A DNA stretch of 64,000 nucleotides from Fibrobacter sp. (GTDB taxonomy: Bacteria; Fibrobacterota; Fibrobacteria; Fibrobacterales; Fibrobacteraceae), in the NCBI GenBank assembly GCA_017503015.1, contig JAFVTX010000041.1, positions 1 through 64,000 of the forward strand, in the 5' to 3' direction. A model generated the notes under the pieces. It was given only the letters and a program-made list of their open reading frames with translations, did no database searches and had not been told where the DNA came from. The translations under genes and the position numbers were made by a program. Below, piece by piece: positions 1 to 64,000 of this stretch (position 1 is the first letter of the stretch; each line of letters opens with the position of its first letter).

Positions 1-450
1 GAATACGACGTGCGGGTAAATATGGCAACCCCCTCCGAAAAAGCAGGAGTCAAGCTCTATATAGACGGCAAGGCCGTTACCGACGAAATTATTGCCAAAC
101 AAAACAGTGAAAATGACTGGAGTACCTATTCGGTGGTATCCGCAAAGACCTCTGAAATCGCTGCCGGCGAACACACCCTTAAACTAGAAATCGTGGGCAA
201 CAACGTGAATGTGGACTGGTTTGAAATCTGCAAGGGCGAATGCAAAACCTCAAGCATCGCACAGAGGCCCCGCCTTGATGTGCACAGCGAGCAAAACTAC
301 CGCGTGTATAGCCTGAACGGAAGATTTATGGGCAGTGTAAGTGCCGCAAGCATCCGCGAGATGCAAACGAAAGTCCAGACGATGGTTCCACACAAGGGAG
401 TGTATTTCATTAAATCACAAACCGTCATGCACCGGGTGATAGTCAAATAA
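1..450 (+). CDS. C-terminal end of a secreted CBM6-type protein (5' truncated)
   Basis: The reading frame is open from base 1 and ends with TAA at 448-450, so the gene starts outside the window. The first ~75 residues match the second half of a CBM6-like jelly-roll module: the pattern of a linear sugar-domain strand (LYIDGKAV), then EHTLKLEIVGNNVNVDWFEI, is repeated in the next three glycoside hydrolases. The last ~50 residues are a basic tail with GVYFIKS and a terminal VIVK, like the tails of the xylanases downstream. The catalytic domain is not visible. Only 15 bp separate it from the GH27 gene, so the two are probably co-transcribed. Confidence 0.85.
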   Translation, partial: EYDVRVNMATPSEKAGVKLYIDGKAVTDEIIAKQNSENDWSTYSVVSAKTSEIAAGEHTLKLEIVGNNVNVDWFEICKGECKTSSIAQRPRLDVHSEQNYRVYSLNGRFMGSVSAASIREMQTKVQTMVPHKGVYFIKSQTVMHRVIVK

Positions 451-465
451 AGGGAGAATAAAAAA

Positions 466-2313
466 ATGTTACAAATCGTCGGAAAATTTTCGGTAGCGAC
501 AACCCTCGTCTTCTTTGGCCTTGCCGCTCCGACCATGGCCCAATCCTATAACAATCTGGCGCTTACGCCCCCCATGGGGTGGAACAGCTGGAATGTTTTC
601 CACGAAAACATCAACGAAAAGCAGATTCAGCAAATCGCCGACGCCATGGTCTCTTCCGGTTTGAAAGATGCGGGCTACATTTACCTGAACCTTGACGACA
701 ACTGGATGGCTAAGCACCGCGATGCAAACGGCAAACTCACCCACGACCCCGACCGTTTTTCTAGCGGCATGAAGGCCCTGGGCGACTACATTCACAGCAA
801 GGGGCTCAAGTTTGGCATTTACGGTGACCGCGGAACCAGAACCTGCCACCATTACAACAATTCCGATCAATTCCCCGGCTCCGAAAGCGGTTCTAACGGA
901 AGGGAAGAACTGGACGCCAAAACCTTTGCTAGCTGGGGCGTAGATTACCTCAAGTACGACAACTGCGAATCCAATCCAAGCACCCAAGAAAAAGATTATA
1001 CCGCCATGTCCAAGGCCCTCCTCAATTCTGGCCGCGACATCGTGTTCAGTATTTGCATGTGGGAATACAAGGAATGGATGCCTAAAATTGCCAACCTCTG
1101 GCGAACCACCTTTGATATTGGCCCCGCATGGATTTCTACTTCTTGGTACAGAGGGGTTTATCAAATTATCAATGACAACAACAAGTACTGGCAAAATGCA
1201 AAACCCGGCAACTGGAACGACCCGGACATGCTTGAAGTGGGTAACAACGGTCTTTCTTACGAAGAACAAAAGTCCCAGATGACCATGTGGTCTATTATGG
1301 CGGCCCCCATCATGATCAGTTCCGACGTCCGTAACATGAGCAACGAGGTCAAGGAACTATACCTGAACAAGGAGATGATCGCCATCAACCAGGACTCCCT
1401 GGGCGTTCAGGGCCACCGTATTTCTGACGTGGACGGCAAGCAGGTTTGGACCAAGCCCTTGCGCAGTGGTGATATTGCCGTGGCACTCCTCAACAACAAT
1501 TCTTCTACCCAGACCGTCGAATGCACCTTTGCAGACCTTGGCGTAGAGGGTGAAGTAGAAGTTTACGACGCCTGGCAAAAAAAGAACCTAGGGGCACGTA
1601 CATCCGTTTCCGCAGAACTCCCTGCTCACGGTTCCGCATTGCTTCGCCTGATAATCAAGCCGGTTCCCCGTAAACCGTTCAAGGGAAAAGCATTCGCCAT
1701 TCCGGGCAAGATCGAGATGGAAGATTTCGACATTAACGGAGTGGGTCGGGGCAATACCACCTACAACGAAAACGATTCCGAGGACCATGGCGCCACCGAA
1801 GGAGGCTCAAGTTACCGCCCAGGTACCGGTGTGGACATTTACAAAAAGGCAACCGGTTACATTGTGGGTTACAACCAGGCTGGCGAATGGCTGGAATACT
1901 CCGTAAAGGTTGCCAAGACGGGGACATACACCATGTCCGCCGCCGTAGCTTCGGCAAACAGCACATCCAGTTTCAAACTTTCCATAGACGGTGAAGACAT
2001 TACCGAAGAAATCGCCGTTCCGCAAGCCAGTTCTGGCGAAAACAACTTCGATGACTACAACGAAGTCGAAGTGACCGTGAACTTGACCGAGGGCGAACAC
2101 GTACTCCGCTGGACAGTAACTGGCGACTGGATGGACATTGACTACATCAAGTTCTGCATCGAAGGGCAATGCGAAGCAACTAGCGCAATCCGTCAAGCAA
2201 ACTCTGCAGCGGTTCAGAACATTACCGCCCCTTGCCTACGCAAAAAAGGAAACGCCCTTTTCGTCGAAAAGGGCGGCATGCGTTTTGACTTGACGGGTCA
2301 CAGGATTAAGTAA
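466..2313 (+). CDS. Secreted GH27 alpha-galactosidase with CBM6-type module
   Basis: This 615-residue protein should release terminal alpha-linked galactose from galactomannan or similar side chains. It has a signal peptide (residues 1-26, ending PTMAQ), then a GH27 barrel from about residue 30 with LTPPMGWNSWN. By family homology the nucleophile is D165 in YLKYDNC and the acid/base is D218 in WRTTFDI; WNDPDML is also present. A C-terminal beta domain ends near 397, followed by a CBM6/CBM35-like module (about 410-563) with IEMEDFD and WMDIDYIKF. The last ~50 residues are a degenerate tail, less like the xylanase tails. GGGAG lies 10 bp before the ATG. It follows another CBM6 gene and is convergent with the CE1 gene, with one base between stops. 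Confidence 0.93.
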   Translation: MLQIVGKFSVATTLVFFGLAAPTMAQSYNNLALTPPMGWNSWNVFHENINEKQIQQIADAMVSSGLKDAGYIYLNLDDNWMAKHRDANGKLTHDPDRFSSGMKALGDYIHSKGLKFGIYGDRGTRTCHHYNNSDQFPGSESGSNGREELDAKTFASWGVDYLKYDNCESNPSTQEKDYTAMSKALLNSGRDIVFSICMWEYKEWMPKIANLWRTTFDIGPAWISTSWYRGVYQIINDNNKYWQNAKPGNWNDPDMLEVGNNGLSYEEQKSQMTMWSIMAAPIMISSDVRNMSNEVKELYLNKEMIAINQDSLGVQGHRISDVDGKQVWTKPLRSGDIAVALLNNNSSTQTVECTFADLGVEGEVEVYDAWQKKNLGARTSVSAELPAHGSALLRLIIKPVPRKPFKGKAFAIPGKIEMEDFDINGVGRGNTTYNENDSEDHGATEGGSSYRPGTGVDIYKKATGYIVGYNQAGEWLEYSVKVAKTGTYTMSAAVASANSTSSFKLSIDGEDITEEIAVPQASSGENNFDDYNEVEVTVNLTEGEHVLRWTVTGDWMDIDYIKFCIEGQCEATSAIRQANSAAVQNITAPCLRKKGNALFVEKGGMRFDLTGHRIK

Positions 2314-2314
2314 A

Positions 2315-3826
2315 TTACTTAAGTTCGAACTGTTTCAAGAAGGGCCAGCCTATGGAGCCATTGCCCTGGTCGTGTCCGTTTCCTGTGCCATTGGCCCCAT
2401 TCTTGTCGGTACAAAGCACAACCTTCGCGCCGCCTTTGCAGTTTGAATATTCCTGGCATCCACTGGAATTTGTGGCCGGGTTGCCGGTACAGCCATCTTT
2501 TTCGGCCCAGAACTTAAAATTATTTTCGGCACCCAAGAAATCCAACCCATCTCTCATAAAGCTTTCACCACCTGCATAAGGACAAACATTATCTTGAGAA
2601 CCGCGGAACATGATTACCGAAATTGGACGCACAATATTGCAGGAAACGCTATTGGTCCTGTTCAGGTCCATGGCTGCAGGAGCCACCGCGGCAAAGACAT
2701 CTGACATATTGCACGCCACATGATTACTCATGCCCCCGCCCATGGAGAAACCGGTCGCATAAATTTTCCTGGGGTTGATGCAGGCAATTTCCTCGACTTT
2801 CTTAATCATTTCACGAGAAAATTTAACATCGTCATCTCTGGAGCAGCAGGGGCCCACATTCCAGCCAGCCCCCATGGGGGACACTCCATCGGTACCATCC
2901 GGGTACAGCGAAATTACCCCTTCTGGGTCCGTTTTTGACTTATAAGTTGAACCACCATAATCCGCCATTTGGCCTGCGCCTGACCCTCCGATGGGGTGAT
3001 AATCCACAACCATGGGAACTGGCTTGGACCCGTTATAGGCACTGGGGACATGCATAATGAATGTACGAGTTTTTCCATCCACCACCACACTCATATTGTA
3101 ATCGCCCGGAGTTACGGTTTTACCGGCGCAGGTCGTAGGAACATCGGGAGGCGTAAAGGTACCGCTCTGGCTATTGCTTGTAGGATTGGTCCTACCTGCA
3201 GAACTAGAAGATTCAACGTCTGAAGAGGCCGGATTCATGATTATAGACACACCGGTCTCATTTTCCTGGGACATCTGGTAAATAACAGCCTCGTAGCCCT
3301 CTTTTCGGAAGGAAAAATTCGGCAAGGGAGCACCATCTTTAAACAAGGAGCCACTGCCCGTCAGCATGTAGGAACTATTTGTGCCGTCAATGTTTATGCG
3401 TATAAACTTCACCCCGTGGGCGGACACCTTGGAAAAATCCAGGGACACATTTCCAAAGACATGTTGCAGGGAACGCTGATATACTATCTTGCCCAAGGCA
3501 TCTATCGCAGACACCTTAAAAATACTTGCGTGTACATTTTCAATACTCAGCACCTGGTTCGCATAACGGACCTTCATATTCAAATCCGCAACACCTGAAA
3601 GGGCTGCAGAGTTTTCATCAATGCTGAAATACCCCACATTGTCCGTCTTGGCACTTACACCGGCATGGTTAAAAGAGTTAATCATCACACCGGACAACGG
3701 TTCTCCCGTGCTGGACTGGACTGTTCCGGAAATGCTCCAGGCAAATGCCTGTGCACAAAACAGCGAGGAAAATACAAAAAAACCGAAGGTTGTGCCAACG
3801 GCGCTTTTTCCACCAAACATAGACAT
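2315..3826 (-). CDS. Secreted CE1-type esterase (feruloyl/acetylxylan esterase or PHB-depolymerase-like)
   Basis: The 503-residue product has a signal peptide (MSMFGGK... to AQAFA), a carboxypeptidase-regulatory-like beta domain (WSISGTVQSSTGEPLSG), a second small beta region, a Ser/Asn/Thr linker (VESSSSAGRTNPTSNS), and an alpha/beta hydrolase domain of the poly(3-hydroxybutyrate) depolymerase/feruloyl esterase group. GFSMGGGMS carries the likely nucleophile and GNGHDQGNG near the C-terminus the likely His. The start at 3826 is chosen because AAGGAG lies 6 bases upstream; an in-frame upstream start would lack both this site and the N-terminal signal peptide. In a xylan-degradation locus an esterase removing ferulate or acetate is the simplest role. 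The exact substrate cannot be read from sequence. Confidence 0.85.
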   Translation of the reverse strand: MSMFGGKSAVGTTFGFFVFSSLFCAQAFAWSISGTVQSSTGEPLSGVMINSFNHAGVSAKTDNVGYFSIDENSAALSGVADLNMKVRYANQVLSIENVHASIFKVSAIDALGKIVYQRSLQHVFGNVSLDFSKVSAHGVKFIRINIDGTNSSYMLTGSGSLFKDGAPLPNFSFRKEGYEAVIYQMSQENETGVSIIMNPASSDVESSSSAGRTNPTSNSQSGTFTPPDVPTTCAGKTVTPGDYNMSVVVDGKTRTFIMHVPSAYNGSKPVPMVVDYHPIGGSGAGQMADYGGSTYKSKTDPEGVISLYPDGTDGVSPMGAGWNVGPCCSRDDDVKFSREMIKKVEEIACINPRKIYATGFSMGGGMSNHVACNMSDVFAAVAPAAMDLNRTNSVSCNIVRPISVIMFRGSQDNVCPYAGGESFMRDGLDFLGAENNFKFWAEKDGCTGNPATNSSGCQEYSNCKGGAKVVLCTDKNGANGTGNGHDQGNGSIGWPFLKQFELK

Positions 3827-3980
3827 AGAGGCTCCTTTTAATGTGTTTCCACACCCAGCCTCATTTTCCCTTAGCCTAAATATACATGCAATATGGCTTT
3901 TTATGACGTAAAAAAAAGTTAATTGCCCCAAGCAAGCTTAAAACGGCATCGCACTTCGTAAACATTTTCAAACAAACACA

Positions 3981-3995
3981 TGGACAATTTATCCA
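3981..3995. promoter_or_regulatory. Putative shared operator, copy A
   Basis: TGGACAATTTATCCA lies in the 262-bp divergent region between the CE1 esterase (starting at 3826, minus) and the first GH10 xylanase (4089, plus). Near-identical 15-mers occur at 6023-6037 and 38654-38668, each upstream of another polysaccharide-degradation gene. The consensus is close to an inverted repeat, TTGAyAA-n-TTrTCAA. The binding protein is unknown. Confidence 0.45.
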
Positions 3996-4088
3996 AACCG
4001 GACACCAAAAAAGTACTATCAGTTTCAAAAAAATTAGAGTATATTATTCTAAGGATGCAATAGATTGGGCGAATCAAAGGGGAATATT

Positions 4089-5942
4089 ATGAATTTTTCC
4101 AAAAAGATTACGCTTTTCGCCCTTTTGGGGCTAACTTCCATTGCCAACGCAGGCCCCGGCCTTGCTGACGGTGCCGCCAAGTTCGTAGGTAACATCATCC
4201 AAAGCACTCAGGTGCGCAGTGATTTCACAACGCTATGGAACCAGGCGACTGCCGAAAACGGCTGTAAATGGGAATCCATTGAAGGCAGCCGTGGCAACTA
4301 CAACTGGGGTGCTTGCGATGCTGCCTACAACTGGGCAAAGCAAAACGGAGGCTTCTTCAAGTTTCACGCCCTAGTATGGGGCGGCCAGTACCCGAGTTGG
4401 CTGAACGGTCTAAGCGCCGATGAGACCAAGAAGGCCATTACCAGTTGGTTTGATGCCGTTCAAAAGCATTACCCCGACCTGGAAATCATTGACGTGGTAA
4501 ACGAAGCCATTAGAACCGGTAACGGCAGTTACCACTCCGGTTACGGAAGGGGCAACAACATTGTTCCTGCCCTGGGTGGCGACAACAATGACTACGCCTT
4601 TGTGACCACGGCCTTCAAGATGGCCCGTGAACGTTGGCCCAAGGCTATCCTAATCTACAACGACTACAACACCATCCAGTACGATGTGGACAAGGGCATC
4701 GATCTTATCAATACCATTAAAAAGAACGGGGCTCCCATTGACGCTTACGGTCTTCAGGCCCATGACCTGGTAACTCAGGGTGGTGGCTTTGGCGGAACAG
4801 GCGGCGGCGGCGACTGCATGGACTATACCCAGTTCAAAAACACCATGGAAAAGATCCATAGCCAGACCCAAATGCCCATATTCATCTCTGAATATGACAT
4901 TCCGAACACTAATGACGACATTCAGGAACAGTGCTTCAAAGAACAAATTTCCTACTGGATGGAAGCGGACTATGTAGCGGGTATCACCCTTTGGGGCTAC
5001 ATCTATGGTCAAACCTGGCTTGATTGCGACGGCGCTGCAGCAGGTTGCTCTGGCATTATCAAGGACGGCAAGGACCGTAAGGCCATGACCTGGCTCAAGC
5101 AGTACCTGGCCTCCAACAAGGGTGTCAATTCCACCGGGCTTGCCACCGGCGTTACAACGCCTCCCGAACCCCAGAAGCCTTTCAGGGGTGCCGCATTCGA
5201 CATTCTTGCAGACAGGATTGAAGCCGAAGACTTTGACATTCCAGGCATAGGCCGCAACGAAGACGGCACTTCCAACGCCTCTTACGGTGATGCAGAATTC
5301 GAGAACAAAGGCGAAAGTACCTATCGCGAAGGTACCGGCGTAGACATCAAGGATGGTATCGGCAGCAACCAGCACGCCATCGGATGGAACGCCACCGACG
5401 ACTGGCTGGAATATACCATCAATGTCAAAGAAGCCGGCGATTACACCCTGTTCGCCGCCGTGTCAGGCGAAGGCGGACAACTGAAGTTCTCCCTAGACGG
5501 CGAGGATATTGGTGACGTACTGACCGTGTCCAAGTCCAATGCCGAACCCAGCGACGAAGAAGTCGACGAATCCGTCTATGGCGATTTCTTCAAGGTAAAG
5601 ACCAACGTGACGCTCCCCGCCGGAACGCATATCTTGCGCATGACCGTTGTCAAGCAGTGGTTCGACCTCGACTACTTCAACTTTGTCAAGGGCAAGGACG
5701 CCGAAGACAACGCCCCCGTTGGCACCGAAGCCATCGCAGGCAACATCCACATGGCAGTTCACCATTTGGTCCAATACGACCTGATCGACATCCATGGCAA
5801 GCGCCTGGGCAGCATCAGCGCCTACACCATGGACCAGGCCATTGCCACCGCCAAAAATTGGAACACGGTGAAATCTACAGGAGTCTATTTCCTCCGCTCC
5901 AGAGCTACCGGCAAGGTCCATAGCTTGCGCATTGTCAAGTAA
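4089..5942 (+). CDS. Secreted GH10 endo-beta-1,4-xylanase with CBM6-type module (first of tandem pair)
   Basis: The 617-residue enzyme has a signal peptide ending SIANA (about residue 21), a GH10 barrel (about 25-345), a CBM6-like module (about 374-545, starting near ADRIEAEDFDIPGIG) and a basic C-terminal tail ending LRIVK. FHALVWG and IYNDYNT are conserved GH10 strands. By homology the acid/base is E139 (DVVNEA) and the nucleophile E268 (FISEYD). The ATG at 4089 follows AAAGGGG; a longer form beginning at 4065 would place residues ahead of the signal peptide. The next gene encodes a close paralogue. A perfect terminator hairpin follows the stop, so each xylanase probably has its own transcript. 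Confidence 0.95.
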   Translation: MNFSKKITLFALLGLTSIANAGPGLADGAAKFVGNIIQSTQVRSDFTTLWNQATAENGCKWESIEGSRGNYNWGACDAAYNWAKQNGGFFKFHALVWGGQYPSWLNGLSADETKKAITSWFDAVQKHYPDLEIIDVVNEAIRTGNGSYHSGYGRGNNIVPALGGDNNDYAFVTTAFKMARERWPKAILIYNDYNTIQYDVDKGIDLINTIKKNGAPIDAYGLQAHDLVTQGGGFGGTGGGGDCMDYTQFKNTMEKIHSQTQMPIFISEYDIPNTNDDIQEQCFKEQISYWMEADYVAGITLWGYIYGQTWLDCDGAAAGCSGIIKDGKDRKAMTWLKQYLASNKGVNSTGLATGVTTPPEPQKPFRGAAFDILADRIEAEDFDIPGIGRNEDGTSNASYGDAEFENKGESTYREGTGVDIKDGIGSNQHAIGWNATDDWLEYTINVKEAGDYTLFAAVSGEGGQLKFSLDGEDIGDVLTVSKSNAEPSDEEVDESVYGDFFKVKTNVTLPAGTHILRMTVVKQWFDLDYFNFVKGKDAEDNAPVGTEAIAGNIHMAVHHLVQYDLIDIHGKRLGSISAYTMDQAIATAKNWNTVKSTGVYFLRSRATGKVHSLRIVK

Positions 5943-5971
5943 CCAAAATTCAAATTCCCCTTCAAACAAAG

Positions 5972-5999
5972 TCTCGGAACTGATGTTCCGGGATTTTTT
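5972..5999 (+). terminator. Rho-independent terminator of the first xylanase gene
   Basis: A 9-bp stem (5972-5980 with 5985-5993, one G-U pair) closes a TGAT loop and is followed by six T residues. Confidence 0.9.
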
Positions 6000-6022
6000 G
6001 TAAACGTGGCTTAACAAAGTCA

Positions 6023-6037
6023 TGGATAAATTGTCAA
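6023..6037. promoter_or_regulatory. Putative shared operator, copy B
   Basis: TGGATAAATTGTCAA is the reverse complement of TTGACAATTTATCCA and differs by one base from copy A (3981-3995) read on the other strand. It lies 73 bp upstream of the second GH10 xylanase start, directly after the terminator of the first. Confidence 0.45.
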
Positions 6038-6109
6038 AAGATTATTCCAAATTGGAATGTTTATCCCCCCTTTTTCTAGGTAAATTTCATAAAAACAAGG
6101 GGATGGATT

Positions 6110-7984
6110 ATGAATTTTACTAAAGCAGTTGCGCTTTTTGCCCTGACCGGATTAATCTCCGTAGCCAATGCGGCCCTGGCCGATGGCGGAGCCAAGTTCC
6201 TGGGCAACATTACCACAAGCGGCCAAGTTCGTGACGACATGGGCACCTACTGGAACCAGATTACAGCAGAAAACGGCTGCAAGTGGGGTTCCATCCATAG
6301 CCTTTCTAACGGCAACAGTGGAACTAGCAAATTTGCCTGGGACAACTACGACAAATGTTATGGCGCCTACCAGTGGTCAAAACAAGCCCCCGGACGCCAC
6401 TTCAAGTTCCACGCCCTGGTTTGGGGATCCCAGTACCCGAATTTCCTTTGCAAAAAGAAAAACCCGAGTATTACCGTCGAAAAAACCCGGCAGTACATTA
6501 CGGAATGGTTCGATGCCGTTGCCGCCAAATTCCCCGACCTGGAATACATCGACGTGGTGAACGAAGCCATTTGGGCCGGCAACAACTACCACTCCGGCTA
6601 CGGCAAGCCCGCCCAGGGTGCCGAAGGCCGTAGCACCGACGATACCGAATGCGGTGGTTCCTACATTATCGAAGCCCTCGGTGGCGACCGTGTGGTAAAC
6701 GGCAAGCACCAATACGACTTTATCACTACCGCCTTTAAGATGGCACGTGAACGTTGGCCGAATGCCGTATTGATTTATAACGACTACAATACCCTTACCT
6801 GGCAGATGAACGAAGGCATTGAACTGGTGCAAACCATCATAAAGAATGGTGCCCCTGTTGACGCCTATGGTCAGCAAGCCCACGACTGCAAGGGCATGAG
6901 CAAGTCCGACTTCGAAAGCAAATTGACCAGAATCCATAACGAAACTGGGTTACCCCTGTTCATTACGGAATATGACATTAGCCAGGCCGATGACAATGCT
7001 CAAAAGAATGACTATGCAAACCAGATTCCCTTTATGTGGGAAACAGAATGGATTGCGGGCATTACCATCTGGGGCTACATCAACGGTTCTACTTGGGCAT
7101 CCAACACCGGTATCATTCAGCCAAACGGTCAAAAGCGCGCCGCCATGGTCTGGCTCGAAGAATACTTCAAGAACAATTTGAGCAAGGGCAAGAGCGTAAA
7201 AATCACTCCTAACGGTACCGAAATTGTCTACTCCGAAGAAAAGGAACAGGAACCCTATAACGGAACCGCTATCGTAATTGACGTAAAAGACACGATTCAG
7301 GCCGAGCACTACGATAAGGCCGGTATCGGCTTTGGCAATGACTCTTACAGCGACGGCAGCAGCGACAACAAGGGCGACGCAAATTTCCGCATGGATGAGG
7401 GCGTTGATATCTATTGGGGTGGCACAGACATGAAAGGCCTGGTTATCGGTTACACGGAACCTGGCGACTGGGTGGAATACACCGTAGACTTTAAACAAAA
7501 AGGGCCCTACACTATTAAGGCCGTTGTCTCTTCGGCTAACGAAAATTCCAGTTTCAAGCTTTATGTAGACGACGTTCCCATCACCGATGAAATGATTGTT
7601 CCCAAGACTGGCGATGAAGACTGGAATACCTACCAAGAAATTGGCGGAATTGTGGACAGCGTCTCTACAGGCAAGCACATCTTGAAGGTGGAATCCATTG
7701 GCGGCTGGTTCAATCTGGACTACATCATTTTTGAAAACGTTGCACCGCCCGAAACGCCCGAAGAACCGGAAGGAATCGTCAAAAATGTCAAGATGGTCAC
7801 GGATATGGCTGCGGACTACGATATTATCGACATTCGTGGCAAACGTCTTGGCCGCCTGAGCGCGCGTTCTACGCAAGATGCCATCAAGACCATCAAGGAA
7901 AACAATATGATCAAGTCCTCTGGCATCTACTACATCCGTTCTAGATCCACCGGAAAGATCCAGAGTTTGCGTATCGCAAAATAA
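6110..7984 (+). CDS. Secreted GH10 endo-beta-1,4-xylanase with CBM6-type module (second of tandem pair)
   Basis: This 624-residue enzyme is a paralogue of the preceding gene: signal peptide ending SVANA, GH10 barrel (about 23-345) with acid/base E152 (DVVNEA) and nucleophile E287 (FITEYD), CBM6-like module (about 385-545) with TIQAEHYDKAGIGFG and FNLDYIIFE, and a basic tail ending LRIAK. The linker contains acidic runs (EEKEQE, ETPEEPEG). AAGGGGA lies 8 bases before the ATG. The start of both paralogues (MNFxK) and the tails are more alike than the linkers. The tail resembles type IX secretion sorting domains (GIYYIRS...), so secretion through that system is an inference, not shown. Confidence 0.95.
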   Translation: MNFTKAVALFALTGLISVANAALADGGAKFLGNITTSGQVRDDMGTYWNQITAENGCKWGSIHSLSNGNSGTSKFAWDNYDKCYGAYQWSKQAPGRHFKFHALVWGSQYPNFLCKKKNPSITVEKTRQYITEWFDAVAAKFPDLEYIDVVNEAIWAGNNYHSGYGKPAQGAEGRSTDDTECGGSYIIEALGGDRVVNGKHQYDFITTAFKMARERWPNAVLIYNDYNTLTWQMNEGIELVQTIIKNGAPVDAYGQQAHDCKGMSKSDFESKLTRIHNETGLPLFITEYDISQADDNAQKNDYANQIPFMWETEWIAGITIWGYINGSTWASNTGIIQPNGQKRAAMVWLEEYFKNNLSKGKSVKITPNGTEIVYSEEKEQEPYNGTAIVIDVKDTIQAEHYDKAGIGFGNDSYSDGSSDNKGDANFRMDEGVDIYWGGTDMKGLVIGYTEPGDWVEYTVDFKQKGPYTIKAVVSSANENSSFKLYVDDVPITDEMIVPKTGDEDWNTYQEIGGIVDSVSTGKHILKVESIGGWFNLDYIIFENVAPPETPEEPEGIVKNVKMVTDMAADYDIIDIRGKRLGRLSARSTQDAIKTIKENNMIKSSGIYYIRSRSTGKIQSLRIAK

Positions 7985-8007
7985 GTACACCCAAACACCC
8001 AATACCC

Positions 8008-8040
8008 CACCCTGGAACGTCCGTTCCAGGGTGATTTTTT
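8008..8040 (+). terminator. Rho-independent terminator of the second xylanase gene
   Basis: A perfect 11-bp stem (8008-8018 with 8023-8033) with a GTCC loop is followed by A and six T residues. It ends 13 bp before hflX. Confidence 0.93.
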
Positions 8041-8053
8041 ATATTTCCGGCTA

Positions 8054-9220
8054 ATGAGAGAACCCGCGGAACATAGGCAAGAAAAGGAAAAGTGCATCCT
8101 CGTAGGAATAGCCACCCCGAAGGTGCGCCCCTGGCTTGCCCAGGAGCAACTTGCGGAACTGGGCCGCCTCGCCGAGACCGCAGGAGCCGTCGTTTCGGCC
8201 TCCTACCTGCAGCGGGTCCAGAACTTTAGCCCTGCCACCCTCATCGGCGAAGGCAAGGTCGAAGAAATCAAGCATGCTCTAGCCCAGCTGGACGCCAAGA
8301 TGGTGGTATTTGACGACGACCTTTCTGGTTCCCAGGTGCGCAACCTGGAACAGCGCCTTCCGGGAATCAAGGTGCTGGACCGTACGGGCCTGATTCTGGA
8401 CATTTTCGCCAAGCACGCCATCACGGCAGAAAGCCGCCTGATGGTAGAGGTTGCTCAGCTCCAATACATGATGCCCCGCCTCACAAGAGCCTGGACCCAC
8501 CTTTGCCGCCAGCACAACGGAGGTATCGGCACCAAGGGTCCCGGCGAAACCCAGCTGGAAACGGACCGCCGCATGATCCGCAAGCGCATCCAGGAACTGA
8601 AAAAGAAACTGGCCAAAATCGAGGACGCCCGAGAAAGCCAGGCCGAAAAGCGAAACGACATCTTTCAGGTTGGGATCGTAGGCTACACCAATGCGGGCAA
8701 GTCCACCCTCACCAACCGCCTGACCGGTGCCGACGTTTACGTAGAGGACAAGCTTTTTGCCACCCTGGACAGCACCACCCGCAAGCTTTTTCTGGACGGG
8801 GAAAACATTATCCTTTCGGATACCGTAGGTTTTATCCGCAAGCTCCCCCACAACCTTATCGAGACCTTCAAGAGCACCTTAGGAGTGGCAGCCCATGCGG
8901 ACTGCATCTTGGAGGTAGTGGACGGAGCCGCTCCCGACTACCGGGAACATCTGGAAGTGACCCACAGGACTTTGGAAGGTATCATCGACGAAAAGACGCC
9001 CCGAATCCGGGTGTTCAACAAGGTGGAAATCGCCGACGAGGCTCGCCGTACCGAACTTTTGCAGAACTATCCGGAGGCCATCCAGATCAGTGCCAAGGAG
9101 AATATCGGCATGGAGCGGCTCCGCAAGGAATTCAAGGACCAGCTGGAACGCTGGAAAGAACGTCGAACCGCCCGAGAGGCCGAAGAAAAGGAACGTGCCG
9201 AGGCGGCATGGCCTGATTGA
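8054..9220 (+). CDS. hflX: GTPase HflX, ribosome-associated
   Basis: The 388-residue protein matches HflX, a GTPase that splits or rescues stalled 70S ribosomes under stress. The N-terminal nucleotide-binding-like domain (about 14-195) includes NFSPATLIGEGKVEEI and the conserved GIGTKGPGETQLETDRR segment (157-173), followed by a helical linker rich in K/E. The G domain has G1 GYTNAGKS (210-217), G3 DTVGF (256-260), G4 NKVE (322-325; NKxD is usual, so Glu replaces Asp) and G5 SAKE. No strong ribosome binding site is seen before the ATG; TATATTT at 8039-8045 lies close upstream. It follows the xylanase terminator and probably starts its own transcript. Confidence 0.95.
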   Translation: MREPAEHRQEKEKCILVGIATPKVRPWLAQEQLAELGRLAETAGAVVSASYLQRVQNFSPATLIGEGKVEEIKHALAQLDAKMVVFDDDLSGSQVRNLEQRLPGIKVLDRTGLILDIFAKHAITAESRLMVEVAQLQYMMPRLTRAWTHLCRQHNGGIGTKGPGETQLETDRRMIRKRIQELKKKLAKIEDARESQAEKRNDIFQVGIVGYTNAGKSTLTNRLTGADVYVEDKLFATLDSTTRKLFLDGENIILSDTVGFIRKLPHNLIETFKSTLGVAAHADCILEVVDGAAPDYREHLEVTHRTLEGIIDEKTPRIRVFNKVEIADEARRTELLQNYPEAIQISAKENIGMERLRKEFKDQLERWKERRTAREAEEKERAEAAWPD

Positions 9221-9223
9221 TTA

Positions 9224-9251
9224 GGAATTCAGATTTCGGAGTTCAGAATTT
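9224..9251 (+). repeat. Four degenerate 7-nt units after hflX
   Basis: The units GGAATTC, AGATTTC, GGAGTTC and AGAATTT follow the hflX stop by a few bases. It is one of several 7-nt periodic tracts in this window that lie at gene ends. Confidence 0.5.
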
Positions 9252-9299
9252 AAAATATATAATGTGAAGAGAATCATGTAGAGTGCAGAACGAGGTTTA

Positions 9300-9890
9300 A
9301 TGAACAAAGAGGAACTTAAAGAAAAATACGGTAAGAAACGGGTGCCTCACGAATGGCGCGGGACGGACAAGTTCACCGCCCTGGTCACCACCTTCTTCGG
9401 CACGGGAATGAGCCCGAAGGCCCCTGGAACCATGGGCAGCCTCGCCGCAACGATTGTCGCCTACCCCATGGCCCTCTTGGCGAGTAGCCTATTTGGAGAC
9501 AGCATCGAACTCTCTCTGGGTCGTTTCTGCTGCGTCAACCTGTATTTTCTCATGGCTGCCCTCATCGTCTTTTTCGGAGCTATCCCGTTTGTGGACAAAG
9601 CCATGCGGGACACGGGCACCGAAGACCCTGGCTGGATTGTGATTGACGAGGTGTGCGGAATCTTCATGGCACTCTCCTTTGTGACGTCGGGGGCCATCAT
9701 GGCATACCCCTGGATTTTGGCTATCGCCTTTGGACTTTTCCGCTTTTTTGACATCTTGAAGCCCCTTGGAATACACCGTTTCGAGAAATTCCCCGGAGCA
9801 TGGGGTGTCATGGCAGACGACCTGCTGGGCGGTATCTATGCAGGAATTTTACTAGGAGGGGGCTCATGGTTCGTCTCTTCTTATTATTGA
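9300..9890 (+). CDS. pgpA: Phosphatidylglycerophosphatase A family protein
   Basis: The 196-residue membrane protein matches PgpA, which removes the phosphate from phosphatidylglycerophosphate to give phosphatidylglycerol. Family signatures are FFGTGMSPKAPGTMGS (about 33-48) near the N-terminus and the acidic DPGWIVIDEV segment near residue 110. Several hydrophobic stretches follow. GAGG lies 4 bases before the ATG, and a TATAAT-like box is at 9258-9263. Its last 25 bp overlap the start of the GH5-GT2 gene, whose ribosome binding site (AGGAGGGGG at 9854-9862) lies inside pgpA, so translation of the two is likely coupled. Confidence 0.88.
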   Translation: MNKEELKEKYGKKRVPHEWRGTDKFTALVTTFFGTGMSPKAPGTMGSLAATIVAYPMALLASSLFGDSIELSLGRFCCVNLYFLMAALIVFFGAIPFVDKAMRDTGTEDPGWIVIDEVCGIFMALSFVTSGAIMAYPWILAIAFGLFRFFDILKPLGIHRFEKFPGAWGVMADDLLGGIYAGILLGGGSWFVSSYY

Positions 9891-12800
9891 TTTTTGCCTT
9901 TGTCACTTTTGCTAATGCAGAAGTGATAAACGCAAGGCCTTCTGTCAACGGCAAGCTCCACGTTCAAGGCACAGACCTTTTTGACGAGCAAGGTAATCAG
10001 GTGGTTCTGAAAGGGGCAAGCACCCACGGCCTTACCTGGTTTCCGCAGTTCGTGAACAACGGGCTTTTCAAGCAGCTCAGCCGTGAATGGAACACCAACC
10101 TGATACGCCTCGCCATGTATTCCGACGACTACGTGAATGGCGACCGAAAGAAAAATCTAGAGGTGCTCCGCAAGGGTGTACAGTACGCTATCGAAAACGA
10201 CATGTACGTGATGGTGGACTGGCATATTCTCACCGACAACAACCCAAACCAGAACCTGGCCGAAGCCATCAACTTCTTCAACATGATGGCCAAGGAATAC
10301 GCCGACGTTCCCAACGTGATTTTTGAAATCTGTAACGAGCCCAATGGTGACTGCACCTGGGAAGACATCAAGGAATACGCGAACATCATCATCCCTGTGA
10401 TACGCAGACATAAGCCCGACGCCCTGATTCTCATCGGCACACCCAACTTTGACCGAGAAATTCAGGAACCTGCGAAAGACCCGGTGGACTTTGAGAACGT
10501 GATGTATTCCTTCCACTTCTACGCCACCTCCCACAAGGGTGAATCCCTTGCAAAGCTCAAAGAAGTCGTAGGTGGCGGCACCCCCATCTTCATTACCGAA
10601 AGCGGGTTCTGCGAGGCCAGTGGCGATGGAAAGATCGACCTGGAAAGCGTCAAGCAATGGTATGCCACCCTGGATTCCCTGCACCTGAGCTATACCGTCT
10701 GGAGCATGTCCAACAAGGAAGAGGAATCCGCCATGGTCCTCTCCGACTCACGGGCGGTGGAATACCTTACCGAAGAAGACCTGAGCCTTTCTGGACTTTA
10801 CGCCCGGGCTCTTTTCCAGGGCAAGGACCTGAACCAGATTCCGCTTATCTACGAGCCCATCTCCAACTTCAAGATTCTCGCTCGTACAAAGCCCTACCTA
10901 GTATGGGGAATTTTCGCCATACCCGTCTTTATCGTAATCCTTCTCGTTTTCCTCATCCAGAAAATCAGGAAGCGTTTCCGCTACAACAGAATCCGCACCT
11001 ACGACGACCTTCTTAAATTCAGCAAGAACGAAAGCGCGAAAAAATTCAATTCAAAGCCGGCAAAGCAGTTCCTTGGCGACCTGTTCCTTTTCTTGAGTAC
11101 GTTCTGCACGTTAATTTATCTCTGCTGGCGCTTTACATGTTCCATTCCGTATGCCTACGGATGGGTCGCCATCATCGGAAGCTGCATCCTACTCGCCATA
11201 GAAGTCCTCGGTTTTATCGAATCGCTCATACACTACAGCGGAATGCTCAAGCTGCGGGAACATCCCCTGCCAGAAATTGCCGACACGGACTACCCCGACG
11301 TAGATATTTTCATTTCTACATACAACGAACCCCCGGAACTTTTGCGCAAGACCATCATCGGCTGCAAGCACATGGACTACCCCGACCGCTCCAAGGTGCA
11401 TATCTATCTTTGCGACGACAACCGCCGTAACGAAATGCGGGGGCTTGCCGAAGAACTGGGCGTAAACTACTTCGACCGCCCGAATAACGAGGGCGCGAAG
11501 GCGGGTAACCTGAACGCGGCACTCGCCCGGACGAGTTCACCCTACGTAGTAACATTTGATGCCGACATGATTCCGCAGAGGAAGTTCCTGCTCAGGACTA
11601 TCCCCTATTTTGTGGATGCCGAGCGTATCAACGCAAGCCTCCCCGAAGAAAAACGCCGCCCCCTCGGGTTTATCCAGACACCGCAAAGTTTCTACACGCC
11701 CGACGTATTCCAGCACAACCTCTATGCCGAAAGAAAGGTCCCCAACGAGCAGGACTATTTCTACTGTGTCATCGAGGCGGCCAAGACCTCGACAAACAGC
11801 GTAATTTACGGCGGTTCCAACACGATTATCTCCCGCAAGGCCCTGGAAGATATCGGCGGGTTCTACACGAAATCCATCACGGAGGACTTTGCGACAGGCA
11901 TGCTGATTGAATCGGCAGGCTACGTGAGCCTCGGCCTTTCGCAGCCGCTAGCCTCGGGTATCGCCCCTTCGACATTCAAGGAACACATCCAGCAACGCAC
12001 CCGCTGGGGCCGTGGCGTTATCGCCACCGCAAAGCAGCTCAAGTTCATGTTCAACCGCAAACTGGGCATCTCGCAGAAACTGAGCTACCTGAGTTCCGTG
12101 CTCTACTGGTTTTCCCCTATCAAGAACCTTGTCTATCTGTTTGCACCGCTCACCTTCGCCGTATTCTGCATCCCGGTTTTCAAGTGTACGCTTATCGACC
12201 TTGCCCTCTTCTGGCTCCCGATGCACCTGATGTCGATGTGGGCACTCCGCATCACGAGCCAAGGGAAGATTTCTGCCCGCTGGAGCGGTATCTACGAGAC
12301 ATCCGTCATGCCCTTCCTACTTATGCCGATAATCAAAGAGACTCTGGGCATTACCCTTTCAAAATTCAAGGTGACAACAAAAGACAAGCGCAATTTTCAC
12401 AACAAGGCCGACAAGAAGACCATCGCCCCGTTTGCTGTTTTGCTCGCCCTGACCGTCGCGGGCATCGTCCACATGAGTTATATGATTATCGCGCTCGGGT
12501 ATATCGAAATTCTCGCCGTGCTCTTCTGGCTTGTGCGCAACACCTACTACCTCACCATGTGCCTGTTCCTCGGGATGGGGCGCGATTCCGATGGAGAACC
12601 CGTGAAGGTCCTTGCTGCCGAAAGGGCGATGGTGAAAAAGCAGGACGGGCATGAAATCGAGGGTATTACCACGAAACTCACAGAACACGGCGTGGATATC
12701 TTTACCGACGAGCTGAATGTCCTGAACCTGGGCGAACCCATCGGCCTCACCCTATCGAAGAAGGTGTACACCCTGCAGGTTACGGGAACGGTGGTTGCCA

Positions 12801-12991
12801 TCCGGAATTCATGCAATCCTGCGATTCCGTGCGTTTACACCGTCGAAATTATGGACTTTGGCGGGCAAAAGGACGAATACATCCAGATGCTCTACGACCG
12901 CACGCCCACACTCCCCCAGAGACTCCAACTGAGTAACGGGCTTGTGGACAACCTGTGGAACAATATCGGCCACCGAATCGTGACCCGATAA
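9866..12991 (+). CDS. Fusion of GH5 endoglucanase and cellulose-synthase-like GT2, with C-terminal PilZ-like domain
   Basis: One uninterrupted 1041-residue frame contains a signal peptide (1-18), a GH5 barrel (about 24-325) with acid/base E158 (ICNEPN) and nucleophile E245 (FITESG), a membrane segment (344-364) followed by KIRKRFRYNR, two more segments (about 404-422, 432-452), and a GT2 domain with YLCDD (514-518), DAD (565-567), TED (672-674) and QRTRW (710-714). These four are the classic processive beta-glycan synthase motifs. More membrane segments and a beta-rich PilZ-like tail (about 925-1030) follow, but the RxxxR and D/NxSxxG motifs for c-di-GMP are not evident. The predicted topology puts GH5 in the periplasm and GT2 in the cytoplasm. 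The start at 9866 is set by a strong ribosome site. The product may be cellulose or another beta-glucan. No bcsB or bcsC is nearby. Confidence 0.88.
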   Translation: MVRLFLLLIFAFVTFANAEVINARPSVNGKLHVQGTDLFDEQGNQVVLKGASTHGLTWFPQFVNNGLFKQLSREWNTNLIRLAMYSDDYVNGDRKKNLEVLRKGVQYAIENDMYVMVDWHILTDNNPNQNLAEAINFFNMMAKEYADVPNVIFEICNEPNGDCTWEDIKEYANIIIPVIRRHKPDALILIGTPNFDREIQEPAKDPVDFENVMYSFHFYATSHKGESLAKLKEVVGGGTPIFITESGFCEASGDGKIDLESVKQWYATLDSLHLSYTVWSMSNKEEESAMVLSDSRAVEYLTEEDLSLSGLYARALFQGKDLNQIPLIYEPISNFKILARTKPYLVWGIFAIPVFIVILLVFLIQKIRKRFRYNRIRTYDDLLKFSKNESAKKFNSKPAKQFLGDLFLFLSTFCTLIYLCWRFTCSIPYAYGWVAIIGSCILLAIEVLGFIESLIHYSGMLKLREHPLPEIADTDYPDVDIFISTYNEPPELLRKTIIGCKHMDYPDRSKVHIYLCDDNRRNEMRGLAEELGVNYFDRPNNEGAKAGNLNAALARTSSPYVVTFDADMIPQRKFLLRTIPYFVDAERINASLPEEKRRPLGFIQTPQSFYTPDVFQHNLYAERKVPNEQDYFYCVIEAAKTSTNSVIYGGSNTIISRKALEDIGGFYTKSITEDFATGMLIESAGYVSLGLSQPLASGIAPSTFKEHIQQRTRWGRGVIATAKQLKFMFNRKLGISQKLSYLSSVLYWFSPIKNLVYLFAPLTFAVFCIPVFKCTLIDLALFWLPMHLMSMWALRITSQGKISARWSGIYETSVMPFLLMPIIKETLGITLSKFKVTTKDKRNFHNKADKKTIAPFAVLLALTVAGIVHMSYMIIALGYIEILAVLFWLVRNTYYLTMCLFLGMGRDSDGEPVKVLAAERAMVKKQDGHEIEGITTKLTEHGVDIFTDELNVLNLGEPIGLTLSKKVYTLQVTGTVVAIRNSCNPAIPCVYTVEIMDFGGQKDEYIQMLYDRTPTLPQRLQLSNGLVDNLWNNIGHRIVTR

Positions 12992-13027
12992 TATTTCTAT
13001 CTTTACGCCCGAAACAAACGGATACTA

Positions 13028-13071
13028 GATCCTTCGAATACGCATCTTCGATGTTTTGCTCAGGATGACAG
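13028..13071. repeat. Intergenic repeat fragment
   Basis: A short tract running from GATCCTTCG to CAGGATGACAG has reverse-complementary ends (GATCCT and AGGATGAC) and the same closing GATGAC(A) as the hairpin repeats elsewhere in the window. It lies between the fusion gene and acnA. Confidence 0.35.
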
Positions 13072-13089
13072 TTTAAGAAAGATACTAGG

Positions 13090-13124
13090 CCCTAAAACCT
13101 ATAACCTAAAACCTGAAGCCTGAA
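13090..13124. repeat. Five degenerate 7-nt units abutting the acnA start
   Basis: The units are CCCTAAA, ACCTATA, ACCTAAA, ACCTGAA and GCCTGAA. One base separates the last from the ATG of acnA, so the tract occupies the place where a ribosome binding site would be. On the other strand the units read as TTTAGGT-like. Confidence 0.6.
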
Positions 13125-13125
13125 T

Positions 13126-15399
13126 ATGCTTTTCAATTTCGACATGATCCAGGGCGTCTATGCCCGCATTCCCGCCCGCGTTGAAGCTGCCCGCAAGCAG
13201 CTCTCCCGTCCGCTCACCCTCGCCGAAAAGATTATCTACAGCCACCTGATCGATGGCGCCGAGAACAGGACTTACGAGCGCGGCAAGGATTTTGCCGAAT
13301 TCCACCCCGACCGCGTGGCCATGCAGGATGCAACCGCCCAGATGGCCCTTTTGCAGTTCACCACCGCCGGTAAGGCCCGCGTGGCAGTGCCCAGCTCCGT
13401 GCACTGCGACCACCTGATTATCGCCCGCGAAGGTGTCGAAAAGGATTTGCCCCGCGCCAAAGAAGAAAGCAAGGAAGTTTACGATTTCCTCCAGTCCGTG
13501 TCTGCCAAGTACGGCATTGACTGCTGGCTCCCGGGTGCAGGCATCATCCACCAGGTGGTGCTCGAAAACTACGCCTTCCCGGGCGGAATGATGATTGGTA
13601 CCGACTCCCACACCGTGAACGCTGGCGGCCTCGGCATGCTCGCGATTGGCGTGGGCGGTGCAGACGCCGTGGATGCCATGGTCGGCCTCCCGTGGGAACT
13701 CAAGTACCCGAAGATGATCGGCGTGAAGCTCACCGGCAAGCTCCAGGGCTTCGCTACCGCCAAGGACATCATCCTCAAGCTCGCAGGCATCCTCACCGTT
13801 AAGGGCGGCACCAACGCCATTATCGAATACTTCGGCGAAGGCGCACGCAGCCTCTCCGCAACAGGCAAGGCGACGATTGCCAACATGGGTGCCGAAGTAG
13901 GCGCAACATGCTCCACCTTCAGCTACGACGATTCCATGAGCCGCTACCTCAAGGTGACTGGCCGTGCCGACGTTGCCGCCGCCGCCGACAAGATTGCAGA
14001 ACACCTCAAGGCCGACCCCGAAGTCGAAGCAAATCCGGAAAAGTACTTTGACCGCGTTGTGGAAATCGACCTCAACACGCTCATTCCGCATTACAACGGC
14101 CCGTTCAGCCCGGACCGCGCTTTCGCCGTGACCGACATGGCAGAATCCCTCAAGGCCACCGAAACCAAGCCGGAATCTACGCCGGTCGTGAGCGCCGCCC
14201 TCATCGGTTCTTGCACGAACTCCAGCTACGAAGACCTCTACATGGCCGCGAACATGATCAAGCAGGCCCTCGCCAAGGGTCTTACCCCGAAGTGCCCGCT
14301 CCTCATCAACCCGGGTTCCGAACAAGTTCGCTACACTGCAGAACGCGATGGCCTCATCGACTTGTTCAAGCAGTTCGGTGCAACGATCATGACAAACGCT
14401 TGCGGTCCTTGCATTGGCCGCTGGGACCGCGCCGGTGCCGACAAGAAGGAACTCAACACCATCGTCCACAGTTTCAACCGCAACTTCGCAAAGCGCGCCG
14501 ACGGCAACCCGAACACGCACGCATTCGTCGCCTCCCCGCTCATGGCCGTGATTGCAGCGCTCAGCGGCGACATCCGCTTCAACCCGATGACCGACACTCT
14601 CGTGAACAGTGAGGGCAAGGCCGTGAAGCTCGACCCGCCGCAGCAGTGTGAACTCCCGCCGAAGGGTTTCGAAGTCAAGGACGCAGGCTACCAAGCCCCC
14701 GCCGAAGACGGTTCCAAGATTACCATTTCCATCAACCCCGAAAGCAAGCGTTTGCAGGCTCTCGCTCCGTTCGCCGCCTGGGACGGCAAGGACATCGTCG
14801 GCGCCCCGCTCCTCATCAAGGCGAAGGGCAAGTGCACCACCGACCACATCTCCATGGCCGGTCCGTGGCTCAACTACCGCGGTCACCTCGAAAACATTTC
14901 GAACAACATGCTCATCGGCGCCGTGAACGCCTTCAACGGCGAAACGAACAAGGTTCTCTGCCAGTGCGGTGAATACAAGGAAGTCCCCGAACTTGCGAAG
15001 ATTTACAAGGCCAAGGGCACGGGTTCCATCGTCATCGGTGACGAAAACTACGGTGAAGGCTCCAGCCGCGAACATGCCGCCATGGAACCGCGCTTCCTCG
15101 GCGTGAAGGCCGTGATTGTGAAGAGCTTCGCCCGCATCCACGAGACGAACCTCAAGAAGCAGGGCATGCTCGCCCTCACCTTCAAGAACGCCGCCGACTA
15201 CGACAAGATCCAGGAACAGGACGTATTCGACATCGTGGGCCTCACCAAGTTCGCCCCAGGTTCCGAGTTCACCCTCGTCGCCCACCACAAGGACGGCTCC
15301 GTCGATAACATCGCCCTCTGCCACACCTACAACGAACAGCAGTGGGCATGGTTCAAGGCGGGTTCCGCCCTCAACCTCATCCGCGCGAACAACAAGTAA
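13126..15399 (+). CDS. acn: Aconitate hydratase (mitochondrial-type aconitase)
   Basis: The 757-residue protein interconverts citrate and isocitrate in the TCA cycle. Its length and order (N-terminal three-domain core, linker near 530-550, C-terminal swivel domain) match the mitochondrial-type aconitase group. Visible signatures are [19 protein letters not shown] and CGPCIG, which supply the [4Fe-4S] cysteines, and [11 protein letters not shown] in the swivel domain. Codon choice is strongly biased towards C-ending codons, as expected for a highly expressed gene. No clear ribosome site precedes the ATG because a 7-nt array fills that position. yicC begins 4 bases after the stop. Confidence 0.96.
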
Positions 15400-15403
15400 A
15401 AAA

Positions 15404-16285
15404 ATGTCCATCATTTCCATGACCGGGTTCGGCAAGAGCGAATCCACCCTGAACGGAACCACCTGCGTTATCGAAGTGCGCAGTGTGAACAGCCGTTTCC
15501 TTGAAATTTCCAGCAAAATCCCCAAGAACTTCGCCTACCTAGAAAACGACCTGAAGGCAATTATCAAGGACAAACTTACCCGTGGCTCGGTGAACCTGTC
15601 CATCACGCTCGGCGAAGGCGCCGTCGGGAACATCCCCGTGTGCTATAACGACGCCGCAGTCGCCAAGTTCGTAGAAATCACCAAGGCCATGCAGGCCAAG
15701 TACGGCATCGAAGGCGAAATCAAGTTGGAACACGTGCTGGCCATTCCCGAAGTGCTGCAGTTCACCGACGCCGGTGCCGACAACGAAGCCTGGGCCGCCC
15801 ACTTAAAAAGTGAACTCTCCAAGGCCCTGGACGGTGTCATCGCCATGCGGGAAAAAGAAGGGGCCAACCTGGCCGCCGACCTCACAAAGCGGGTCGCCCA
15901 TCTAGAAGACGTGCTCGCCAAAATCGAGGTGCTGGACCCCCAGCGCATCGAAACCTGGAAAGTCAAGTTCAAGGAGCGGGTGGACGCCCTGATGAAGGAC
16001 AGCGAAATCGACGACGTGCGACTGCTGCAAGAAGCCTGCATCATGGCGGACAAGCTGGACATCCACGAAGAGATTACCCGCTTCCACAGCCACAACAAGC
16101 TGTTCCTGGACGCCCTCAAGAAGGGCGGTGCGCAGGGAAAGAACCTCGGGTTTATCCTTCAGGAGATGGGCCGCGAAGCAAATACCCTTGGAACAAAATG
16201 CCAGAGCGCCGAAATCGCGGCCCTGGCCATCGAACTCAAGAACGAGATCGAGTGCATTAGGGAACAGAGCCTGAACATCGCATAA
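15404..16285 (+). CDS. yicC: YicC family endoribonuclease
   Basis: The 293-residue protein matches the YicC family across its length, from MSIISMTGFGKSES and EVRSVNSRFLEIS at the N-terminus to the C-terminal DUF1732 segment with LQEMGREANTLGTK. E. coli YicC is reported to take part in RNA turnover. The gene begins 4 bases after acnA and is probably co-transcribed with it. It is convergent with the antiporter gene. Confidence 0.92.
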   Translation: MSIISMTGFGKSESTLNGTTCVIEVRSVNSRFLEISSKIPKNFAYLENDLKAIIKDKLTRGSVNLSITLGEGAVGNIPVCYNDAAVAKFVEITKAMQAKYGIEGEIKLEHVLAIPEVLQFTDAGADNEAWAAHLKSELSKALDGVIAMREKEGANLAADLTKRVAHLEDVLAKIEVLDPQRIETWKVKFKERVDALMKDSEIDDVRLLQEACIMADKLDIHEEITRFHSHNKLFLDALKKGGAQGKNLGFILQEMGREANTLGTKCQSAEIAALAIELKNEIECIREQSLNIA

Positions 16286-16321
16286 GGCAAGCGACATAAG
16301 GTTCGAGCCGAGCGAGGAACG

Positions 16322-17491
16322 CTACAACAATTTTTTATAGGTCTTATCGATAGCGATAGCGCCAAGCGGAGCCGTAATCATAATGGAAAGTGCGGCTAGC
16401 GTCAGCACGTTGTTTCCGCAAGCAAGTCCATAAGAAAGAGGCACGCCGCCGATTGCCGCCTGAACCGTTGCCTTGGGCATATAGGCCAGCATACAGAAGA
16501 GCCGTTCCTTCTTGTTCAATACAGACCGAACCATGCAAGTCCAGACACCAAACATTCTGAAGAACATGGCCCCGAACACCACAAGAACAACACCTATCCC
16601 CGATGCGAGGGCGAATTTTACATCCAGGGCGCTGCCTACCAACACAAACAACACCACCTCGGCGGCCACCCAGAGTTTGGTGAATTTTTCCGAAAGCCTC
16701 TGGGCAAGCACCTGATGCCGCGCGAAGATACAGGCAGCAATGGCCACCACCGCAATCATGCTGGAAAAGGGCACCACTCCCGACAAGTCGTGTTCCAAAT
16801 CGTTCAGCAAAAAGGCAAAGCTCAGGATTATCATGACTTTTACCGTATCACGAATATGGAAACGCTTGAAAAACAAAACCAGCAAAAGTCCAAGAGCAAC
16901 ACCGACAGCTATGCCAAGCAATATGGCCACGGGAACCTGCGCAAAGCTTGCCGCCGAAACCGTATCTCCCTTCAACAGTGCCAAAAAAGCCGAAAACATC
17001 ACCAGCACATAGACATCATCCAAGGACGCCCCCGCCAAAAGCATCTGGGGAATTCCGTGTTCTACTCCCCTGCCCTCCGATTTCAGCTTCAGCATCCGGG
17101 GCACGACAACCGCCGGCGACACCGCAGCAATGGTGCTCCCCATCAGTGCAGCCTCCCAGTAAGTCACGCCCATAAATATTGGTGCAAGAATCACCACGCC
17201 AATCATTTCTGCTGTGGCCGGCACAAAACACATCATCAACGCGGGCCGTCCGATATTTTTGAAATCGTGAAGGCTCAGGGAAAGCCCTGCCCGGGTTAGG
17301 ATAATGACCAAAGCAAGTTCCCGCAGGTCCGGTGCAAAATCCAGAAATTTAGGCTGGAGCAAATCGAGACAATGAGGCCCGAGCAAGATACCCGTGATAA
17401 TCATCCCGAGAATGGCAGGCAGACGGAGCTTTACAAAAACAAACCCGAGGGCTAGCCCAACCAAGAAGATATAGGCTAAACTGGTCAGCAC
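16322..17491 (-). CDS. Cation:proton antiporter (CPA family)
   Basis: The 389-residue protein is almost entirely hydrophobic, with about 11-12 membrane segments, and matches the Na+/H+ exchanger domain (PF00999). Features include LRLPAILGMIITGILLGPH near the N-terminus and GASLDDVYVLVMFSAF, whose DD pair fits the ion-binding region of this family. The likely role is exchange of Na+ or K+ for protons at the inner membrane; ion preference cannot be told. The start is GTG at 17491, inside the last codons of the aminopeptidase gene (7-bp overlap), so it is the second gene of that operon. Confidence 0.88.
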   Translation of the reverse strand: MLTSLAYIFLVGLALGFVFVKLRLPAILGMIITGILLGPHCLDLLQPKFLDFAPDLRELALVIILTRAGLSLSLHDFKNIGRPALMMCFVPATAEMIGVVILAPIFMGVTYWEAALMGSTIAAVSPAVVVPRMLKLKSEGRGVEHGIPQMLLAGASLDDVYVLVMFSAFLALLKGDTVSAASFAQVPVAILLGIAVGVALGLLLVLFFKRFHIRDTVKVMIILSFAFLLNDLEHDLSGVVPFSSMIAVVAIAACIFARHQVLAQRLSEKFTKLWVAAEVVLFVLVGSALDVKFALASGIGVVLVVFGAMFFRMFGVWTCMVRSVLNKKERLFCMLAYMPKATVQAAIGGVPLSYGLACGNNVLTLAALSIMITAPLGAIAIDKTYKKLL

Positions 17492-18996
17492 CCGGCACTC
17501 ATCTCCCTGGCTAGTTCAATTAAAGTCTGTACACCGAATCCGGTGGCCCCGTATTCGGTGTATTTCCATTTCTTGGTCACAAAGGCGGTGCCCGCGATAT
17601 CCCAGTGGGCCCAGGCGGTATTTTCGGGAACGAATTCCTGCAAGAAGAGGGCGGCAGATATGGCACCTGCGTCGCTTCCGGTGTTCTTCAGGTCGGCGAA
17701 TTTGTCCTTGAGGGCGTCGGCGTATTCTTCTTCGAGAGGCATGCTCCAGAACTTTTCGCAGCAGGCTTCTCCGCAGTTGATGACCTTCAGGGCAAGGTCG
17801 TCGTCGTTGCTGAAAAATCCAGTTACCGCATAGCCCAGGGCTCGGACCATGGCACCGGTGAGGGTGGCAAGGTCCACGATGTGGGTGGCCCCAATCAGGC
17901 CCGCTTCGGCAAGTCCGTCGGAGAGGACCAGGCGGCCTTCGGCGTCGGTGTTGTCCACCATGACGGTCTTGCCGTTTTTCGCCTTGAAGATGTCGCCGGG
18001 CAGCACCGACCTGTTGCCGATGGCGTTTTCGGCCAGGCAGCACACGGCACTCACCTTGACGGGGAGTTTCAGGGTGGCAATGGCCTGGATGGCGGCCAGC
18101 GCGGTGGCTGCTCCGCTCATGTCGCTGATCATCTCGGGCATGGACTTGGCTGGCTTGAGGCAGAGTCCGCCGGTGTCGAAGGTAAGGCCCTTTCCGACAA
18201 TGACCAGGTGGTCGTGGGAGGTGCGGCCTTTTTTACCTGCGGATTTGCCTGCAGATTTGCCAGCCGCAAATTTCGTGCCGTCGTAGCTGAGGGTAATCAT
18301 GTGGGGCTCGTGGGAGCTGCCCTTGCCCACGGTCACATGGCCCATGAAGCCTTCTTTTTCCAGCTGTTTCATGTTCCGCACCTTGATGGAAAGGCCCGGC
18401 GTGTATTTGGCGATGGTCTTTGCATCTTCTACGAAGGCGGCAGGGTACAGGTCAGAGGCGCTGGTGTTGATCAGGTTTCGTGCCAGGGTGATGGCCTTCT
18501 GTTCCACGGCCACTTCTTCGGCAATCTTTTTGAATGCGGCGGCACGGTCGCCGGCCACGATTTCAAAAGTCACCTGGAAATTTTCTTTCTGCTTGCTCTT
18601 GTAGGCGTCGAACTTGTAATCGGCGTAATGGAGTCCGTGGAGTATGGCCTTGAACTGTTCGTCGGCGGCGTCGGCCAAGAACAGGCTCACGCAGGGCACC
18701 TGCCTTTTCATTGCCTTTTGGGCCAGGCGGTAGGCGGCCATGCGCAAGTGGTCAAGGGCGGAAAGTCCGCGCTCCTTGGCGGCATCCACAAAGAAGGTGT
18801 TGCATCCGTCGATTTCAAGGAATTCTAAATCTTCGAAGGGCCCATCCTTGATGCCCTTCAGCACGGATTCCACCTGGGATTCACCCTTGGCGGAAAGCAC
18901 TTTTGAAAATTGGATGGACTCTTTGACAAAGAAAAGGGCGTAGGCCTTGTTGTCGTTAACCTTGGCGGTTTCAGCAGCTATAATGTTCAATTTCAT
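17485..18996 (-). CDS. pepA: Leucyl aminopeptidase (M17 family)
   Basis: The 503-residue enzyme removes N-terminal residues from peptides in the cytoplasm. The catalytic domain has VGKGLTFDTGG (K269, D274), SDMSGAA (D292) and NTDAEGR (D351, E353, R355), which hold two metal ions in the M17 family. The start at 18996 gives a normal M17 N-terminus (MKLNIIAAE). The frame stays open for 783 bp further upstream, but that part lies opposite the barrel-protein gene. A short insert before the active site, AGKSAGKSAGKKG (245-257), comes from a tandem 12-bp repeat and is not typical. It diverges from the barrel-protein gene with 51 bp between starts. Confidence 0.93.
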   Translation of the reverse strand: MKLNIIAAETAKVNDNKAYALFFVKESIQFSKVLSAKGESQVESVLKGIKDGPFEDLEFLEIDGCNTFFVDAAKERGLSALDHLRMAAYRLAQKAMKRQVPCVSLFLADAADEQFKAILHGLHYADYKFDAYKSKQKENFQVTFEIVAGDRAAAFKKIAEEVAVEQKAITLARNLINTSASDLYPAAFVEDAKTIAKYTPGLSIKVRNMKQLEKEGFMGHVTVGKGSSHEPHMITLSYDGTKFAAGKSAGKSAGKKGRTSHDHLVIVGKGLTFDTGGLCLKPAKSMPEMISDMSGAATALAAIQAIATLKLPVKVSAVCCLAENAIGNRSVLPGDIFKAKNGKTVMVDNTDAEGRLVLSDGLAEAGLIGATHIVDLATLTGAMVRALGYAVTGFFSNDDDLALKVINCGEACCEKFWSMPLEEEYADALKDKFADLKNTGSDAGAISAALFLQEFVPENTAWAHWDIAGTAFVTKKWKYTEYGATGFGVQTLIELAREMSAGC

Positions 18997-19017
18997 GGCC
19001 CAAATGTAGAAAATTGC

Positions 19018-19023
19018 TATAAT
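19018..19023 (+). promoter_or_regulatory. Candidate -10 box for the barrel-protein gene
   Basis: TATAAT lies 24 bp before the ATG at 19048. No good -35 box is seen at the usual distance. Confidence 0.4.
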
Positions 19024-19047
19024 TAGAGTGTATAAATGGAGGATACT

Positions 19048-20166
19048 ATGAATCTCAAAGTGTCTGGAATTATTTCTGTTTTGACCCTTGCCGCCGCTGT
19101 TTTTGCGGCTCCGCAGGCCCAACCCGCCGCTAATGCTGCTCCGGCCCAAGAAGCCGCTGCCCCTGCAGCTACTGAAACCGCCGCAGCCCCTGCTGCTCCC
19201 GAAACGACTGCACCTGCGACAGCTGCAGAAGCTGTTCCTGAACAAGCGGCTGCTCCCGCGACTGAACAAGCCGCTGCTCCTGAACAAACGGCCGCCCCTG
19301 CCGAAGCACCCGCTGCCGAAGCTGCTCCGACTGAAGAGGCTGCCGCTCCCATGGCCGTCCGTGGCGGTGAAGCCCCTGCAGCATCTAGCGCTCCTGCTCC
19401 CGAACAAGAAGCAACCCCTGCCGCAGCTGCCCCTGCTCCGACCAAGACTGTTGTTTACCGCACGGTCTATTCTTCTGAACCGGTGGAACTCAGCGGTACC
19501 AAGGTCCACACCGTTTACGTGAGCCCCACAGACGCTCAGGTATCCACAAGCTTTGATGACCTTCGTGGCCTCATCCCCATGAAATGGAGCTTGGGTGTCC
19601 AAGGCTTTATCGGCTCGTACCACATGTATTCTTCTTACAGCGACGATTACTACTTGCATGACTATGACGGCCTCACCTGGCGTGCGGGTCTTGTTGGCAT
19701 TATTCCCGTGACCGACTACACCATCGGTGTCAAGGTGGCCGCCCTTTTTGAACAGAGCGAGGCCAAGGCCAGCGGACACACGGCCAGGTATTCCCTGAAG
19801 GGCAAGTTCAAGCAGCGCAAGATCGATGTACCGGTGCTGTTCGCCTTCAAGGCCCCCCGTTCTTCCCTGATGTTCGAAATCGGTACCCAGGCTTCCATGG
19901 CCATCAAGGACGAATTCCGTGCCACCATTGACGGGAAGACCAGCCGGCTGGACATGTTGGACAAGGATTTCCGCAACACTATTGACTGGGATATCGTCTG
20001 CGGTTTCTCCATTATGGCGAACCAGTACCTGGGCTTCGATTTCCGCTTCAACATCGGTATTTCCAACCTCTACGATACCGACAACAGCGAATCGATGAAA
20101 CTCTTCGAAGTGGATGACCTTTCCTCCACCTCGTTCCTGCTGGGTGCATCCTTCTACATTTTCTAG
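19048..20166 (+). CDS. Outer-membrane beta-barrel protein with Ala/Pro/Glu-rich N-terminal region
   Basis: The 372-residue protein has a signal peptide (MNLKVSGIISVLTLAAAVFA), then about 110 residues made almost only of Ala, Pro, Glu, Thr and Gln in loose repeats (EQAAAPATEQAAAPEQTAAP), then a ~230-residue region of alternating polar and non-polar strands that ends in a terminal Phe (GASFYIF), as in OmpA/OmpW-like barrels. The low-complexity part could span periplasm or peptidoglycan. The ATG at 19048 is chosen because GGAGG lies 5 bases upstream. The family could not be named more closely. Confidence 0.75.
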   Translation: MNLKVSGIISVLTLAAAVFAAPQAQPAANAAPAQEAAAPAATETAAAPAAPETTAPATAAEAVPEQAAAPATEQAAAPEQTAAPAEAPAAEAAPTEEAAAPMAVRGGEAPAASSAPAPEQEATPAAAAPAPTKTVVYRTVYSSEPVELSGTKVHTVYVSPTDAQVSTSFDDLRGLIPMKWSLGVQGFIGSYHMYSSYSDDYYLHDYDGLTWRAGLVGIIPVTDYTIGVKVAALFEQSEAKASGHTARYSLKGKFKQRKIDVPVLFAFKAPRSSLMFEIGTQASMAIKDEFRATIDGKTSRLDMLDKDFRNTIDWDIVCGFSIMANQYLGFDFRFNIGISNLYDTDNSESMKLFEVDDLSSTSFLLGASFYIF

Positions 20167-20171
20167 TCTAG

Positions 20172-21161
20172 ATGCTCCTTCCTGTAGTTGCTGTTCTTGT
20201 AGGTCTTTCGTTCCTGGTCTGGAGCGCAGACAAGTTTGTTGACGGTGCCGTGGGTGTCGCCAAGTTCATGGGCATGTCTACCCTTCTCATTGGCATGGTG
20301 GTGGTTGGCTTCGGAACCTCCGCCCCGGAGATGGTGGTGTCAGCCCTTTCGGCCGCACAGCACAATCCAGAACTTGCCCTGGGCAACGCCTACGGAAGCA
20401 ACATCGCGAACATAGCCCTGATCTTGGGCTTTACAGCGGTGATTCGTCCGGTGGCTGTTAAGAAAATCGCCCTCAAGCGGGATTTGCCCATTTTACTGGC
20501 GGTTTCGGCTTTCTCCATGTTTTTGGTGTCTAATTTGTCCGTGTCCAGGATGGACGGCGTTATCCTGCTTGCCGTTTTCGCCATGGCCATGGTCATTAAT
20601 ATCGCAAGCGAAATACACGAGAAAAAAACGCAGTCAGAAGTCGAGGTAGAAGAATCGAACGAAACTTCTGTTCCTCTGTGGAAATCCCTTTTCTGGCTTC
20701 TGTTCGGCCTTGCCCTGCTGGTGGCAAGTTCACGCCTGCTGGTCTGGGGAGCGGTTGAAATTGCCCGTACCTTGGGCGTAAGCGACCTGTTGATTGGCCT
20801 TACCATCGTTGCCGTAGGCACGTCGCTTCCTGAACTGGCAAGTTCCATTGTTGCAGCCCGCAAGGGCGAATCCGATCTCGCCTTAGGAAACATCGTAGGA
20901 TCCAACCTGTTCAACACCTTGATGGTGGTGGGTATTGCAGCCGTCATCGACCCCATGGATGCCGTGTCGCCCGGGATTTTGTATCGAGACATGCCCCTGA
21001 TGACGCTCCTTACGGTTCTGCTGCTCCTGTTTGGGCTTCCTGTCCGCAAGGTGAACGGCGTCCGTACCGGGCGCATCAACCGCATTGAAGGTGCTGTCTT
21101 CTTGGCGTTCTACGCTTCGTACTTGGTATACCTGATTCTGGAAGCTACGGGAAGTCTTTAG
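20172..21161 (+). CDS. Calcium/sodium antiporter (CaCA family, YrbG-like)
   Basis: The 329-residue inner-membrane protein has two homologous halves, each with a family alpha-repeat: GFGTSAPEM with LALGNAYGSNIANI in the first half and AVGTSLPEL with LALGNIVGSNLFNT in the second. About ten membrane segments are visible, with a charged loop (EIHEKKTQSEVEVEESNE) in the middle. It probably exchanges Ca2+ for Na+ or protons. It begins 5 bases after the barrel-protein stop. Confidence 0.92.
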   Translation: MLLPVVAVLVGLSFLVWSADKFVDGAVGVAKFMGMSTLLIGMVVVGFGTSAPEMVVSALSAAQHNPELALGNAYGSNIANIALILGFTAVIRPVAVKKIALKRDLPILLAVSAFSMFLVSNLSVSRMDGVILLAVFAMAMVINIASEIHEKKTQSEVEVEESNETSVPLWKSLFWLLFGLALLVASSRLLVWGAVEIARTLGVSDLLIGLTIVAVGTSLPELASSIVAARKGESDLALGNIVGSNLFNTLMVVGIAAVIDPMDAVSPGILYRDMPLMTLLTVLLLLFGLPVRKVNGVRTGRINRIEGAVFLAFYASYLVYLILEATGSL

Positions 21162-21193
21162 GCAAGTCCGCCGGAAAACTTGGAGGGGAGACT

Positions 21194-22480
21194 ATGGGAA
21201 AAATTCTTCTCAAGTCCGTATTGATGCAAAATGCAGGCGAATCACCTGCCCGCAAGGATGTTTTGATTGACGGGAATGTTTTCTCCAAGATTGTGGATGT
21301 ATCTACGCCCGAAATGGCGAATGGCGCTGAAATCATCGACTGCAAGAACTTAGCCCTGGTGCCCGCTTTTTACAACGGCCACACCCATGCGGCCATGAGC
21401 CTTTTGCGGGGTTACGCCGACGATATGGAACTTTCCAAGTGGCTGAACGAGTACATTTGGCCCTTCGAGGCGAAGCTTACGGACAGGGACATCGAAATCG
21501 GGAGCCGCCTTGCAGTGCTGGAGATGATCAAGTCCGGCACGGTATTCTTTTCGGACATGTACTGGCACCGTGAACAGACCATGAAGGTTGTAGAAGAGAT
21601 GGGAATCCGGGCAAGCATCGGTGTCACCATTTCCGACGTGTTGGTTTCTCCAGAAGGCCTCAAGGCGAATTTTGATTTTTTGGCAAAGCATACCGGCGAA
21701 TCGGAACGGGTAAAGCTTGCCGTAATGCCCCATTCCATCTACATCGTAAGCGAACAATACCTGCGGCGCAGCATGGAAATGGCCGAAAAGGAAAACTACC
21801 CGCTACATATCCATTTGTCCGAAACGGAGAAAGAAGTCCGGGATTGCTTTGAACAGCACGGCTGCACTCCCGTAGAATACTTGCAACGGCTCGGATGCCT
21901 GAACAGTCGCGTGCAGGCGGCCCATTGCGTCCATTTTTCTGAAAAGGACATGGATGTCTTTGCCCAGTCCGGAGCGTCGGCTATATTGAACCCCAATTCG
22001 AACCTGAAGCTTTCTAGCGGCATTCCTTCCATTGTCAAGATGATGGATCGACGAATTCCCCTAGGTCTTGGTACGGACGGAGATTCCTCCAACAACAACC
22101 TGGACATGCACGAAGAGATGAAGCTTGCCGCTCTCCTGGCGAAAGTCCAGGGCGAGGCAGAAACGCTCCCTGCTTCGGAAGCCCTGAAGATGGCGAGCGT
22201 CAACGTGGCCCAGGTAAACGGCATTGACGCAGGGGTTATCGCCGAAGGCAAGCTCGCCGATGGAATATTGGTCCGGCTCGACAACGAACGGATGGTGCCC
22301 TGTTTTGACCTGATCAGCAACTGGGTCTATTCGGCGGACTCCAGATGTATTGATTCCGTGCTATGCAACGGACGATTCGTGATGCGTGGCGGCCATGTAG
22401 ACGGCGAAGAAGATATACAGAAAGAAGCAAGTGCCTGTGCCGCACGCCTCGCCGGAAAACAAAACGTATACCCGTTTTAG
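21194..22480 (+). CDS. mtaD: Amidohydrolase, 5-methylthioadenosine/S-adenosylhomocysteine deaminase type
   Basis: The 428-residue protein is a cytoplasmic metal-dependent deaminase of the MTA/SAH group. It has NGHTHAAMSLLRGYADD (metal ligands HxH), HIHLSETEKEV, AAHCVHFSE and LGTDGDSSNNN (catalytic Asp), all in the expected order. The likely reaction converts the adenosine part of methylthioadenosine or S-adenosylhomocysteine to inosine. The family also acts on other adenosine compounds, so the substrate is uncertain. GGAGGGGAG precedes the ATG. A weak hairpin (22503-22518) follows the gene. Confidence 0.87.
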   Translation: MGKILLKSVLMQNAGESPARKDVLIDGNVFSKIVDVSTPEMANGAEIIDCKNLALVPAFYNGHTHAAMSLLRGYADDMELSKWLNEYIWPFEAKLTDRDIEIGSRLAVLEMIKSGTVFFSDMYWHREQTMKVVEEMGIRASIGVTISDVLVSPEGLKANFDFLAKHTGESERVKLAVMPHSIYIVSEQYLRRSMEMAEKENYPLHIHLSETEKEVRDCFEQHGCTPVEYLQRLGCLNSRVQAAHCVHFSEKDMDVFAQSGASAILNPNSNLKLSSGIPSIVKMMDRRIPLGLGTDGDSSNNNLDMHEEMKLAALLAKVQGEAETLPASEALKMASVNVAQVNGIDAGVIAEGKLADGILVRLDNERMVPCFDLISNWVYSADSRCIDSVLCNGRFVMRGGHVDGEEDIQKEASACAARLAGKQNVYPF

Positions 22481-22570
22481 AAGAACGACTAGTCCCGACA
22501 AAGCCTTTGGCTAAAGGCCGGGCCTATTTTGCTATATTTGTGACGTCAAATTCCGCTTTTTGAGGTTTTT

Positions 22571-23035
22571 ATGTTAGATTTTCTCGCCAATTACTGGCCC
22601 TATATTGTCACCCTGGTGGTCATCGTTCTTGCCGTGTTCGCTTTTCGCGGACTCCGCAAGGCCCTCAAGGAAGGTGGCGGAGCGTTCAGCCTCGAAACCA
22701 TCCGCAAGAACACCGAACCCAACTTCGCCGCCCTCAAGCAAAAGTCCAAGGCGCTGCTAGCCGATGCCGACATGATTTGCGAAACCAAGGAAGGCAGCAA
22801 CCTGGTGATTCCCAAGAAAGAAGACATGATGTTCTTCCGCCGCGCCGTGCGCCAAAAGTACAAGCTGGCCATGTTCCTGGTTCCCGGCACCAACAAGGTG
22901 GTCTATTTCTTCTGCAAGACCGAACAGGGGCTCCGCCGCCGTATCGAAAACCTGGTCATCAACCAGAAGTTCCGCGAAGGCAAGCCGCCCTACATAGACC
23001 ACGCCACCGGCGAAAAACTGAAATACCCGAGGTAA
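22571..23035 (+). CDS. Small membrane-anchored protein of unknown function
   Basis: The 154-residue protein has one N-terminal membrane segment (about 8-25), a Lys-rich stretch, and a soluble region with several charged helices (KKEDMMFFRRAVRQKYK, LRRRIENLVINQKFREG). GAGG lies 6 bases before the ATG. I do not recognise the family. It precedes hrpB, from which it is separated by a composite hairpin repeat. Confidence 0.6.
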   Translation: MLDFLANYWPYIVTLVVIVLAVFAFRGLRKALKEGGGAFSLETIRKNTEPNFAALKQKSKALLADADMICETKEGSNLVIPKKEDMMFFRRAVRQKYKLAMFLVPGTNKVVYFFCKTEQGLRRRIENLVINQKFREGKPPYIDHATGEKLKYPR

Positions 23036-23093
23036 GGGGGAAGTCTCCCCCTCGCTTCTGCCCCATGTCATCCTCGCGCAGGCGGGGATCTCC
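23036..23093. repeat. Composite hairpin repeat before hrpB
   Basis: The element consists of a 6-bp GGGGGA/TCCCCC stem with a 4-nt loop (23036-23051), the tract CTCGCTTCTGCC, and the hairpin unit GTCATCCTCGCGCAGGCGGG (starting at 23067, through GATCTCC). The same three modules occur in reverse order and opposite orientation inside hrpB at 24671-24796. Confidence 0.75.
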
Positions 23094-23143
23094 AAGTGGC
23101 TCCAGCTACCCCGGCGCCTAGGGGGCACCCCTAAAACCCCGTG

Positions 23144-25813
23144 ATGACATACAACGACCTCGCATTAGCCGAAGAAGAAAGCAAGCTCACCGCGGCTCTC
23201 AAAGAGTCCCGCGACTTGCTGATTGAAGCTCCTACGGGCTCGGGCAAGTCCCTGTTTATCCCCTACTTCTTGAGCAAGCACTGCAAGGGCCGCGTCGTGG
23301 TGTTGCAGCCCCGTCGGATTGCGGCCCTCGCCCTCGCCCAGTTTTCTGCAAAGCTCCACGGCGAGCCCTGCGGCAAGACCGTCGGTTACCAGTTCCGGCA
23401 AGAAAGCTGCAAGAGCGCAGACACGCGGATTCTGTTCCAGACCTACGGAAACTTTCTGCAGGAACTTCTGCACGGCAAGCTGGACGCCGACTGGGTAGTG
23501 TTTGACGAATACCACGAGCGCAAGGCGGATATGGACCTGCTGTTCGGGTATTTTATGAACAGGAGATCCCCGGTCAAGCCGGGGATGACAGCGACTCGTG
23601 TCGCTGTCATGTCGGCGGCGCTGAACCGCGACGAACTGGAAGCGGTTCTCGGCGTCAAGTGCCTGAGCCTCGGCCATCCGCTGTACCCCGTGCAGATTAT
23701 CAACCAGACGCCCGCCACAGGAACCTCCCTGGTTTCGGGAGTTGGCCTTGACGCCGAAGTGGTGCGGGCGCTCAAGACGCTCTACCGCAATGGCATCTGG
23801 CAGACCACCCTGGTATTCCTCCCAGGCAAGGCCGAAATCGCCCGCTGCCACAGCGCCGCCGCCGAAACGCTGGGCAACAACTGCGCAGAATTCCTGGAAC
23901 TGTACGGCGGACAGGACCGGGAAACCCAGGACCGAATTTTCGAAGTCACGGAACGGCCCCGCGTCATTTTTACCACCAACATCGCCGAAACCTCCATCAC
24001 AGTGCCCAATGTGACGGGCGTGGTGGACAGCGGTATTGAACGGGTGAGCCTCTACGACGACAGCGAGAAGGTGAACGTACTCCGTACGCTGCCCATCTCC
24101 ATGCAGAACGCCATCCAGAGAAGCGGCCGCAGCGGCCGTACGCAAAACGGCTGCGCCATCCGACTCTGGAGCGAGGAATCCGAAAAGCGGATGCCCAGGG
24201 GAATCGTGCCCGAGGTGCTGCAGATTGAACCGTCGGAACTGATTCTGCAAAAGGCGGCACTGGAATTAGACGAAAGACGAGAGACGAGAGACGAGAGAAT
24301 CGCGGGTATTGAGTTGCCGACCCCAATTCCGGAGGCACGGGAAAAGACGGCGACGGCGATGCTCCATAATTTCGGCATGCTCCAGGACGGAGCCATTACG
24401 GAACTTGGCCTCAGGGCCATCCGCACGCCGGTTTCAAGCATTCCCCTCGCACTGCTGCTGGCTTCTGCCCGGAGCAAGGCGGAACTTCCGGACTTGTTGC
24501 TGGCCGCCCTCGCCTGGATTCACTCCGGCACGGAATTCCTGCAAAAGTCCAAGGTGGCCTACGACGTGATGACCCTTGCCGCCGACACGCTTTCCAAGGC
24601 GGTAAACGTTCCGCGAGAAGTGAGCTTTACGCTCAGGCAGTTGCGGGAGTACCGGGAGAGTTTAGGAAAGGAGATCCCCGCCTGCGCGGGGATGACAGCG
24701 CCTAAGGAGCGGGGCGTTGCGGGGCCGGCGACTGAGGCCCCGCTGGAGGGGGTAGCGGATGCCGCGAGCGGCAGAAGCGAGGGGGAGACCTCCCCCACCC
24801 CTATCAAAAAATTTGTCGCCCAAAGGCTCCTCAAGGCGTTCCCCGACAGGCTCGCCACCCCAAGCGGGTCGGCCTACAAGCTTTCTAACCAGAACATCAT
24901 CCGCCTGCAGGTGGCAGAACCGCCCTACGCCATTCTGGCCCTTTCCATGCTGCGGGCGGGAGGCGGGAGCAAGTCCGAACTCAAGGTGAACCTGTACGCC
25001 GCCATCGGCAAGGAACTGCTGGAAAGCGACGATACAAAGACGCGATACGAGCTGCTGTGGCGCAGCGGGCAAGAACGTTTCATCGGTTTGGAAATCAGCG
25101 AGGCGGAAAACGCCGACGGAAGCGTCACCGAACTTTCCCGAAAAGAGATTCTCACCCAGGAGGCTTCGCACAAGGTTCTCGCCGAACTGAAAAAGCTCAC
25201 CGTGGCCGCCTGGAAAGAAAAAATCGAGAAGGAAAACTGGAGCGGGCGCTACCTCACGGAGGCCGTGCAGACCCTGCTGGTGAAAATGCGCCTGGCCGCA
25301 AAGCTCTACCCCGAATACGGCCTGCCGGAATTCAACGACGAGGACATGGAGCTGATTTTCGACGAGTTCACCGACGGGAAATTTCTGCTGAAGGACATCG
25401 ACGAGAACCGTTACAGGAACATCGTGGAGGAATATTTCGGGAAGTCCATGCTGGCCTGGCTGGGCAAGACCTTCCCAGACCACTTTGTGCTGCCGAACGG
25501 CAAGCGGGCCCGTTACAGTTACCAGGAGGTGGCCACCGACGAGACGCTGGGCGGACAGGCCGTGCAGAGCGCCGAGGGAGTGCTGGTGGAAATTTCAGCC
25601 CGCATCGAGGACTTCATGCAGATGCGGGGCGAACACAGAATCGCCGACAGCAAACTGAAGGTCCGCTACGACATTCTGGCACCGAATTTTCGCACCATAC
25701 AGAAAACCTGGGACCTGACGGGGTTCTGGCAGAACACCTACGCCGAAGTGCGCAAGGAACTGCGTGGCCGCTACCCCAAGCACCCCTGGCCGGAAAAGGT
25801 GAGTGAGTTATGA
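23144..25813 (+). CDS. hrpB: ATP-dependent helicase HrpB, carrying in-frame repeat insertions
   Basis: The 889-residue DEAH-box protein has Walker A APTGSGKS (29-36), motif II DEYHER (121-126), motif III MSAAL (156-160; SAT is usual), TNIAETSITVPNV and QRSGRSGR, then the HrpB C-terminal domain. Length is above the usual ~800 residues. Three segments look inserted: VKPGMTATR near 144-152 (two abutting hairpins, 23563-23608), a heptamer repeat giving DERRETRDER near 377-386, and about 42 residues near 510-551 starting EIPACAGMT (24671-24796). The start is ATG 23144, with an adjacent GTG at 23141. The final codons and stop are part of a 7-nt array. Its cellular role is unclear, as for HrpB generally. 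Confidence 0.92.
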   Translation: MTYNDLALAEEESKLTAALKESRDLLIEAPTGSGKSLFIPYFLSKHCKGRVVVLQPRRIAALALAQFSAKLHGEPCGKTVGYQFRQESCKSADTRILFQTYGNFLQELLHGKLDADWVVFDEYHERKADMDLLFGYFMNRRSPVKPGMTATRVAVMSAALNRDELEAVLGVKCLSLGHPLYPVQIINQTPATGTSLVSGVGLDAEVVRALKTLYRNGIWQTTLVFLPGKAEIARCHSAAAETLGNNCAEFLELYGGQDRETQDRIFEVTERPRVIFTTNIAETSITVPNVTGVVDSGIERVSLYDDSEKVNVLRTLPISMQNAIQRSGRSGRTQNGCAIRLWSEESEKRMPRGIVPEVLQIEPSELILQKAALELDERRETRDERIAGIELPTPIPEAREKTATAMLHNFGMLQDGAITELGLRAIRTPVSSIPLALLLASARSKAELPDLLLAALAWIHSGTEFLQKSKVAYDVMTLAADTLSKAVNVPREVSFTLRQLREYRESLGKEIPACAGMTAPKERGVAGPATEAPLEGVADAASGRSEGETSPTPIKKFVAQRLLKAFPDRLATPSGSAYKLSNQNIIRLQVAEPPYAILALSMLRAGGGSKSELKVNLYAAIGKELLESDDTKTRYELLWRSGQERFIGLEISEAENADGSVTELSRKEILTQEASHKVLAELKKLTVAAWKEKIEKENWSGRYLTEAVQTLLVKMRLAAKLYPEYGLPEFNDEDMELIFDEFTDGKFLLKDIDENRYRNIVEEYFGKSMLAWLGKTFPDHFVLPNGKRARYSYQEVATDETLGGQAVQSAEGVLVEISARIEDFMQMRGEHRIADSKLKVRYDILAPNFRTIQKTWDLTGFWQNTYAEVRKELRGRYPKHPWPEKVSEL
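23563..23608. repeat. Two abutting hairpins inside hrpB (first insertion)
   Basis: ATCCCCGG...CCGGGGAT (8-bp perfect stem, 23566-23586) is of the GATCCCC...GGGGATGACA repeat type. It abuts a second perfect 9-bp stem, GACAGCGAC and GTCGCTGTC with a TCGT loop (23587-23608). Both are translated as part of HrpB, just before helicase motif III. Confidence 0.8.
24270..24297 (+). repeat. Heptamer tandem repeat inside hrpB
   Basis: Four consecutive 7-nt units (ACGAAAG, then ACGAGAG three times) lie in the coding frame. Seven is not a multiple of three, so a change of one unit would shift the frame. Confidence 0.85.
24671..24796. repeat. Composite repeat inserted in frame in hrpB (second insertion)
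   Basis: It starts with the hairpin unit GAGATCCCCGCCTGCGCGGG (through GATGACA, 24697) and ends with GGCAGAAGCGAG and a 6-bp GGGGGA/TCCCCC stem (24781-24796). The 126 bp equal 42 codons, so the frame is kept. The modules match the intergenic element at 23036-23093 in inverted orientation. Confidence 0.8.
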
Positions 25814-25974
25814 GTTATGAGTTATGAGTTATGAGTTGTGAGTAATGAGTCGCGAGTGGTGAGTAATGTGTAGTGTGTAATGAAAGACGAGTAACGAATT
25901 GCTTCTGAATTTTAAAGTATTTTGTTTCCGCTATAACTCAAAACCCATAACTGACGACTGACAACTCATTGCCA
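25807..25974. repeat. 7-nt periodic array with inverted arms, from the hrpB stop onward
   Basis: The left arm (25807-25904) reads in 7-nt steps: GAGTTAT four times, then GAGTTGT, GAGTAAT, GAGTCGC, GAGTGGT, GAGTAAT, GTGTAGT, GTGTAAT and three looser units. The right arm (25933-25974) has ATAACTC, AAAACCC, ATAACTG, ACGACTG, ACAACTC and ATTGCCA, roughly its reverse complement. The hrpB stop (25811-25813) lies in the first unit. The array fills the gap between convergent genes and could fold into a long imperfect hairpin. Confidence 0.85.
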
Positions 25975-25983
25975 ATCTCACAT

Positions 25984-27528
25984 TTATCTTACCCGGTACA
26001 CCGTCAGGGTCTTGCTGAATTCATAGCCTACGACAAGCAGGGCCTGGCCGTAAATAGGGCTCTTGTCGGCCGGAATAAACAGCAGGCCTTCGGGGCCGCG
26101 GTCCTTGGGGTCAAAGTAAAGGTCCACCAGTTTAGGGGCGGTTCGTGCAGCCGCATCGACTCCTGTGAGGTCAAAGACAGCAATGCCGCTGGAGCGTTCC
26201 AGCCCCACGAAGGCGTAACGCTTGCCGTTCACCTCGCCCACCGTCACGTTTTCCGGCTCGCAGCCTTTCTTGGGGCTACGGCTATCCATCTTGACCTTGT
26301 CCTTCTTGGAATTCCAGTTGAAATAGTCGGGAGCGAGTTTTCCGAAGGCCCGTTCCAGTTCTTCGCCGCTGTCCCACAGGAGCCTGCCGGTCTCGCCGTC
26401 GAACAGACTGACGGAGCGGGTGCCGAAACCGTAAACGTAGGGGCACTTGCCGCCGGGAACTTCGTCGGGCCCTTGCTGGTCGCAACGTTCCAGCAGGCTT
26501 ACCGTGAACTTTTTCAGGTGCGGGGCCACGTCGTCGTTAAAGACGGTGCGGTCCAGGCGTTCGTCGGCCAGCAGATCAGTGACCGTCCCTTCGTCGGTCC
26601 AGGCCTTGTAATCATTCACGGAGGCGCCCTCGTTGGCGGTGAGCACCAGGGTCTTGCCGCCTACGGCAAAAGAGGCCACGCCGTCGGGTTGTCTGAGCCC
26701 GCGGATAGGATAGTTCTTGATTTTGACCTTCTCGTCTTTCTTGACATCCAGTCCGAAACCCGGCCTGGAATGGTCCACATAGCCCAGCGGGAAAACATCC
26801 ACAATCTTCTCGGCGGCAATATCTACCTTCGCCATGGCATTGTTTTCTTGCAGGCTCACCCAGGCCCACTTGGAATCCTTGGAAACCGTGATGTACTCGG
26901 GTTCCAGGGACCGCACAAACCCCTGCAGGCCGGGGCTGCGCACACCCTTCTTGCGTAGCGCAAGAGAATCCAGCCCCTTAAAATCCAGAACCTTTGGCGC
27001 CAGCTTGTAATCGTTGAGGCTTGCACCGTGTTCAACGGAAAGGATGGCCACGCCACCTTCGGGATCTTCGTTATAGTCCGCGCTGGGCGAACCTTCGCAG
27101 GCCACGAGAATCCTGCTACCGTCGGGGGTAAAGGTCACCATGTCGGGCAGGTGGCAGAGCCTTTGGGCTGATGCCACGGGAATCAGTCCCTCGGCATAGC
27201 GGAACAGTTGCACTTGTCCAAGGCCATGGTCGGGTTCTGCCGTTATGGAAACAGCCACCAGGTCACCGTACACCGTCACGCTGGTGGCGGGGCCGTCCAG
27301 CTGCAGGCGGCTCTCCACCATGGGGTTCTTCTCGTCGGCAAAGCTCACCATTTCTATGAGTTTATCGCCGCCCACCACAAAGAGCATCTTTTTTTCGGGC
27401 ATGTAGGCGGAAATTTCGGGAGCGGCCATCTGCAGGGTCGCCACAGGCGAAAGCACGTTCCCCTTCTGGAAAACCTGTGCCGCCACCGTAGAGGCAAGAA
27501 CCATCGCTATCAGCAGGACCCGTTTCAT
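25984..27528 (-). CDS. Secreted choice-of-anchor I beta-propeller protein
   Basis: The 514-residue protein has a signal peptide (MKRVLLIAMVLASTVAA) and propeller-type repeats typical of the choice-of-anchor I family: PDMVTFTPDGSRILVACEG, EPEYITVSKDSKWAWVSLQE, a VLTANEG segment, GCEPENVTVGEV, and GPEGLLFIPA near the end. Members are extracytoplasmic, some linked to alkaline-phosphatase-like or adhesion roles; none can be assigned here. The start at 27528 is chosen over an upstream TTG because it begins the signal peptide. It lies 13 bases after a small coiled-coil gene, probably in one operon. Confidence 0.82.
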   Translation of the reverse strand: MKRVLLIAMVLASTVAAQVFQKGNVLSPVATLQMAAPEISAYMPEKKMLFVVGGDKLIEMVSFADEKNPMVESRLQLDGPATSVTVYGDLVAVSITAEPDHGLGQVQLFRYAEGLIPVASAQRLCHLPDMVTFTPDGSRILVACEGSPSADYNEDPEGGVAILSVEHGASLNDYKLAPKVLDFKGLDSLALRKKGVRSPGLQGFVRSLEPEYITVSKDSKWAWVSLQENNAMAKVDIAAEKIVDVFPLGYVDHSRPGFGLDVKKDEKVKIKNYPIRGLRQPDGVASFAVGGKTLVLTANEGASVNDYKAWTDEGTVTDLLADERLDRTVFNDDVAPHLKKFTVSLLERCDQQGPDEVPGGKCPYVYGFGTRSVSLFDGETGRLLWDSGEELERAFGKLAPDYFNWNSKKDKVKMDSRSPKKGCEPENVTVGEVNGKRYAFVGLERSSGIAVFDLTGVDAAARTAPKLVDLYFDPKDRGPEGLLFIPADKSPIYGQALLVVGYEFSKTLTVYRVR

Positions 27529-27541
27529 CTTGTCAACGCCC

Positions 27542-27985
27542 CTAGTCAAAAATCAGCCAGAAAAGGAGCATACCGACGGCAAGCCCGCCCATAAAGGAGG
27601 AACTGGTCATCATGGCGGCCTGGCTCTTGGACTGTTTTTCCTTTTCCTTGCTCTTCTCGTTGGCCTCGATAGAAACGCTCAGGGCACGGGCGCAGGTCTC
27701 GTTGCTCTTCTTCATGGTCTCGTAACTCTGTTCCCAGTTCTTGGTCTTGGCCTGCTCCGAGTTGAGGGCGGCACGCAGGGAATCCTTTTCCACCGAGCAG
27801 GAACTGTCCGCAACAGCCATCAGGCTATCCCTGTGGACAATTTCCGACTTGAACTCTCCGCAGGTCTCCTGGGGAGCAGACATCGTTGCGGCGGAGTCAG
27901 CCGGGGCTGCAACATTGTCCGCGGCAGTCTCTGCGGCAAATCCCACCACACTAAACAACAACAATATGCAAAGAATTTTTCTCAT
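27542..27985 (-). CDS. Small secreted coiled-coil protein with C-terminal membrane segment
   Basis: The 147-residue protein has a signal peptide (MRKILCILLLFSVVGFAA), a polar Ala/Asp/Ser stretch, a Glu/Lys/Ser-rich helix (about 70-120) likely to form a coiled coil (EQSYETMKKSNETC, EKSKEKEKQSKSQ), and a C-terminal membrane segment (MGGLAVGMLLFWLIFD). I do not recognise the family. It sits in a run of minus-strand genes between the SUI1-like gene and the propeller gene. Confidence 0.65.
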   Translation of the reverse strand: MRKILCILLLFSVVGFAAETAADNVAAPADSAATMSAPQETCGEFKSEIVHRDSLMAVADSSCSVEKDSLRAALNSEQAKTKNWEQSYETMKKSNETCARALSVSIEANEKSKEKEKQSKSQAAMMTSSSFMGGLAVGMLLFWLIFD

Positions 27986-27988
27986 ATA

Positions 27989-28315
27989 TCATCCTCCAGC
28001 GAGCTTCACCGTATAGCCCTTCTTTTCCAGTTCGGCCTTTAGAATATTCCGCTTGTCGCCCTGGATTTCGATGTTGAAATCCTTCACCGAGCCGCCTACC
28101 CCGCATTTCTGCTTGAGGGTGCGGGCCAGTTCCTTCAGGTCGTCTTCGTCCAGGGGGATGCCGGTCACGACACTTGCCATCTTGCCGCCACCTAGCCGCT
28201 TGAGCTGGATACGCACCACGCCGTCGCCCTGAGGGCGTTCTGCCTTGGGCTTTTCTTCCTTGACGCGGCCGATACCGCTTGCAAAGACCAGCGTGGACCT
28301 ATCTTCTATCGACAT
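27989..28315 (-). CDS. SUI1/eIF1-like protein (YciH family)
   Basis: The 108-residue protein matches the SUI1 fold: VRIQLKRLGGGKMASVVTGIP, then LARTLKQKCGVGGSVKDFNIEIQGD and a final KKGYTVKLAGG. In bacteria such proteins can affect initiation-codon choice, but the role is not settled. GGAGG lies 5 bases before the ATG at 28315. Its start overlaps the end of the upstream small membrane gene by 17 bp, and 3 bases separate its stop from the next start, which points to an operon. Confidence 0.9.
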   Translation of the reverse strand: MSIEDRSTLVFASGIGRVKEEKPKAERPQGDGVVRIQLKRLGGGKMASVVTGIPLDEDDLKELARTLKQKCGVGGSVKDFNIEIQGDKRNILKAELEKKGYTVKLAGG

Positions 28316-28490
28316 CCTTGCCTCCCCTGCCAAAGACAAACCCGAGAACCACGGCTACCAACACGTAAAACAGCACCGCCGAAAGAAGCGCCACCATTTC
28401 GGAGCCGCTCCATTTTTCCACCTGCACAAAGAGCAGCACGGAGCACGGCATGGCCAACAGGAAAATGATTCCGGGAAGCTTATTCTTCAT
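28299..28490 (-). CDS. Small two-segment membrane protein
   Basis: The 63-residue protein has two hydrophobic segments (about 5-22 and 32-54) with a short polar loop and a basic end (GRGGKDVDRR). It overlaps the SUI1-like gene and shares its strand, which supports it as real. No clear ribosome site is seen. Function unknown. Confidence 0.55.
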   Translation of the reverse strand: MKNKLPGIIFLLAMPCSVLLFVQVEKWSGSEMVALLSAVLFYVLVAVVLGFVFGRGGKDVDRR

Positions 28491-28501
28491 ATAAGGAAAG
28501 T

Positions 28502-28569
28502 TAGTTAGAGAAATGTGTAATGTGAGATGTGAAGTGTGTAATTAGTCATCACACATTCCACACTCCACA
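28502..28569. repeat. 7-nt periodic tract with inverted arms, after the GH10 stop
   Basis: On the minus strand the tract reads TAATGTG, GAGTGTG, GAATGTG, TGATGAC, then TAATTAC, ACACTTC, ACATCTC, ACATTAC and ACATTTC. The two halves are roughly reverse-complementary. It begins directly at the TAA of the GH10 gene at 28570. Confidence 0.7.
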
Positions 28570-30213
28570 TTATTTCAATTCCACCATTTCACTCTTGCCG
28601 TTGACCGTCACCTTGTACTTGCCGGGGTAACCGCGGAACTTCACGTTGCCATCAGCGTCAGCCTTGAACGTGCCGTTGGTGGTCCATACCTTGTGCCACA
28701 GGTCGTAAATCAGCTTGCCGGCAGGCTTTTCGCGACCATCCATGGCCACGATACCGCCGTTCTTGACCCAGTGGCGGCCATCCCAGAAGCCCCACAGCAA
28801 AATGCCTTCTACCGCCGGGTGGCTGAAGGCGATGCGCAGAATCATCTCGTAGCGCTTGGCCTGTTCCTCTTCGCCAAAATACATGCCTTTCTGCCAGTCG
28901 CCAAAGTCCAGCTCCGTAATCTTGATGGGGAGCCCCAGAGAACCAAGCCTATCCAGGCGGGCCTTGATAAAGGCCGGATTCAGCTGGCGGTCGCCAAAGT
29001 GGCACTGCACGCCGATACCGTGCACGGGGACTTTCCGGTCCAGCATTCCCTTGACCAAATCGTAGAAGCGTTCCGTTTCGCCGGCGGACACCACGTTGTA
29101 TTCGTTGATGAACAGTCTAGCATCGGGGTCGGCACGGTGGGCCCACACGTGAGCACTGTCCAGCAGGTCCCAGCCGCACTTGTTAAAGATGTAGGGTTCG
29201 TGGAAAGCCTCGTTCCACACGTCGTATTCCTTGATGCGGCCCTTGTATTCCGAAACGTCGCGGGTGATGCGGTCCTTGATCTTGCCCGCGATTTCCTTGC
29301 AGCTGCCCTGGTTGCCAAAGTGCTTGTCATAGCCGTAACCCTGATGTCCCCAGATAAGCGTGTGGGCGCGGAAGCCCCACTTGTAGGCGTCCACGTAGTC
29401 CAGGTACTGCTTGAATTCGTCGCGGCGGATCTTCCCTTTCTTGGGCTCGTATTCCGGCCACTTGAACTGGTTCTCGGGAACGCCATACCAGAAATACTTG
29501 TTGGCGGTCTTACGGTACCAGGTCTCGATACTGTCCTTGCTGGCATTCAACGCAAGTGCCGTACCGAAGGGGAAAGCATGACGCATGAGTTCCACCTTTA
29601 CCTGCGCACCGGGAGCCGCCTTGAGGGTAAAATCTTTTTTGCGGAGGCTGTCGATACGGGCGGCAGAACCGTTGTACCAGCTCATGTCATCCAGGCCTTC
29701 CACCTCCTCGATGGTCACGTCGTCCATCTGCATCCAGCCCTTGGCAAGCCCCACGTGGAAAGTGACGTTGTTCAGGCCGTAACCTTTCTGGTCGGCAAGG
29801 AAAACCATGGAATAGGTCTTCCATTCGTTGGTAAGCAAGAAAGAGGCACTTTCCTTTTGACGGTAGTCCGGAGGGCCGCCCTGCACAATGGCGTTGATGG
29901 GCATGTTACCCTTGGCCTTGAAGGTAAGAGTATAGTAGGTGGAATCGGCAAGCCACTTGGGCGGCTGCAACTGCAGGCCCCAACTGGGGTTCGGAAGCTC
30001 GGTCACCGTGACCTTCACGCCTTCGCTGCCATCTACGCCAAGGCCTTTCTCGCCCAGCTTGCCCTCGTACTTGGCAGGGCCATCGGGGTTGTTCCAGATA
30101 TACCAGCCACCGTCGCCGTAGGCCAGGTCGCCGTTGTCCAGCACATTCTGGGCCAGGGCGAAAGCCGACAGGGCGCAAACCGCCACACTCACATTCTTGA
30201 AGGTCTTAAACAT
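28570..30213 (-). CDS. Secreted GH10 xylanase with N-terminal carbohydrate-binding domain
   Basis: The 547-residue enzyme has a signal peptide (about 1-21, ending FALAQ), an N-terminal beta domain (about 22-170) of the CBM4/9/22 type (WGLQLQ, KGWMQMDDVTIEE), and a GH10 barrel (about 185-500). By homology acid/base is E335 (DVWNEA) and nucleophile E434 (KITELD). A short C-terminal beta segment (GKYKVTVNGKSEMVELK) follows. The architecture differs from the two xylanases near 4-8 kb: the binding module is N-terminal and there is no basic tail. AAGGA lies 8 bases before the ATG at 30213. Activity on xylan is likely; other GH10 substrates cannot be ruled out. Confidence 0.93.
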   Translation of the reverse strand: MFKTFKNVSVAVCALSAFALAQNVLDNGDLAYGDGGWYIWNNPDGPAKYEGKLGEKGLGVDGSEGVKVTVTELPNPSWGLQLQPPKWLADSTYYTLTFKAKGNMPINAIVQGGPPDYRQKESASFLLTNEWKTYSMVFLADQKGYGLNNVTFHVGLAKGWMQMDDVTIEEVEGLDDMSWYNGSAARIDSLRKKDFTLKAAPGAQVKVELMRHAFPFGTALALNASKDSIETWYRKTANKYFWYGVPENQFKWPEYEPKKGKIRRDEFKQYLDYVDAYKWGFRAHTLIWGHQGYGYDKHFGNQGSCKEIAGKIKDRITRDVSEYKGRIKEYDVWNEAFHEPYIFNKCGWDLLDSAHVWAHRADPDARLFINEYNVVSAGETERFYDLVKGMLDRKVPVHGIGVQCHFGDRQLNPAFIKARLDRLGSLGLPIKITELDFGDWQKGMYFGEEEQAKRYEMILRIAFSHPAVEGILLWGFWDGRHWVKNGGIVAMDGREKPAGKLIYDLWHKVWTTNGTFKADADGNVKFRGYPGKYKVTVNGKSEMVELK

Positions 30214-30268
30214 AACTTTGTTCCTTGTGTTTGCTTGCAATATAAAAAGTTTTCTTAATTTTTATTAC

Positions 30269-31144
30269 ATGCACTACACTCCTTACCGCGATTTACTGCT
30301 GAAACTTTTCCCCAACTACCTGAAGGTGCGGAAGCTCCCCCTGAACGGTGGCATGAGCTGCCCGAACCTGGACGGCACCAAAGGTTTTGCGGGCTGCAGT
30401 TACTGCAACAACCGCAGTTTCAGTCCTGTCTTTGACCAGGCGCAGGTCGCCATCCAGGAGCAGTTGGACAAGTTCGTGCCAAAACTCCGGGAAAAGTACC
30501 CCAACGCAGGAATCCTCGCCTACCTGCAGCCCTACACCAACACCCATGCGCCTCTGAAAAAACTGCAGGGAATTATCGACCCGATCATCAAGCACAAGGA
30601 AATCGCGGGGCTTGCCATAGGCACCCGGCCGGACTGCCTGGAAGACGAAAAGATTGCCCACCTTGCGGAATTGAACCGCAAGAAGCCCATCATCGTGGAA
30701 ATCGGGTTACAGACGGCCAACGACCTGACCCTTGCCGCCATCAACCGGAGGCACACCCTGGCCGAATGGACCGATGCCGTCAAGCGCTGCCAAGGGGCGG
30801 GCCTCACCGTGACCACCCACGTAATTGTCGGGCTTCCTGGTGAGACACTCATAGACTTCAAGCATACCGCCGAAGTGATTCGCGATATGAAGCTTGCCGC
30901 CGTAAAAATCCACCCGCTGCATATCGTGACCGGAACAGTCATGGCCCAGGACTACATCGCGGGGCAGTTCAAGCTGCTGGAATTCGAAGAATACTGCTAC
31001 GCCGTGGCCGAAATGATCAAGATTATCGGGAAGGATACCGCCATCGAGCGGTTCAGCGGCGAGAGCCCCAGCGAGATGCTGATTGCCCCCAACTGGTGCG
31101 GCGAGCGGGACCGGATTATCGCCGAAGTAGAGAAACTGCTATAG
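30269..31144 (+). CDS. Radical SAM protein, YhcC/TIGR01212 family
   Basis: The 291-residue protein matches the YhcC-like radical SAM family, with PLNGGMSCPNLDGTKGFAG followed by CSYC, giving the cysteine cluster for [4Fe-4S] and SAM. NRRHTLAEW, TTHVIVGLPGE and VKIHPLHIVTGT are further family blocks. The substrate of this family is not settled. The ATG at 30269 fits the family's N-terminus (MHYTPYRD). It diverges from the GH10 gene, with 55 bp between starts. Confidence 0.88.
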   Translation: MHYTPYRDLLLKLFPNYLKVRKLPLNGGMSCPNLDGTKGFAGCSYCNNRSFSPVFDQAQVAIQEQLDKFVPKLREKYPNAGILAYLQPYTNTHAPLKKLQGIIDPIIKHKEIAGLAIGTRPDCLEDEKIAHLAELNRKKPIIVEIGLQTANDLTLAAINRRHTLAEWTDAVKRCQGAGLTVTTHVIVGLPGETLIDFKHTAEVIRDMKLAAVKIHPLHIVTGTVMAQDYIAGQFKLLEFEEYCYAVAEMIKIIGKDTAIERFSGESPSEMLIAPNWCGERDRIIAEVEKLL

Positions 31145-31271
31145 AAAAATGGCCCGCCTAACGCGAGCCACTTTCTTTAGTTTTCGCACCGAAGGTGCCA
31201 TTATATTACTCAAAGCATTCCGAAAGGATGCGACCTCAAACCTCAAAGGCCGAAGGCCGCCCTCAGAACCA

Positions 31272-31302
31272 ACAAGTAATTTTGCACCGCAAAATTACTT
31301 GT
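31272..31302. terminator. Perfect palindrome across the glyA stop codon, candidate terminator
   Basis: A 14-bp perfect stem (31272-31285 with 31289-31302) with a 3-nt loop contains the last glyA codons and the TAA (31295-31297). No T-tract follows on the minus strand, so it may protect the 3' end rather than terminate. Smaller CCGAAGG-centred hairpins lie in the same gap, at 31190-31202 and around 31245-31260. Confidence 0.55.
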
Positions 31303-32578
31303 ACAGCGGGTGCTTCTTGCAGAGAGCCACGATTTCTTCGCGGATCTTGGCGAGAGCGGCATCGTCGTCCTTGGCCTTGATGCAGCGGTCGATGATGCGG
31401 GTCACTTCGCGGGTGTCACTCTCGTCAAAGCCACGGGTCGTGATAGCGGCAGTACCGAGACGCACTCCGGACGGATCCATCGGCTTGCGCGGATCGAACG
31501 GGATGGTAGAACGGCTGCAGGAGATGCCGACCTTTTCCATAGCCACTTCGGCTTCCTTACCGGAAACGCCCTTGGAGGTCATGTCCACCACGATGAGGTG
31601 GTTGTCGGTGCCATCGCTGATGACCTTGTAGCCCAGCTTCATCATTTCGTCGGCCATGGCCTGAGCGTTCTTGATGACGTTCTTGGCGTAGGTCTGGAAT
31701 TCCGGCTGCAGAGCTTCGAGGAATGCAACGGCCTTGCCAGCGTTGATGTGGTCGTGCGGACCACCCTGCATGCCCGGGAACACGCCCTTGTCGATTTCCT
31801 TAGCGAGAGAAACTTCCTTGAGTTCGCCCTTCACCATCTTCTGGATGGTGCGGTCCTTGCACATGATGATAGCGGAACGCGGGCCACGGAGAGTCTTGTG
31901 AGTCGTGGTCGTCACGATGTCAAAATACGGCACCGGAGAATCGATTGCCTTACCGGCGATGAGGCCAGCGACGTGAGAAATGTCAGCCATGGTGAGGGCG
32001 CCGACTTCGTCGGCGATTTCCTTGAAGCGCTTCCAGTCGAGGTTGCGGCTGTAGGCAGAGAAACCGGCGAGGATCATCTTCGGCTTTTCGCGGAGAGCGA
32101 TTTCGCGAACCTTGTCCATGTCGATGCGGCCCGTTTCCTTATCGACTTCGTACTGCACGAAGTTGTAGAGCATGCCGGAGAAGTTCACCGGATGGCCGTG
32201 AGAAAGGTGTCCACCGTGGTCGAGCTTGAGGCCGAGGACCTTGTCGCCCGGTTTGAGGACGGCGAAATACACGGCGGCGTTGGCCGGAGAACCGGACAGC
32301 GGCTGGATGTTCACGTGGTCGCAACCAAAGAGCTTCTTGCAACGTTCGATGGCCAATGCTTCCATCTTGTCGATCACTTCGTTACCACCGTAGTAGCGCT
32401 TGCCCACGTAGCCTTCGCTGTACTTGTTGGTCAGCACGGAGCCCATGGCTTCCATGACGGCCTTGGAGGTGTAGTTTTCGGAAGCGATGAGTTCGATGCC
32501 ATATTCCTGGCGTTCGGCTTCTTCCTGGATGATGTTGTAGATTTCCGGATCGGTCTGTTGCAGTGTAGATTTGAGCAT
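31295..32578 (-). CDS. glyA: Serine hydroxymethyltransferase
   Basis: The 427-residue PLP enzyme converts serine and tetrahydrofolate to glycine and methylene-tetrahydrofolate. The family blocks run in order: ENYTSKAVMEAMGS, YYGGNEVID, NVQPLSGSPAN-like (VNIQPLSGSPANAA), MADISHVAGL, and TTTTHKTLRGPR with the PLP lysine. Codon choice is strongly biased as in acnA. AAGGAG lies 8 bases before the ATG. The gene stands alone, convergent with the YhcC-like gene. Confidence 0.97.
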   Translation of the reverse strand: MLKSTLQQTDPEIYNIIQEEAERQEYGIELIASENYTSKAVMEAMGSVLTNKYSEGYVGKRYYGGNEVIDKMEALAIERCKKLFGCDHVNIQPLSGSPANAAVYFAVLKPGDKVLGLKLDHGGHLSHGHPVNFSGMLYNFVQYEVDKETGRIDMDKVREIALREKPKMILAGFSAYSRNLDWKRFKEIADEVGALTMADISHVAGLIAGKAIDSPVPYFDIVTTTTHKTLRGPRSAIIMCKDRTIQKMVKGELKEVSLAKEIDKGVFPGMQGGPHDHINAGKAVAFLEALQPEFQTYAKNVIKNAQAMADEMMKLGYKVISDGTDNHLIVVDMTSKGVSGKEAEVAMEKVGISCSRSTIPFDPRKPMDPSGVRLGTAAITTRGFDESDTREVTRIIDRCIKAKDDDAALAKIREEIVALCKKHPLYK

Positions 32579-32682
32579 TTAGCTACTCCTTGATTTGTAC
32601 GCGGACAAATGTAGTAAAATAGAGCCTAGAAACTAGGGGTTAGGGGCTAGTGATGATAACAGAATCATCAAGATTCTCGCTG

Positions 32683-32717
32683 GAGTTTATCCCGCACTTG
32701 ATGCGGGACGAGAATGA
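32683..32717. repeat. Intergenic hairpin of the genome repeat type
   Basis: TCCCGCA and TGCGGGA form a perfect 7-bp stem (32690-32696 with 32702-32708), followed by CGAGAATGACGC. A short 7-nt periodic tract (TAGAAAC, TAGGGGT, TAGGGGC, TAGTGAT) lies just before it at about 32626-32653. The tract lies between glyA and the first SGNH esterase gene. Confidence 0.55.
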
Positions 32718-32751
32718 CGCAGACAGGGCTCAGTAAGAATCTATTTGATAC

Positions 32752-34500
32752 TCAACGAGTTACAGAATTACGGCGAAGAAATGTCTTTCGGTTCACTTCG
32801 TGACGGCGATGGTTCGCGCTACGAACCTTCTGACCAAGAGCATTGAATTTGGCAGAAGGCAAAACCAGAGATTCATCCTCATCATGTCTCTGATTTTCAA
32901 ATTTTCCCTTAAGGGCGGATGTGCCCTTCGGTGCACAGCCAGTCCGGTAAACGCCCCTCATGTCAAAGGCAATCATGTCGATATTGGGGCCGCCGTCAGA
33001 CGTTGTTGATTCAATGGTGAGGCTGAAATCCAGGGCATCCACCCACACATTTTCAACGTAAGCCGTATCCCAGGTATCCCAAGACTGAGTTGGCGGAAAA
33101 TCTACATCGTAAGTAAAATTGTCCACCGTTATTTTCATGGGCCTAGAAACGGCACCTCCATTGGAATACCTTACAAGGAGTCTTGCACTTTCGGCAGACT
33201 GGTCAGAGGTGATACGGTAAACCGCCTTGGAGGCTTCGGCGTTTGCAATATTGAAGAATCCTTGACCCGTATACCCCTCATGGTTGGAGTCCGTAGTTCC
33301 TTCTCCATCCTCCGGCATGCTCATATCGATAGGCGACAACCAGACACCGCCTGTTTCGCCCGTATAGCAGAGTTTCGGGTCGATGGTTGCTGCACTACTG
33401 CTGCTATTTTCCGTTGCAGAAGATGAACTGGAGTGAATCATTTCTTCGCCATGAGCAGTCTTCTGGCACGCCGCGCCGCCCTCAAAGACGGCCGTATAAG
33501 TCGCCCCACGGTGCAGCGTTTTATTTCCGTAATAATTAGAATCTGCCGTCAGCAGGTTGCAATCATCGTCGTACCAGCCTTGAAACTTTTTTCCAAAACT
33601 CCCGGGACTCACATGCAAGGTAAATGGGGCACCGCCGGGCAGTTTCTGATTGTGGGTAATCAAGCCACTGCTGCTAGAAACATTGGCCTTGACCGTAAAA
33701 TCGTATCGGGGCTTCAACGCCGACACCAGTCCCATCAAACTAGACTTTGCCTCGCCAGAAAGGTAGTCCTCGTTCAAAGCATTTTCCAGTTCCTCTGCAA
33801 TCCACTGGCAGTGTGCAATGGAACCCGATTCCTGAAAATGAGTGGTTCCATCGTTCGTGACCCCATCTGGATAATTCGGGTATTCTCCTTTCAGGAACAT
33901 CTTGAACTGGTAACGGGAAACATAATCGGGATTCCAGTTTTTGCTGTAGGAATTATAGGACTTGGCGTTCAGATTCACATAGGGAATATGGTTCGACTTT
34001 GCCAGTTCCAGCATCTTGCCGACTACGTCGTATTCCGTGAATATGTTGCGGCCATTTGCCCCCATGTTCATATTCATGGGAGTCACAAAAACAGGTGTGG
34101 CACCCCACGCCTTGGCAGAATCCACATATTGCTGAAGCCAATAGCCTAAAGAATCAAAAGGCACCTGGCGGCTGCTATTTCCAAAATAGCGGTCGTTATG
34201 ACCCCACTGGACAAAGAGAAAGTCCCCTTTTTGGACATCATTTTTCAAAGCGCCCAATCGACCTTCTTGAATAAAGGTCTTGGAACTACGGCCTCCGATA
34301 GCCACATTGTTCACCCTGACTCGGGAACCATCAAAAAAAGAACCGAGAATCTGTCCCCATCCGGTTTGTGGATAGACATTATCCCTGTAGGTGCAGACGG
34401 TAGAATCACCTACGATATGGATGGTAAAAGAGGAAGAATCCCCCAAGGCAACCAGGAGAAATGCCGCAGCGATGGCTAGAAATTTCAACACCGACTTCAT
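32752..34500 (-). CDS. Secreted SGNH/CE12-type esterase with CBM35-like module (rhamnogalacturonan acetylesterase-like)
   Basis: The 582-residue protein has a signal peptide, then an SGNH hydrolase domain (about 25-245) with block I IVGDST (Ser33), block II AIGGRSS (Gly70), block III VQWGHND (Asn102) and DGTTHF, which supplies the Asp/His. A beta domain with GWYDDDCNLL follows, then two poly-Ser linkers (SSSSSATENSSSSA) and a CBM35-like module (about 385-530) ending GGPNIDMIAFD. The tail is basic (NHRRHEVNRKTFLRR). It begins 2 bases after the stop of a paralogous esterase, downstream of a PL11 lyase, which supports removal of acetyl groups from rhamnogalacturonan. Confidence 0.87.
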   Translation of the reverse strand: MKSVLKFLAIAAAFLLVALGDSSSFTIHIVGDSTVCTYRDNVYPQTGWGQILGSFFDGSRVRVNNVAIGGRSSKTFIQEGRLGALKNDVQKGDFLFVQWGHNDRYFGNSSRQVPFDSLGYWLQQYVDSAKAWGATPVFVTPMNMNMGANGRNIFTEYDVVGKMLELAKSNHIPYVNLNAKSYNSYSKNWNPDYVSRYQFKMFLKGEYPNYPDGVTNDGTTHFQESGSIAHCQWIAEELENALNEDYLSGEAKSSLMGLVSALKPRYDFTVKANVSSSSGLITHNQKLPGGAPFTLHVSPGSFGKKFQGWYDDDCNLLTADSNYYGNKTLHRGATYTAVFEGGAACQKTAHGEEMIHSSSSSATENSSSSAATIDPKLCYTGETGGVWLSPIDMSMPEDGEGTTDSNHEGYTGQGFFNIANAEASKAVYRITSDQSAESARLLVRYSNGGAVSRPMKITVDNFTYDVDFPPTQSWDTWDTAYVENVWVDALDFSLTIESTTSDGGPNIDMIAFDMRGVYRTGCAPKGTSALKGKFENQRHDEDESLVLPSAKFNALGQKVRSANHRRHEVNRKTFLRRNSVTR

Positions 34501-34502
34501 GG

Positions 34503-36296
34503 CTATTTCACCTTGGCCCAAGTAGCGCTGAACCTGGCACTCCCCTGCCGGACCAAAACACGGTAAAGACCGGTGATTTTAACCATGGAAGATAGCGATA
34601 TGTCAGTTGCATTTTCAACATGCTTTTGGGCCACCAGGCGTCCAGTCATGTCATACACACTCACATGGGCCGGGCCACCACTAGGCAACTGAAGTCTTTC
34701 GCCGCGTAGGCCCATCGCAACTTCGCAGTTATCGTCGTTAGCACGGCAAATATTATCCACGCTGAACCCAAAGGCATCGATGTTTGGGCCCCCATCAGAA
34801 GTGGTTGAAATAAATTTCAATTCCCCTTTGCCCTTCACCAGGTCAAGGTTCACAAAAGCCGTGTCGTAAATTGACCAATCACCTGTCGGAGGACAATCTA
34901 CTAGATAATCATGATCCAAATAAATGTTCAAAGTCCTAGAAGTTTTTCCGCCATTGGCATAGATAATCCCCATGGTCACATAACCAGCCGAAGGAAATTC
35001 CATTTCGTAAGAAGCAAAGGAGTTTACCTTGTTGTCAAAATTCCAGTAGCCCGGTCCAAAGGAAAAACCAGCGTTGGAACTTTCAGTCCAACCGACATCG
35101 TAGCCATCCGGTTCAGAGGCATCAAACCATGTTTTTATATCCTTGTCAAGCGTTTCTATGTCGACAATTTCAACAGCCCCTGTGGGTGTCACCCCCTCTA
35201 TTTGTTTAGGAACCCCTTCTGGAAATTTTGTTAGGGGGGTACCATCTCCACCATAAACCTGAGCCTTTCCTCCGCCATAAACGGCTGTGTACTGAGTCGA
35301 GGCGGCTCCCATCGTGAAAGTGCAGATATATTCAGATTTAGCGGTGGTCACTGAATTTGCACACTTGTTTCCCTTACCATCGAACCAACCCACAAATGTT
35401 TTGCCCTCCTTGGGGGTCGTCTTCAAGGTCACGGGCATTCCCGCCGGGTAATAGGAACTGACGGTCGTGGCCTCTGCAGAACCCGCAGGACTCACCTTCA
35501 CGTCCACCTGGTACATGGGGGCCAAATTTTTTGCAAGATTCCGAACTTTTTCGTTTGTGTGGACACGCATCTGCTCTGTGGTGATGCGTCCAAATACAGT
35601 AGCACCATTCTGCTGCAAGTGAAGGTTATCATTGTTTCCATCGACATAAGTGGAATACTCGCCCTCGTCCAGCACCATATTCACATAGTGAAGGGCATAA
35701 TACTGCCCCACCGACAAAAGGTAATTACGGGAAAGGGTATCCATATCGATTAGGGGTACATTCAGCGAAGCCGCGATTTCCCGGGCCAGAATCGGATAGC
35801 CGTGATAGGATTCATAAACGGAATCTGGAAGCATGGAGGGTTCACATGCCTTATACCTATCGGTGGACATACTACAACGGTAATCGCTCCTACGGACAGG
35901 ATTGATTATAATAGGCGTCGCTCCGGCAGCAAGCGCCTCATTGGCCATAGCCGTTGTCGCTGTTACAAATTCTTCTTCGTTGCTATAGTTACGATCATTT
36001 ATGCCGAACTGGATAACTACAAAATCACCGGATTTAAGGCTAGACTTGACTGCCGCCCAATTCTTGTTGTAGTAGGTCATTGCCGCCGTGCCCCCAGCAC
36101 CCTTGTTTACAACAACCACATTGTCCGAATTCCAGAAATACTGGAATTCCTGGCCTATACCCCGTTTAGGATAGTAACCCTCGTTCCAGTCCTGCATGGT
36201 GGAATCGCCACACATATAGATGGTAATCTTTGCACACACCATCGGGACGAGAATCATCGAAGCGACAACGAAGATCTGCCAGATTCTGGAAAGCAT
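34503..36296 (-). CDS. Secreted SGNH/CE12-type esterase with CBM35-like module (second copy)
   Basis: The 597-residue protein has a signal peptide (1-22), an SGNH domain (about 23-250) with CGDST (Ser32), KGAGG, QFGINDRNY and DNLHLQQNG (Asp/His), then a bacterial-repeat-like domain (TFVGWFDGKGNKC) and a CBM35-like module (about 390-530) ending GGPNIDAFGF. The last ~65 residues (VSVYDMTGRLVAQKHVE..., GLYRVLVRQG) look like a type IX secretion sorting domain. It is a paralogue of the downstream gene, but the SGNH parts differ enough to suggest different substrates. Three bases separate its start from the lyase stop. Confidence 0.87.
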   Translation of the reverse strand: MLSRIWQIFVVASMILVPMVCAKITIYMCGDSTMQDWNEGYYPKRGIGQEFQYFWNSDNVVVVNKGAGGTAAMTYYNKNWAAVKSSLKSGDFVVIQFGINDRNYSNEEEFVTATTAMANEALAAGATPIIINPVRRSDYRCSMSTDRYKACEPSMLPDSVYESYHGYPILAREIAASLNVPLIDMDTLSRNYLLSVGQYYALHYVNMVLDEGEYSTYVDGNNDNLHLQQNGATVFGRITTEQMRVHTNEKVRNLAKNLAPMYQVDVKVSPAGSAEATTVSSYYPAGMPVTLKTTPKEGKTFVGWFDGKGNKCANSVTTAKSEYICTFTMGAASTQYTAVYGGGKAQVYGGDGTPLTKFPEGVPKQIEGVTPTGAVEIVDIETLDKDIKTWFDASEPDGYDVGWTESSNAGFSFGPGYWNFDNKVNSFASYEMEFPSAGYVTMGIIYANGGKTSRTLNIYLDHDYLVDCPPTGDWSIYDTAFVNLDLVKGKGELKFISTTSDGGPNIDAFGFSVDNICRANDDNCEVAMGLRGERLQLPSGGPAHVSVYDMTGRLVAQKHVENATDISLSSMVKITGLYRVLVRQGSARFSATWAKVK

Positions 36297-36299
36297 CGC

Positions 36300-38582
36300 C
36301 TAATTCCTAAAAAAGGCCCGCTGCACGACCTTGCCGTCGAACTTCACCTTCATCACGTACAGGCCTTTCGGTAGAGATTCCTGACCCGCAAAGAAAACGG
36401 ATTCTCCAGCCAAGGCATTTTTGGACGAGCCTCCAACCAACGAACCGTTCAGATTGAAAAACTCAACCTGCACATACCCCGATTTGGAAACATACAGGGC
36501 GCCCGTAGAAGGATTGTACCGAAGGTTCCCGCCAAAGGCATTGTTTATGGCTACCGACGATGGATTATCTTCCTCATTTGAAGTTTGCTCATCCCCGACT
36601 ATGTAAATATCTGGCTTGGTCAGCTTTTTCACCATGTCGGGCAGGTAGTAGCTCACATGGGGAGGCTGGTTATAGGCCACATTCTGCCAGGCCACACTCA
36701 CGCGGTATTGCGGGTCGTGCATCAGCGTGTAAAGCCTGTAGGGGCTAGTTACCGGAGTCGAGAACACGATGATTTTATTCTGGTCGTCGCCGGCACGGGT
36801 AATAAATTCCTCCCGCCAATCGCCAAAGATATCTGCCACCAAGCAGGGATTTGCCTTGGTATAATTGTTCAGGGAAGACCCTTCGACATTGTAAAAACTA
36901 AAATAGCGGTCTACCGTCTTATTCGAGGAATTCCATTTCTCCAATTTCCCGCCCACATTATAAGCATATGTTCCGGCCTTCGGTGAGCCAGATGCGTCAA
37001 GAAGTTCGTCTTGCAGGTCGCCGTCGAAATAAATGCGGAAATTTACCGAAGGAGACGTAGTCGAAAGGGTCGTTCCGCTCACCGTGCGGATTCCGCCGCT
37101 GGTGCCAGACCACATTTCAAAACCACGGTTCGTGGAATCGATATCCGCAGCAAGGCCACGGCCATTGTCGCAACCAGAATGCGTATTGCCGTTTTTATCT
37201 TTACAGGTCAAAGAAGACTGGAGCGTTCCCCACACCACATTGCCATCTTTGTCGCGAAATTCTTCGCTATACTTGTTGTCAGTTTCTTCGTGAACGTCGT
37301 AAACTTCCAATCCTGGTTTGTCCGGGTCCATGTCGGAGAGGTGCATGGCATCGCCATGACCAAAGCCGGTGCGATAAAGAAGGGTTCCGTCATGCTTGAG
37401 CGCCGCAGAGCCCATGACAATCTCGTCAAAGCCGTCGCCATCCAAATCGCCTACAGAGAGATTGTGGTTTCCTTCGCCATAAAGTCCCTGGTCAGCCTTG
37501 TCGGAACTGTGGAGCCAGCGCGGTTTCAGTTCTTTTCCGTCAAAGTCATAGGCGGCCACAAAAAATTCCGTGTAATAACCGCGACTCATAATGACGCTAG
37601 GGTGAACACCATCGAGATAGGCAATTCCTGCAAGCATGCGGTTATCGCGGTTGCCATAGGTATCGCCCTTGATTTTTCCGCGGGCGGGCCAATAATCGAT
37701 GGTGTGGATAGCCTCGCCGGTCTTGCCACTGAACACTGTCAGGAACTCAGGACCCGACATGATGGTTCCCAAGGTGGTCCGGTAATCCTTGGAACCGTCA
37801 CCAATGACCTTCCCCTTGCCATCTACCGTACCGTCGCTGGTCTTCAAGACAATTTCGGCGATACCGTCGCCATCCAAATCATAGACCATAAACTGGGTGT
37901 AATGGGCGCCAGCGCGGATGTTCTTACCCAGGTCAATACGCCAAAGCAACTCGGCACTTTCCGCGTTCGCTTCAATCTTATAGGCATCGATTATCACATT
38001 GCCTGTATAATAGCCCTCCTTCGCTTCCGAATTATCCCTGGAATTATTCGGATCCCATTTTACGACAAGTTCATAACGGCCATCGCCATCCAAGTCGCCT
38101 ACGCTCATATCGTTTGCAGAATAAACGTAATCCGTTCCAGAAGGAGTCGTTCCACCAGCAGGAGCCGAAAGCTTGTACGTCCGGTAAGGGAAGGTGACCT
38201 TGCTGGTGCCGTCCTTGTAATTCTTGTCAAAAACAATTTCCACCGTAGATTTGGAACCTTCCTTGCCCGAGACAACGGCTGCAACCTCATACTTGGACGC
38301 TGTCGTGCCAGCGGCATCCAGGTAGTTCGTTCCCGCATTCTTGGAAATGGATGCGATTTTTTCACCATCGCGATACAGGTTGAATTCCGTATCGGGGCTT
38401 TCGGTTCCCAGCAGGCGCCAACTGACCAACACCCCCGTTCCCACGTTCGAAATAGCAAGACCGCGGGTCAATTTTTCCATTTGACGGGGTGCCGCAAAAG
38501 ATCCTGTAGCAGCAAGGGCTACAAAAGAGAAAAACACCGTCAACGACAGCATTTCAGAGAACTTCTTTTTCTTCATCTTCAT
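36300..38582 (-). CDS. Secreted rhamnogalacturonan lyase, PL11 family
   Basis: The 760-residue enzyme has a signal peptide (MKMKKKK... to GSFA), an N-terminal fibronectin-like part (RGLAISNVGTGVLVSWRLLG), and an eight-bladed propeller with calcium-binding loops such as GDLDGDGRYELVVKWD, YDLDGDGIAEIV and GDLDGDGFDEIV. This is the architecture of YesW-type PL11 lyases, which cleave the rhamnogalacturonan I backbone. The C-terminal ~90 residues (FFNLNGSLVGG..., GLYVMKVKFDGKV) resemble a secretion sorting domain. ATG 38582 is chosen because GGGGAGA lies 9 bases upstream; a second ATG is at 38576. It is the first gene of a three-gene rhamnogalacturonan operon. Confidence 0.92.
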   Translation of the reverse strand: MKMKKKKFSEMLSLTVFFSFVALAATGSFAAPRQMEKLTRGLAISNVGTGVLVSWRLLGTESPDTEFNLYRDGEKIASISKNAGTNYLDAAGTTASKYEVAAVVSGKEGSKSTVEIVFDKNYKDGTSKVTFPYRTYKLSAPAGGTTPSGTDYVYSANDMSVGDLDGDGRYELVVKWDPNNSRDNSEAKEGYYTGNVIIDAYKIEANAESAELLWRIDLGKNIRAGAHYTQFMVYDLDGDGIAEIVLKTSDGTVDGKGKVIGDGSKDYRTTLGTIMSGPEFLTVFSGKTGEAIHTIDYWPARGKIKGDTYGNRDNRMLAGIAYLDGVHPSVIMSRGYYTEFFVAAYDFDGKELKPRWLHSSDKADQGLYGEGNHNLSVGDLDGDGFDEIVMGSAALKHDGTLLYRTGFGHGDAMHLSDMDPDKPGLEVYDVHEETDNKYSEEFRDKDGNVVWGTLQSSLTCKDKNGNTHSGCDNGRGLAADIDSTNRGFEMWSGTSGGIRTVSGTTLSTTSPSVNFRIYFDGDLQDELLDASGSPKAGTYAYNVGGKLEKWNSSNKTVDRYFSFYNVEGSSLNNYTKANPCLVADIFGDWREEFITRAGDDQNKIIVFSTPVTSPYRLYTLMHDPQYRVSVAWQNVAYNQPPHVSYYLPDMVKKLTKPDIYIVGDEQTSNEEDNPSSVAINNAFGGNLRYNPSTGALYVSKSGYVQVEFFNLNGSLVGGSSKNALAGESVFFAGQESLPKGLYVMKVKFDGKVVQRAFFRN

Positions 38583-38653
38583 ATCCAGCCATCTCCCCAA
38601 TGTGAATATAGACAAAAGTGGCCTTTTTCCACATTTTTGGTAAAATCTTTCCA

Positions 38654-38668
38654 TTGACAATTTATCAA
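38654..38668. promoter_or_regulatory. Putative shared operator, copy C
   Basis: TTGACAATTTATCAA lies 72 bp upstream of the PL11 start. It is the most symmetric of the three copies (see 3981-3995 and 6023-6037). Confidence 0.5.
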
Positions 38669-38770
38669 GGTGTTGAAATTTTTTTACATACCGTTTTTGT
38701 TGTTTTCAAGCACTTTTCCTAGAAATTTATTTCTAAAAAGCCCCCAAAAGTACCCCCAATATGCTTTTTT

Positions 38771-38788
38771 TGTTGTCTATAGACAACA
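38771..38788. promoter_or_regulatory. Perfect 18-bp palindrome, candidate operator
   Basis: TGTTGTCTATAGACAACA is its own reverse complement. It lies in the 276-bp divergent region between the PL11 operon and the YihY-like gene. It has no loop, so a dimeric DNA-binding protein is more likely than an RNA hairpin. Confidence 0.45.
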
Positions 38789-38858
38789 TCTCAGTAAACA
38801 TCAAACGACGTCCGTTCCACCCAGAATAGCCATATATTTTTCTACATTTTTTGCGAAA

Positions 38859-39863
38859 ATGCCCAATTGGTGGAAAAATTTCTCGTGGGAAAGACTTTTC
38901 GACGCCATTGCCGACAGGTCCCCCACATTCGTGAAGATTATCATCGTTACAGGAAAGTCCTTCCTGTACTACCACGGCATGACCCGTGCGGCGAGCCTTA
39001 CCTACACCACCCTGGTGGCCGTAGTTCCCCTGCTTATCCTGTTGACCTCCATTACCCTGGCGGTGGGTCTTGCGAACTTCATGTCGGACTACCTACCCAT
39101 TTTGCTGGACATTCTGAACCTGGACTGGCCTACGGAACCCATTATGGCACTGGTGAGGAATGCGGAGCACATCCCCATCGGAAGGCTTGGCTTTATCGGT
39201 GCGGCAGGTCTGTTCGTCACCTTCATTCTCGCCTTTGGCAGCCTGGAGACCAACTTCAACGTAGTGTGGGAAAACAAGATTTCCAGGACGCTAATCCGCC
39301 AGATCGAGGTTTATACACCCTTCCTGGTAATTTTTGCAGGTTTCATCGGCATGTTCGCGGGGTTCGTGAACCACGTGCAAGATGTGCTGAACATGATCGT
39401 GGTGGATGGTTTCCATTTCTCGCCCGAGGTGCTGAAGGTGCTTATTACCGCCTTCTGGTATGCGGCCTTCCACGGTGCCACCATGCTGCTGATTTTCCTG
39501 ATGCTCTACGCCCTGCCCTCCAGGCCCAAGGGTGTGAGGCCCTATTCCCGCAGCCAGCTTCTGCTCGCCTCGCTTCTGTCTACGGTTGTTTCCTGGGTGG
39601 CCATCAACATCTACGTGAAAATCCTGATGCTCATCCAGACCGCCATGGTGACCCGCATGTCCATTTTCTACGGGTCGCTGGCGTTTTTGCCCTTGATGCT
39701 GTTCCTGATATTTGGAGTCTGGTCCATTATCCTTTGCGGAAACAGCCTGGTGTGGACCATCTGCCACTGGCCCGAAGCAGCCCAGAAGACCTGGAACTGG
39801 AAGGCTACGCTGGAAGATGTCCATAACGGGAAGCAGTCGGGCAGCGAAGATGAACAAGCCTAG
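38859..39863 (+). CDS. YihY/UPF0761 family inner-membrane protein
   Basis: The 334-residue protein matches the YihY family (formerly called ribonuclease BN): GKSFLYYHGMTRAASLTYTT near the N-terminus and about six membrane segments, with SFYYGSLAFLP-like text (SIFYGSLAFLPLMLF) in the last third. Its molecular role is unknown; some relatives are suggested lipid or envelope factors. The ATG at 38859 gives the usual family start; the frame is open further upstream but without homology. The end overlaps the UvrA-like gene by 14 bp. Confidence 0.87.
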   Translation: MPNWWKNFSWERLFDAIADRSPTFVKIIIVTGKSFLYYHGMTRAASLTYTTLVAVVPLLILLTSITLAVGLANFMSDYLPILLDILNLDWPTEPIMALVRNAEHIPIGRLGFIGAAGLFVTFILAFGSLETNFNVVWENKISRTLIRQIEVYTPFLVIFAGFIGMFAGFVNHVQDVLNMIVVDGFHFSPEVLKVLITAFWYAAFHGATMLLIFLMLYALPSRPKGVRPYSRSQLLLASLLSTVVSWVAINIYVKILMLIQTAMVTRMSIFYGSLAFLPLMLFLIFGVWSIILCGNSLVWTICHWPEAAQKTWNWKATLEDVHNGKQSGSEDEQA

Positions 39864-42258
39864 CTTTATTTCTATACGCGGCTGCAGGTTGCACAACCTG
39901 AAAAACGTGGACGCCCAGTTCCCGCTGGGTAGCGTGACTGTTGTTTGCGGGCCTTCGGGCTGCGGAAAGTCCACCCTGGTGCTGGACACCCTCCACGGAG
40001 AATCCAAAAGGCGCTACCTGGAAACCCTCTCCCCCTTCGCCGCGGACTTTTTAGGCGGATGCAGGGTGATTCCCCTGGAATCTGCCGAGAACCTCCCGGC
40101 AAGTATCGCCGTCGAGGCCTGCCACGGGGAGACCACCACCAAGTCCTACGCCCTTTCCCTTTCGGAATGCGACGCTCCACTCCGGACACTTTTCGCCCCT
40201 CTGGCCACCCCAGCCTGCCCTATTTGCGGCAAGCCCATGGAGATGACCTCGCGGGAACAGATTATACAGGCCGTCGCACAGATGCCTACGGGCAGTAAAA
40301 TTCAATTTCTGGCCACCGTAGAGACAAAAAAACAGAACCTGGACAAGCTTTCGGCACTGTTCCTTTCCCAGGGCTACACACGGGCCATGGCCGACGGCGA
40401 GACCGTCTCCCTAGGGGACCTGACCGAAGAACAAAAGAAAGAGCGGCCCAAGGTTTTCCAGATTGTGGTGGACCGGGTTATCGTCAGGGAAAATTCCCGC
40501 ACAAGAATCGCCGAAGCGGTGGACGCCACACTGAAGCTCACCCACCACAAGGTGGCAGTACTTACCGAAAACGGGATTACGGAATACAGCACCGTTCCCC
40601 ACTGCAAAGACCACAAAGAAGCAGAAGCCCCCTTTCTCCACGAAAGGATGTTTTCTCCCTATTCCCGGGAAGGGGCGTGCCCTGAATGTAAAGGAGCCGG
40701 AGTGGACGAATCCGGCGAGACCTGCAGCCACTGCGAAGGCCTTAGGCTCCAAAAGTTCCTGCTGAATTCGGGAATCGTGACCGAAAATGCGTCAGGCAAT
40801 TTCGTGTCCTGGAGGCAGATTCTGGAGACACCCTTCCAGAATCTGGGCGGGCTTATCCGTGACACCTTGAGCAAGAAAATTTCCAAGGGCAAAGCTCCCG
40901 TGCTGAACGCCCTGCTGGACCGAATTGACGCCATCAACCAGCTGGGAATCGGCTACCTGACGCCTGGGCGCTCCGGAGCGACCCTTTCAGGTGGCGAAAT
41001 CCAGCGGTTAAGGCTTTCCAGCCTTTCTACGGGACTTCTGAACGGACTTTTGATCTGCCTGGACGAACCTGCCAGCGGGCTCCACAGCAACGACGTGGAG
41101 AAACTCTGGAACGTGCTCCGGCAGATTCGGGACCGGGGGAACACGCTGGTACTTATCGACCACAACCCCTCCCTCATCCAGAAGGCGGACTGGATTATCG
41201 AAATGGGTCCCGGCGCCGGAGAAAAAGGCGGAGAGATTCTGTTCCAAGGCAAGGCGAAGGACGTGCTGGAAAATCCGGAGTCGCCTACGGGTAGGTGGAT
41301 TAGGGAATTATCACATCGTCATCCCCGCGAAGGCGGGGATCTCCCTTCAAAAGCCCCAAAAAGAGATTCCCGGTCGGTGCCGGGAATGACAAAAGGCAAG
41401 TCCCGTCGCACAGTCACATCCATCGCCATCGAAAACTTTTCCATGTACGACATGAATCCGGTGACGGCGAATTTTCCCACACAAAAGTTCAGCGTCATCA
41501 CCGGACAAAGCGGCAGCGGTAAATCTACCCTGTTCTTCAAGAACCTGGTCCCCCGTGCAGAAAAAGGAGAATTCCAGAACCTGGGCATAGAGGCCCTGTC
41601 CGTACTTTCCACAGGAGATTTTCACGGCAACCGCCGCAGCACCGTGGCCTCGGCCATCAACTTGGGCTCGCAACTCCGTGACCTGTTCGCAAAACTCCCC
41701 GAAAGCAAGGTCCGGGGCTACACCGCCGCAAAATTCGCCACCCACGCTCCCGGAGGCCGGTGCGAAAACTGCAAGGGCGAGGGCGTCATCTTTGACCCGG
41801 CCGGCTACGAGGAATCGGAATGCCCCGTATGCCTGGGCAGGCGTTTCAAGGACGAAATCCTGGAAGTCCGTTTCAAGAGCCTTTCCATCGCCGACATCTA
41901 CGACCTGGAAATCGGAGAAGCCTACAAGCTGTTCACCAACCTGAAGCCCTTTGCCGACAAGCTGAAGCCTCTTGTGGATACAGGTCTGGACTACCTGAAG
42001 CTGGGGCAGACCACGGCCCACCTTTCAGGTGGGGAACGGGCAAGGCTTCGGCTCTCTATTGCCCTTGCCCGTGCGAAGGCGCTGGGCACGCTGTTCCTTT
42101 TTGACGAGCCTGCGCGTGGGCTGCACCAGGGCGACATCCGCCACCTGCTGGACCTGATTCGTGGGCTTACCGAGGCGGGCCACACCGTTATTGCCATCGA
42201 GCACGCCCAGGACTTCGTAAACGACGCCGACTACGTGCTGGAACTGAAACGGGGGTAA
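39850..42258 (+). CDS. UvrA-like ATPase, short form, with in-frame repeat insertion
   Basis: The 802-residue protein has two ABC modules: GPSGCGKST with LSGGEIQRLRL and CLDEPASGLH in the first, GQSGSGKST with LSGGERARLRL and FDEPARGLH in the second. Cysteine pairs CPIC, CPEC/CSHC and CENC/CPVC fit zinc modules. UvrA is normally ~940 residues, so this is a shorter UvrA-like (UvrA2-type) protein; whether it works in excision repair or in drug tolerance is open. Residues about 490-514 (HPREGGDLPSKAPKRDSRSV and onward) are encoded by two opposed hairpin repeats (41318-41390) between the ABC halves. Confidence 0.85.
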   Translation: MNKPSFISIRGCRLHNLKNVDAQFPLGSVTVVCGPSGCGKSTLVLDTLHGESKRRYLETLSPFAADFLGGCRVIPLESAENLPASIAVEACHGETTTKSYALSLSECDAPLRTLFAPLATPACPICGKPMEMTSREQIIQAVAQMPTGSKIQFLATVETKKQNLDKLSALFLSQGYTRAMADGETVSLGDLTEEQKKERPKVFQIVVDRVIVRENSRTRIAEAVDATLKLTHHKVAVLTENGITEYSTVPHCKDHKEAEAPFLHERMFSPYSREGACPECKGAGVDESGETCSHCEGLRLQKFLLNSGIVTENASGNFVSWRQILETPFQNLGGLIRDTLSKKISKGKAPVLNALLDRIDAINQLGIGYLTPGRSGATLSGGEIQRLRLSSLSTGLLNGLLICLDEPASGLHSNDVEKLWNVLRQIRDRGNTLVLIDHNPSLIQKADWIIEMGPGAGEKGGEILFQGKAKDVLENPESPTGRWIRELSHRHPREGGDLPSKAPKRDSRSVPGMTKGKSRRTVTSIAIENFSMYDMNPVTANFPTQKFSVITGQSGSGKSTLFFKNLVPRAEKGEFQNLGIEALSVLSTGDFHGNRRSTVASAINLGSQLRDLFAKLPESKVRGYTAAKFATHAPGGRCENCKGEGVIFDPAGYEESECPVCLGRRFKDEILEVRFKSLSIADIYDLEIGEAYKLFTNLKPFADKLKPLVDTGLDYLKLGQTTAHLSGGERARLRLSIALARAKALGTLFLFDEPARGLHQGDIRHLLDLIRGLTEAGHTVIAIEHAQDFVNDADYVLELKRG
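41318..41390. repeat. Inverted pair of hairpin repeats inside the uvrA-like gene
   Basis: The first unit is GTCATCCCCGCGAAGGCGGG (41318, through GATCTCC at 41344) and the second GAGATTCCCGGTCGGTGCCG (41363, through GGAATGAC at 41390). They face each other 18 bp apart and are translated in frame. Confidence 0.85.
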
Positions 42259-42259
42259 G

Positions 42260-43066
42260 ATGTTCCGTCTTGTTGGATTTTTCCTTATTGCAGTTTTCAT
42301 TTTCGCCTGTTCCGAAAGTGAATCTTCCGCAGATGCTCTAAAGGATTATTTCGACAATCTATCTTTTGCCGATTCGGAAAACGAATCTTCCTCTTCTTTT
42401 TCTGGTCTGAGTCCCGATTCCGTGGTTACCGGAGAATTCAAGGACGCTCGAGACAACAGGACCTACAAGACGGTTAAAATCGGAAACCAGACCTGGATGG
42501 CAGAGAACCTGAAATACTCCCTAGACTCGCTAGTCGAAAGTTGGTGCTATGAAGACGACAACTCCAACTGCGAAAAGTACGGGAGACTTTACAACTGGAT
42601 GACCGCCATAGGTAAAAGCGACGAAGAATGCGGATACCAAAAGGCCTGTTCCCTCACCTACCCCGTACAGGGCATTTGCCCAAAGGGCTGGCACATTCCC
42701 AGCAAGGATGAATTGGCGACCCTAGTCGAGAATGCCGGAGGCCCATCCATTGCCGGAGCAAGGCTGAAGGCAAAAGAAGGTTGGGAACCAGCATGGAACG
42801 AATGTACTGGTACCGACGATTACCAATTCTCCGCCATGGCTAGCGGGTATTTGCGAGTGTATACCGATCACTATTACAATAAGGGATACCACACGGGAAT
42901 TTGGTCTTCCACAGAGGTAGAGGACTTCCACCGGGCCGAGCAGTACCAGCACATCGATGTCTATATTCTCTTTTTAGATTATGACAAAGATACGGCTCAA
43001 GTTTCCGACACCAACCGGGACTTTGCCGAGTCCGTCCGATGCCTCAAGGACGATTCCGAAAAATAG
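42260..43066 (+). CDS. FISUMP-domain lipoprotein
   Basis: The 268-residue protein has a lipoprotein signal with lipobox IFAC (Cys17), a Ser/Asp/Glu-rich spacer (ENESSSSFSG), and a TIGR02145 (Fibrobacter major paralogous) domain: DNRTYKTVKIGNQTWMAENL, CEKYGRLYNWMTAI, GICPKGWHIPSKDE and a final ESVRCLKD. These domains are related to C-type-lectin-like or FGE-sulfatase-type folds and are cell-surface proteins of unknown ligand. It begins 1 base after the UvrA-like stop. Paralogues lie at 61008-63356. Confidence 0.9.
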   Translation: MFRLVGFFLIAVFIFACSESESSADALKDYFDNLSFADSENESSSSFSGLSPDSVVTGEFKDARDNRTYKTVKIGNQTWMAENLKYSLDSLVESWCYEDDNSNCEKYGRLYNWMTAIGKSDEECGYQKACSLTYPVQGICPKGWHIPSKDELATLVENAGGPSIAGARLKAKEGWEPAWNECTGTDDYQFSAMASGYLRVYTDHYYNKGYHTGIWSSTEVEDFHRAEQYQHIDVYILFLDYDKDTAQVSDTNRDFAESVRCLKDDSEK

Positions 43067-43068
43067 CC

Positions 43069-44415
43069 ATGTTCTCCGCAAGCTTGATTACATCCCCGCA
43101 AATCCAGGAATTCATCCAAGTCGCCATCAAGCGCAGGCTGGATGCATTGCAGGTTTCTACAGCCTTGAGCAAGGCGGGCTACAGCAACGAGGAAAGGTCC
43201 GCCATCATGGACTACATGGCCCTGCTGCCGAAAATTCAAGAAAAGTTCGGTTGTCTGCTCGCAAATGACAAGAACAGGTTCCTCCTGTGCGACAAGCTGG
43301 CCCTGGAACAGAGTACCGCCCAGGACATTGGCCGCTGGAAGGCGAACCTGTGGTCTGCAGGTAACGATGGCGATGGCAGCAAATCCGGTGCAAGTACCGT
43401 CCACGACCTCTGTTGCGGCATGGGAGGCGACAGTTTCTTTATACCAGCCTCCTTCAAGGTTGTCGGTGTCGATCTGGACGAAAACCGCATCGCCATGTAC
43501 CGTCACAACATGGAAACCTGCGGTAAAAATGCAGAAGTTGTCTGCGCCGACGTGCGGGAGGTGGCAAAAATAAGGGAGATGCCCGCCTCCGCGGGCATGA
43601 CAAATACAAAATTTTTCACCATCGATCCGGCTCGCCGGGCCCTAGAAGGCGAAAACCAGCGTGACCTACGGAACCTCACGCCCACCCTGGAAGAAGTGGT
43701 TGAAATCAGCAAGCATTACCAGGGCGGCATGGTCAAGCTACCTCCGGGATACCCACCCGCAGAAATTCCCGACGGCACGGAAATCCTGTATCTGGGCGGA
43801 CATTCGGATTGCAGAGAATGCTTGGTGCTATTCGGGAGCCTTGCAAAGAATCCAGACACGGTCCGTGCCGTGATGGTCGGCAAGAACGGTAATGCCCTTG
43901 CCGAATGGAGCCGCCCACGGGAACGTTCTCTCGAAACTCTGGACGAAGACCTCCAAGAAAAGCTGGACCGAAACGATTCCCTAGAAGGCAAAGACCGTAC
44001 CTACCGCACATCCACCAGCAGGAGCGACCTGCCCATCGGCGATATCGCCACATACATTGCGGAGCCTGCACCGGTACTTATCCGTAGCCACCTGTTCAAC
44101 GCAGCCGCCCTCTCCAGCGACCCGCAAGCCCATCTGATTTCGGAGGGCATCGCCTACGTGGCCAGCGACTTGCCGCTCCCTACACCTGGATTTACCTGCT
44201 ACGAGATTGTCGCCCACTCAGAAATTTCCACCGGGGCTGTACGCTCCATGCTCAAGGAACATGACATCGGTAAAATCACCTTGAAGTTGCGGGGTGTCAA
44301 GTTGGACCCCGACTCCGAAATCAAGCGCCTAAAGCCAAAGGGCAAAAAATCAGCCATACTGTTCTACACCCGCGCCGCCGGCGAAAAAATTGCGTTACTT
44401 GGCTTTACCAGGTGA
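43069..44415 (+). CDS. Class I SAM-dependent methyltransferase with THUMP-like domain
   Basis: The 448-residue protein has an N-terminal helical region, a Rossmann methyltransferase core with VHDLCCGMGGDSF (motif I), VVGVDLDENRIAMYRHN and a DPARR motif, and a C-terminal THUMP-like domain (about 320-448). RNA or protein methylation is possible; no substrate is known to me. Between CADVREVA and FFTIDPARR the segment REMPASAGMTNT (about 168-179) is encoded by a hairpin repeat (43576-43602), and it sits next to the catalytic motif. It begins 2 bases after the FISUMP stop. Its stop lies in a 7-nt periodic tract. Confidence 0.83.
   Translation: MFSASLITSPQIQEFIQVAIKRRLDALQVSTALSKAGYSNEERSAIMDYMALLPKIQEKFGCLLANDKNRFLLCDKLALEQSTAQDIGRWKANLWSAGNDGDGSKSGASTVHDLCCGMGGDSFFIPASFKVVGVDLDENRIAMYRHNMETCGKNAEVVCADVREVAKIREMPASAGMTNTKFFTIDPARRALEGENQRDLRNLTPTLEEVVEISKHYQGGMVKLPPGYPPAEIPDGTEILYLGGHSDCRECLVLFGSLAKNPDTVRAVMVGKNGNALAEWSRPRERSLETLDEDLQEKLDRNDSLEGKDRTYRTSTSRSDLPIGDIATYIAEPAPVLIRSHLFNAAALSSDPQAHLISEGIAYVASDLPLPTPGFTCYEIVAHSEISTGAVRSMLKEHDIGKITLKLRGVKLDPDSEIKRLKPKGKKSAILFYTRAAGEKIALLGFTR
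43576..43602. repeat. Hairpin repeat inside the methyltransferase gene
   Basis: GAGATGCCCGCCTCCGCGGG, through CATGACA, has the same boundary sequences (GAGAT and ATGACA) as the other units. It adds about nine codons in frame. Confidence 0.85.
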
Positions 44416-44445
44416 TAGGTAGTAAGTTGTAGGTTTTAGGTATTA
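44411..44445 (+). repeat. 7-nt periodic tract across the methyltransferase stop
   Basis: The units GGTGATA, GGTAGTA, AGTTGTA, GGTTTTA and GGTATTA follow one another. The TGA stop (44413-44415) is inside the first unit. Confidence 0.7.
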
Positions 44446-44515
44446 GGAATATCATCCGAAGGACATTTGCCTCAGGTGTTGGAAGTGAAGAATTTCTATA
44501 TTCGGCCCTGAAATG

Positions 44516-44538
44516 GAGATGCCCGTCACGGGCATGAC
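44516..44538. repeat. Hairpin repeat at the 5' end of thiH
   Basis: GAGATGCCCGTCACGGGCAT, then GAC, forms an 8-bp stem (ATGCCCGT with ACGGGCAT, with no unpaired loop if fully paired, so about 6 bp in practice). An ATG at 44513 just ahead of it is in frame with thiH, so the repeat may be translated. Confidence 0.75.
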
Positions 44539-44548
44539 TGCGTCCAAA

Positions 44549-45814
44549 ATGGAAAGCGAAAAAAAAGACAATAACTACCTGTTTGATTCCGGGAACCTTT
44601 CGGAAGGCGCTCTCGCGAAAAAGCACCGCATTGAAAACGACCCCAGCGCCCGCACTAATATAATGGACTATTTGCCCGGCATGGAAATCATCCAGTCGGA
44701 CATTGCCGACAAGGTACTTGCCGAATCCGAAAACTACGATTACTCCAAATACACCGGCAAGGACGTAAAGCGCGCCCTGGAACACGAACGCTGCACCTTG
44801 GAAGATTTTAAGGCTTTGCTCTCCCCTGCTGCCGCTCCGTATTTGGAACAGATGGCCGCCAAGGCAAAAATCGAGACCAGCAAGCACTTCGGCAACAACG
44901 TCTATTTCTTCACGCCGCTCTACATCGCGAACTACTGCGAGAACTACTGCGTCTATTGCGGGTTCAACTGCTACAACCATATCAAGCGCATGCAACTCAC
45001 CATGGAGCAGATCGAGCACGAGATGAAGGTCATCGCCGACAGCGGCATGGAAGAAATCCTGATTCTCACCGGCGAAAGCCGCGCGAAAAGCAGTGTGGAA
45101 TACATCGGTGAAGCCTGCAAGCTAGCCCGCAAGTATTTCCGCATGGTGGGCGTAGAAGTCTACCCGGTCAATGTGGACGAATACCGCTACCTGCACGAAT
45201 GCGGCGTGGACTACGTGACTGTCTTCCAGGAAACCTACGACAAGGTGCGTTTTGAACAACTTCACCTGCTAGGCCACAAGCGCGTATTCCCCTACCGTTT
45301 CGATTCCCAGGAACGAGCACTAATGGCCGGCATGCGAGGAGTGGCATTCTCCGCACTTCTTGGACTTTCGGACTTCCGTCGCGATGCGCTTGCCTCGGCA
45401 CTCCATGTGTATTTCTTACAAAAGAAATATCCGCATGCCGAAATGAGCTTAAGCTGCCCGAGACTGCGCCCCATCATCAATAACGACAAGATTGACCCGC
45501 TGGATGTTCACGAAAAAGAACTCTGCCAGGTGCTTTGCGCCTATCGTATCTTCTTGCCGTACGTGGGCATTACGGTCTCGAGCCGCGAAAGTAAGGAATT
45601 CCGCAACGGCATCGTGAAGATTGCGGCGACTAAAGTTTCTGCTGGGGTTTCTACCGGAATTGGCGACCACGAAAGCAAGTACAGCGGTCACGATGACGGG
45701 GAAGGTGGCGACGAACAGTTCGAAATCAACGACGGTCGCAGTTTTAACGCCATGTACTCTGACATCTCGGGCGAAGGCTTACAGCCTGTGCTGAACGATT
45801 ACCTTTACGTGTAG
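44549..45814 (+). CDS. thiH: 2-iminoacetate synthase ThiH
   Basis: The 421-residue radical SAM enzyme cleaves tyrosine to give dehydroglycine for the thiazole ring of thiamine. CENYCVYCGF carries the [4Fe-4S] cysteines. LSPAAAPYLEQMA, FGNNVYFFTPLYIANYC, VYPVNVDEY and SLSCPRLRPI are ThiH blocks. An in-frame ATG at 44513 would add 12 residues encoded by a hairpin repeat (EMPVTGMTASK). ATG 44549 is preferred because TATATT at 44497-44502 would put the transcript start almost at 44513; neither start has a good ribosome site. thiE lies 1.8 kb downstream on the same strand. The remaining thiazole genes are outside this window. Confidence 0.88.
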   Translation: MESEKKDNNYLFDSGNLSEGALAKKHRIENDPSARTNIMDYLPGMEIIQSDIADKVLAESENYDYSKYTGKDVKRALEHERCTLEDFKALLSPAAAPYLEQMAAKAKIETSKHFGNNVYFFTPLYIANYCENYCVYCGFNCYNHIKRMQLTMEQIEHEMKVIADSGMEEILILTGESRAKSSVEYIGEACKLARKYFRMVGVEVYPVNVDEYRYLHECGVDYVTVFQETYDKVRFEQLHLLGHKRVFPYRFDSQERALMAGMRGVAFSALLGLSDFRRDALASALHVYFLQKKYPHAEMSLSCPRLRPIINNDKIDPLDVHEKELCQVLCAYRIFLPYVGITVSSRESKEFRNGIVKIAATKVSAGVSTGIGDHESKYSGHDDGEGGDEQFEINDGRSFNAMYSDISGEGLQPVLNDYLYV

Positions 45815-45816
45815 GT

Positions 45817-46607
45817 CTACTTTTTCTTGCCGCCGTTACAGCCGGCATCGCCCAGAGTAGAAAAGCATACACCATGCTTACTATAGAAGGCGTAGTTGTA
45901 ATTTTTGCCGTTAGGAAGCAAGTACACCTCTAGCGAACCACCGGGATGATTTACACCACTCCACCGGACACTAACAGTGTAGCGGGTGTTCTCGTCTTTT
46001 TCGCCCTTATTTAAGGCCTCACTGATAAACATGGGCTTTTTAGGAGCTGTACGCCACCATTGTGCATCATTGTTGTTATGGTCATTCCAAGAAAAAGATG
46101 TATAGGTGTCGGTCTCTTTTTTGTAGTTGCCTGTAATTCTTCCAGCGATAATATCTGCAACGCCTTCAAACCCGGCTTCGTTCAATGCATTGTACCATGT
46201 TCCACTGGTACCGATTATTTCGCTGATGTTGTGTGTATTGTTTGCTTGGTTATGACTGTTCTGCACATTTATCGACAAACCATTGTGCAGTTCTATAACA
46301 AAAAGCGTCGCCCCTCTATTTGAAGAAAGTCCGTTTTTCATTGTCGTGGTTAGAGTAGTCATTTGGTCGCTGTTTTTTTCTTTACCGTTGTGGTTTTCGT
46401 CAGGGCATCTCCGTCTTCAACCAGAGCCCTGTTCAACGCATTTCTCAAGTAATAGAACTTTAACAAATCGATCTATTCGCGTGACCGTTCGATAATGCCA
46501 AAAATGTTAGGAATAGCGATACCCGCAAGCAAGCCCATAATCACGATGACAATCATGACCTCTATGTGGGTAAAGCCCCGCCTACAACGCTTTGCTTTCT
46601 TTTCCAT
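45817..46607 (-). pseudogene. Degenerate prepilin-like gene
   Basis: Read on the minus strand from 46607, the product starts MEKKAKRCRRGFTHIEVMIV, a type IV prepilin leader and N-terminal helix nearly the same in DNA as the intact gene at 46658-47452. An in-frame TAG replaces an Asn codon after IIERSRE (about 46474). The frame then continues as IDLLKFYYLRNALNRALVED, but shifts near an A-rich run (about 46375-46390), after which the C-terminal domain (ATLFVIELHNGLSINVQ..., GTWYNALNEAGFEGVADI) is open to the stop at 45817. One stop and one frameshift make a working full-length pilin unlikely. Confidence 0.8.
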
Positions 46608-46657
46608 ATACCAAAACACTCTAGCCCAAAGATCCAACCCGTACCGAGCACCTAGCA

Positions 46658-47452
46658 CTAGTCACATTTCTTGCTGAAGGATTTGCAAGCATTGTCACCT
46701 TCCGTCGAGAAACAAACTCCGTGTTCGGTCTTGAAGGCCTTATTGTTCATGTTTCCGCTACTGGGCAGCAGGGCCACCTCAACGGAACGGCTGCTTGCGT
46801 CTCCGCCAGACCATCTGAAGTTCATTGTCAGACGGTAATTTCCAGAGCAGTCACCCTGGTTCAATGCCTTGCTTATAAACATTGGACTCTTGGGGTATGT
46901 CCGCCAATTACTACCATCTTTTTTCGCATAATAACTTGTATTTGACTGGTCTAATTTGCTATAATCGGTTTTGTCAAGTCTTGACGCTACGATGTCGGCT
47001 ACTCCTTCAAATCCTGCTTCCATCAAAGCATTGTACCAAGTACCCCCGTCACCTATAAGCTGACACATGTTGACGCTATTGTTTGCTTTTCCGTGAGACC
47101 CCTGTACATTGATGGATACGCCATTCTTGACTTCAATTACAAAAAGAGTTACGCCCTGAGTGCCTTTTAGATATTTGGTTAACGAGTCCTGATTGGCCTT
47201 ATTGCCACTTGTATAGGCAGTGTTCATGAGAGCGTTCGCATCATCAACAAGCGCCCTGTTCAGCGCTTCTCTCAGATAAAACAGCTTTAGCCGGTCTATG
47301 TTTTCTCTAGACCGTTCTATCAAACCCATAATGTTCGGTACCGCAATACCCGCAAGCAAGCCCATTATCACGATGACAATCATGACTTCTATGAGGGTAA
47401 AGCCCCGCCTCTTATCGGTAGAATGCTTCCGCAATAATACACCTAAACACAT
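46658..47452 (-). CDS. Prepilin-like protein (type IV pilin / type II pseudopilin N-terminus)
   Basis: The 264-residue protein has a leader KHSTDKRRG, followed by FTLIEVMIVIVIMGLLAGIA, the class III signal that prepilin peptidase cuts before Phe, and a helix (about 20-65). The C-terminal globular domain has VTLFVIEVKNGVSINVQGSH, GTWYNALMEAGFEGVADIV and Cys residues near the end (CKSFSKKCD). The start at 47452 is chosen for a normal leader length; the frame is open to 47530. A degenerate copy follows directly downstream. No other pilus genes are in the window, so assembly must depend on genes elsewhere. Confidence 0.8.
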   Translation of the reverse strand: MCLGVLLRKHSTDKRRGFTLIEVMIVIVIMGLLAGIAVPNIMGLIERSRENIDRLKLFYLREALNRALVDDANALMNTAYTSGNKANQDSLTKYLKGTQGVTLFVIEVKNGVSINVQGSHGKANNSVNMCQLIGDGGTWYNALMEAGFEGVADIVASRLDKTDYSKLDQSNTSYYAKKDGSNWRTYPKSPMFISKALNQGDCSGNYRLTMNFRWSGGDASSRSVEVALLPSSGNMNNKAFKTEHGVCFSTEGDNACKSFSKKCD

Positions 47453-47582
47453 ACTCACCCAAAATATACTTAAAAAAACAGAAAATGGCGCATTCTCTGG
47501 CCAAAAAACTGATAGCATGCGATAGTCCAAATTGCACTATTAAGGGCGAAAAAGTACTTTTTTTTCTATTATTCTTGCTACA

Positions 47583-48209
47583 ATGAAGCCACTCGACACC
47601 ACCCTTTATTTCATTACCGACAGCACCTGTGTTGCAGAAAACCGGTTCTTACCTGTGGTGGAGGCCGCCTGCAGGGGCGGTGCCACCATCGTTCAGCTGC
47701 GGGAAAAAGACCGGAGTACCCGCGAATATATGGAACTAGCCCGTGCCACCCACGAAATCACCACCCGGTACGGAATTCCGCTGATTATAGACGACCGTGT
47801 GGATGTGGCCCTGGCTATCGGAGCCGAGGGTGTTCATGTAGGGCAATCCGACATGCCTGTCCGGGACGCCCGAAGGCTGATGGGGCCAGAAAGAATCGTC
47901 GGAGCCACCACCAAGACCGTGCCCCAGGCCCTGGAAGCCTTTGAACAAGGGGCCGATTACCTGGGCTGCGGCGCCATCTACCCCACCACAACCCACGTGA
48001 AAACCGTCATCACACCAGTAGAGACATTGAAGGAAATCGTAAAAGCCGTTCCCATCCCGGTGAATGCCATCGGCGGGCTCAACAAAGACAACATCTTCGT
48101 GCTGAAAGATTCGGGAATCGCAGGCATATGCGTCGTCTCCGCCATCATGAAGGCCGCCGATCCGGAGGCTGCCACCAGGGAACTCAAGCAGGCGGTCAAA
48201 GAGTTGTGA
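47583..48209 (+). CDS. thiE: Thiamine phosphate synthase
   Basis: The 208-residue TIM-barrel enzyme joins the pyrimidine and thiazole parts of thiamine. Conserved segments are IVQLREKDRSTREY, LIIDDRVDVALA, GVHVGQSDMP, GATTKTVPQA (phosphate loop) and LGCGAIYPTTTH, with AIGGLNKDN near the end. No TPP riboswitch is seen before it. The last two codons and stop (GAG TTG TGA) are the first units of a 7-nt array. Confidence 0.95.
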   Translation: MKPLDTTLYFITDSTCVAENRFLPVVEAACRGGATIVQLREKDRSTREYMELARATHEITTRYGIPLIIDDRVDVALAIGAEGVHVGQSDMPVRDARRLMGPERIVGATTKTVPQALEAFEQGADYLGCGAIYPTTTHVKTVITPVETLKEIVKAVPIPVNAIGGLNKDNIFVLKDSGIAGICVVSAIMKAADPEAATRELKQAVKEL

Positions 48210-48321
48210 GTAGTGAGTAATGAGTTATGAGTTTTTATGATCGCGCCGAAGGCGCCAAATTACAGACTCAATACTGATAACTGACAACTCATTACTAATT
48301 CCGCATTCCACATTACACATT
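48201..48321. repeat. 7-nt periodic array with inverted arms between convergent genes
   Basis: The left arm reads GAGTTGT, GAGTAGT, GAGTAAT, GAGTTAT, GAGTTTT (48201-48235). A GCGCC/GGCGC mini-hairpin lies near 48243-48255. The right arm has reverse-complement-like units (ACTGATA, ACTGACA, ACTCATT, ACTAATT, CCGCATT, CCACATT, ACACATT). It abuts the thiE stop on one side and the stop of the minus-strand gene (48322) on the other. Confidence 0.8.
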
Positions 48322-48735
48322 TCAGAACCCCAATACCGCTTCGGAAATCTCGTTGGCTTCGTCGGAGTAGTCGTCAGCCCGATCCGGGATAAACTCCCCC
48401 CAAGCTTCGCTGACACCGCAACCCACGCCTACCTCTACGGTAGACCACTTGAATACGGCAAACACCTTCGGGAACATTTCCAGCAGGCCGTCCAACACGT
48501 CTTCGGGAGGTTCGTCTTCCACCAGCATGTTGCCGTCCATGGCCAAAAGCTCCGTTTCCGGCAGTTCTTCGAAGCGACACTCGTATTCGTCAGACACGAT
48601 GGGGTCCACGGAATACCAATCTCCCGAATCTTCGCTAGGGAGTTCCGCCTCCGGAAATTTTTCCATAAAGGCCTGCCACAGAAGGGCAAGGTCTGCCCCC
48701 TCGCCAATAAACCGGACTAAAACGCGACAATCCAT
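48322..48735 (-). CDS. Acidic protein of unknown function
   Basis: The 137-residue protein is very acidic (SEDSGDWYS, EDEPPEDVLDGLLEMF, DRADDYSDEANEISE) with two predicted alpha/beta segments (MDCRVLVRFIGEGADLALLW, VFAVFKWSTVEVGVG). AAGGAGGGTGAA before the ATG is a strong ribosome site, which supports it as real. I do not recognise the family. Confidence 0.7.
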   Translation of the reverse strand: MDCRVLVRFIGEGADLALLWQAFMEKFPEAELPSEDSGDWYSVDPIVSDEYECRFEELPETELLAMDGNMLVEDEPPEDVLDGLLEMFPKVFAVFKWSTVEVGVGCGVSEAWGEFIPDRADDYSDEANEISEAVLGF

Positions 48736-48788
48736 TTCACCCTCCTTAACAACAAGAATATAAATAAAAAGCAGAGAAAAGATATGCT

Positions 48789-48815
48789 AGATGGCGGATC
48801 AGGTCCGCCATGACG
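48789..48815. repeat. Intergenic hairpin of the genome repeat type
   Basis: ATGGCGGA and TCCGCCAT form a perfect 8-bp stem (48791-48798 with 48804-48811), followed by GACG. A partial second copy (GGCCGCCATGACG) follows at about 48829. Confidence 0.7.
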
Positions 48816-48882
48816 AGATGGAATATCAGGCCGCCATGACGTTCATAACCAGGTTTACCATAACATTTAATTATGGTCAGTC

Positions 48883-48893
48883 GGGGGGGGGGG
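48883..48893 (+). repeat. Homopolymer of 11 G
   Basis: Eleven consecutive G residues lie just past the end of the tRNA terminator. The tract is outside any gene. Confidence 0.9.
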
Positions 48894-48896
48894 CTG

Positions 48897-48931
48897 AAAA
48901 AAAGAAAAACCGGTTCCGAAAACGAAACCGG
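48897..48931 (-). terminator. Rho-independent terminator of tRNA-Lys
   Basis: On the minus strand a 9-bp stem with one U-G pair (48923-48931 with 48910-48918) and a TTTT loop is followed by a T-rich run (48897-48909). Confidence 0.85.
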
Positions 48932-48939
48932 CTTTTCAC

Positions 48940-49012
48940 TGAGCTACGAAGGGCTCGAACCTTCGACCCACGCCTTAAAAGGGCGTTGCTCTACCAACTG
49001 AGCTAGTAGCCC
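48940..49012 (-). tRNA. tRNA-Lys (anticodon UUU)
   Basis: The 73-nt gene folds as a cloverleaf: acceptor GGGCTAC with GTAGCTC (one G-U pair), D arm AGCTCAGTTGGTAGAGC, anticodon loop CTTTTAA, T arm with GGTTCGA. The discriminator base is A. CCA is not encoded. Confidence 0.96.
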
Positions 49013-49022
49013 GAGCGACCCA

Positions 49023-49050
49023 AATATAGAAACTTTTGCCTTTTTGTAAA
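49023..49050 (-). promoter_or_regulatory. Promoter of tRNA-Lys
   Basis: On the minus strand, -35 TTTACA (49045-49050) and -10 TATATT (49023-49028) are 16 bp apart, and transcription would start near the tRNA 5' end. The same 61 bp separate the tRNA from the divergent barrel-protein gene. Confidence 0.7.
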
Positions 49051-49073
49051 GGCAAATTTTGTAAATTTAGCCT

Positions 49074-50087
49074 ATGTTCAAGAAGATAAACTTCCAGGTG
49101 GTAGCGCTAGCTCTGCTTGCCACCGCGTTCGAGGCACAGGCCTACTTTTCGCAAGGCGATGCCGGTCAGGAAGTTTTCTCCTTCATGTCCACCTTCGACA
49201 GCCCCCGAAATGCGGCCCTTGAAAAATCCGCAGCTGCAGCACCATCCGCCGACCCGAGCATCGCCCAACTGAACCCGGCCGCTCTCCGGATGCCCGAAGG
49301 AAAGGAACGTACCGTCGGCATGCACTGGCAGACCGGCGAATTCTCCGAAAACCAGGGTTCCCTATACTACACCCGAGACTTCAAACGATTCCTGTACCAG
49401 ATTTCGTACAACTGGCTGGACTACGGAACTATCGAAGGCTATGACGAATACGGCAACGAGACCGGCAAGGACTACAACCCCCTGAGCCAGCTGGTCACCG
49501 CCACGGTAGCATTTCCCATGAAGCATTTCCAGTTCGGCGCCACCCTCAAGTTCGCAAGCGACAGGCTCGCCGACGAAGAGGGTGACCGTACCGCCTTCGG
49601 GGCGGCCTTCGACTGGGGCATTTCCTGGCAATCCGAAAACAAGCTGTGGGGACTGGCACTTGTGGCCCGCGATTTCGGTTGCCTGCTGCGGGACTACGTG
49701 GACGACGGCGAAGACGAATACTACCCCATGGGGCAAGTGTTCGCCCTTTCCGGATTCATGCGCCCCAAGAGTCTCCCGAAGTTGACAGTCTTTGGCGAAA
49801 CGAATTTTCCGCGGTATGCAGAGCCTCGCCTGAATATCGGCGCCGAGTACCTGCTGGGCAAGTACTTCGCCATACGGGGCGGTTTCACCCGGACATGGCT
49901 GGACCTGAAACGGGACGCCCTGGAGCTGATTCAAGACCGGAGCAGGCCCGACGAATCCAACGAGGCACGCTTCTTGAGCCTCGGCCTCGGCTACAGCATG
50001 GGCTTGTTCGCCCTAGACTACAGCTTTTCATACCTGGCCCAAGGGCTCGGGATGGAACACCGGGCCGGCCTGCGGTTTAATTTCTAG
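49074..50087 (+). CDS. PorV/PorQ-like outer-membrane beta-barrel protein
   Basis: The 337-residue protein has a signal peptide (about 1-23, ending EAQA), then a signature of the PorV/PorQ (UPF0164-like) group: FMSTFDSPRNAALEKSAAA, then SIAQLNPAALRMPEG, and a barrel that ends in Phe (GLRFNF). PorV and PorQ serve type IX secretion as shuttle or anchor factors. A role in secreting the enzymes with sorting-like tails in this window is an inference. It starts a two-gene unit with a GT2-like gene and diverges from tRNA-Lys. Confidence 0.72.
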   Translation: MFKKINFQVVALALLATAFEAQAYFSQGDAGQEVFSFMSTFDSPRNAALEKSAAAAPSADPSIAQLNPAALRMPEGKERTVGMHWQTGEFSENQGSLYYTRDFKRFLYQISYNWLDYGTIEGYDEYGNETGKDYNPLSQLVTATVAFPMKHFQFGATLKFASDRLADEEGDRTAFGAAFDWGISWQSENKLWGLALVARDFGCLLRDYVDDGEDEYYPMGQVFALSGFMRPKSLPKLTVFGETNFPRYAEPRLNIGAEYLLGKYFAIRGGFTRTWLDLKRDALELIQDRSRPDESNEARFLSLGLGYSMGLFALDYSFSYLAQGLGMEHRAGLRFNF

Positions 50088-50098
50088 GGCTAAACGCT

Positions 50099-50842
50099 AT
50101 GCGGCAGTTCGACGTTTTTGTCTGGGATTCGCCTGACATTACCGAGACAAAGCCGTCATTTACCGACCCGGCCCTGGGCTGGTTCTTTACGGACAATTTC
50201 AACGAAAGGCTGAACGAAAGCGACGCGGAATGGATCGTCTTTGCAAGCAGCGCCGTAACCATCGACCGAGAATTTTTGAACAGCCTGGCCGAAAACATCT
50301 CCGCATTCCCCATGGTGGACGCTTTCGCCCCGAGACTTCGATACGCCTCCATAGAAGACGGCGACAAGAAGTCCGTGAAATTCGTCGGCGGCTTTAGGCT
50401 CCACAAGTCCAGGGGAATCGAACCTATCGAAGAGGATGCACCCCTGCGGTATGTGGCCTGCCCAAGACCCGAAATTGCGGTCTTTTCCAGGCGGATAGTC
50501 CAGCGGACCGGGGCCTTCGATGCAAGCCTGCCTATTCCGGCACAGATTCTCGACTATGCCCTGAGGATGCACCACGCCGGCGGCAAGTGCTTTTCCGTCC
50601 CCTACCTGGTAGCCGGACTGCAAGGAATCCCGATGGCTTTTTCCAGCGAAAACAGGGAATGTCTCCCCCACATCGCCTACGCCCTTTCCAAGTCCCTCGG
50701 GATCAAGACCGCACGCTTTGTGACGGCCCACCCGTCGGTCATCGCAATCCTCTGGAAAAGCCGCAAGAGCCTAAGGGAAAAGCGGGACAAGGCCATACTC
50801 TTGAGCAAGCTTGCGCCGGAGACTTTACAGGAACTGTATTAA
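50099..50842 (+). CDS. Divergent GT2-like glycosyltransferase-fold protein
   Basis: The 247-residue protein has the outline of a GT-A glycosyltransferase: SDAEWIVFASSAVTIDREFL (where the metal-binding DxD would be, here not DxD), FAPRLRYASIEDG, then a region like the acceptor half (GAFDASLPIPAQILDYALRMHHAGG). The N-terminal nucleotide-binding strand is short, so the enzyme could be non-canonical or inactive. It starts 11 bases after the PorV-like stop. Its C-terminal part is basic (WKSRKSLREKRDK). Confidence 0.6.
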   Translation: MRQFDVFVWDSPDITETKPSFTDPALGWFFTDNFNERLNESDAEWIVFASSAVTIDREFLNSLAENISAFPMVDAFAPRLRYASIEDGDKKSVKFVGGFRLHKSRGIEPIEEDAPLRYVACPRPEIAVFSRRIVQRTGAFDASLPIPAQILDYALRMHHAGGKCFSVPYLVAGLQGIPMAFSSENRECLPHIAYALSKSLGIKTARFVTAHPSVIAILWKSRKSLREKRDKAILLSKLAPETLQELY

Positions 50843-50880
50843 TCCGGACGACGTCCAGACCATCAGTAAAAATATCCAGC

Positions 50881-50906
50881 GGATGCCCCAACAAGTGGGG
50901 CATGAC
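50881..50906. repeat. Intergenic hairpin of the genome repeat type
   Basis: ATGCCCCA and TGGGGCAT form a perfect 8-bp stem (50883-50890 with 50896-50903), followed by GAC, as in the repeats found inside genes. Confidence 0.75.
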
Positions 50907-50914
50907 GATGATGG

Positions 50915-50937
50915 AAAAACGACGGGGATTCCCGTCG
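50915..50937 (-). terminator. Terminator of the ketosynthase operon
   Basis: On the minus strand a 7-bp stem CGACGGG/CCCGTCG (50920-50937) with a 4-nt loop is followed by five T residues. It lies 10 bp after the ketosynthase stop. Confidence 0.75.
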
Positions 50938-50947
50938 CTAAAAGGAT

Positions 50948-52174
50948 TTACACTTTCTTGAAAATGAGGGACGTGTTGATTCCGCCGAAGGCGAAGTTGT
51001 TGCTCATCACGTATTCCACATCCATCTCGCGACCGTCACCGACGATATAGTCCAGCGGGGCGCATTCCGGGTCCACGTTTTTCAGGTTCAGGTTGGGGCT
51101 GAACCAGCCCCGGTTCATCATGTGGATAGACGTCCAGGCCTCGATACCGCCACAAGCGCCCAGGGTATGCCCGATGTAGCTCTTGAGACTGCTGATGGGG
51201 GCGCTACGGCCCTTCAGGGCGTTGTAGGTGGCCCAGGTCTCGGCCCGGTCGCCATGCTTGGTGGCTGTTCCGTGACCGTTCACATAGCCGATGGCATCGG
51301 GAGTGATTCCCGCATCTTCCAAGGCCAGTTCCAGAGCCCGCTGCATAGTTTCTTGCTTGGGCTGGGTCAGGTGGTCGCCGTCGGTATTGTTACCGAAGCC
51401 CACCAGTTCCGCATAAATTTTTGCACCGCGGGCACGGGCATGCTCGTATTCCTCGAGAATCAAGGTGCCGCTTCCTTCGCCAATAACCAAGCCGTCGCGG
51501 TCCCGGTCATAGCTGGCGGGAGTGAGTTTGGGCGTATCGTTCTTGACGGACGTTGCAAAAAGCGTATCGAAAACGGCAGATTCCGTGGGGTCCAGCTCGT
51601 CGGCACCGCCTGCCACCATAGCGTCCTGCTTGCCGTACTTGATGGCCTCGTAGGCGTTACCGATGGCAAGGCTTCCGGAGGTGCAGGCCGTGTTGGTGGT
51701 AATCATGCGGCCCGTAAGCCCAAAGGTCACGCCGATGTTCACGGCGCAGGTCTGAGGCATGGACTTGATGTAGGTGGTAGCCGTAATTTTCGAACTGTCG
51801 TTGGTGACAATCATGGAGAAGAAATCTACCAAGGGCATCACGGAGCCCATGGAAGACCCGTAGGCCACGCCGACACGTCCGGAATGCAAGAAATCCTGGT
51901 CTTCCAGAAGCCCGGAACATTCCAGGGCCTTCTGGGCGCCCACCGTAGCCAGCAGTGCCACACGGCCCATACCGCGTACCTTGCGGCGGGGCATTTCAGG
52001 AAACTGGTAGTTCACCGGAACCGCCAGACGGGTGTTCATCTGCACGTACTTGTCCCATTCGTCCATGCGGACCACCTTGTTCTCCAGCTTTTTCAGGCTG
52101 TCGAAAATTTCGTCCATCTCGGAACCCAAGGCCGAAATGCAGGAACCTCCCGTAACAACAACCCTACGGGTCAT
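50948..52174 (-). CDS. Beta-ketoacyl-ACP synthase (aryl-polyene/FabF-like)
   Basis: The 408-residue condensing enzyme has the Cys-His-His triad: NTACTSGS (C164), NGHGTATKHGD and SLKSYIGHTLGACG. The last block ends NNFAFGGINTSLIF. It elongates acyl chains on ACP. It overlaps the upstream ketoreductase by 4 bp (ATGA). The KS-KR order next to an MMPL exporter and a LolA-like gene recalls aryl-polyene clusters, but it could also serve ordinary lipid synthesis. Confidence 0.9.
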   Translation of the reverse strand: MTRRVVVTGGSCISALGSEMDEIFDSLKKLENKVVRMDEWDKYVQMNTRLAVPVNYQFPEMPRRKVRGMGRVALLATVGAQKALECSGLLEDQDFLHSGRVGVAYGSSMGSVMPLVDFFSMIVTNDSSKITATTYIKSMPQTCAVNIGVTFGLTGRMITTNTACTSGSLAIGNAYEAIKYGKQDAMVAGGADELDPTESAVFDTLFATSVKNDTPKLTPASYDRDRDGLVIGEGSGTLILEEYEHARARGAKIYAELVGFGNNTDGDHLTQPKQETMQRALELALEDAGITPDAIGYVNGHGTATKHGDRAETWATYNALKGRSAPISSLKSYIGHTLGACGGIEAWTSIHMMNRGWFSPNLNLKNVDPECAPLDYIVGDGREMDVEYVMSNNFAFGGINTSLIFKKV

Positions 52175-52899
52175 GCGAGACCTCCGTTTACAGAAATCAC
52201 CTGGCGGGTGATGTAGGCCGCCCCTTCCGAAAGCAGGAACACTGCCGTGGCGGCAACTTCGCTGGGCTTGCCCACCCGCTTCATGGGCACGGCCTGCAAG
52301 ATAATGTCCAGGGGAGCGTCCTTGATCATTTCGGTCTCGATAACGCCCGGCGCGATGCTGTTCACCGTGATGTTTCGGCTGGCAAGTTCAGTGGCCAGGG
52401 CCTTGGTAGCCCCGATGATGCCCGCCTTGGAGGCGCTGTAGTTTACCTGGCCCCGGTTGCCGATAACGCCGGAAACCGAGGAGATGGTGATAATGCGGCC
52501 AATGCGCTTACGACACATGGGCATCACCAGAGGTTGAACCACATTGTAAAAACCGCCCAGGTTGGTATCCACCACCTTGTCCCAGGAATCCCCGCTCATG
52601 CCAGCAAAGGTCATGTCGGCACAAACGCCTGCATTAAGAATCAGACCGTAATAAGTTCCGTTTTCCTCAATATCTTTGGTCAATACTTCCCGGCACTGAT
52701 CGCGGTCGGAAATGTCGAGCTGAAGCCCACGGATTTCTCCACCGGCAGCCTGGACCCTTTGTATAAGTTCATCGACCCTGGTCTTGCCCCTGTTGTAGCC
52801 CGCAACAACGGCATAACCTGCCTGGGCAACGGCTTCTGCAATGGCAGAACCGATTCCGCCACTAGCTCCGGTCACAAGAACCTGCTTCTTATCACTCAT
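52171..52899 (-). CDS. fabG: 3-oxoacyl-ACP reductase (SDR, FabG-like)
   Basis: The 242-residue short-chain dehydrogenase has the NADP-binding loop TGASGGIG (about 11-18), LNAGVCADMTF, catalytic SSVSG and YSASK, and a final TRQVISVNGG. It should reduce beta-ketoacyl-ACP to the hydroxyacyl form. TAGGAG lies 5 bases before the ATG at 52899. A promoter-like pair is seen upstream (52934-52962), so it may start a transcript with the ketosynthase. Confidence 0.9.
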   Translation of the reverse strand: MSDKKQVLVTGASGGIGSAIAEAVAQAGYAVVAGYNRGKTRVDELIQRVQAAGGEIRGLQLDISDRDQCREVLTKDIEENGTYYGLILNAGVCADMTFAGMSGDSWDKVVDTNLGGFYNVVQPLVMPMCRKRIGRIITISSVSGVIGNRGQVNYSASKAGIIGATKALATELASRNITVNSIAPGVIETEMIKDAPLDIILQAVPMKRVGKPSEVAATAVFLLSEGAAYITRQVISVNGGLA

Positions 52900-52933
52900 G
52901 GACACTCCTAAGCATTTCAATTATTCCACGCCA

Positions 52934-52962
52934 ATTATAGAAAAAAAGAACCACGAACGCAA
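52934..52962 (-). promoter_or_regulatory. Candidate promoter of the fabG-ketosynthase unit
   Basis: On the minus strand, -35 TTGCGT (52957-52962) and -10 TATAAT (52934-52939) are 17 bp apart. Confidence 0.5.
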
Positions 52963-52975
52963 TTGCCACAGCGAC

Positions 52976-55333
52976 CTATTTACCCCTAGAACCCGCAAAC
53001 GGAGACAGGATAAAATTGAAAAGAATTCCCAAGAACACGGAAAGGCCAAAAGTGGATACCGGCGAAAATCCGCTGAAAGAAAGGCTCCCGAAAGAGAGGA
53101 TGGTGGTCAGGGCCGATAGCGCGATGGCAAGTACCGTCACGGCGCTCCCGCGCCCCTCCCTGAAAAACAGGGAGTAATCGATGCCTATACCGAGGGTAAG
53201 AATAATTCCCACCGTAGCAAAGAAATTGAAAGGTACACCCAGATAGCCGAACAGCGCCACCGCAAGGCAGGAGGCGCATACTGGAATCCGCATAATGGAA
53301 CTCGCCCCGGCAAACCCGTAAATGAACAGCAGTACCGCAAACACCAGCACAAAGGCAACCCCAACTAGGGCAAGGGCGGTCAAAGAAAGCCGCGTCAGGT
53401 TCTCGTTAATCTGGTTTACCTTGTCCATAAAGTAGATGCCCTCACCTGCAAGGCCAGTAAGCTTGGCGGCGTCATGAACATGGAGAGGCATCACCGCACT
53501 GTAGTAGGAATCCCCTACGCGGCCAATCCAGAGGCTGTTCAGAAGTTTTTCGAAATTGGCGGGCAACCTGCCTTCGGGCTCAAGAACTTTCAGGCCCCGG
53601 GCCATCGAAGTGCGGAATGCCGAATCGGACCGGAGTCCAAGTTCCCTGTGCATCTCAGTGACAGTCAGGGAATCCATGGCCCGAGAAAGTATTTCGAAAT
53701 TTCCTTGCTGAACCGAACGGGGCGGAACAAACCTGCTAATGGCAAGGTAGTTCTGCAGCACGCCGTCGGCACGTTCCCGCTCCAAGCGCTTGCAGAAGGC
53801 ATGTTCCCGCTCCAGCACCTCCTGGACGGAGCTCCCCTTCACCAAGAAGTAACTGCCCGAAGAGCCGAAATCCAGAAGTTCCATGGAAAGCTTTTCCTGG
53901 GCAAGGCGCGCAGACGACATGGTGTAGAGGGACTTGAGGTCCGTACCCCACTGCACGCGGTAAATTCCTACGGCTGCGACGGCGACGACCAAAGCAGCCA
54001 CCGCAAGCGACGCCCACTTTTTCGCTTTGAACACCCCAAGCCATTTTCCGTAACAATCCAAGACCTTTGAAACCATTCCAAGGGCGAAACCCGCAGGAGC
54101 GCGGGTCTTCGCGGCAGGCAGGGCCGCAAACAAAAGCGTAATGGTCAAGAAGGAGCTGGCAAGCCCCGCCATGGAGAAAACCGCCATCTGCCGGAGCAGC
54201 GGGAAGGGAGCGAAGGTGAGAGCCAAGTACGAAAGTTCCGTGGTCATGAATCCCAGGACAAGTCCCTTGAAAATCAGGCCACGTACACCGCCACCGTCCA
54301 GCCGTTCTTCCCGAATCTTCCAGCCCGTAAAGAAATGGATGGCGTAGTCGATGCTCACGCCGATGACGCTGGTCCCGAACACGAAGGTGAAAATATGGAT
54401 AGAACCGAAAAGCGTCCAGGAGACCGACAGGGCCGAAACGATGGCGATACCAATGGAAAAAAGCGTTAGCGCCAGGGGTACGGCAGACCTGTAGGTGGAA
54501 AGGATCAGCAACAGGAGCAACACGATGGACACTCCCGAAATCACGGCCACTTCCAGCTGCGCCCGGGAAGAACTTTCGTAACTGTGGAACGGCACTCCTG
54601 TGGTTGCCACCACCAGGGCGGAATCCAACCCTTTCAGTTCCGAAATCTTCTGTTCAATAATCTGGAGGGCGCTACCGTCGCCACCGAAGGTGGATGCACC
54701 CGGAACAAGGCTTGCAGACCACATGACGTAGGTCCGTAGGGAATCCCGCAGCACAAGACGCTCATCCCGGAGTTCCACGTTCTTGCTCATGAAGGAGAGG
54801 TTTCCCAGAACATCCTCGAAGGCCTGGGCCGAAAGCAAGAAGGGGTCTTCGTCCAGGTTCTCGAGGCTTGCCATGGAAAAGCCTCCGTAGATTTTTTCCA
54901 GGGCGTTCTGCTTCAAGAAGGCTCCCCCACCCTGGCGAACGCGGTCCATAAACGCTTCGCTCTGCAATGCATAGCGATATTCCCTGGCGAAGGCACGGGC
55001 TTCGTCCATAGAGCTGTCCGACACCAGGTAGCTTACCTTTTCCAGCTGGCCATTCCCGCGCAGCGCCCGGTCGAATTCGTCTGCCGCCGCCTTCGCCTTT
55101 TCGAAATCGCTATGGCCCACAAGCACCGTCATCTGGCCCATGGTCCTGCGGGAAAGCTCGGCGTCGGCATCACCCAGACCCGCCGACACCTGCGAAGGCG
55201 GCAAAACGGAGAAAAGGTTTGAATCGATTTTCCAGGGGCTAGCGTTCAAGCCCAGCGCAATGATGGCGACATGCAAGATTCCCCAGAGGAGAATCCCCCA
55301 CTTGTTCATCCGTTTTTTTTCGGGCTTATCCAT
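52976..55333 (-). CDS. MMPL/RND-family exporter
   Basis: The 785-residue protein has the RND-like layout of two halves, each with a membrane segment, a ~200-residue periplasmic domain and a bundle of about five membrane segments (VAVISGVSIVLLLLLILSTY and GASSIMRIPVCASCLAVALF areas). GVSIDYAIHFF and GIGIDYSLFFREG are the paired family motifs. MMPL proteins of this type move lipids or polyene-type pigments to the outer membrane. GGAG lies 4 bases before the ATG. It is 18 bp downstream of the LolA-like gene, so the two are probably one transport unit. Confidence 0.9.
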   Translation of the reverse strand: MDKPEKKRMNKWGILLWGILHVAIIALGLNASPWKIDSNLFSVLPPSQVSAGLGDADAELSRRTMGQMTVLVGHSDFEKAKAAADEFDRALRGNGQLEKVSYLVSDSSMDEARAFAREYRYALQSEAFMDRVRQGGGAFLKQNALEKIYGGFSMASLENLDEDPFLLSAQAFEDVLGNLSFMSKNVELRDERLVLRDSLRTYVMWSASLVPGASTFGGDGSALQIIEQKISELKGLDSALVVATTGVPFHSYESSSRAQLEVAVISGVSIVLLLLLILSTYRSAVPLALTLFSIGIAIVSALSVSWTLFGSIHIFTFVFGTSVIGVSIDYAIHFFTGWKIREERLDGGGVRGLIFKGLVLGFMTTELSYLALTFAPFPLLRQMAVFSMAGLASSFLTITLLFAALPAAKTRAPAGFALGMVSKVLDCYGKWLGVFKAKKWASLAVAALVVAVAAVGIYRVQWGTDLKSLYTMSSARLAQEKLSMELLDFGSSGSYFLVKGSSVQEVLEREHAFCKRLERERADGVLQNYLAISRFVPPRSVQQGNFEILSRAMDSLTVTEMHRELGLRSDSAFRTSMARGLKVLEPEGRLPANFEKLLNSLWIGRVGDSYYSAVMPLHVHDAAKLTGLAGEGIYFMDKVNQINENLTRLSLTALALVGVAFVLVFAVLLFIYGFAGASSIMRIPVCASCLAVALFGYLGVPFNFFATVGIILTLGIGIDYSLFFREGRGSAVTVLAIALSALTTILSFGSLSFSGFSPVSTFGLSVFLGILFNFILSPFAGSRGK

Positions 55334-55351
55334 GAAACTCCGCAGGCTCCA

Positions 55352-55990
55352 TCAGCGCAACAGGGCGGATTCTTCGGGAGTGAGGGAGATGCCCCCTTCC
55401 ACCTTGGAAAATTCGTAGAGGATGGGATTCCCGTCTCCGTCGGAGAGGGTCACCTTCTCCAGCCACTTGTGGCCCGAGAGCACCACCGACGAAATCTGCT
55501 TCTTGATGACGCTTTCCTTGGGAACAAGACCGATGGTCCAAAGTCCGTCCTTCCCCATCTCGAAGAAAATCTGGAATCGTTCTTCCAGCATTTTGCGGTT
55601 GCCCGAAAAAATTCCCTGAATGGTCTGGGAAACCTGGCCAAAAACCGCGTTGTCCTTCATGTTCATCTGGGAAACCGCCCCGGAGGCATTTTTCTGGAGC
55701 ATCTTGTCGCGGGTGATGGCGGTAAGGCTCTGGAAGGGCTTTTCCATATTCCACAAGATGCCCAGGGTATCCGCGATGACGAAACTCCCCGTGGAGACAA
55801 AGTCCCGGTTGATTTTCTTGACGGTCCGCACCTGCCTGAAACTCCCCCGTAGGTATTTCTGCTGCTGCATGGCCGAAAGCACCTGGGCAAGTTCCTTGGA
55901 ACGCTCCACCGTCAAAGGACTTGCAAAGACATCGGCAAACGCCACAGACGTTAGCGCAAGACACAGGAACATTGCCAAAAACAGTTTCAT
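55352..55990 (-). CDS. LolA-like periplasmic lipid/lipoprotein carrier
   Basis: The 212-residue protein has a signal peptide (MKLFLAMFLCLALTSVAFA) and a LolA-type fold: LRGSFRQVRTVKKINRDFVSTG, ADTLGILWNMEKPF, and DGNPILYEFSKVEGG. In aryl-polyene clusters a LolA-like protein works with an MMPL exporter; here they are adjacent. A general lipoprotein carrier function cannot be excluded. The start at 55990 gives the signal peptide; the frame is open further upstream across the divergent acyltransferase gene. Confidence 0.85.
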   Translation of the reverse strand: MKLFLAMFLCLALTSVAFADVFASPLTVERSKELAQVLSAMQQQKYLRGSFRQVRTVKKINRDFVSTGSFVIADTLGILWNMEKPFQSLTAITRDKMLQKNASGAVSQMNMKDNAVFGQVSQTIQGIFSGNRKMLEERFQIFFEMGKDGLWTIGLVPKESVIKKQISSVVLSGHKWLEKVTLSDGDGNPILYEFSKVEGGISLTPEESALLR

Positions 55991-56061
55991 ATGACTCAAA
56001 TATAGCTTGTTTACCCAATTTTTTTTATCTTTCCGAATAGAAACGCTACATCGTGAGAGAC

Positions 56062-56898
56062 ATGACTTTTTTCCAACGAATAGCCTACGCCTGGCGGACA
56101 TACGTGAAGTTACAGACCTTCTTCTTTTTCGGGTTGGGTAGTCTTGTCCAGGCCTCCGTGGTATTTCCGACACTTTTTCTCCTTTCCGGCTTTTCGCGGA
56201 AACGGTTCAGCCGGTGGGCCCGTTACGCCATCCACATCGCGCTCAAGATTCTCATCTGGCAGCTGGTGTTGCTGAGGGGTTCCAAATTCAAGGTGGAACA
56301 CCGTGAACGCCTCAAGGGACTCCACTCCAAGATCATTATCGCCAACCACCCTTCCCTGCTAGACGTGGTGTTGCTGTTTTCCATCATCCCCAACGCCGAC
56401 TGCATCGTGAAGGGGGCTCTCGGCAAGAACCGCTTTGTCTCCGGAATCGTAAATTCCATCTACATCCTCAATTCAGAATCCTTCGACCAGCAGATGATGG
56501 AAGTGAAACGCACCACAGACCAAGGGAACAACCTCATCATCTTCCCCGAAGGTACACGCTCCGAACCGGGCAAGCCGTGGGACTTCAAGAAGGGGGCGGC
56601 CAGGTTCGCCATCGGCTGCAAGCGCGACATCGTGCCCATCTACTTTGGCGGAAACGAGATTATCGGGCTTCGCAAGCACGACAAGCTGGTAAGCTACCAC
56701 CCCAGAGAACAGTACCATTTCTACCTGGACGTGCTGGAAACCATTTCCGTAGAGCCCTACCTGGAAGGCCATCAGGGCGCACAGGTGGTGGCCCTCACCA
56801 AAGAGATGCAGCGCCGCCTGGAAGAACGTAGGGATTTGGACCCGGAATACCCACAGAGACTCATTGACCAACAGGCCGAATTGCAAGGTAAGACATGA
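56062..56898 (+). CDS. Lysophospholipid (1-acylglycerol-3-phosphate-like) acyltransferase
   Basis: The 278-residue membrane-associated enzyme has a membrane segment near residue 25, the acyltransferase box IANHPSLLD (NHxxxxD), then a FPEGTRS motif and DFKKGAARFAI. It adds an acyl chain to a lysolipid or a related acceptor. An in-frame GTG at 56053 is a second possible start. It diverges from the LolA-like gene and its stop overlaps the ruvA start (ATGA). It may belong functionally to the LolA/MMPL set or to phospholipid synthesis. Confidence 0.85.
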   Translation: MTFFQRIAYAWRTYVKLQTFFFFGLGSLVQASVVFPTLFLLSGFSRKRFSRWARYAIHIALKILIWQLVLLRGSKFKVEHRERLKGLHSKIIIANHPSLLDVVLLFSIIPNADCIVKGALGKNRFVSGIVNSIYILNSESFDQQMMEVKRTTDQGNNLIIFPEGTRSEPGKPWDFKKGAARFAIGCKRDIVPIYFGGNEIIGLRKHDKLVSYHPREQYHFYLDVLETISVEPYLEGHQGAQVVALTKEMQRRLEERRDLDPEYPQRLIDQQAELQGKT

Positions 56899-57503
56899 TT
56901 GAACAGATTCGCGGAAAACTGATACAGAAAAGCCCCACCTTCGTGGTGGTGGACGTGGCAGGCATCGGCTACGGAGTCAACATCTCCGCACGCACGGGCG
57001 GCATGCTCCCCGACGAAAACGCCGAGGTGCTCCTGTACACGAACCTGGTGGTCCGTGAAGATTCCATGACCCTCTTCGGATTTGCGGACCAGGCCGAAAA
57101 GGATTTGTTCCTGATGCTTCTGGACGTGAACGGCGTGGGTCCCAAGATGGCCCAGCGGATTCTGAGCGGAGTCTCCCCCGCCGACCTTTTGAACATGATT
57201 GCCAGCGACAACAAGAGCGCCCTAGGGAAAATCAAGGGCCTGGGCAAGAAGACTACCGAACAGATGGTGCTCACCCTCAAGGACCGTGCGGCCACCATGC
57301 TTCAGGCTCTCGGGAACGTGGAAGGTTCTGGCGTCACCGGCATGGGCGTACTCACTGGCGCCAAGATGGAGGCGGTGCTTGCGCTCCATACCCTGGGGGT
57401 CAAGGACCCTGCGGCAGAAAAGGCCGTGGCCAAGGCCTACGAGAACCTGGGCGACTCCGCCGACGCAGCCGCCCTCATCCCCGAAGCCCTGAAATATCTC
57501 TAA
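56895..57503 (+). CDS. ruvA: Holliday junction helicase subunit RuvA
   Basis: The 202-residue protein has the OB-fold N-terminus (MIEQIRGKLIQK, VVVDVAGIGYGV), the helix-hairpin-helix region (LLDVNGVGPKMAQRILSG, IKGLGKKTTEQMVL) and a C-terminal domain that would contact RuvB. It binds four-way junctions during recombination. Its start overlaps the acyltransferase stop. ruvB and ruvC are not in this window. Confidence 0.95.
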   Translation: MIEQIRGKLIQKSPTFVVVDVAGIGYGVNISARTGGMLPDENAEVLLYTNLVVREDSMTLFGFADQAEKDLFLMLLDVNGVGPKMAQRILSGVSPADLLNMIASDNKSALGKIKGLGKKTTEQMVLTLKDRAATMLQALGNVEGSGVTGMGVLTGAKMEAVLALHTLGVKDPAAEKAVAKAYENLGDSADAAALIPEALKYL

Positions 57504-57504
57504 T

Positions 57505-57536
57505 CATTGTCATTGCGAGCAACGCGAAGCAATCTC
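57505..57536. repeat. Short intergenic repeat before mqnE
   Basis: CATTGTCATTGCGAGCAACG, through AAGCAATCTC, has inverted ends (ATTGC and GCAAT) and the GTCATT...ATCTC borders shared with the other hairpin units. Confidence 0.5.
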
Positions 57537-57550
57537 TAACTTGAATTAAT

Positions 57551-58591
57551 ATGTCCCGCATTACAGAAGCCGAAGCCCTAGACCTTTTCAACAACGCCCC
57601 CCTGAAGGAGCTGTGCGCCATGGCCTGCGCCGAAAAGGAACTCCGCCACGGGAAATCCGTCTATTGGGTCAACAACAGACAAATTAACTATACCAACGTC
57701 TGCGTTCTGCACTGCAAGTTCTGCGCCTTCTCCAAAATCAAGAAGGACAGCCCCACCGCCTACGACTGGGACTACGGCACCATCAGGGCAAAGGCCGCCG
57801 AGGCCATCGGCCAGGGAGCGCGGGAACTCCACATTGTAGGCGGTCTCCATCCGGACCACCCCTTCGACTACTACATCGACATGCTCTCGAAACTCCGCAA
57901 GGAATTCCCGAAGGTGAACCTGAAGGCCTTTACCGCCGTAGAAATCTGCCACTTCTCGAAAATTTCGGGCCAGAGCCCCGAACAGATCATGGCCACGCTG
58001 AAAAAGGCAGGCCTTGACGCCCTCCCCGGAGGCGGCGCCGAAATCCTGGTGCAAAGCGTCCGGGACCAAATCTGCCCGGGTAAAGAAACTGGCGAGGAAT
58101 GGCTTTCTGTGCACAAAGCTGCACACAAGCTGGGAATCCCCACCAACGCCACCATGCTCTTTGGCCACGTCGAAAAGCCCGAAGACCGTATCGCCCACAT
58201 GGGCATGCTGCGGACACTGCAAGACGAAACCCCCGGATTCTTCGCCTTCATCCCCCTGGTTTACCACCCGGAACACAACGCCCTCCACAAAATTGTCCCC
58301 GAGATTACAAGCGAAGAGGATATATTGCGGACCGTAGCAGTCTCCAGGCTGTTCCTGGACAACTTCCCGCATATCAAGGCCTACTGGATACAGATGGGAA
58401 TCGAAACCGCCATGAAGGCCCTCCACGCCGGGGCATCCGACCTGGACGGCACCATCATGGAAGAAAAAATCACCCACGCCGCCGGAGCAAAAGTCCCCGT
58501 GGGAATGAGCCCTTCCCGCATGCGGGAACTGATTATTGGCGAAGGCCTCACCCCCGTCGAACGGGACGCCATGTACGAGACTTTCGGGTAG
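57551..58591 (+). CDS. mqnE: Aminofutalosine synthase MqnE
   Basis: The 346-residue radical SAM enzyme makes aminofutalosine in the futalosine route to menaquinone. CVLHCKFCAF holds the cluster cysteines. HIVGGLHPDHPFDYYIDML, LKAFTAVEICHFSKISG, LPGGGAEIL and LDGTIMEEKITH match MqnE rather than MqnC. The gene follows ruvA after a small repeat. The other mqn genes are outside the window. Confidence 0.93.
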   Translation: MSRITEAEALDLFNNAPLKELCAMACAEKELRHGKSVYWVNNRQINYTNVCVLHCKFCAFSKIKKDSPTAYDWDYGTIRAKAAEAIGQGARELHIVGGLHPDHPFDYYIDMLSKLRKEFPKVNLKAFTAVEICHFSKISGQSPEQIMATLKKAGLDALPGGGAEILVQSVRDQICPGKETGEEWLSVHKAAHKLGIPTNATMLFGHVEKPEDRIAHMGMLRTLQDETPGFFAFIPLVYHPEHNALHKIVPEITSEEDILRTVAVSRLFLDNFPHIKAYWIQMGIETAMKALHAGASDLDGTIMEEKITHAAGAKVPVGMSPSRMRELIIGEGLTPVERDAMYETFG

Positions 58592-58605
58592 ATGGCACTA
58601 GAAAA

Positions 58606-58627
58606 CCCCGTGCAGAATTGCACAGGG
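58606..58627. terminator. Weak bidirectional terminator between mqnE and the lipoprotein gene
   Basis: CCCCGTGCA and TGCACAGGG pair over nine positions with one mismatch and a 4-nt loop. TTTT follows on the minus strand. Confidence 0.45.
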
Positions 58628-58660
58628 CTTTCGTCGTTCTTAAGGAATAATTCTTTTAGA

Positions 58661-59293
58661 TTACTTCTTCTGGAGCGGGGTATCCTTCAGGATTTCCTCG
58701 ACCAGGTTCTTCATGTTTTCTTCCCAGTCGCCCTTGCCCATGGCGAAGCCGAGATGGACGCGGGCCTTGAGCGTGCCGCTCGCCACAACGGTCTTGCTGT
58801 CGGCGTTGGCAATGGAGTATTCGCCGGTGAACTGGAGGTAGCTCTTGGTTTCGGCGCTCATGGTGAGCGGGTTCATCTTGGTTTCGGAGAGGCGGGAAAC
58901 TTCGAGGTTGCTCATGGAGATGATGAGACCAGAAACGCCGTCGAGAGCGTCAAACTTCGGGGAGGGAACGAGATAGTCCTTCTTGCCGAACTTGGTCGAG
59001 GTCATGGTGAAATCTGCCGCTTCCTTGGCCGTGAAATTGGCGGCGATGTCGGCCTGGCTCTTCAGTTCGCTGCCCATCTGCTGGGTGAACCAACCGGAGA
59101 AGTTGCTGGAGAAGTCCGGAAGGTCGTCGGCAACGTCGTCCTGGTTCTTCACGACCGGCTCGGTGTAGAAGACGGTCACTGCCGTTGCCGGCTCAGTCCA
59201 ACTAGGGTCGATGTTCTTGAGACCAGCCTTGCCCCCGCAACCGATGAGAGAAAGTGAGACTGCACAGAGAAGAAGTGCAGCAATTTTTTTCAT
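58661..59293 (-). CDS. Lipoprotein of unknown function
   Basis: The 210-residue protein has a lipoprotein signal with lipobox LIGC (Cys18 region), then a mostly beta-strand sequence (PATAVTVFYTEPVV, MTSTKFGKKDYLVPSPKF, SGLIISMSNLEVS, SYLQFTGEYSIAN). AGGAGG lies 9 bases before the ATG at 59293. The family is not recognised. The 310-bp upstream gap holds a conserved palindromic element (59432-59458). Confidence 0.72.
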   Translation of the reverse strand: MKKIAALLLCAVSLSLIGCGGKAGLKNIDPSWTEPATAVTVFYTEPVVKNQDDVADDLPDFSSNFSGWFTQQMGSELKSQADIAANFTAKEAADFTMTSTKFGKKDYLVPSPKFDALDGVSGLIISMSNLEVSRLSETKMNPLTMSAETKSYLQFTGEYSIANADSKTVVASGTLKARVHLGFAMGKGDWEENMKNLVEEILKDTPLQKK

Positions 59294-59431
59294 GATATTA
59301 TCCTCCTGATGGGAAATTTCCAGAAAAACGACATTGTTTTCCTGGCGAGGCAATATAGGAAAAATTTGTTCCAAAAAAGAGATTTTTGTGCAATAAAAAA
59401 ATTTTTTTCGAAATTTTCCGTCAAAAATTTT

Positions 59432-59458
59432 CTATATGACTCAATCTGAAACATATAG
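59432..59458. promoter_or_regulatory. CTATATG-N13-CATATAG element, copy 1
   Basis: Perfect 7-bp inverted repeats, 13 bp apart, lie in the 310-bp gap between the lipoprotein and AAA-ATPase genes. The flanks (TCAAAAATTTT before, GAATTTTCC after) and the spacer (ACTCA at its left) also match copy 2 at 63470-63496. The rest of the gap is AT-rich with no gene seen; TATATT on the minus strand at 59352-59357 could be a -10 box for the lipoprotein gene. Confidence 0.55.
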
Positions 59459-59603
59459 GAATTTTCCAAGATTTCATGACGAAAAAGGCAATCCAGGGGC
59501 CTTTCCAGTTCAAGAAATTGCAAAAACGATCCGGCCCATCTAGACAATTTCCCAAATTTTATATATTTTTATTTTTGGGAAATAGAAATTCGGGAGCCGA
59601 CAA

Positions 59604-60803
59604 ATGAAACTGATTGAAAGAACAGAGTATTTGGACACATTGAAAAATGTCAGGGGCACACCCGACATCAAGATAATAACCGGAATCCGTCGTTCCGGCA
59701 AATCAAAATTATTAGAATCCTTTGCAGAATGGATTGCAAAAAATGATAAAAAGGCAAACATCATCAAGATCAACTTCAACTTGACGAAGTTTGAAAAATT
59801 ACAGAACTATTCCGCACTCGAAGAATATGCAGAACAGGCGTACAAGCCTAAAAAGACAAACTATCTGTTCATCGACGAAGTTCAACTTTGCGACTCGTTC
59901 GAAAAGGCATTGAACAGCCTACACGCCACGGAAAAATTCGACATCTATGTAACCGGCTCAAACGCATTCCTGCTTAGTAGCGATCTGGCAACGCTCTTTA
60001 CGGGTAGAACTTTTGAGATACCCGTCTTCCCGTTTTCGTTTGCGGAATACACAAAATACTACAAGCCGAAAAAAATGGAAGACTCGTTCGAATCCTACCT
60101 TAAAGAAGGGGGGATGGCGGGTTCCTTCTTATACAAGACTGAAAGCGAAAAGTTCCGTTACGTGAACGAAGATGTTTTCAACACGTTGGTTATCCGCGAC
60201 ATCGTCAAAAAATACAAGATTCGGAACAAGGTCTTTCTTGAAAAACTGATTGACTTTTTGATGGACAATGTCGGCAACATCACCTCCATCCGAAATATCG
60301 CCAAGACAATCAGCACCACAGGCGACAAGACGAACCATAAAACCATAGGTTCTTACATCGATTATTTATGCAAGGCATTCGCCTTCTACAAAATCCGAAG
60401 ATTCGACATTCGCGGAAAAAGATACTTGTCCACGGAAGACAAATACTACTTGAGCGACCATTCGTTCCGCTACGCAAGACTCGGGACCCGCAACATGGAC
60501 TACGGCCACGTGTACGAAAACATGGTTGCCATGGAATTACTTCGAAGGGGTTACCAACTTTACGTCGGAGTCCTATACAAGAAAGAAATCGACTTTGTAG
60601 CAATGAAACATGACGAAAAGCTGTATATCCAGGTATCGGACAACATCTCGGACAAGAAGACTTTTGAAAGGGAAACTGCCCCGCTGCTCGGAATAAAAGA
60701 CGCATACCCCAAAATGCTCATCGCGAGAACAAACCACGAAACGACCCAGTACGAAGGAATCAGAATCGTCGATGTCTCAAGATGGCTTCTTGGCATGGAT
60801 TAG
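59604..60803 (+). CDS. AAA-type ATPase with DUF4143 domain
   Basis: The 399-residue protein has Walker A GIRRSGKS (about 28-35), Walker B YLFIDEVQLC, then VTGSNAFLLSSDLATLFTGR, typical of AAA_14, followed by the DUF4143 C-terminal domain (YENMVAMELLRRGYQLYVG, KEIDFVAMK). These proteins are common accessory genes in host-associated bacteria, and their role is unsettled. The base composition is poorer in G and C than neighbouring genes, which suggests later acquisition. A hairpin repeat lies downstream. Confidence 0.87.
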   Translation: MKLIERTEYLDTLKNVRGTPDIKIITGIRRSGKSKLLESFAEWIAKNDKKANIIKINFNLTKFEKLQNYSALEEYAEQAYKPKKTNYLFIDEVQLCDSFEKALNSLHATEKFDIYVTGSNAFLLSSDLATLFTGRTFEIPVFPFSFAEYTKYYKPKKMEDSFESYLKEGGMAGSFLYKTESEKFRYVNEDVFNTLVIRDIVKKYKIRNKVFLEKLIDFLMDNVGNITSIRNIAKTISTTGDKTNHKTIGSYIDYLCKAFAFYKIRRFDIRGKRYLSTEDKYYLSDHSFRYARLGTRNMDYGHVYENMVAMELLRRGYQLYVGVLYKKEIDFVAMKHDEKLYIQVSDNISDKKTFERETAPLLGIKDAYPKMLIARTNHETTQYEGIRIVDVSRWLLGMD

Positions 60804-60873
60804 CCCCCAACGGATTAAGCCCTTCCTTGGGCGTTCCCCGGCCACGGGCCGGGTCGGGTGCTGCTCGCCTCTC

Positions 60874-60900
60874 GTCACCCCGGACCTGATCCGGGGTCGG
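60874..60900. repeat. Intergenic hairpin of the genome repeat type
   Basis: CCCCGGA and TCCGGGG form a perfect 7-bp stem (60878-60884 with 60890-60896). The unit starts GTCACCCCGG. A 7-nt periodic tract (GTGTGAA, GTGTGTA, GTGTGGG, ATGTGGG) follows at about 60961-60988. Confidence 0.7.
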
Positions 60901-61007
60901 CTCATCGAGCCGCTTACGCGTCTCGCCACAAAGGTGCGACGCCCCCTAACGCAGAAGCGGGTGTGAAGTGTGTAGTGTGGGATGTGGGTTGATTGTTTAT
61001 CGGCGGG

Positions 61008-62120
61008 TTACTCAGAGTCCTTGACGCAACGAACAGAAAGCCCGTAGTTCTTGTAGTAGTTGTACAGGCTCGCATAGCCGATGCCGTAGTACAATCTCAT
61101 GTAGTACGCGTAGTAGCTGAGGTACTCAGTAGAACTCCAGAAGTACGCGTAGTTGCCCTCGTAGTCGTAATCCCCATTGATGTCCCTGTAGCCGGCAGGA
61201 AGCGCCGAGAACCCGAAGGTATCTTCACCGTTGCCATCGTCGTACCAGCCTGTCACGGACTTGAGCTTGGAACCCGCCGTATTTGAAGACGTATATTCCG
61301 TAATGGAACCGTCAACGGCCACAATCAGGGCTTCCCATTCGCTTTGACTGGGCAAATGCCAGCCCTTGGGGCAGACGCCACGCACCAAGGTCGCTGAGCC
61401 CTCCGAAGCGACGCTACAAGTCTTGCCATAGCCGCAGCCCTTGCCGCTCGTGCTCCACTCACCCACGCTGTCCATGGCTGCAGCCCAGGTATAAAGACGA
61501 CCGTAGGTTTCGCAGTCGCCTTCCGTAGTTCCGATTCCACCACACCAGCTGTTTTCCGTCTCGTAGTTCAAGTTCTCGGCCATCCACACCTCGGAATAGC
61601 CAGTGCCCGCGGGGGCGATGGTCACCGTCTTGTAAATCTGTCCATCACGTTCATCGATAAACTCGCCATAGTTAATGTCCGGATTCAAGTAATCCCAGGC
61701 GGTTTTGCTAGACCCCTCAACATCGCTCGAGGTGACTCTCGAAGAACTAGAGTTGCTGGACTTGGTCGATGTTCCTGCCGAAGAAGGATTGCCCTTGCTA
61801 TCGCTCGACTTGTCACTCGATGAAGAGAAATCGCAGTCCATCTTCTCAATGAGGGTCCCGATGACCCAGCCGTTGTCGCCATCGCACACAGCCATGTTAT
61901 GGTATTCCGTCAGATAGGTGGCGACACACTTCTGACTCTTGCCGCAGTCGTAATCCGACAGTTCCATGAATGTCTCGACGGTGTCAGGAATTCCACCACG
62001 GTTCCCGCCACTACCATTATCGCCACCCGCCGACGAAGAATCGTCGCAGGCGGAAAGGGCGAACCCGAGCACCCCCGCAAGGGCGCAGACCGTAAACTTT
62101 TTCGCGAATGTATTTTTCAT
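61008..62120 (-). CDS. FISUMP-domain lipoprotein (tandem copy 2)
   Basis: The 370-residue protein has a lipobox LSAC (Cys25), a conserved 90-residue N-terminal part (GIPDTVETFMELSDYDCGKS, CVATYLTEYH, WVIGTLIEKMDC), a Ser/Lys linker, and a TIGR02145 domain (YKTVTIAPAGTGYSEVWMAE, ETYGRLYTWAAAM, GVCPKGWHLPSQ, GLSVRCVKD). AAAGG lies 7 bases before the ATG. It is a paralogue of the upstream gene; the N-terminal ~105 residues are nearly identical, while the domain itself differs. The ligand is unknown; surface location is likely. Confidence 0.92.
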   Translation of the reverse strand: MKNTFAKKFTVCALAGVLGFALSACDDSSSAGGDNGSGGNRGGIPDTVETFMELSDYDCGKSQKCVATYLTEYHNMAVCDGDNGWVIGTLIEKMDCDFSSSSDKSSDSKGNPSSAGTSTKSSNSSSSRVTSSDVEGSSKTAWDYLNPDINYGEFIDERDGQIYKTVTIAPAGTGYSEVWMAENLNYETENSWCGGIGTTEGDCETYGRLYTWAAAMDSVGEWSTSGKGCGYGKTCSVASEGSATLVRGVCPKGWHLPSQSEWEALIVAVDGSITEYTSSNTAGSKLKSVTGWYDDGNGEDTFGFSALPAGYRDINGDYDYEGNYAYFWSSTEYLSYYAYYMRLYYGIGYASLYNYYKNYGLSVRCVKDSE

Positions 62121-62138
62121 AGCAAAACCTTTGGGTTA

Positions 62139-63356
62139 TTACTCGGAGTCCTTGACGCAACGGACGGAGAAGCCGTTTTTCTTCCACTCGCCCCACAAAA
62201 GGGCGGAATCGTCGTCGTGTTGCAATCTCAAACAGTAGGATTTGTCGGTACCGTACACACTAGAAGACCAGAAGAACGTACCAATGCCCTTTGACCTAAA
62301 AAATTCTCCGATGTACATAAAGCCTGCAGGGAGGGCTGAGAAACCAGAGGCATTCGTTCCCGACGTAGAAGTCGAATATTCCTTCCACCCGTCCGCAGTC
62401 CTCAACTCTACACTAGCACCAAGGTAACTCCAGTAAGTAGTTCGGTCTTCAACGCCGCTCGCTATTGGTTCTACCAGTTTCTTCCACTCTTCCTTTGTAG
62501 GCAAATGCCAGCCTTTGGGACAAACGCCCTGCGTACCTTCGTTGCCAATGTCGCAATTGTAGTGATAGCCACAATTGACCTTATTCATTGCAACTTCCCA
62601 GGTGTACAGGCGACCGTACCTGGAGCAGTTCGCAGCAAACTCTTCTTCCGTCAAAATTCTTTTACTGATTTCATCAAGGGCACCGTCACCATAGCAGCCG
62701 CTCCATGCATACCTACCCAAGCTGGACACATCGCCCGGATCGTAATTCAAGTTCTGGGCCATCCATATCTGATCTCCGATTTTAACCGTCTTATAGACTT
62801 GTCCATCGCGTTCATCGGTAAACTCTCCATAGTCGATGCCCGGATTCAAGTAATCCCAAGCGCTTTTCATTTCTTCGCTAGACGAAGACACCTCCTTGCC
62901 CGCAGAGCTGCTTGACTTTGCGTCATTTCCAGATGTATTCGAATTGCTGGATTTGGTCGACGTTCCTGCCGAAGAAGGATTGTCCTTGCTGTCGCTGGAG
63001 TCGTCGGTCACTTCGGCGGGATCGTTGGACTTGCTATCGCTCGACTTGTCACTCGATGAAGAGAAATCGCAGTCCATCTTCTCGATGAGAGTCCCGATGA
63101 CCCAGCCGTTGTTACCATCGCACACAGCCATGTCATGGTATTCCGTCAGGTAGGTGGCGACACACTTCTGACTCTTGCCGCAGTCGTAATCCGACAGTTC
63201 CATGAATGTCTCGACGGTGTCGGGAATACCCCCACGATTGCCACCGCTACCGCCCTCACCACCCGCCGACGACGAGTCGTCGCAGGCGGTCAGAGCGAAC
63301 CCGAGCACCCCAGCAAGGGCGCAGACCACAAAACTTTTGGCAAATGAATTCTTCAT
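62139..63356 (-). CDS. FISUMP-domain lipoprotein (tandem copy 1)
   Basis: The 405-residue protein has a lipobox LTAC (Cys25), the same N-terminal part as the downstream copy, a longer Ser/Asp linker (DPAEVTDDSSDSKDN), and a TIGR02145 domain (YKTVKIGDQIWMAQNLNYD, CSRYGRLYTWEVAM, GVCPKGWHLPTKEE, GFSVRCVKD). The two genes are 18 bp apart and the same strand, so an operon is likely. No clear ribosome site is seen before the ATG. Copy 2 of the CTATATG element lies 114 bp upstream. Confidence 0.92.
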   Translation of the reverse strand: MKNSFAKSFVVCALAGVLGFALTACDDSSSAGGEGGSGGNRGGIPDTVETFMELSDYDCGKSQKCVATYLTEYHDMAVCDGNNGWVIGTLIEKMDCDFSSSSDKSSDSKSNDPAEVTDDSSDSKDNPSSAGTSTKSSNSNTSGNDAKSSSSAGKEVSSSSEEMKSAWDYLNPGIDYGEFTDERDGQVYKTVKIGDQIWMAQNLNYDPGDVSSLGRYAWSGCYGDGALDEISKRILTEEEFAANCSRYGRLYTWEVAMNKVNCGYHYNCDIGNEGTQGVCPKGWHLPTKEEWKKLVEPIASGVEDRTTYWSYLGASVELRTADGWKEYSTSTSGTNASGFSALPAGFMYIGEFFRSKGIGTFFWSSSVYGTDKSYCLRLQHDDDSALLWGEWKKNGFSVRCVKDSE

Positions 63357-63469
63357 AAAAAAAACCGTCGTAATGATTTACCCCTAAAAAATAATAAGGT
63401 GGCATGCATTATTCCACCCATAAACGCACCGAAAAAAACATTTTTCGTCGTATTTTTACCAAAAACTTT

Positions 63470-63496
63470 CTATATGACTCACTGCGAGACATATAG
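63470..63496. promoter_or_regulatory. CTATATG-N13-CATATAG element, copy 2
   Basis: It has the same two 7-bp arms and the same 13-bp spacing as copy 1 (59432-59458), with matching flanks (CCAAAAACTTT before, GAAAAA after). It lies in the 357-bp gap before the right-edge gene pair and 114 bp upstream of the first FISUMP gene. Confidence 0.55.
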
Positions 63497-63556
63497 GAAA
63501 AAGGTGTCGTTGAAAAAACACAGCGAGCCTTCACAAAATTCATTTTTCTTCCATTT

Positions 63557-63571
63557 TGTCATTTTATGACA
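63557..63571. promoter_or_regulatory. 15-bp inverted repeat
   Basis: TGTCATTTTATGACA has 6-bp arms with a 3-nt centre. It lies 82 bp before the first candidate -35 box of the right-edge pair. It could be an operator; nothing shows which gene it would serve. Confidence 0.35.
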
Positions 63572-63652
63572 CGCTAAAAATATATTTTTGCTCTAGCATG
63601 GTCAAAAGGCTTCATTTTCCTCAAATAAGCCAATTGACTCAAGTTTCACCAC

Positions 63653-63681
63653 TTGCACCAGCACGAGGAAAAATGTATATT
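63653..63681 (+). promoter_or_regulatory. Candidate promoter of the right-edge gene pair
   Basis: TTGCAC (63653-63658) and TATATT (63676-63681) are 17 bp apart; the ATG of the small gene is 33 bp after the -10 box. Confidence 0.55.
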
Positions 63682-63713
63682 GACTATAGTTCAATTCAAC
63701 AATGGAGGTCATC

Positions 63714-63881
63714 ATGGCACTAGCAATCGCATCGGTACCGATACTGGCCGGCGAAGCGTCGGACAGGTTTGACCTCATGATGGAAGAAAGCGAAAAGCGT
63801 CGCGGTTCCATTGATTTTTCCAAGCAAATTGAACAGGCCAGAGACATTCTCTCCAAGGCCGACTTTAGAGAATTTAAGTAA
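63714..63881 (+). CDS. Small acidic/helical protein, candidate antitoxin
   Basis: The 55-residue product (MALAIASVPILAGEASDRF, then a charged helix with EESEKRRG and DFSKQIEQARDIL) is preceded by GGAGG 7 bases before its ATG and a promoter-like pair. Its stop overlaps the start of the next gene by one base (TAATG). The layout, a short charged protein followed by a GNAT gene, is like GNAT-type toxin-antitoxin pairs. No ribbon-helix-helix motif is evident, so the antitoxin fold cannot be named. Confidence 0.6.
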   Translation: MALAIASVPILAGEASDRFDLMMEESEKRRGSIDFSKQIEQARDILSKADFREFK

Positions 63882-64000
63882 TGAACTTTCTCCAACAGAA
63901 TTGCCGCTTTGGGTTCTACACTCAAGGCAAGGCCTCCCTATGCAAATCATTCAAGTGCGGGGACAACGACTTAGACGATTTCTTCACAAAAGACGCTTTT
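63881..64000 (+). CDS. Start of a GNAT-family acetyltransferase, candidate toxin (3' end outside window)
   Basis: The first 40 residues are visible (MNFLQQNCRFGFYTQGK..., FKCGDNDLDDFFTKDA). The FxCGxxDLDxFF block matches the N-terminus of GNAT proteins found as TacT/AtaT-like toxins, which acetylate aminoacyl-tRNA in known cases. The acetyl-CoA site is beyond the window, so the family call rests on one block and the gene order. Confidence 0.6.
   Translation, partial: MNFLQQNCRFGFYTQGKASLCKSFKCGDNDLDDFFTKDAF

Follow-up and report, generated by a model that had tools for sequence, protein, structure and literature searches.

A GH5 endoglucanase domain fused to a cellulose-synthase-like GT2 in Fibrobacter and Lachnospiraceae

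Does an open reading frame that joins a GH5 hydrolase to a GT2 synthase in a Fibrobacter genome encode a genuine two-domain enzyme, and what would such an enzyme make? Most cellulose-type synthases are accompanied by a hydrolase, the role of which remains under debate. A one-to-one natural fusion conserved in two phyla argues for hydrolase action at the synthase itself and offers a compact two-domain test object for that role. The gene lies in the window, the whole 64,000-nt stretch of Fibrobacter sp. DNA analyzed here (contig JAFVTX010000041.1, positions 1 to 64,000). We read its product, with a probability of roughly 0.7, as a stand-alone synthase-endoglucanase that makes a β-1,4-containing glucan and trims or releases it without c-di-GMP control. 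The presence of GH5 and GT2 in one frame, the starting point of the original prediction, was confirmed, as all 1041 codons are open and the same ORF is found across Fibrobacter and Lachnospiraceae. A good Shine-Dalgarno sequence (AGGAGG, 9854-9859) precedes the start. The features are collected in Table 1.

Table 1. Features of the fused gene and its two neighbors, in positions of the window.
Feature	Position	Strand	Basis
pgpA (phosphatidylglycerophosphatase A)	9300-9890	+	Pfam PF04608; last 25 bp overlap the fusion start
Fused GH5-GT2 gene	9866-12991	+	1041 aa, single open frame; Pfam; same ORF in Fibrobacter and Lachnospiraceae
Predicted signal peptide, residues 1-18 (ANA|EV)	9866-9919	+	sequence and hydropathy
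GH5 domain, GH5_2 type, residues 26-320	9941-10825	+	Pfam PF00150; Cel5A-type PDB matches
E158 codon, GH5 acid/base	10337-10339	+	invariant in 55/55 aligned GH5 domains
E245 codon, GH5 nucleophile	10598-10600	+	invariant in 55/55 aligned GH5 domains
Fusion-specific membrane helix, residues 346-364	10901-10957	+	hydropathy 3.05; helix 343-372 in AlphaFold2 model
BcsA/CcsA-like GT2 synthase with its membrane helices, residues 401-900	11066-12565	+	TIGR03030, fold match, motifs
PilZ-like beta-barrel, residues 905-1000	12578-12865	+	strands in AlphaFold2 model
Aconitase-like gene	13126-15399	+	ORF; 3' of the fusion gene here and in several relatives

The GH5 domain was recognized by Pfam at residues 40-284 (E 5e-56), and the PDB sequence matches for residues 26-318 were Cel5A-type endoglucanases, whose closest solved members define the GH5_2 call used here, which is not a CAZy assignment. 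The GH5 part of the structural model matched Bacillus-type Cel5A enzymes in Foldseek with TM-scores of 0.92-0.95 and an rmsd of 1.5-1.7 Å. Both the fold and the catalytic glutamate pair are thus those of a GH5_2-type endoglucanase.

The second half gave a Pfam GT2 match at about residues 477-780 and PDB sequence matches to BcsA for residues ~404-963; Foldseek aligned the model with the BcsA structures 9b8v, 4p00 and 4hg6 (E. coli, Cereibacter) at E values of 3e-39 to 8e-34. The motifs D517/D518, D565xD567, T672-E673-D674 and Q710RTRW714 are present and conserved across the family alignment. The TIGR03030 CelA model matched residues 406-945 at 371 bits, well under its equivalog cut-off of 699 bits, so cellulose is not established as the product. 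In the comparisons with unsaturated dS, dN/dS was ~0.05-0.09 for the GH5 and for the GT2, and mostly above that for the linker and PilZ; the low values indicate purifying selection that maintains both catalytic halves.

The PilZ-like tail was suspected from the start to lack clear c-di-GMP motifs, and the alignment together with a survey of 22 fusions bore this out: none of the 22 carries either RxxxR or [DN]xSxxG (0/22), and both motifs are kept in 35/35 unfused relatives with PilZ and in 3/3 BcsA outgroups. The Pfam PilZ model likewise found no match in the fusions and recognized the domain of an unfused relative (L050). The barrel fold as such is still seen in the AlphaFold2 model. Many GGDEF domains are encoded in the host genome and c-di-GMP is probably present in the cell; the fusion protein, judged by its motifs, should not sense it. 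In CsBcsA the gating loop is locked by a salt link to which the PilZ arginine of this motif contributes (PMC10374906). By analogy, the absence of the motifs suggests an unlocked enzyme, the activity of which would be constitutive or otherwise controlled. Motif loss maps to one event on the GT2 tree and, because it occurred once, its coincidence with the fusion is a correlation only.

Between the catalytic halves, the fusion-specific membrane segment is followed directly by the basic stretch QKIRKRFRYNRIR. The signal peptide-like start, this helix and the positive-inside rule place GH5 outside and GT2 inside, in agreement with the predicted periplasm-facing hydrolase and cytoplasmic synthase. 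The AlphaFold2 model, built on 19 alignment rows, reached a mean pLDDT of 75 and a pTM of 0.58 and leaves the arrangement of the domains relative to each other uncertain. RiGT2 of Romboutsia ilealis does not have the N-terminal helix that in BcsA pairs with BcsB (PMC10374906), and the unfused GT2 relatives start near the same point as RiGT2. Because the extra helix of the fusion sits at the N-terminal end of its GT2, the GH5 may lie over the channel exit, at the position that BcsB takes in Bcs. No match to BcsB (PF03170) or BcsC (PF05420) was found anywhere in the 99.9% complete host genome, and the E. coli positive controls were detected with both. Their absence, claimed before for the surroundings of the gene, hence extends to the whole genome and rules out a standard Gram-negative Bcs assembly.

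We propose that the GT2 half would convert UDP-glucose into a β-glucan with β-1,4 linkages and push the growing chain through its own membrane channel, at the outer face of which the GH5_2 endoglucanase, anchored by the extra helix, would cut or release the emerging chain. Synthesis would proceed without BcsB and BcsC and, since the PilZ motifs are lost, without activation by c-di-GMP. Fibrobacter has an outer membrane, and the lack of a BcsC match in such a diderm counts against the proposal as far as the exit route is concerned.

Several known systems resemble the fusion in part. CcsZABHI combines a clostridial-kind GT2 with PilZ and a GH5 endoglucanase partner and has no BcsB or BcsC homologue (PMC7710045), but its hydrolase CcsZ is encoded by a separate gene and belongs to GH5_25 (PMC7710045, PMC9693552), whereas that of the fusion is of the GH5_2 type and part of the same chain as the synthase, with the PilZ motifs gone. 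The ccs operon also carries CcsB, MBOAT and DHHW proteins, whereas the fusion gene has no adjoining accessory genes; ORF lists of the window and of loci L045, L046, L053, L106 and L107 placed no ccsB, ccsH or ccsI directly beside it. The BcsA-BcsB synthase with BcsZ shares the GT2 fold, catalytic motifs, membrane channel, PilZ barrel and outer-face hydrolase; the fusion differs in having no BcsB, no BcsC, no intact PilZ motif and, instead of a separate GH8, a fused GH5. RiGT2 is a (1,3;1,4)-β-glucan synthase that, expressed in yeast, made β-glucan with neither BcsB nor c-di-GMP (PMC10374906). It is a Gram-positive GT2 that has D,D,D,QxxRW and PilZ, and no activation by c-di-GMP was observed; unlike the fusion, it retains RxxxR and NxSxxG in its sequence, and no hydrolase fusion is reported for it (PMC10374906).

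The example of RiGT2 (PMC10374906), a synthase of similar general kind, raises the alternative that the fusion makes a mixed-linkage (1,3;1,4)-β-glucan and not cellulose, with the GH5 cleaving its β-1,4 bonds. The GH5_4-type partner of a nearby unfused GT2 (L092) points the same way, as its best PDB matches include β-1,3-1,4-glucanases. Most GH5_2 enzymes, however, are plain β-1,4-endoglucanases, and among solved structures the closest synthase folds are those of cellulose synthases, so that we regard a mixed-linkage product as possible but on the unlikely side.

Another reading has the chains made and cut at once into short periplasmic oligosaccharides, the protein being a maker of cellodextrins or periplasmic glucan and of no matrix polymer. 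A hydrolase tethered at the chain exit in a diderm host in which no BcsC was found would fit this, as would the reported synthesis and loss of cellodextrins by Fibrobacter (PMC4432691). In the description of that release, however, the cellodextrins are made inside the cell and then leave it by efflux, and the same protein occurs in Lachnospiraceae, monoderms that lack a periplasm proper; we consider this reading unlikely.

The tie between synthesis and trimming, which was part of the original prediction, was strengthened by the operons of the unfused relatives with their separate and varying GH5. GH5_2-like genes accompany unfused GT2s in five loci (L049-L052, L109) and stand directly upstream of the GT2, on the same strand, in three others (L108, L131, L090); more GH5s were found near unfused GT2s in L093, L094 and L101. 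That GT2s are repeatedly paired with GH5s that are not orthologous to one another argues strongly, if indirectly, for the synthase's product as the substrate of the hydrolase. The pairs in L108, L131 and L090 have the gene order of the fusion itself, but they are two genes and lack PilZ, and their basal position in the GT2 tree means that they are not its direct ancestor.

The GT2 tree, built without a named CcsA reference and without RiGT2, gathered every fusion in one clade (100/100), within which Fibrobacter and Lachnospiraceae form sister clades, both supported. The fusion clade is nested, with support in both GT2 trees, among unfused Lachnospiraceae GT2s, the operons of which contain VTC, DUF4956, CotH, MBOAT and ALGX/DHHW proteins (Pfam) and often a GH5. 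The GT2 half thus falls within a clade of GT2s from ccs-like operons (CotH, MBOAT, DHHW/ALGX, GH5) and, as the phylogeny shows, its sequence derives from clostridial ccs-type synthases and not from Gram-negative BcsA. A Gram-negative Bcs origin was rejected, as the BcsA-like GT2s of Fibrobacterota (L031-L033) are far outgroups with 30-32% identity. The single fusion clade nested among unfused Lachnospiraceae GT2s points to one origin and a Lachnospiraceae source: the fusion arose once, probably in Lachnospiraceae, and was then transferred to Fibrobacter, where patchy loss followed.

The GH5 tree suggested a different source for the other half. The fused domain grouped with secreted Lachnospiraceae cellulases (93/83), four of the five checked bearing a CBM2, and not with the operon GH5s; a grouping with the latter was not rejected in the AU test (p 0.146). 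By this tree the GH5 half was likely recruited from a digestive cellulase, and the direct fusion of an operon GH5_2 to its own GT2 is not favored. The broader scenario of a BcsB-free, c-di-GMP-independent fusion that passed from rumen or gut Lachnospiraceae to Fibrobacter, took its GH5 from plant-degrading cellulases and releases short β-glucans or cellodextrins in Fibrobacter is, as a whole, doubtful. If true, it would mean that the fusion could explain part of the known cellodextrin release by Fibrobacter.

The affinity to secreted, often CBM2-bearing cellulases would also suit a protein in which the GH5 is a membrane-anchored digestive cellulase, the GT2 has an unrelated job and the fusion provides an anchor only. 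We find this improbable: besides the AU result, a cellulase held at the inner membrane of Fibrobacter would have no access to plant cellulose, the GT2 is under purifying selection with all its motifs conserved, and the GT2-GH5 pairing recurs independently.

The full fusion in one frame was found in 21 of the 80 Fibrobacter-genus genomes (relatives at 67-96% identity) and, interrupted by contig ends or frame, in two more; the other 88 Fibrobacterota genomes searched did not yield it. A contig scan recovered it from Fibrobacter MAGs and, at ~50% identity over the whole length, from Butyrivibrio, including the cultured isolate CB08. Complete fusions were present in 9/79 genomes of the Butyrivibrio-level group; the Lachnospiraceae family-wide sample (n=397) held three, plus one interrupted copy, and the class-wide sample (n=391) one. 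Some of the relatives' fusions lie far inside long contigs of near-complete assemblies. An assembly or frameshift artefact uniting two genes, including the frameshift or join at 10.8-11.0 kb that the original prediction had itself raised, is rejected as next to impossible. One relative does have a linker stop and a frameshift (L105), and one other locus is split (L030/L044), but in independent assemblies the frame runs on unbroken in 21 genomes of the genus Fibrobacter and in at least 11 of Lachnospiraceae. Two MAG loci (L056, L057) keep an in-frame scar that links the residues up to ~60 with those from ~934 onward. Such deletion remnants, together with the patchy presence (21/80), indicate that the gene is dispensable. 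In Butyrivibrio the fused and unfused forms were never seen in the same genome, with too few cases to count as mutual exclusion.

We found no description of a GH5-GT2 fusion in the open-access literature; CAZy and subscription papers lay outside this search, and an earlier notice is possible. In the F. succinogenes S85 genome paper, none of the terms sought for GT2 or cellulose synthase occurs. GH5 partners and BcsB-free synthases are already known; the fused form without c-di-GMP motifs, common to two phyla, is probably new. The stand-alone synthase-endoglucanase that we propose would show how a synthase family coupled to c-di-GMP becomes uncoupled, and a specialist cellulose degrader producing its own β-glucan. 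A single gene working without BcsB could also suit heterologous polysaccharide synthesis.

Functional ties to the two neighbors were rejected. An orthologue of the fusion gene in another species (L045) has a different upstream gene, so pgpA is not an obligate partner. Aconitase is a housekeeping gene, and genomes that lack the fusion have it as well as those that carry it. In the host genome of 2.96 Mb the fusion gene is present in one copy.

The two parts of the fusion gene (window 9866-12991) differed sharply in their pairwise synonymous divergence (dS) from the copies in both L046 and L042. Against L046, dS amounted to 0.62 in the GH5 part and 0.17 in the GT2 part, and the corresponding values against L042 were 0.50 and 1.73. 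The GT2 and GH5 trees also disagreed on the position of L042. The unequal divergence of the halves, together with this conflict between the domain trees, is a sign of intragenic recombination of the fusion among Fibrobacter species.

Remnants of the fusion were found in two MAGs, with its first ~60 residues joined in-frame to the last ~108. The search of the Fibrobacter-genus genomes also gave short matches to the C-terminal part of the fusion in G106 and G109. Genome G060, which has the full fusion, contained the GT2 half once more as a partial copy (C2:96393-97631; residues 628-1040, 76%). In one Lachnospiraceae copy of the fusion (L105:1240-4505), the linker contained a stop and the GT2 part a frameshift; this copy is a pseudogene, a re-split gene or an assembly error.

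Separate GH5 and GT2 genes adjoined each other at three loci, where the GT2 was devoid of PilZ. These pairs represent a second, deeper-branching variant of the GH5-GT2 pairing.

Coordinates of the analyzed features
Feature	Coordinates	Remarks
Fusion remnant	L056:7947-8408	MAG; internal deletion, frame kept
Fusion remnant	L057:7962-8381	MAG; internal deletion, frame kept
Adjoining GH5 and GT2 genes	L108:7046-9919	gene order as in fusion
Adjoining GH5 and GT2 genes	L131:383-3238	gene order as in fusion
Adjoining GH5 and GT2 genes	L090:1396-4217	gene order as in fusion
Gene cluster	L177:1-3960	on C11 of own genome, at ~13.5-17.5 kb
Secreted GH10-like xylanase gene	window 4065-5942	translation judged by eye
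Secreted GH10-like xylanase gene	window 6110-7984	translation judged by eye

Elsewhere in the own genome, the L177 cluster encoded VTC-like, outer membrane efflux-like and HlyD-like proteins and DUF4956. VTC and DUF4956, the first genes in the clostridial ccs-type operons, were common to both; the cluster could represent an unrelated export system. Upstream of the fusion, the two xylanase genes lay in tandem, and the extra C-terminal regions of their translations looked alike by eye.
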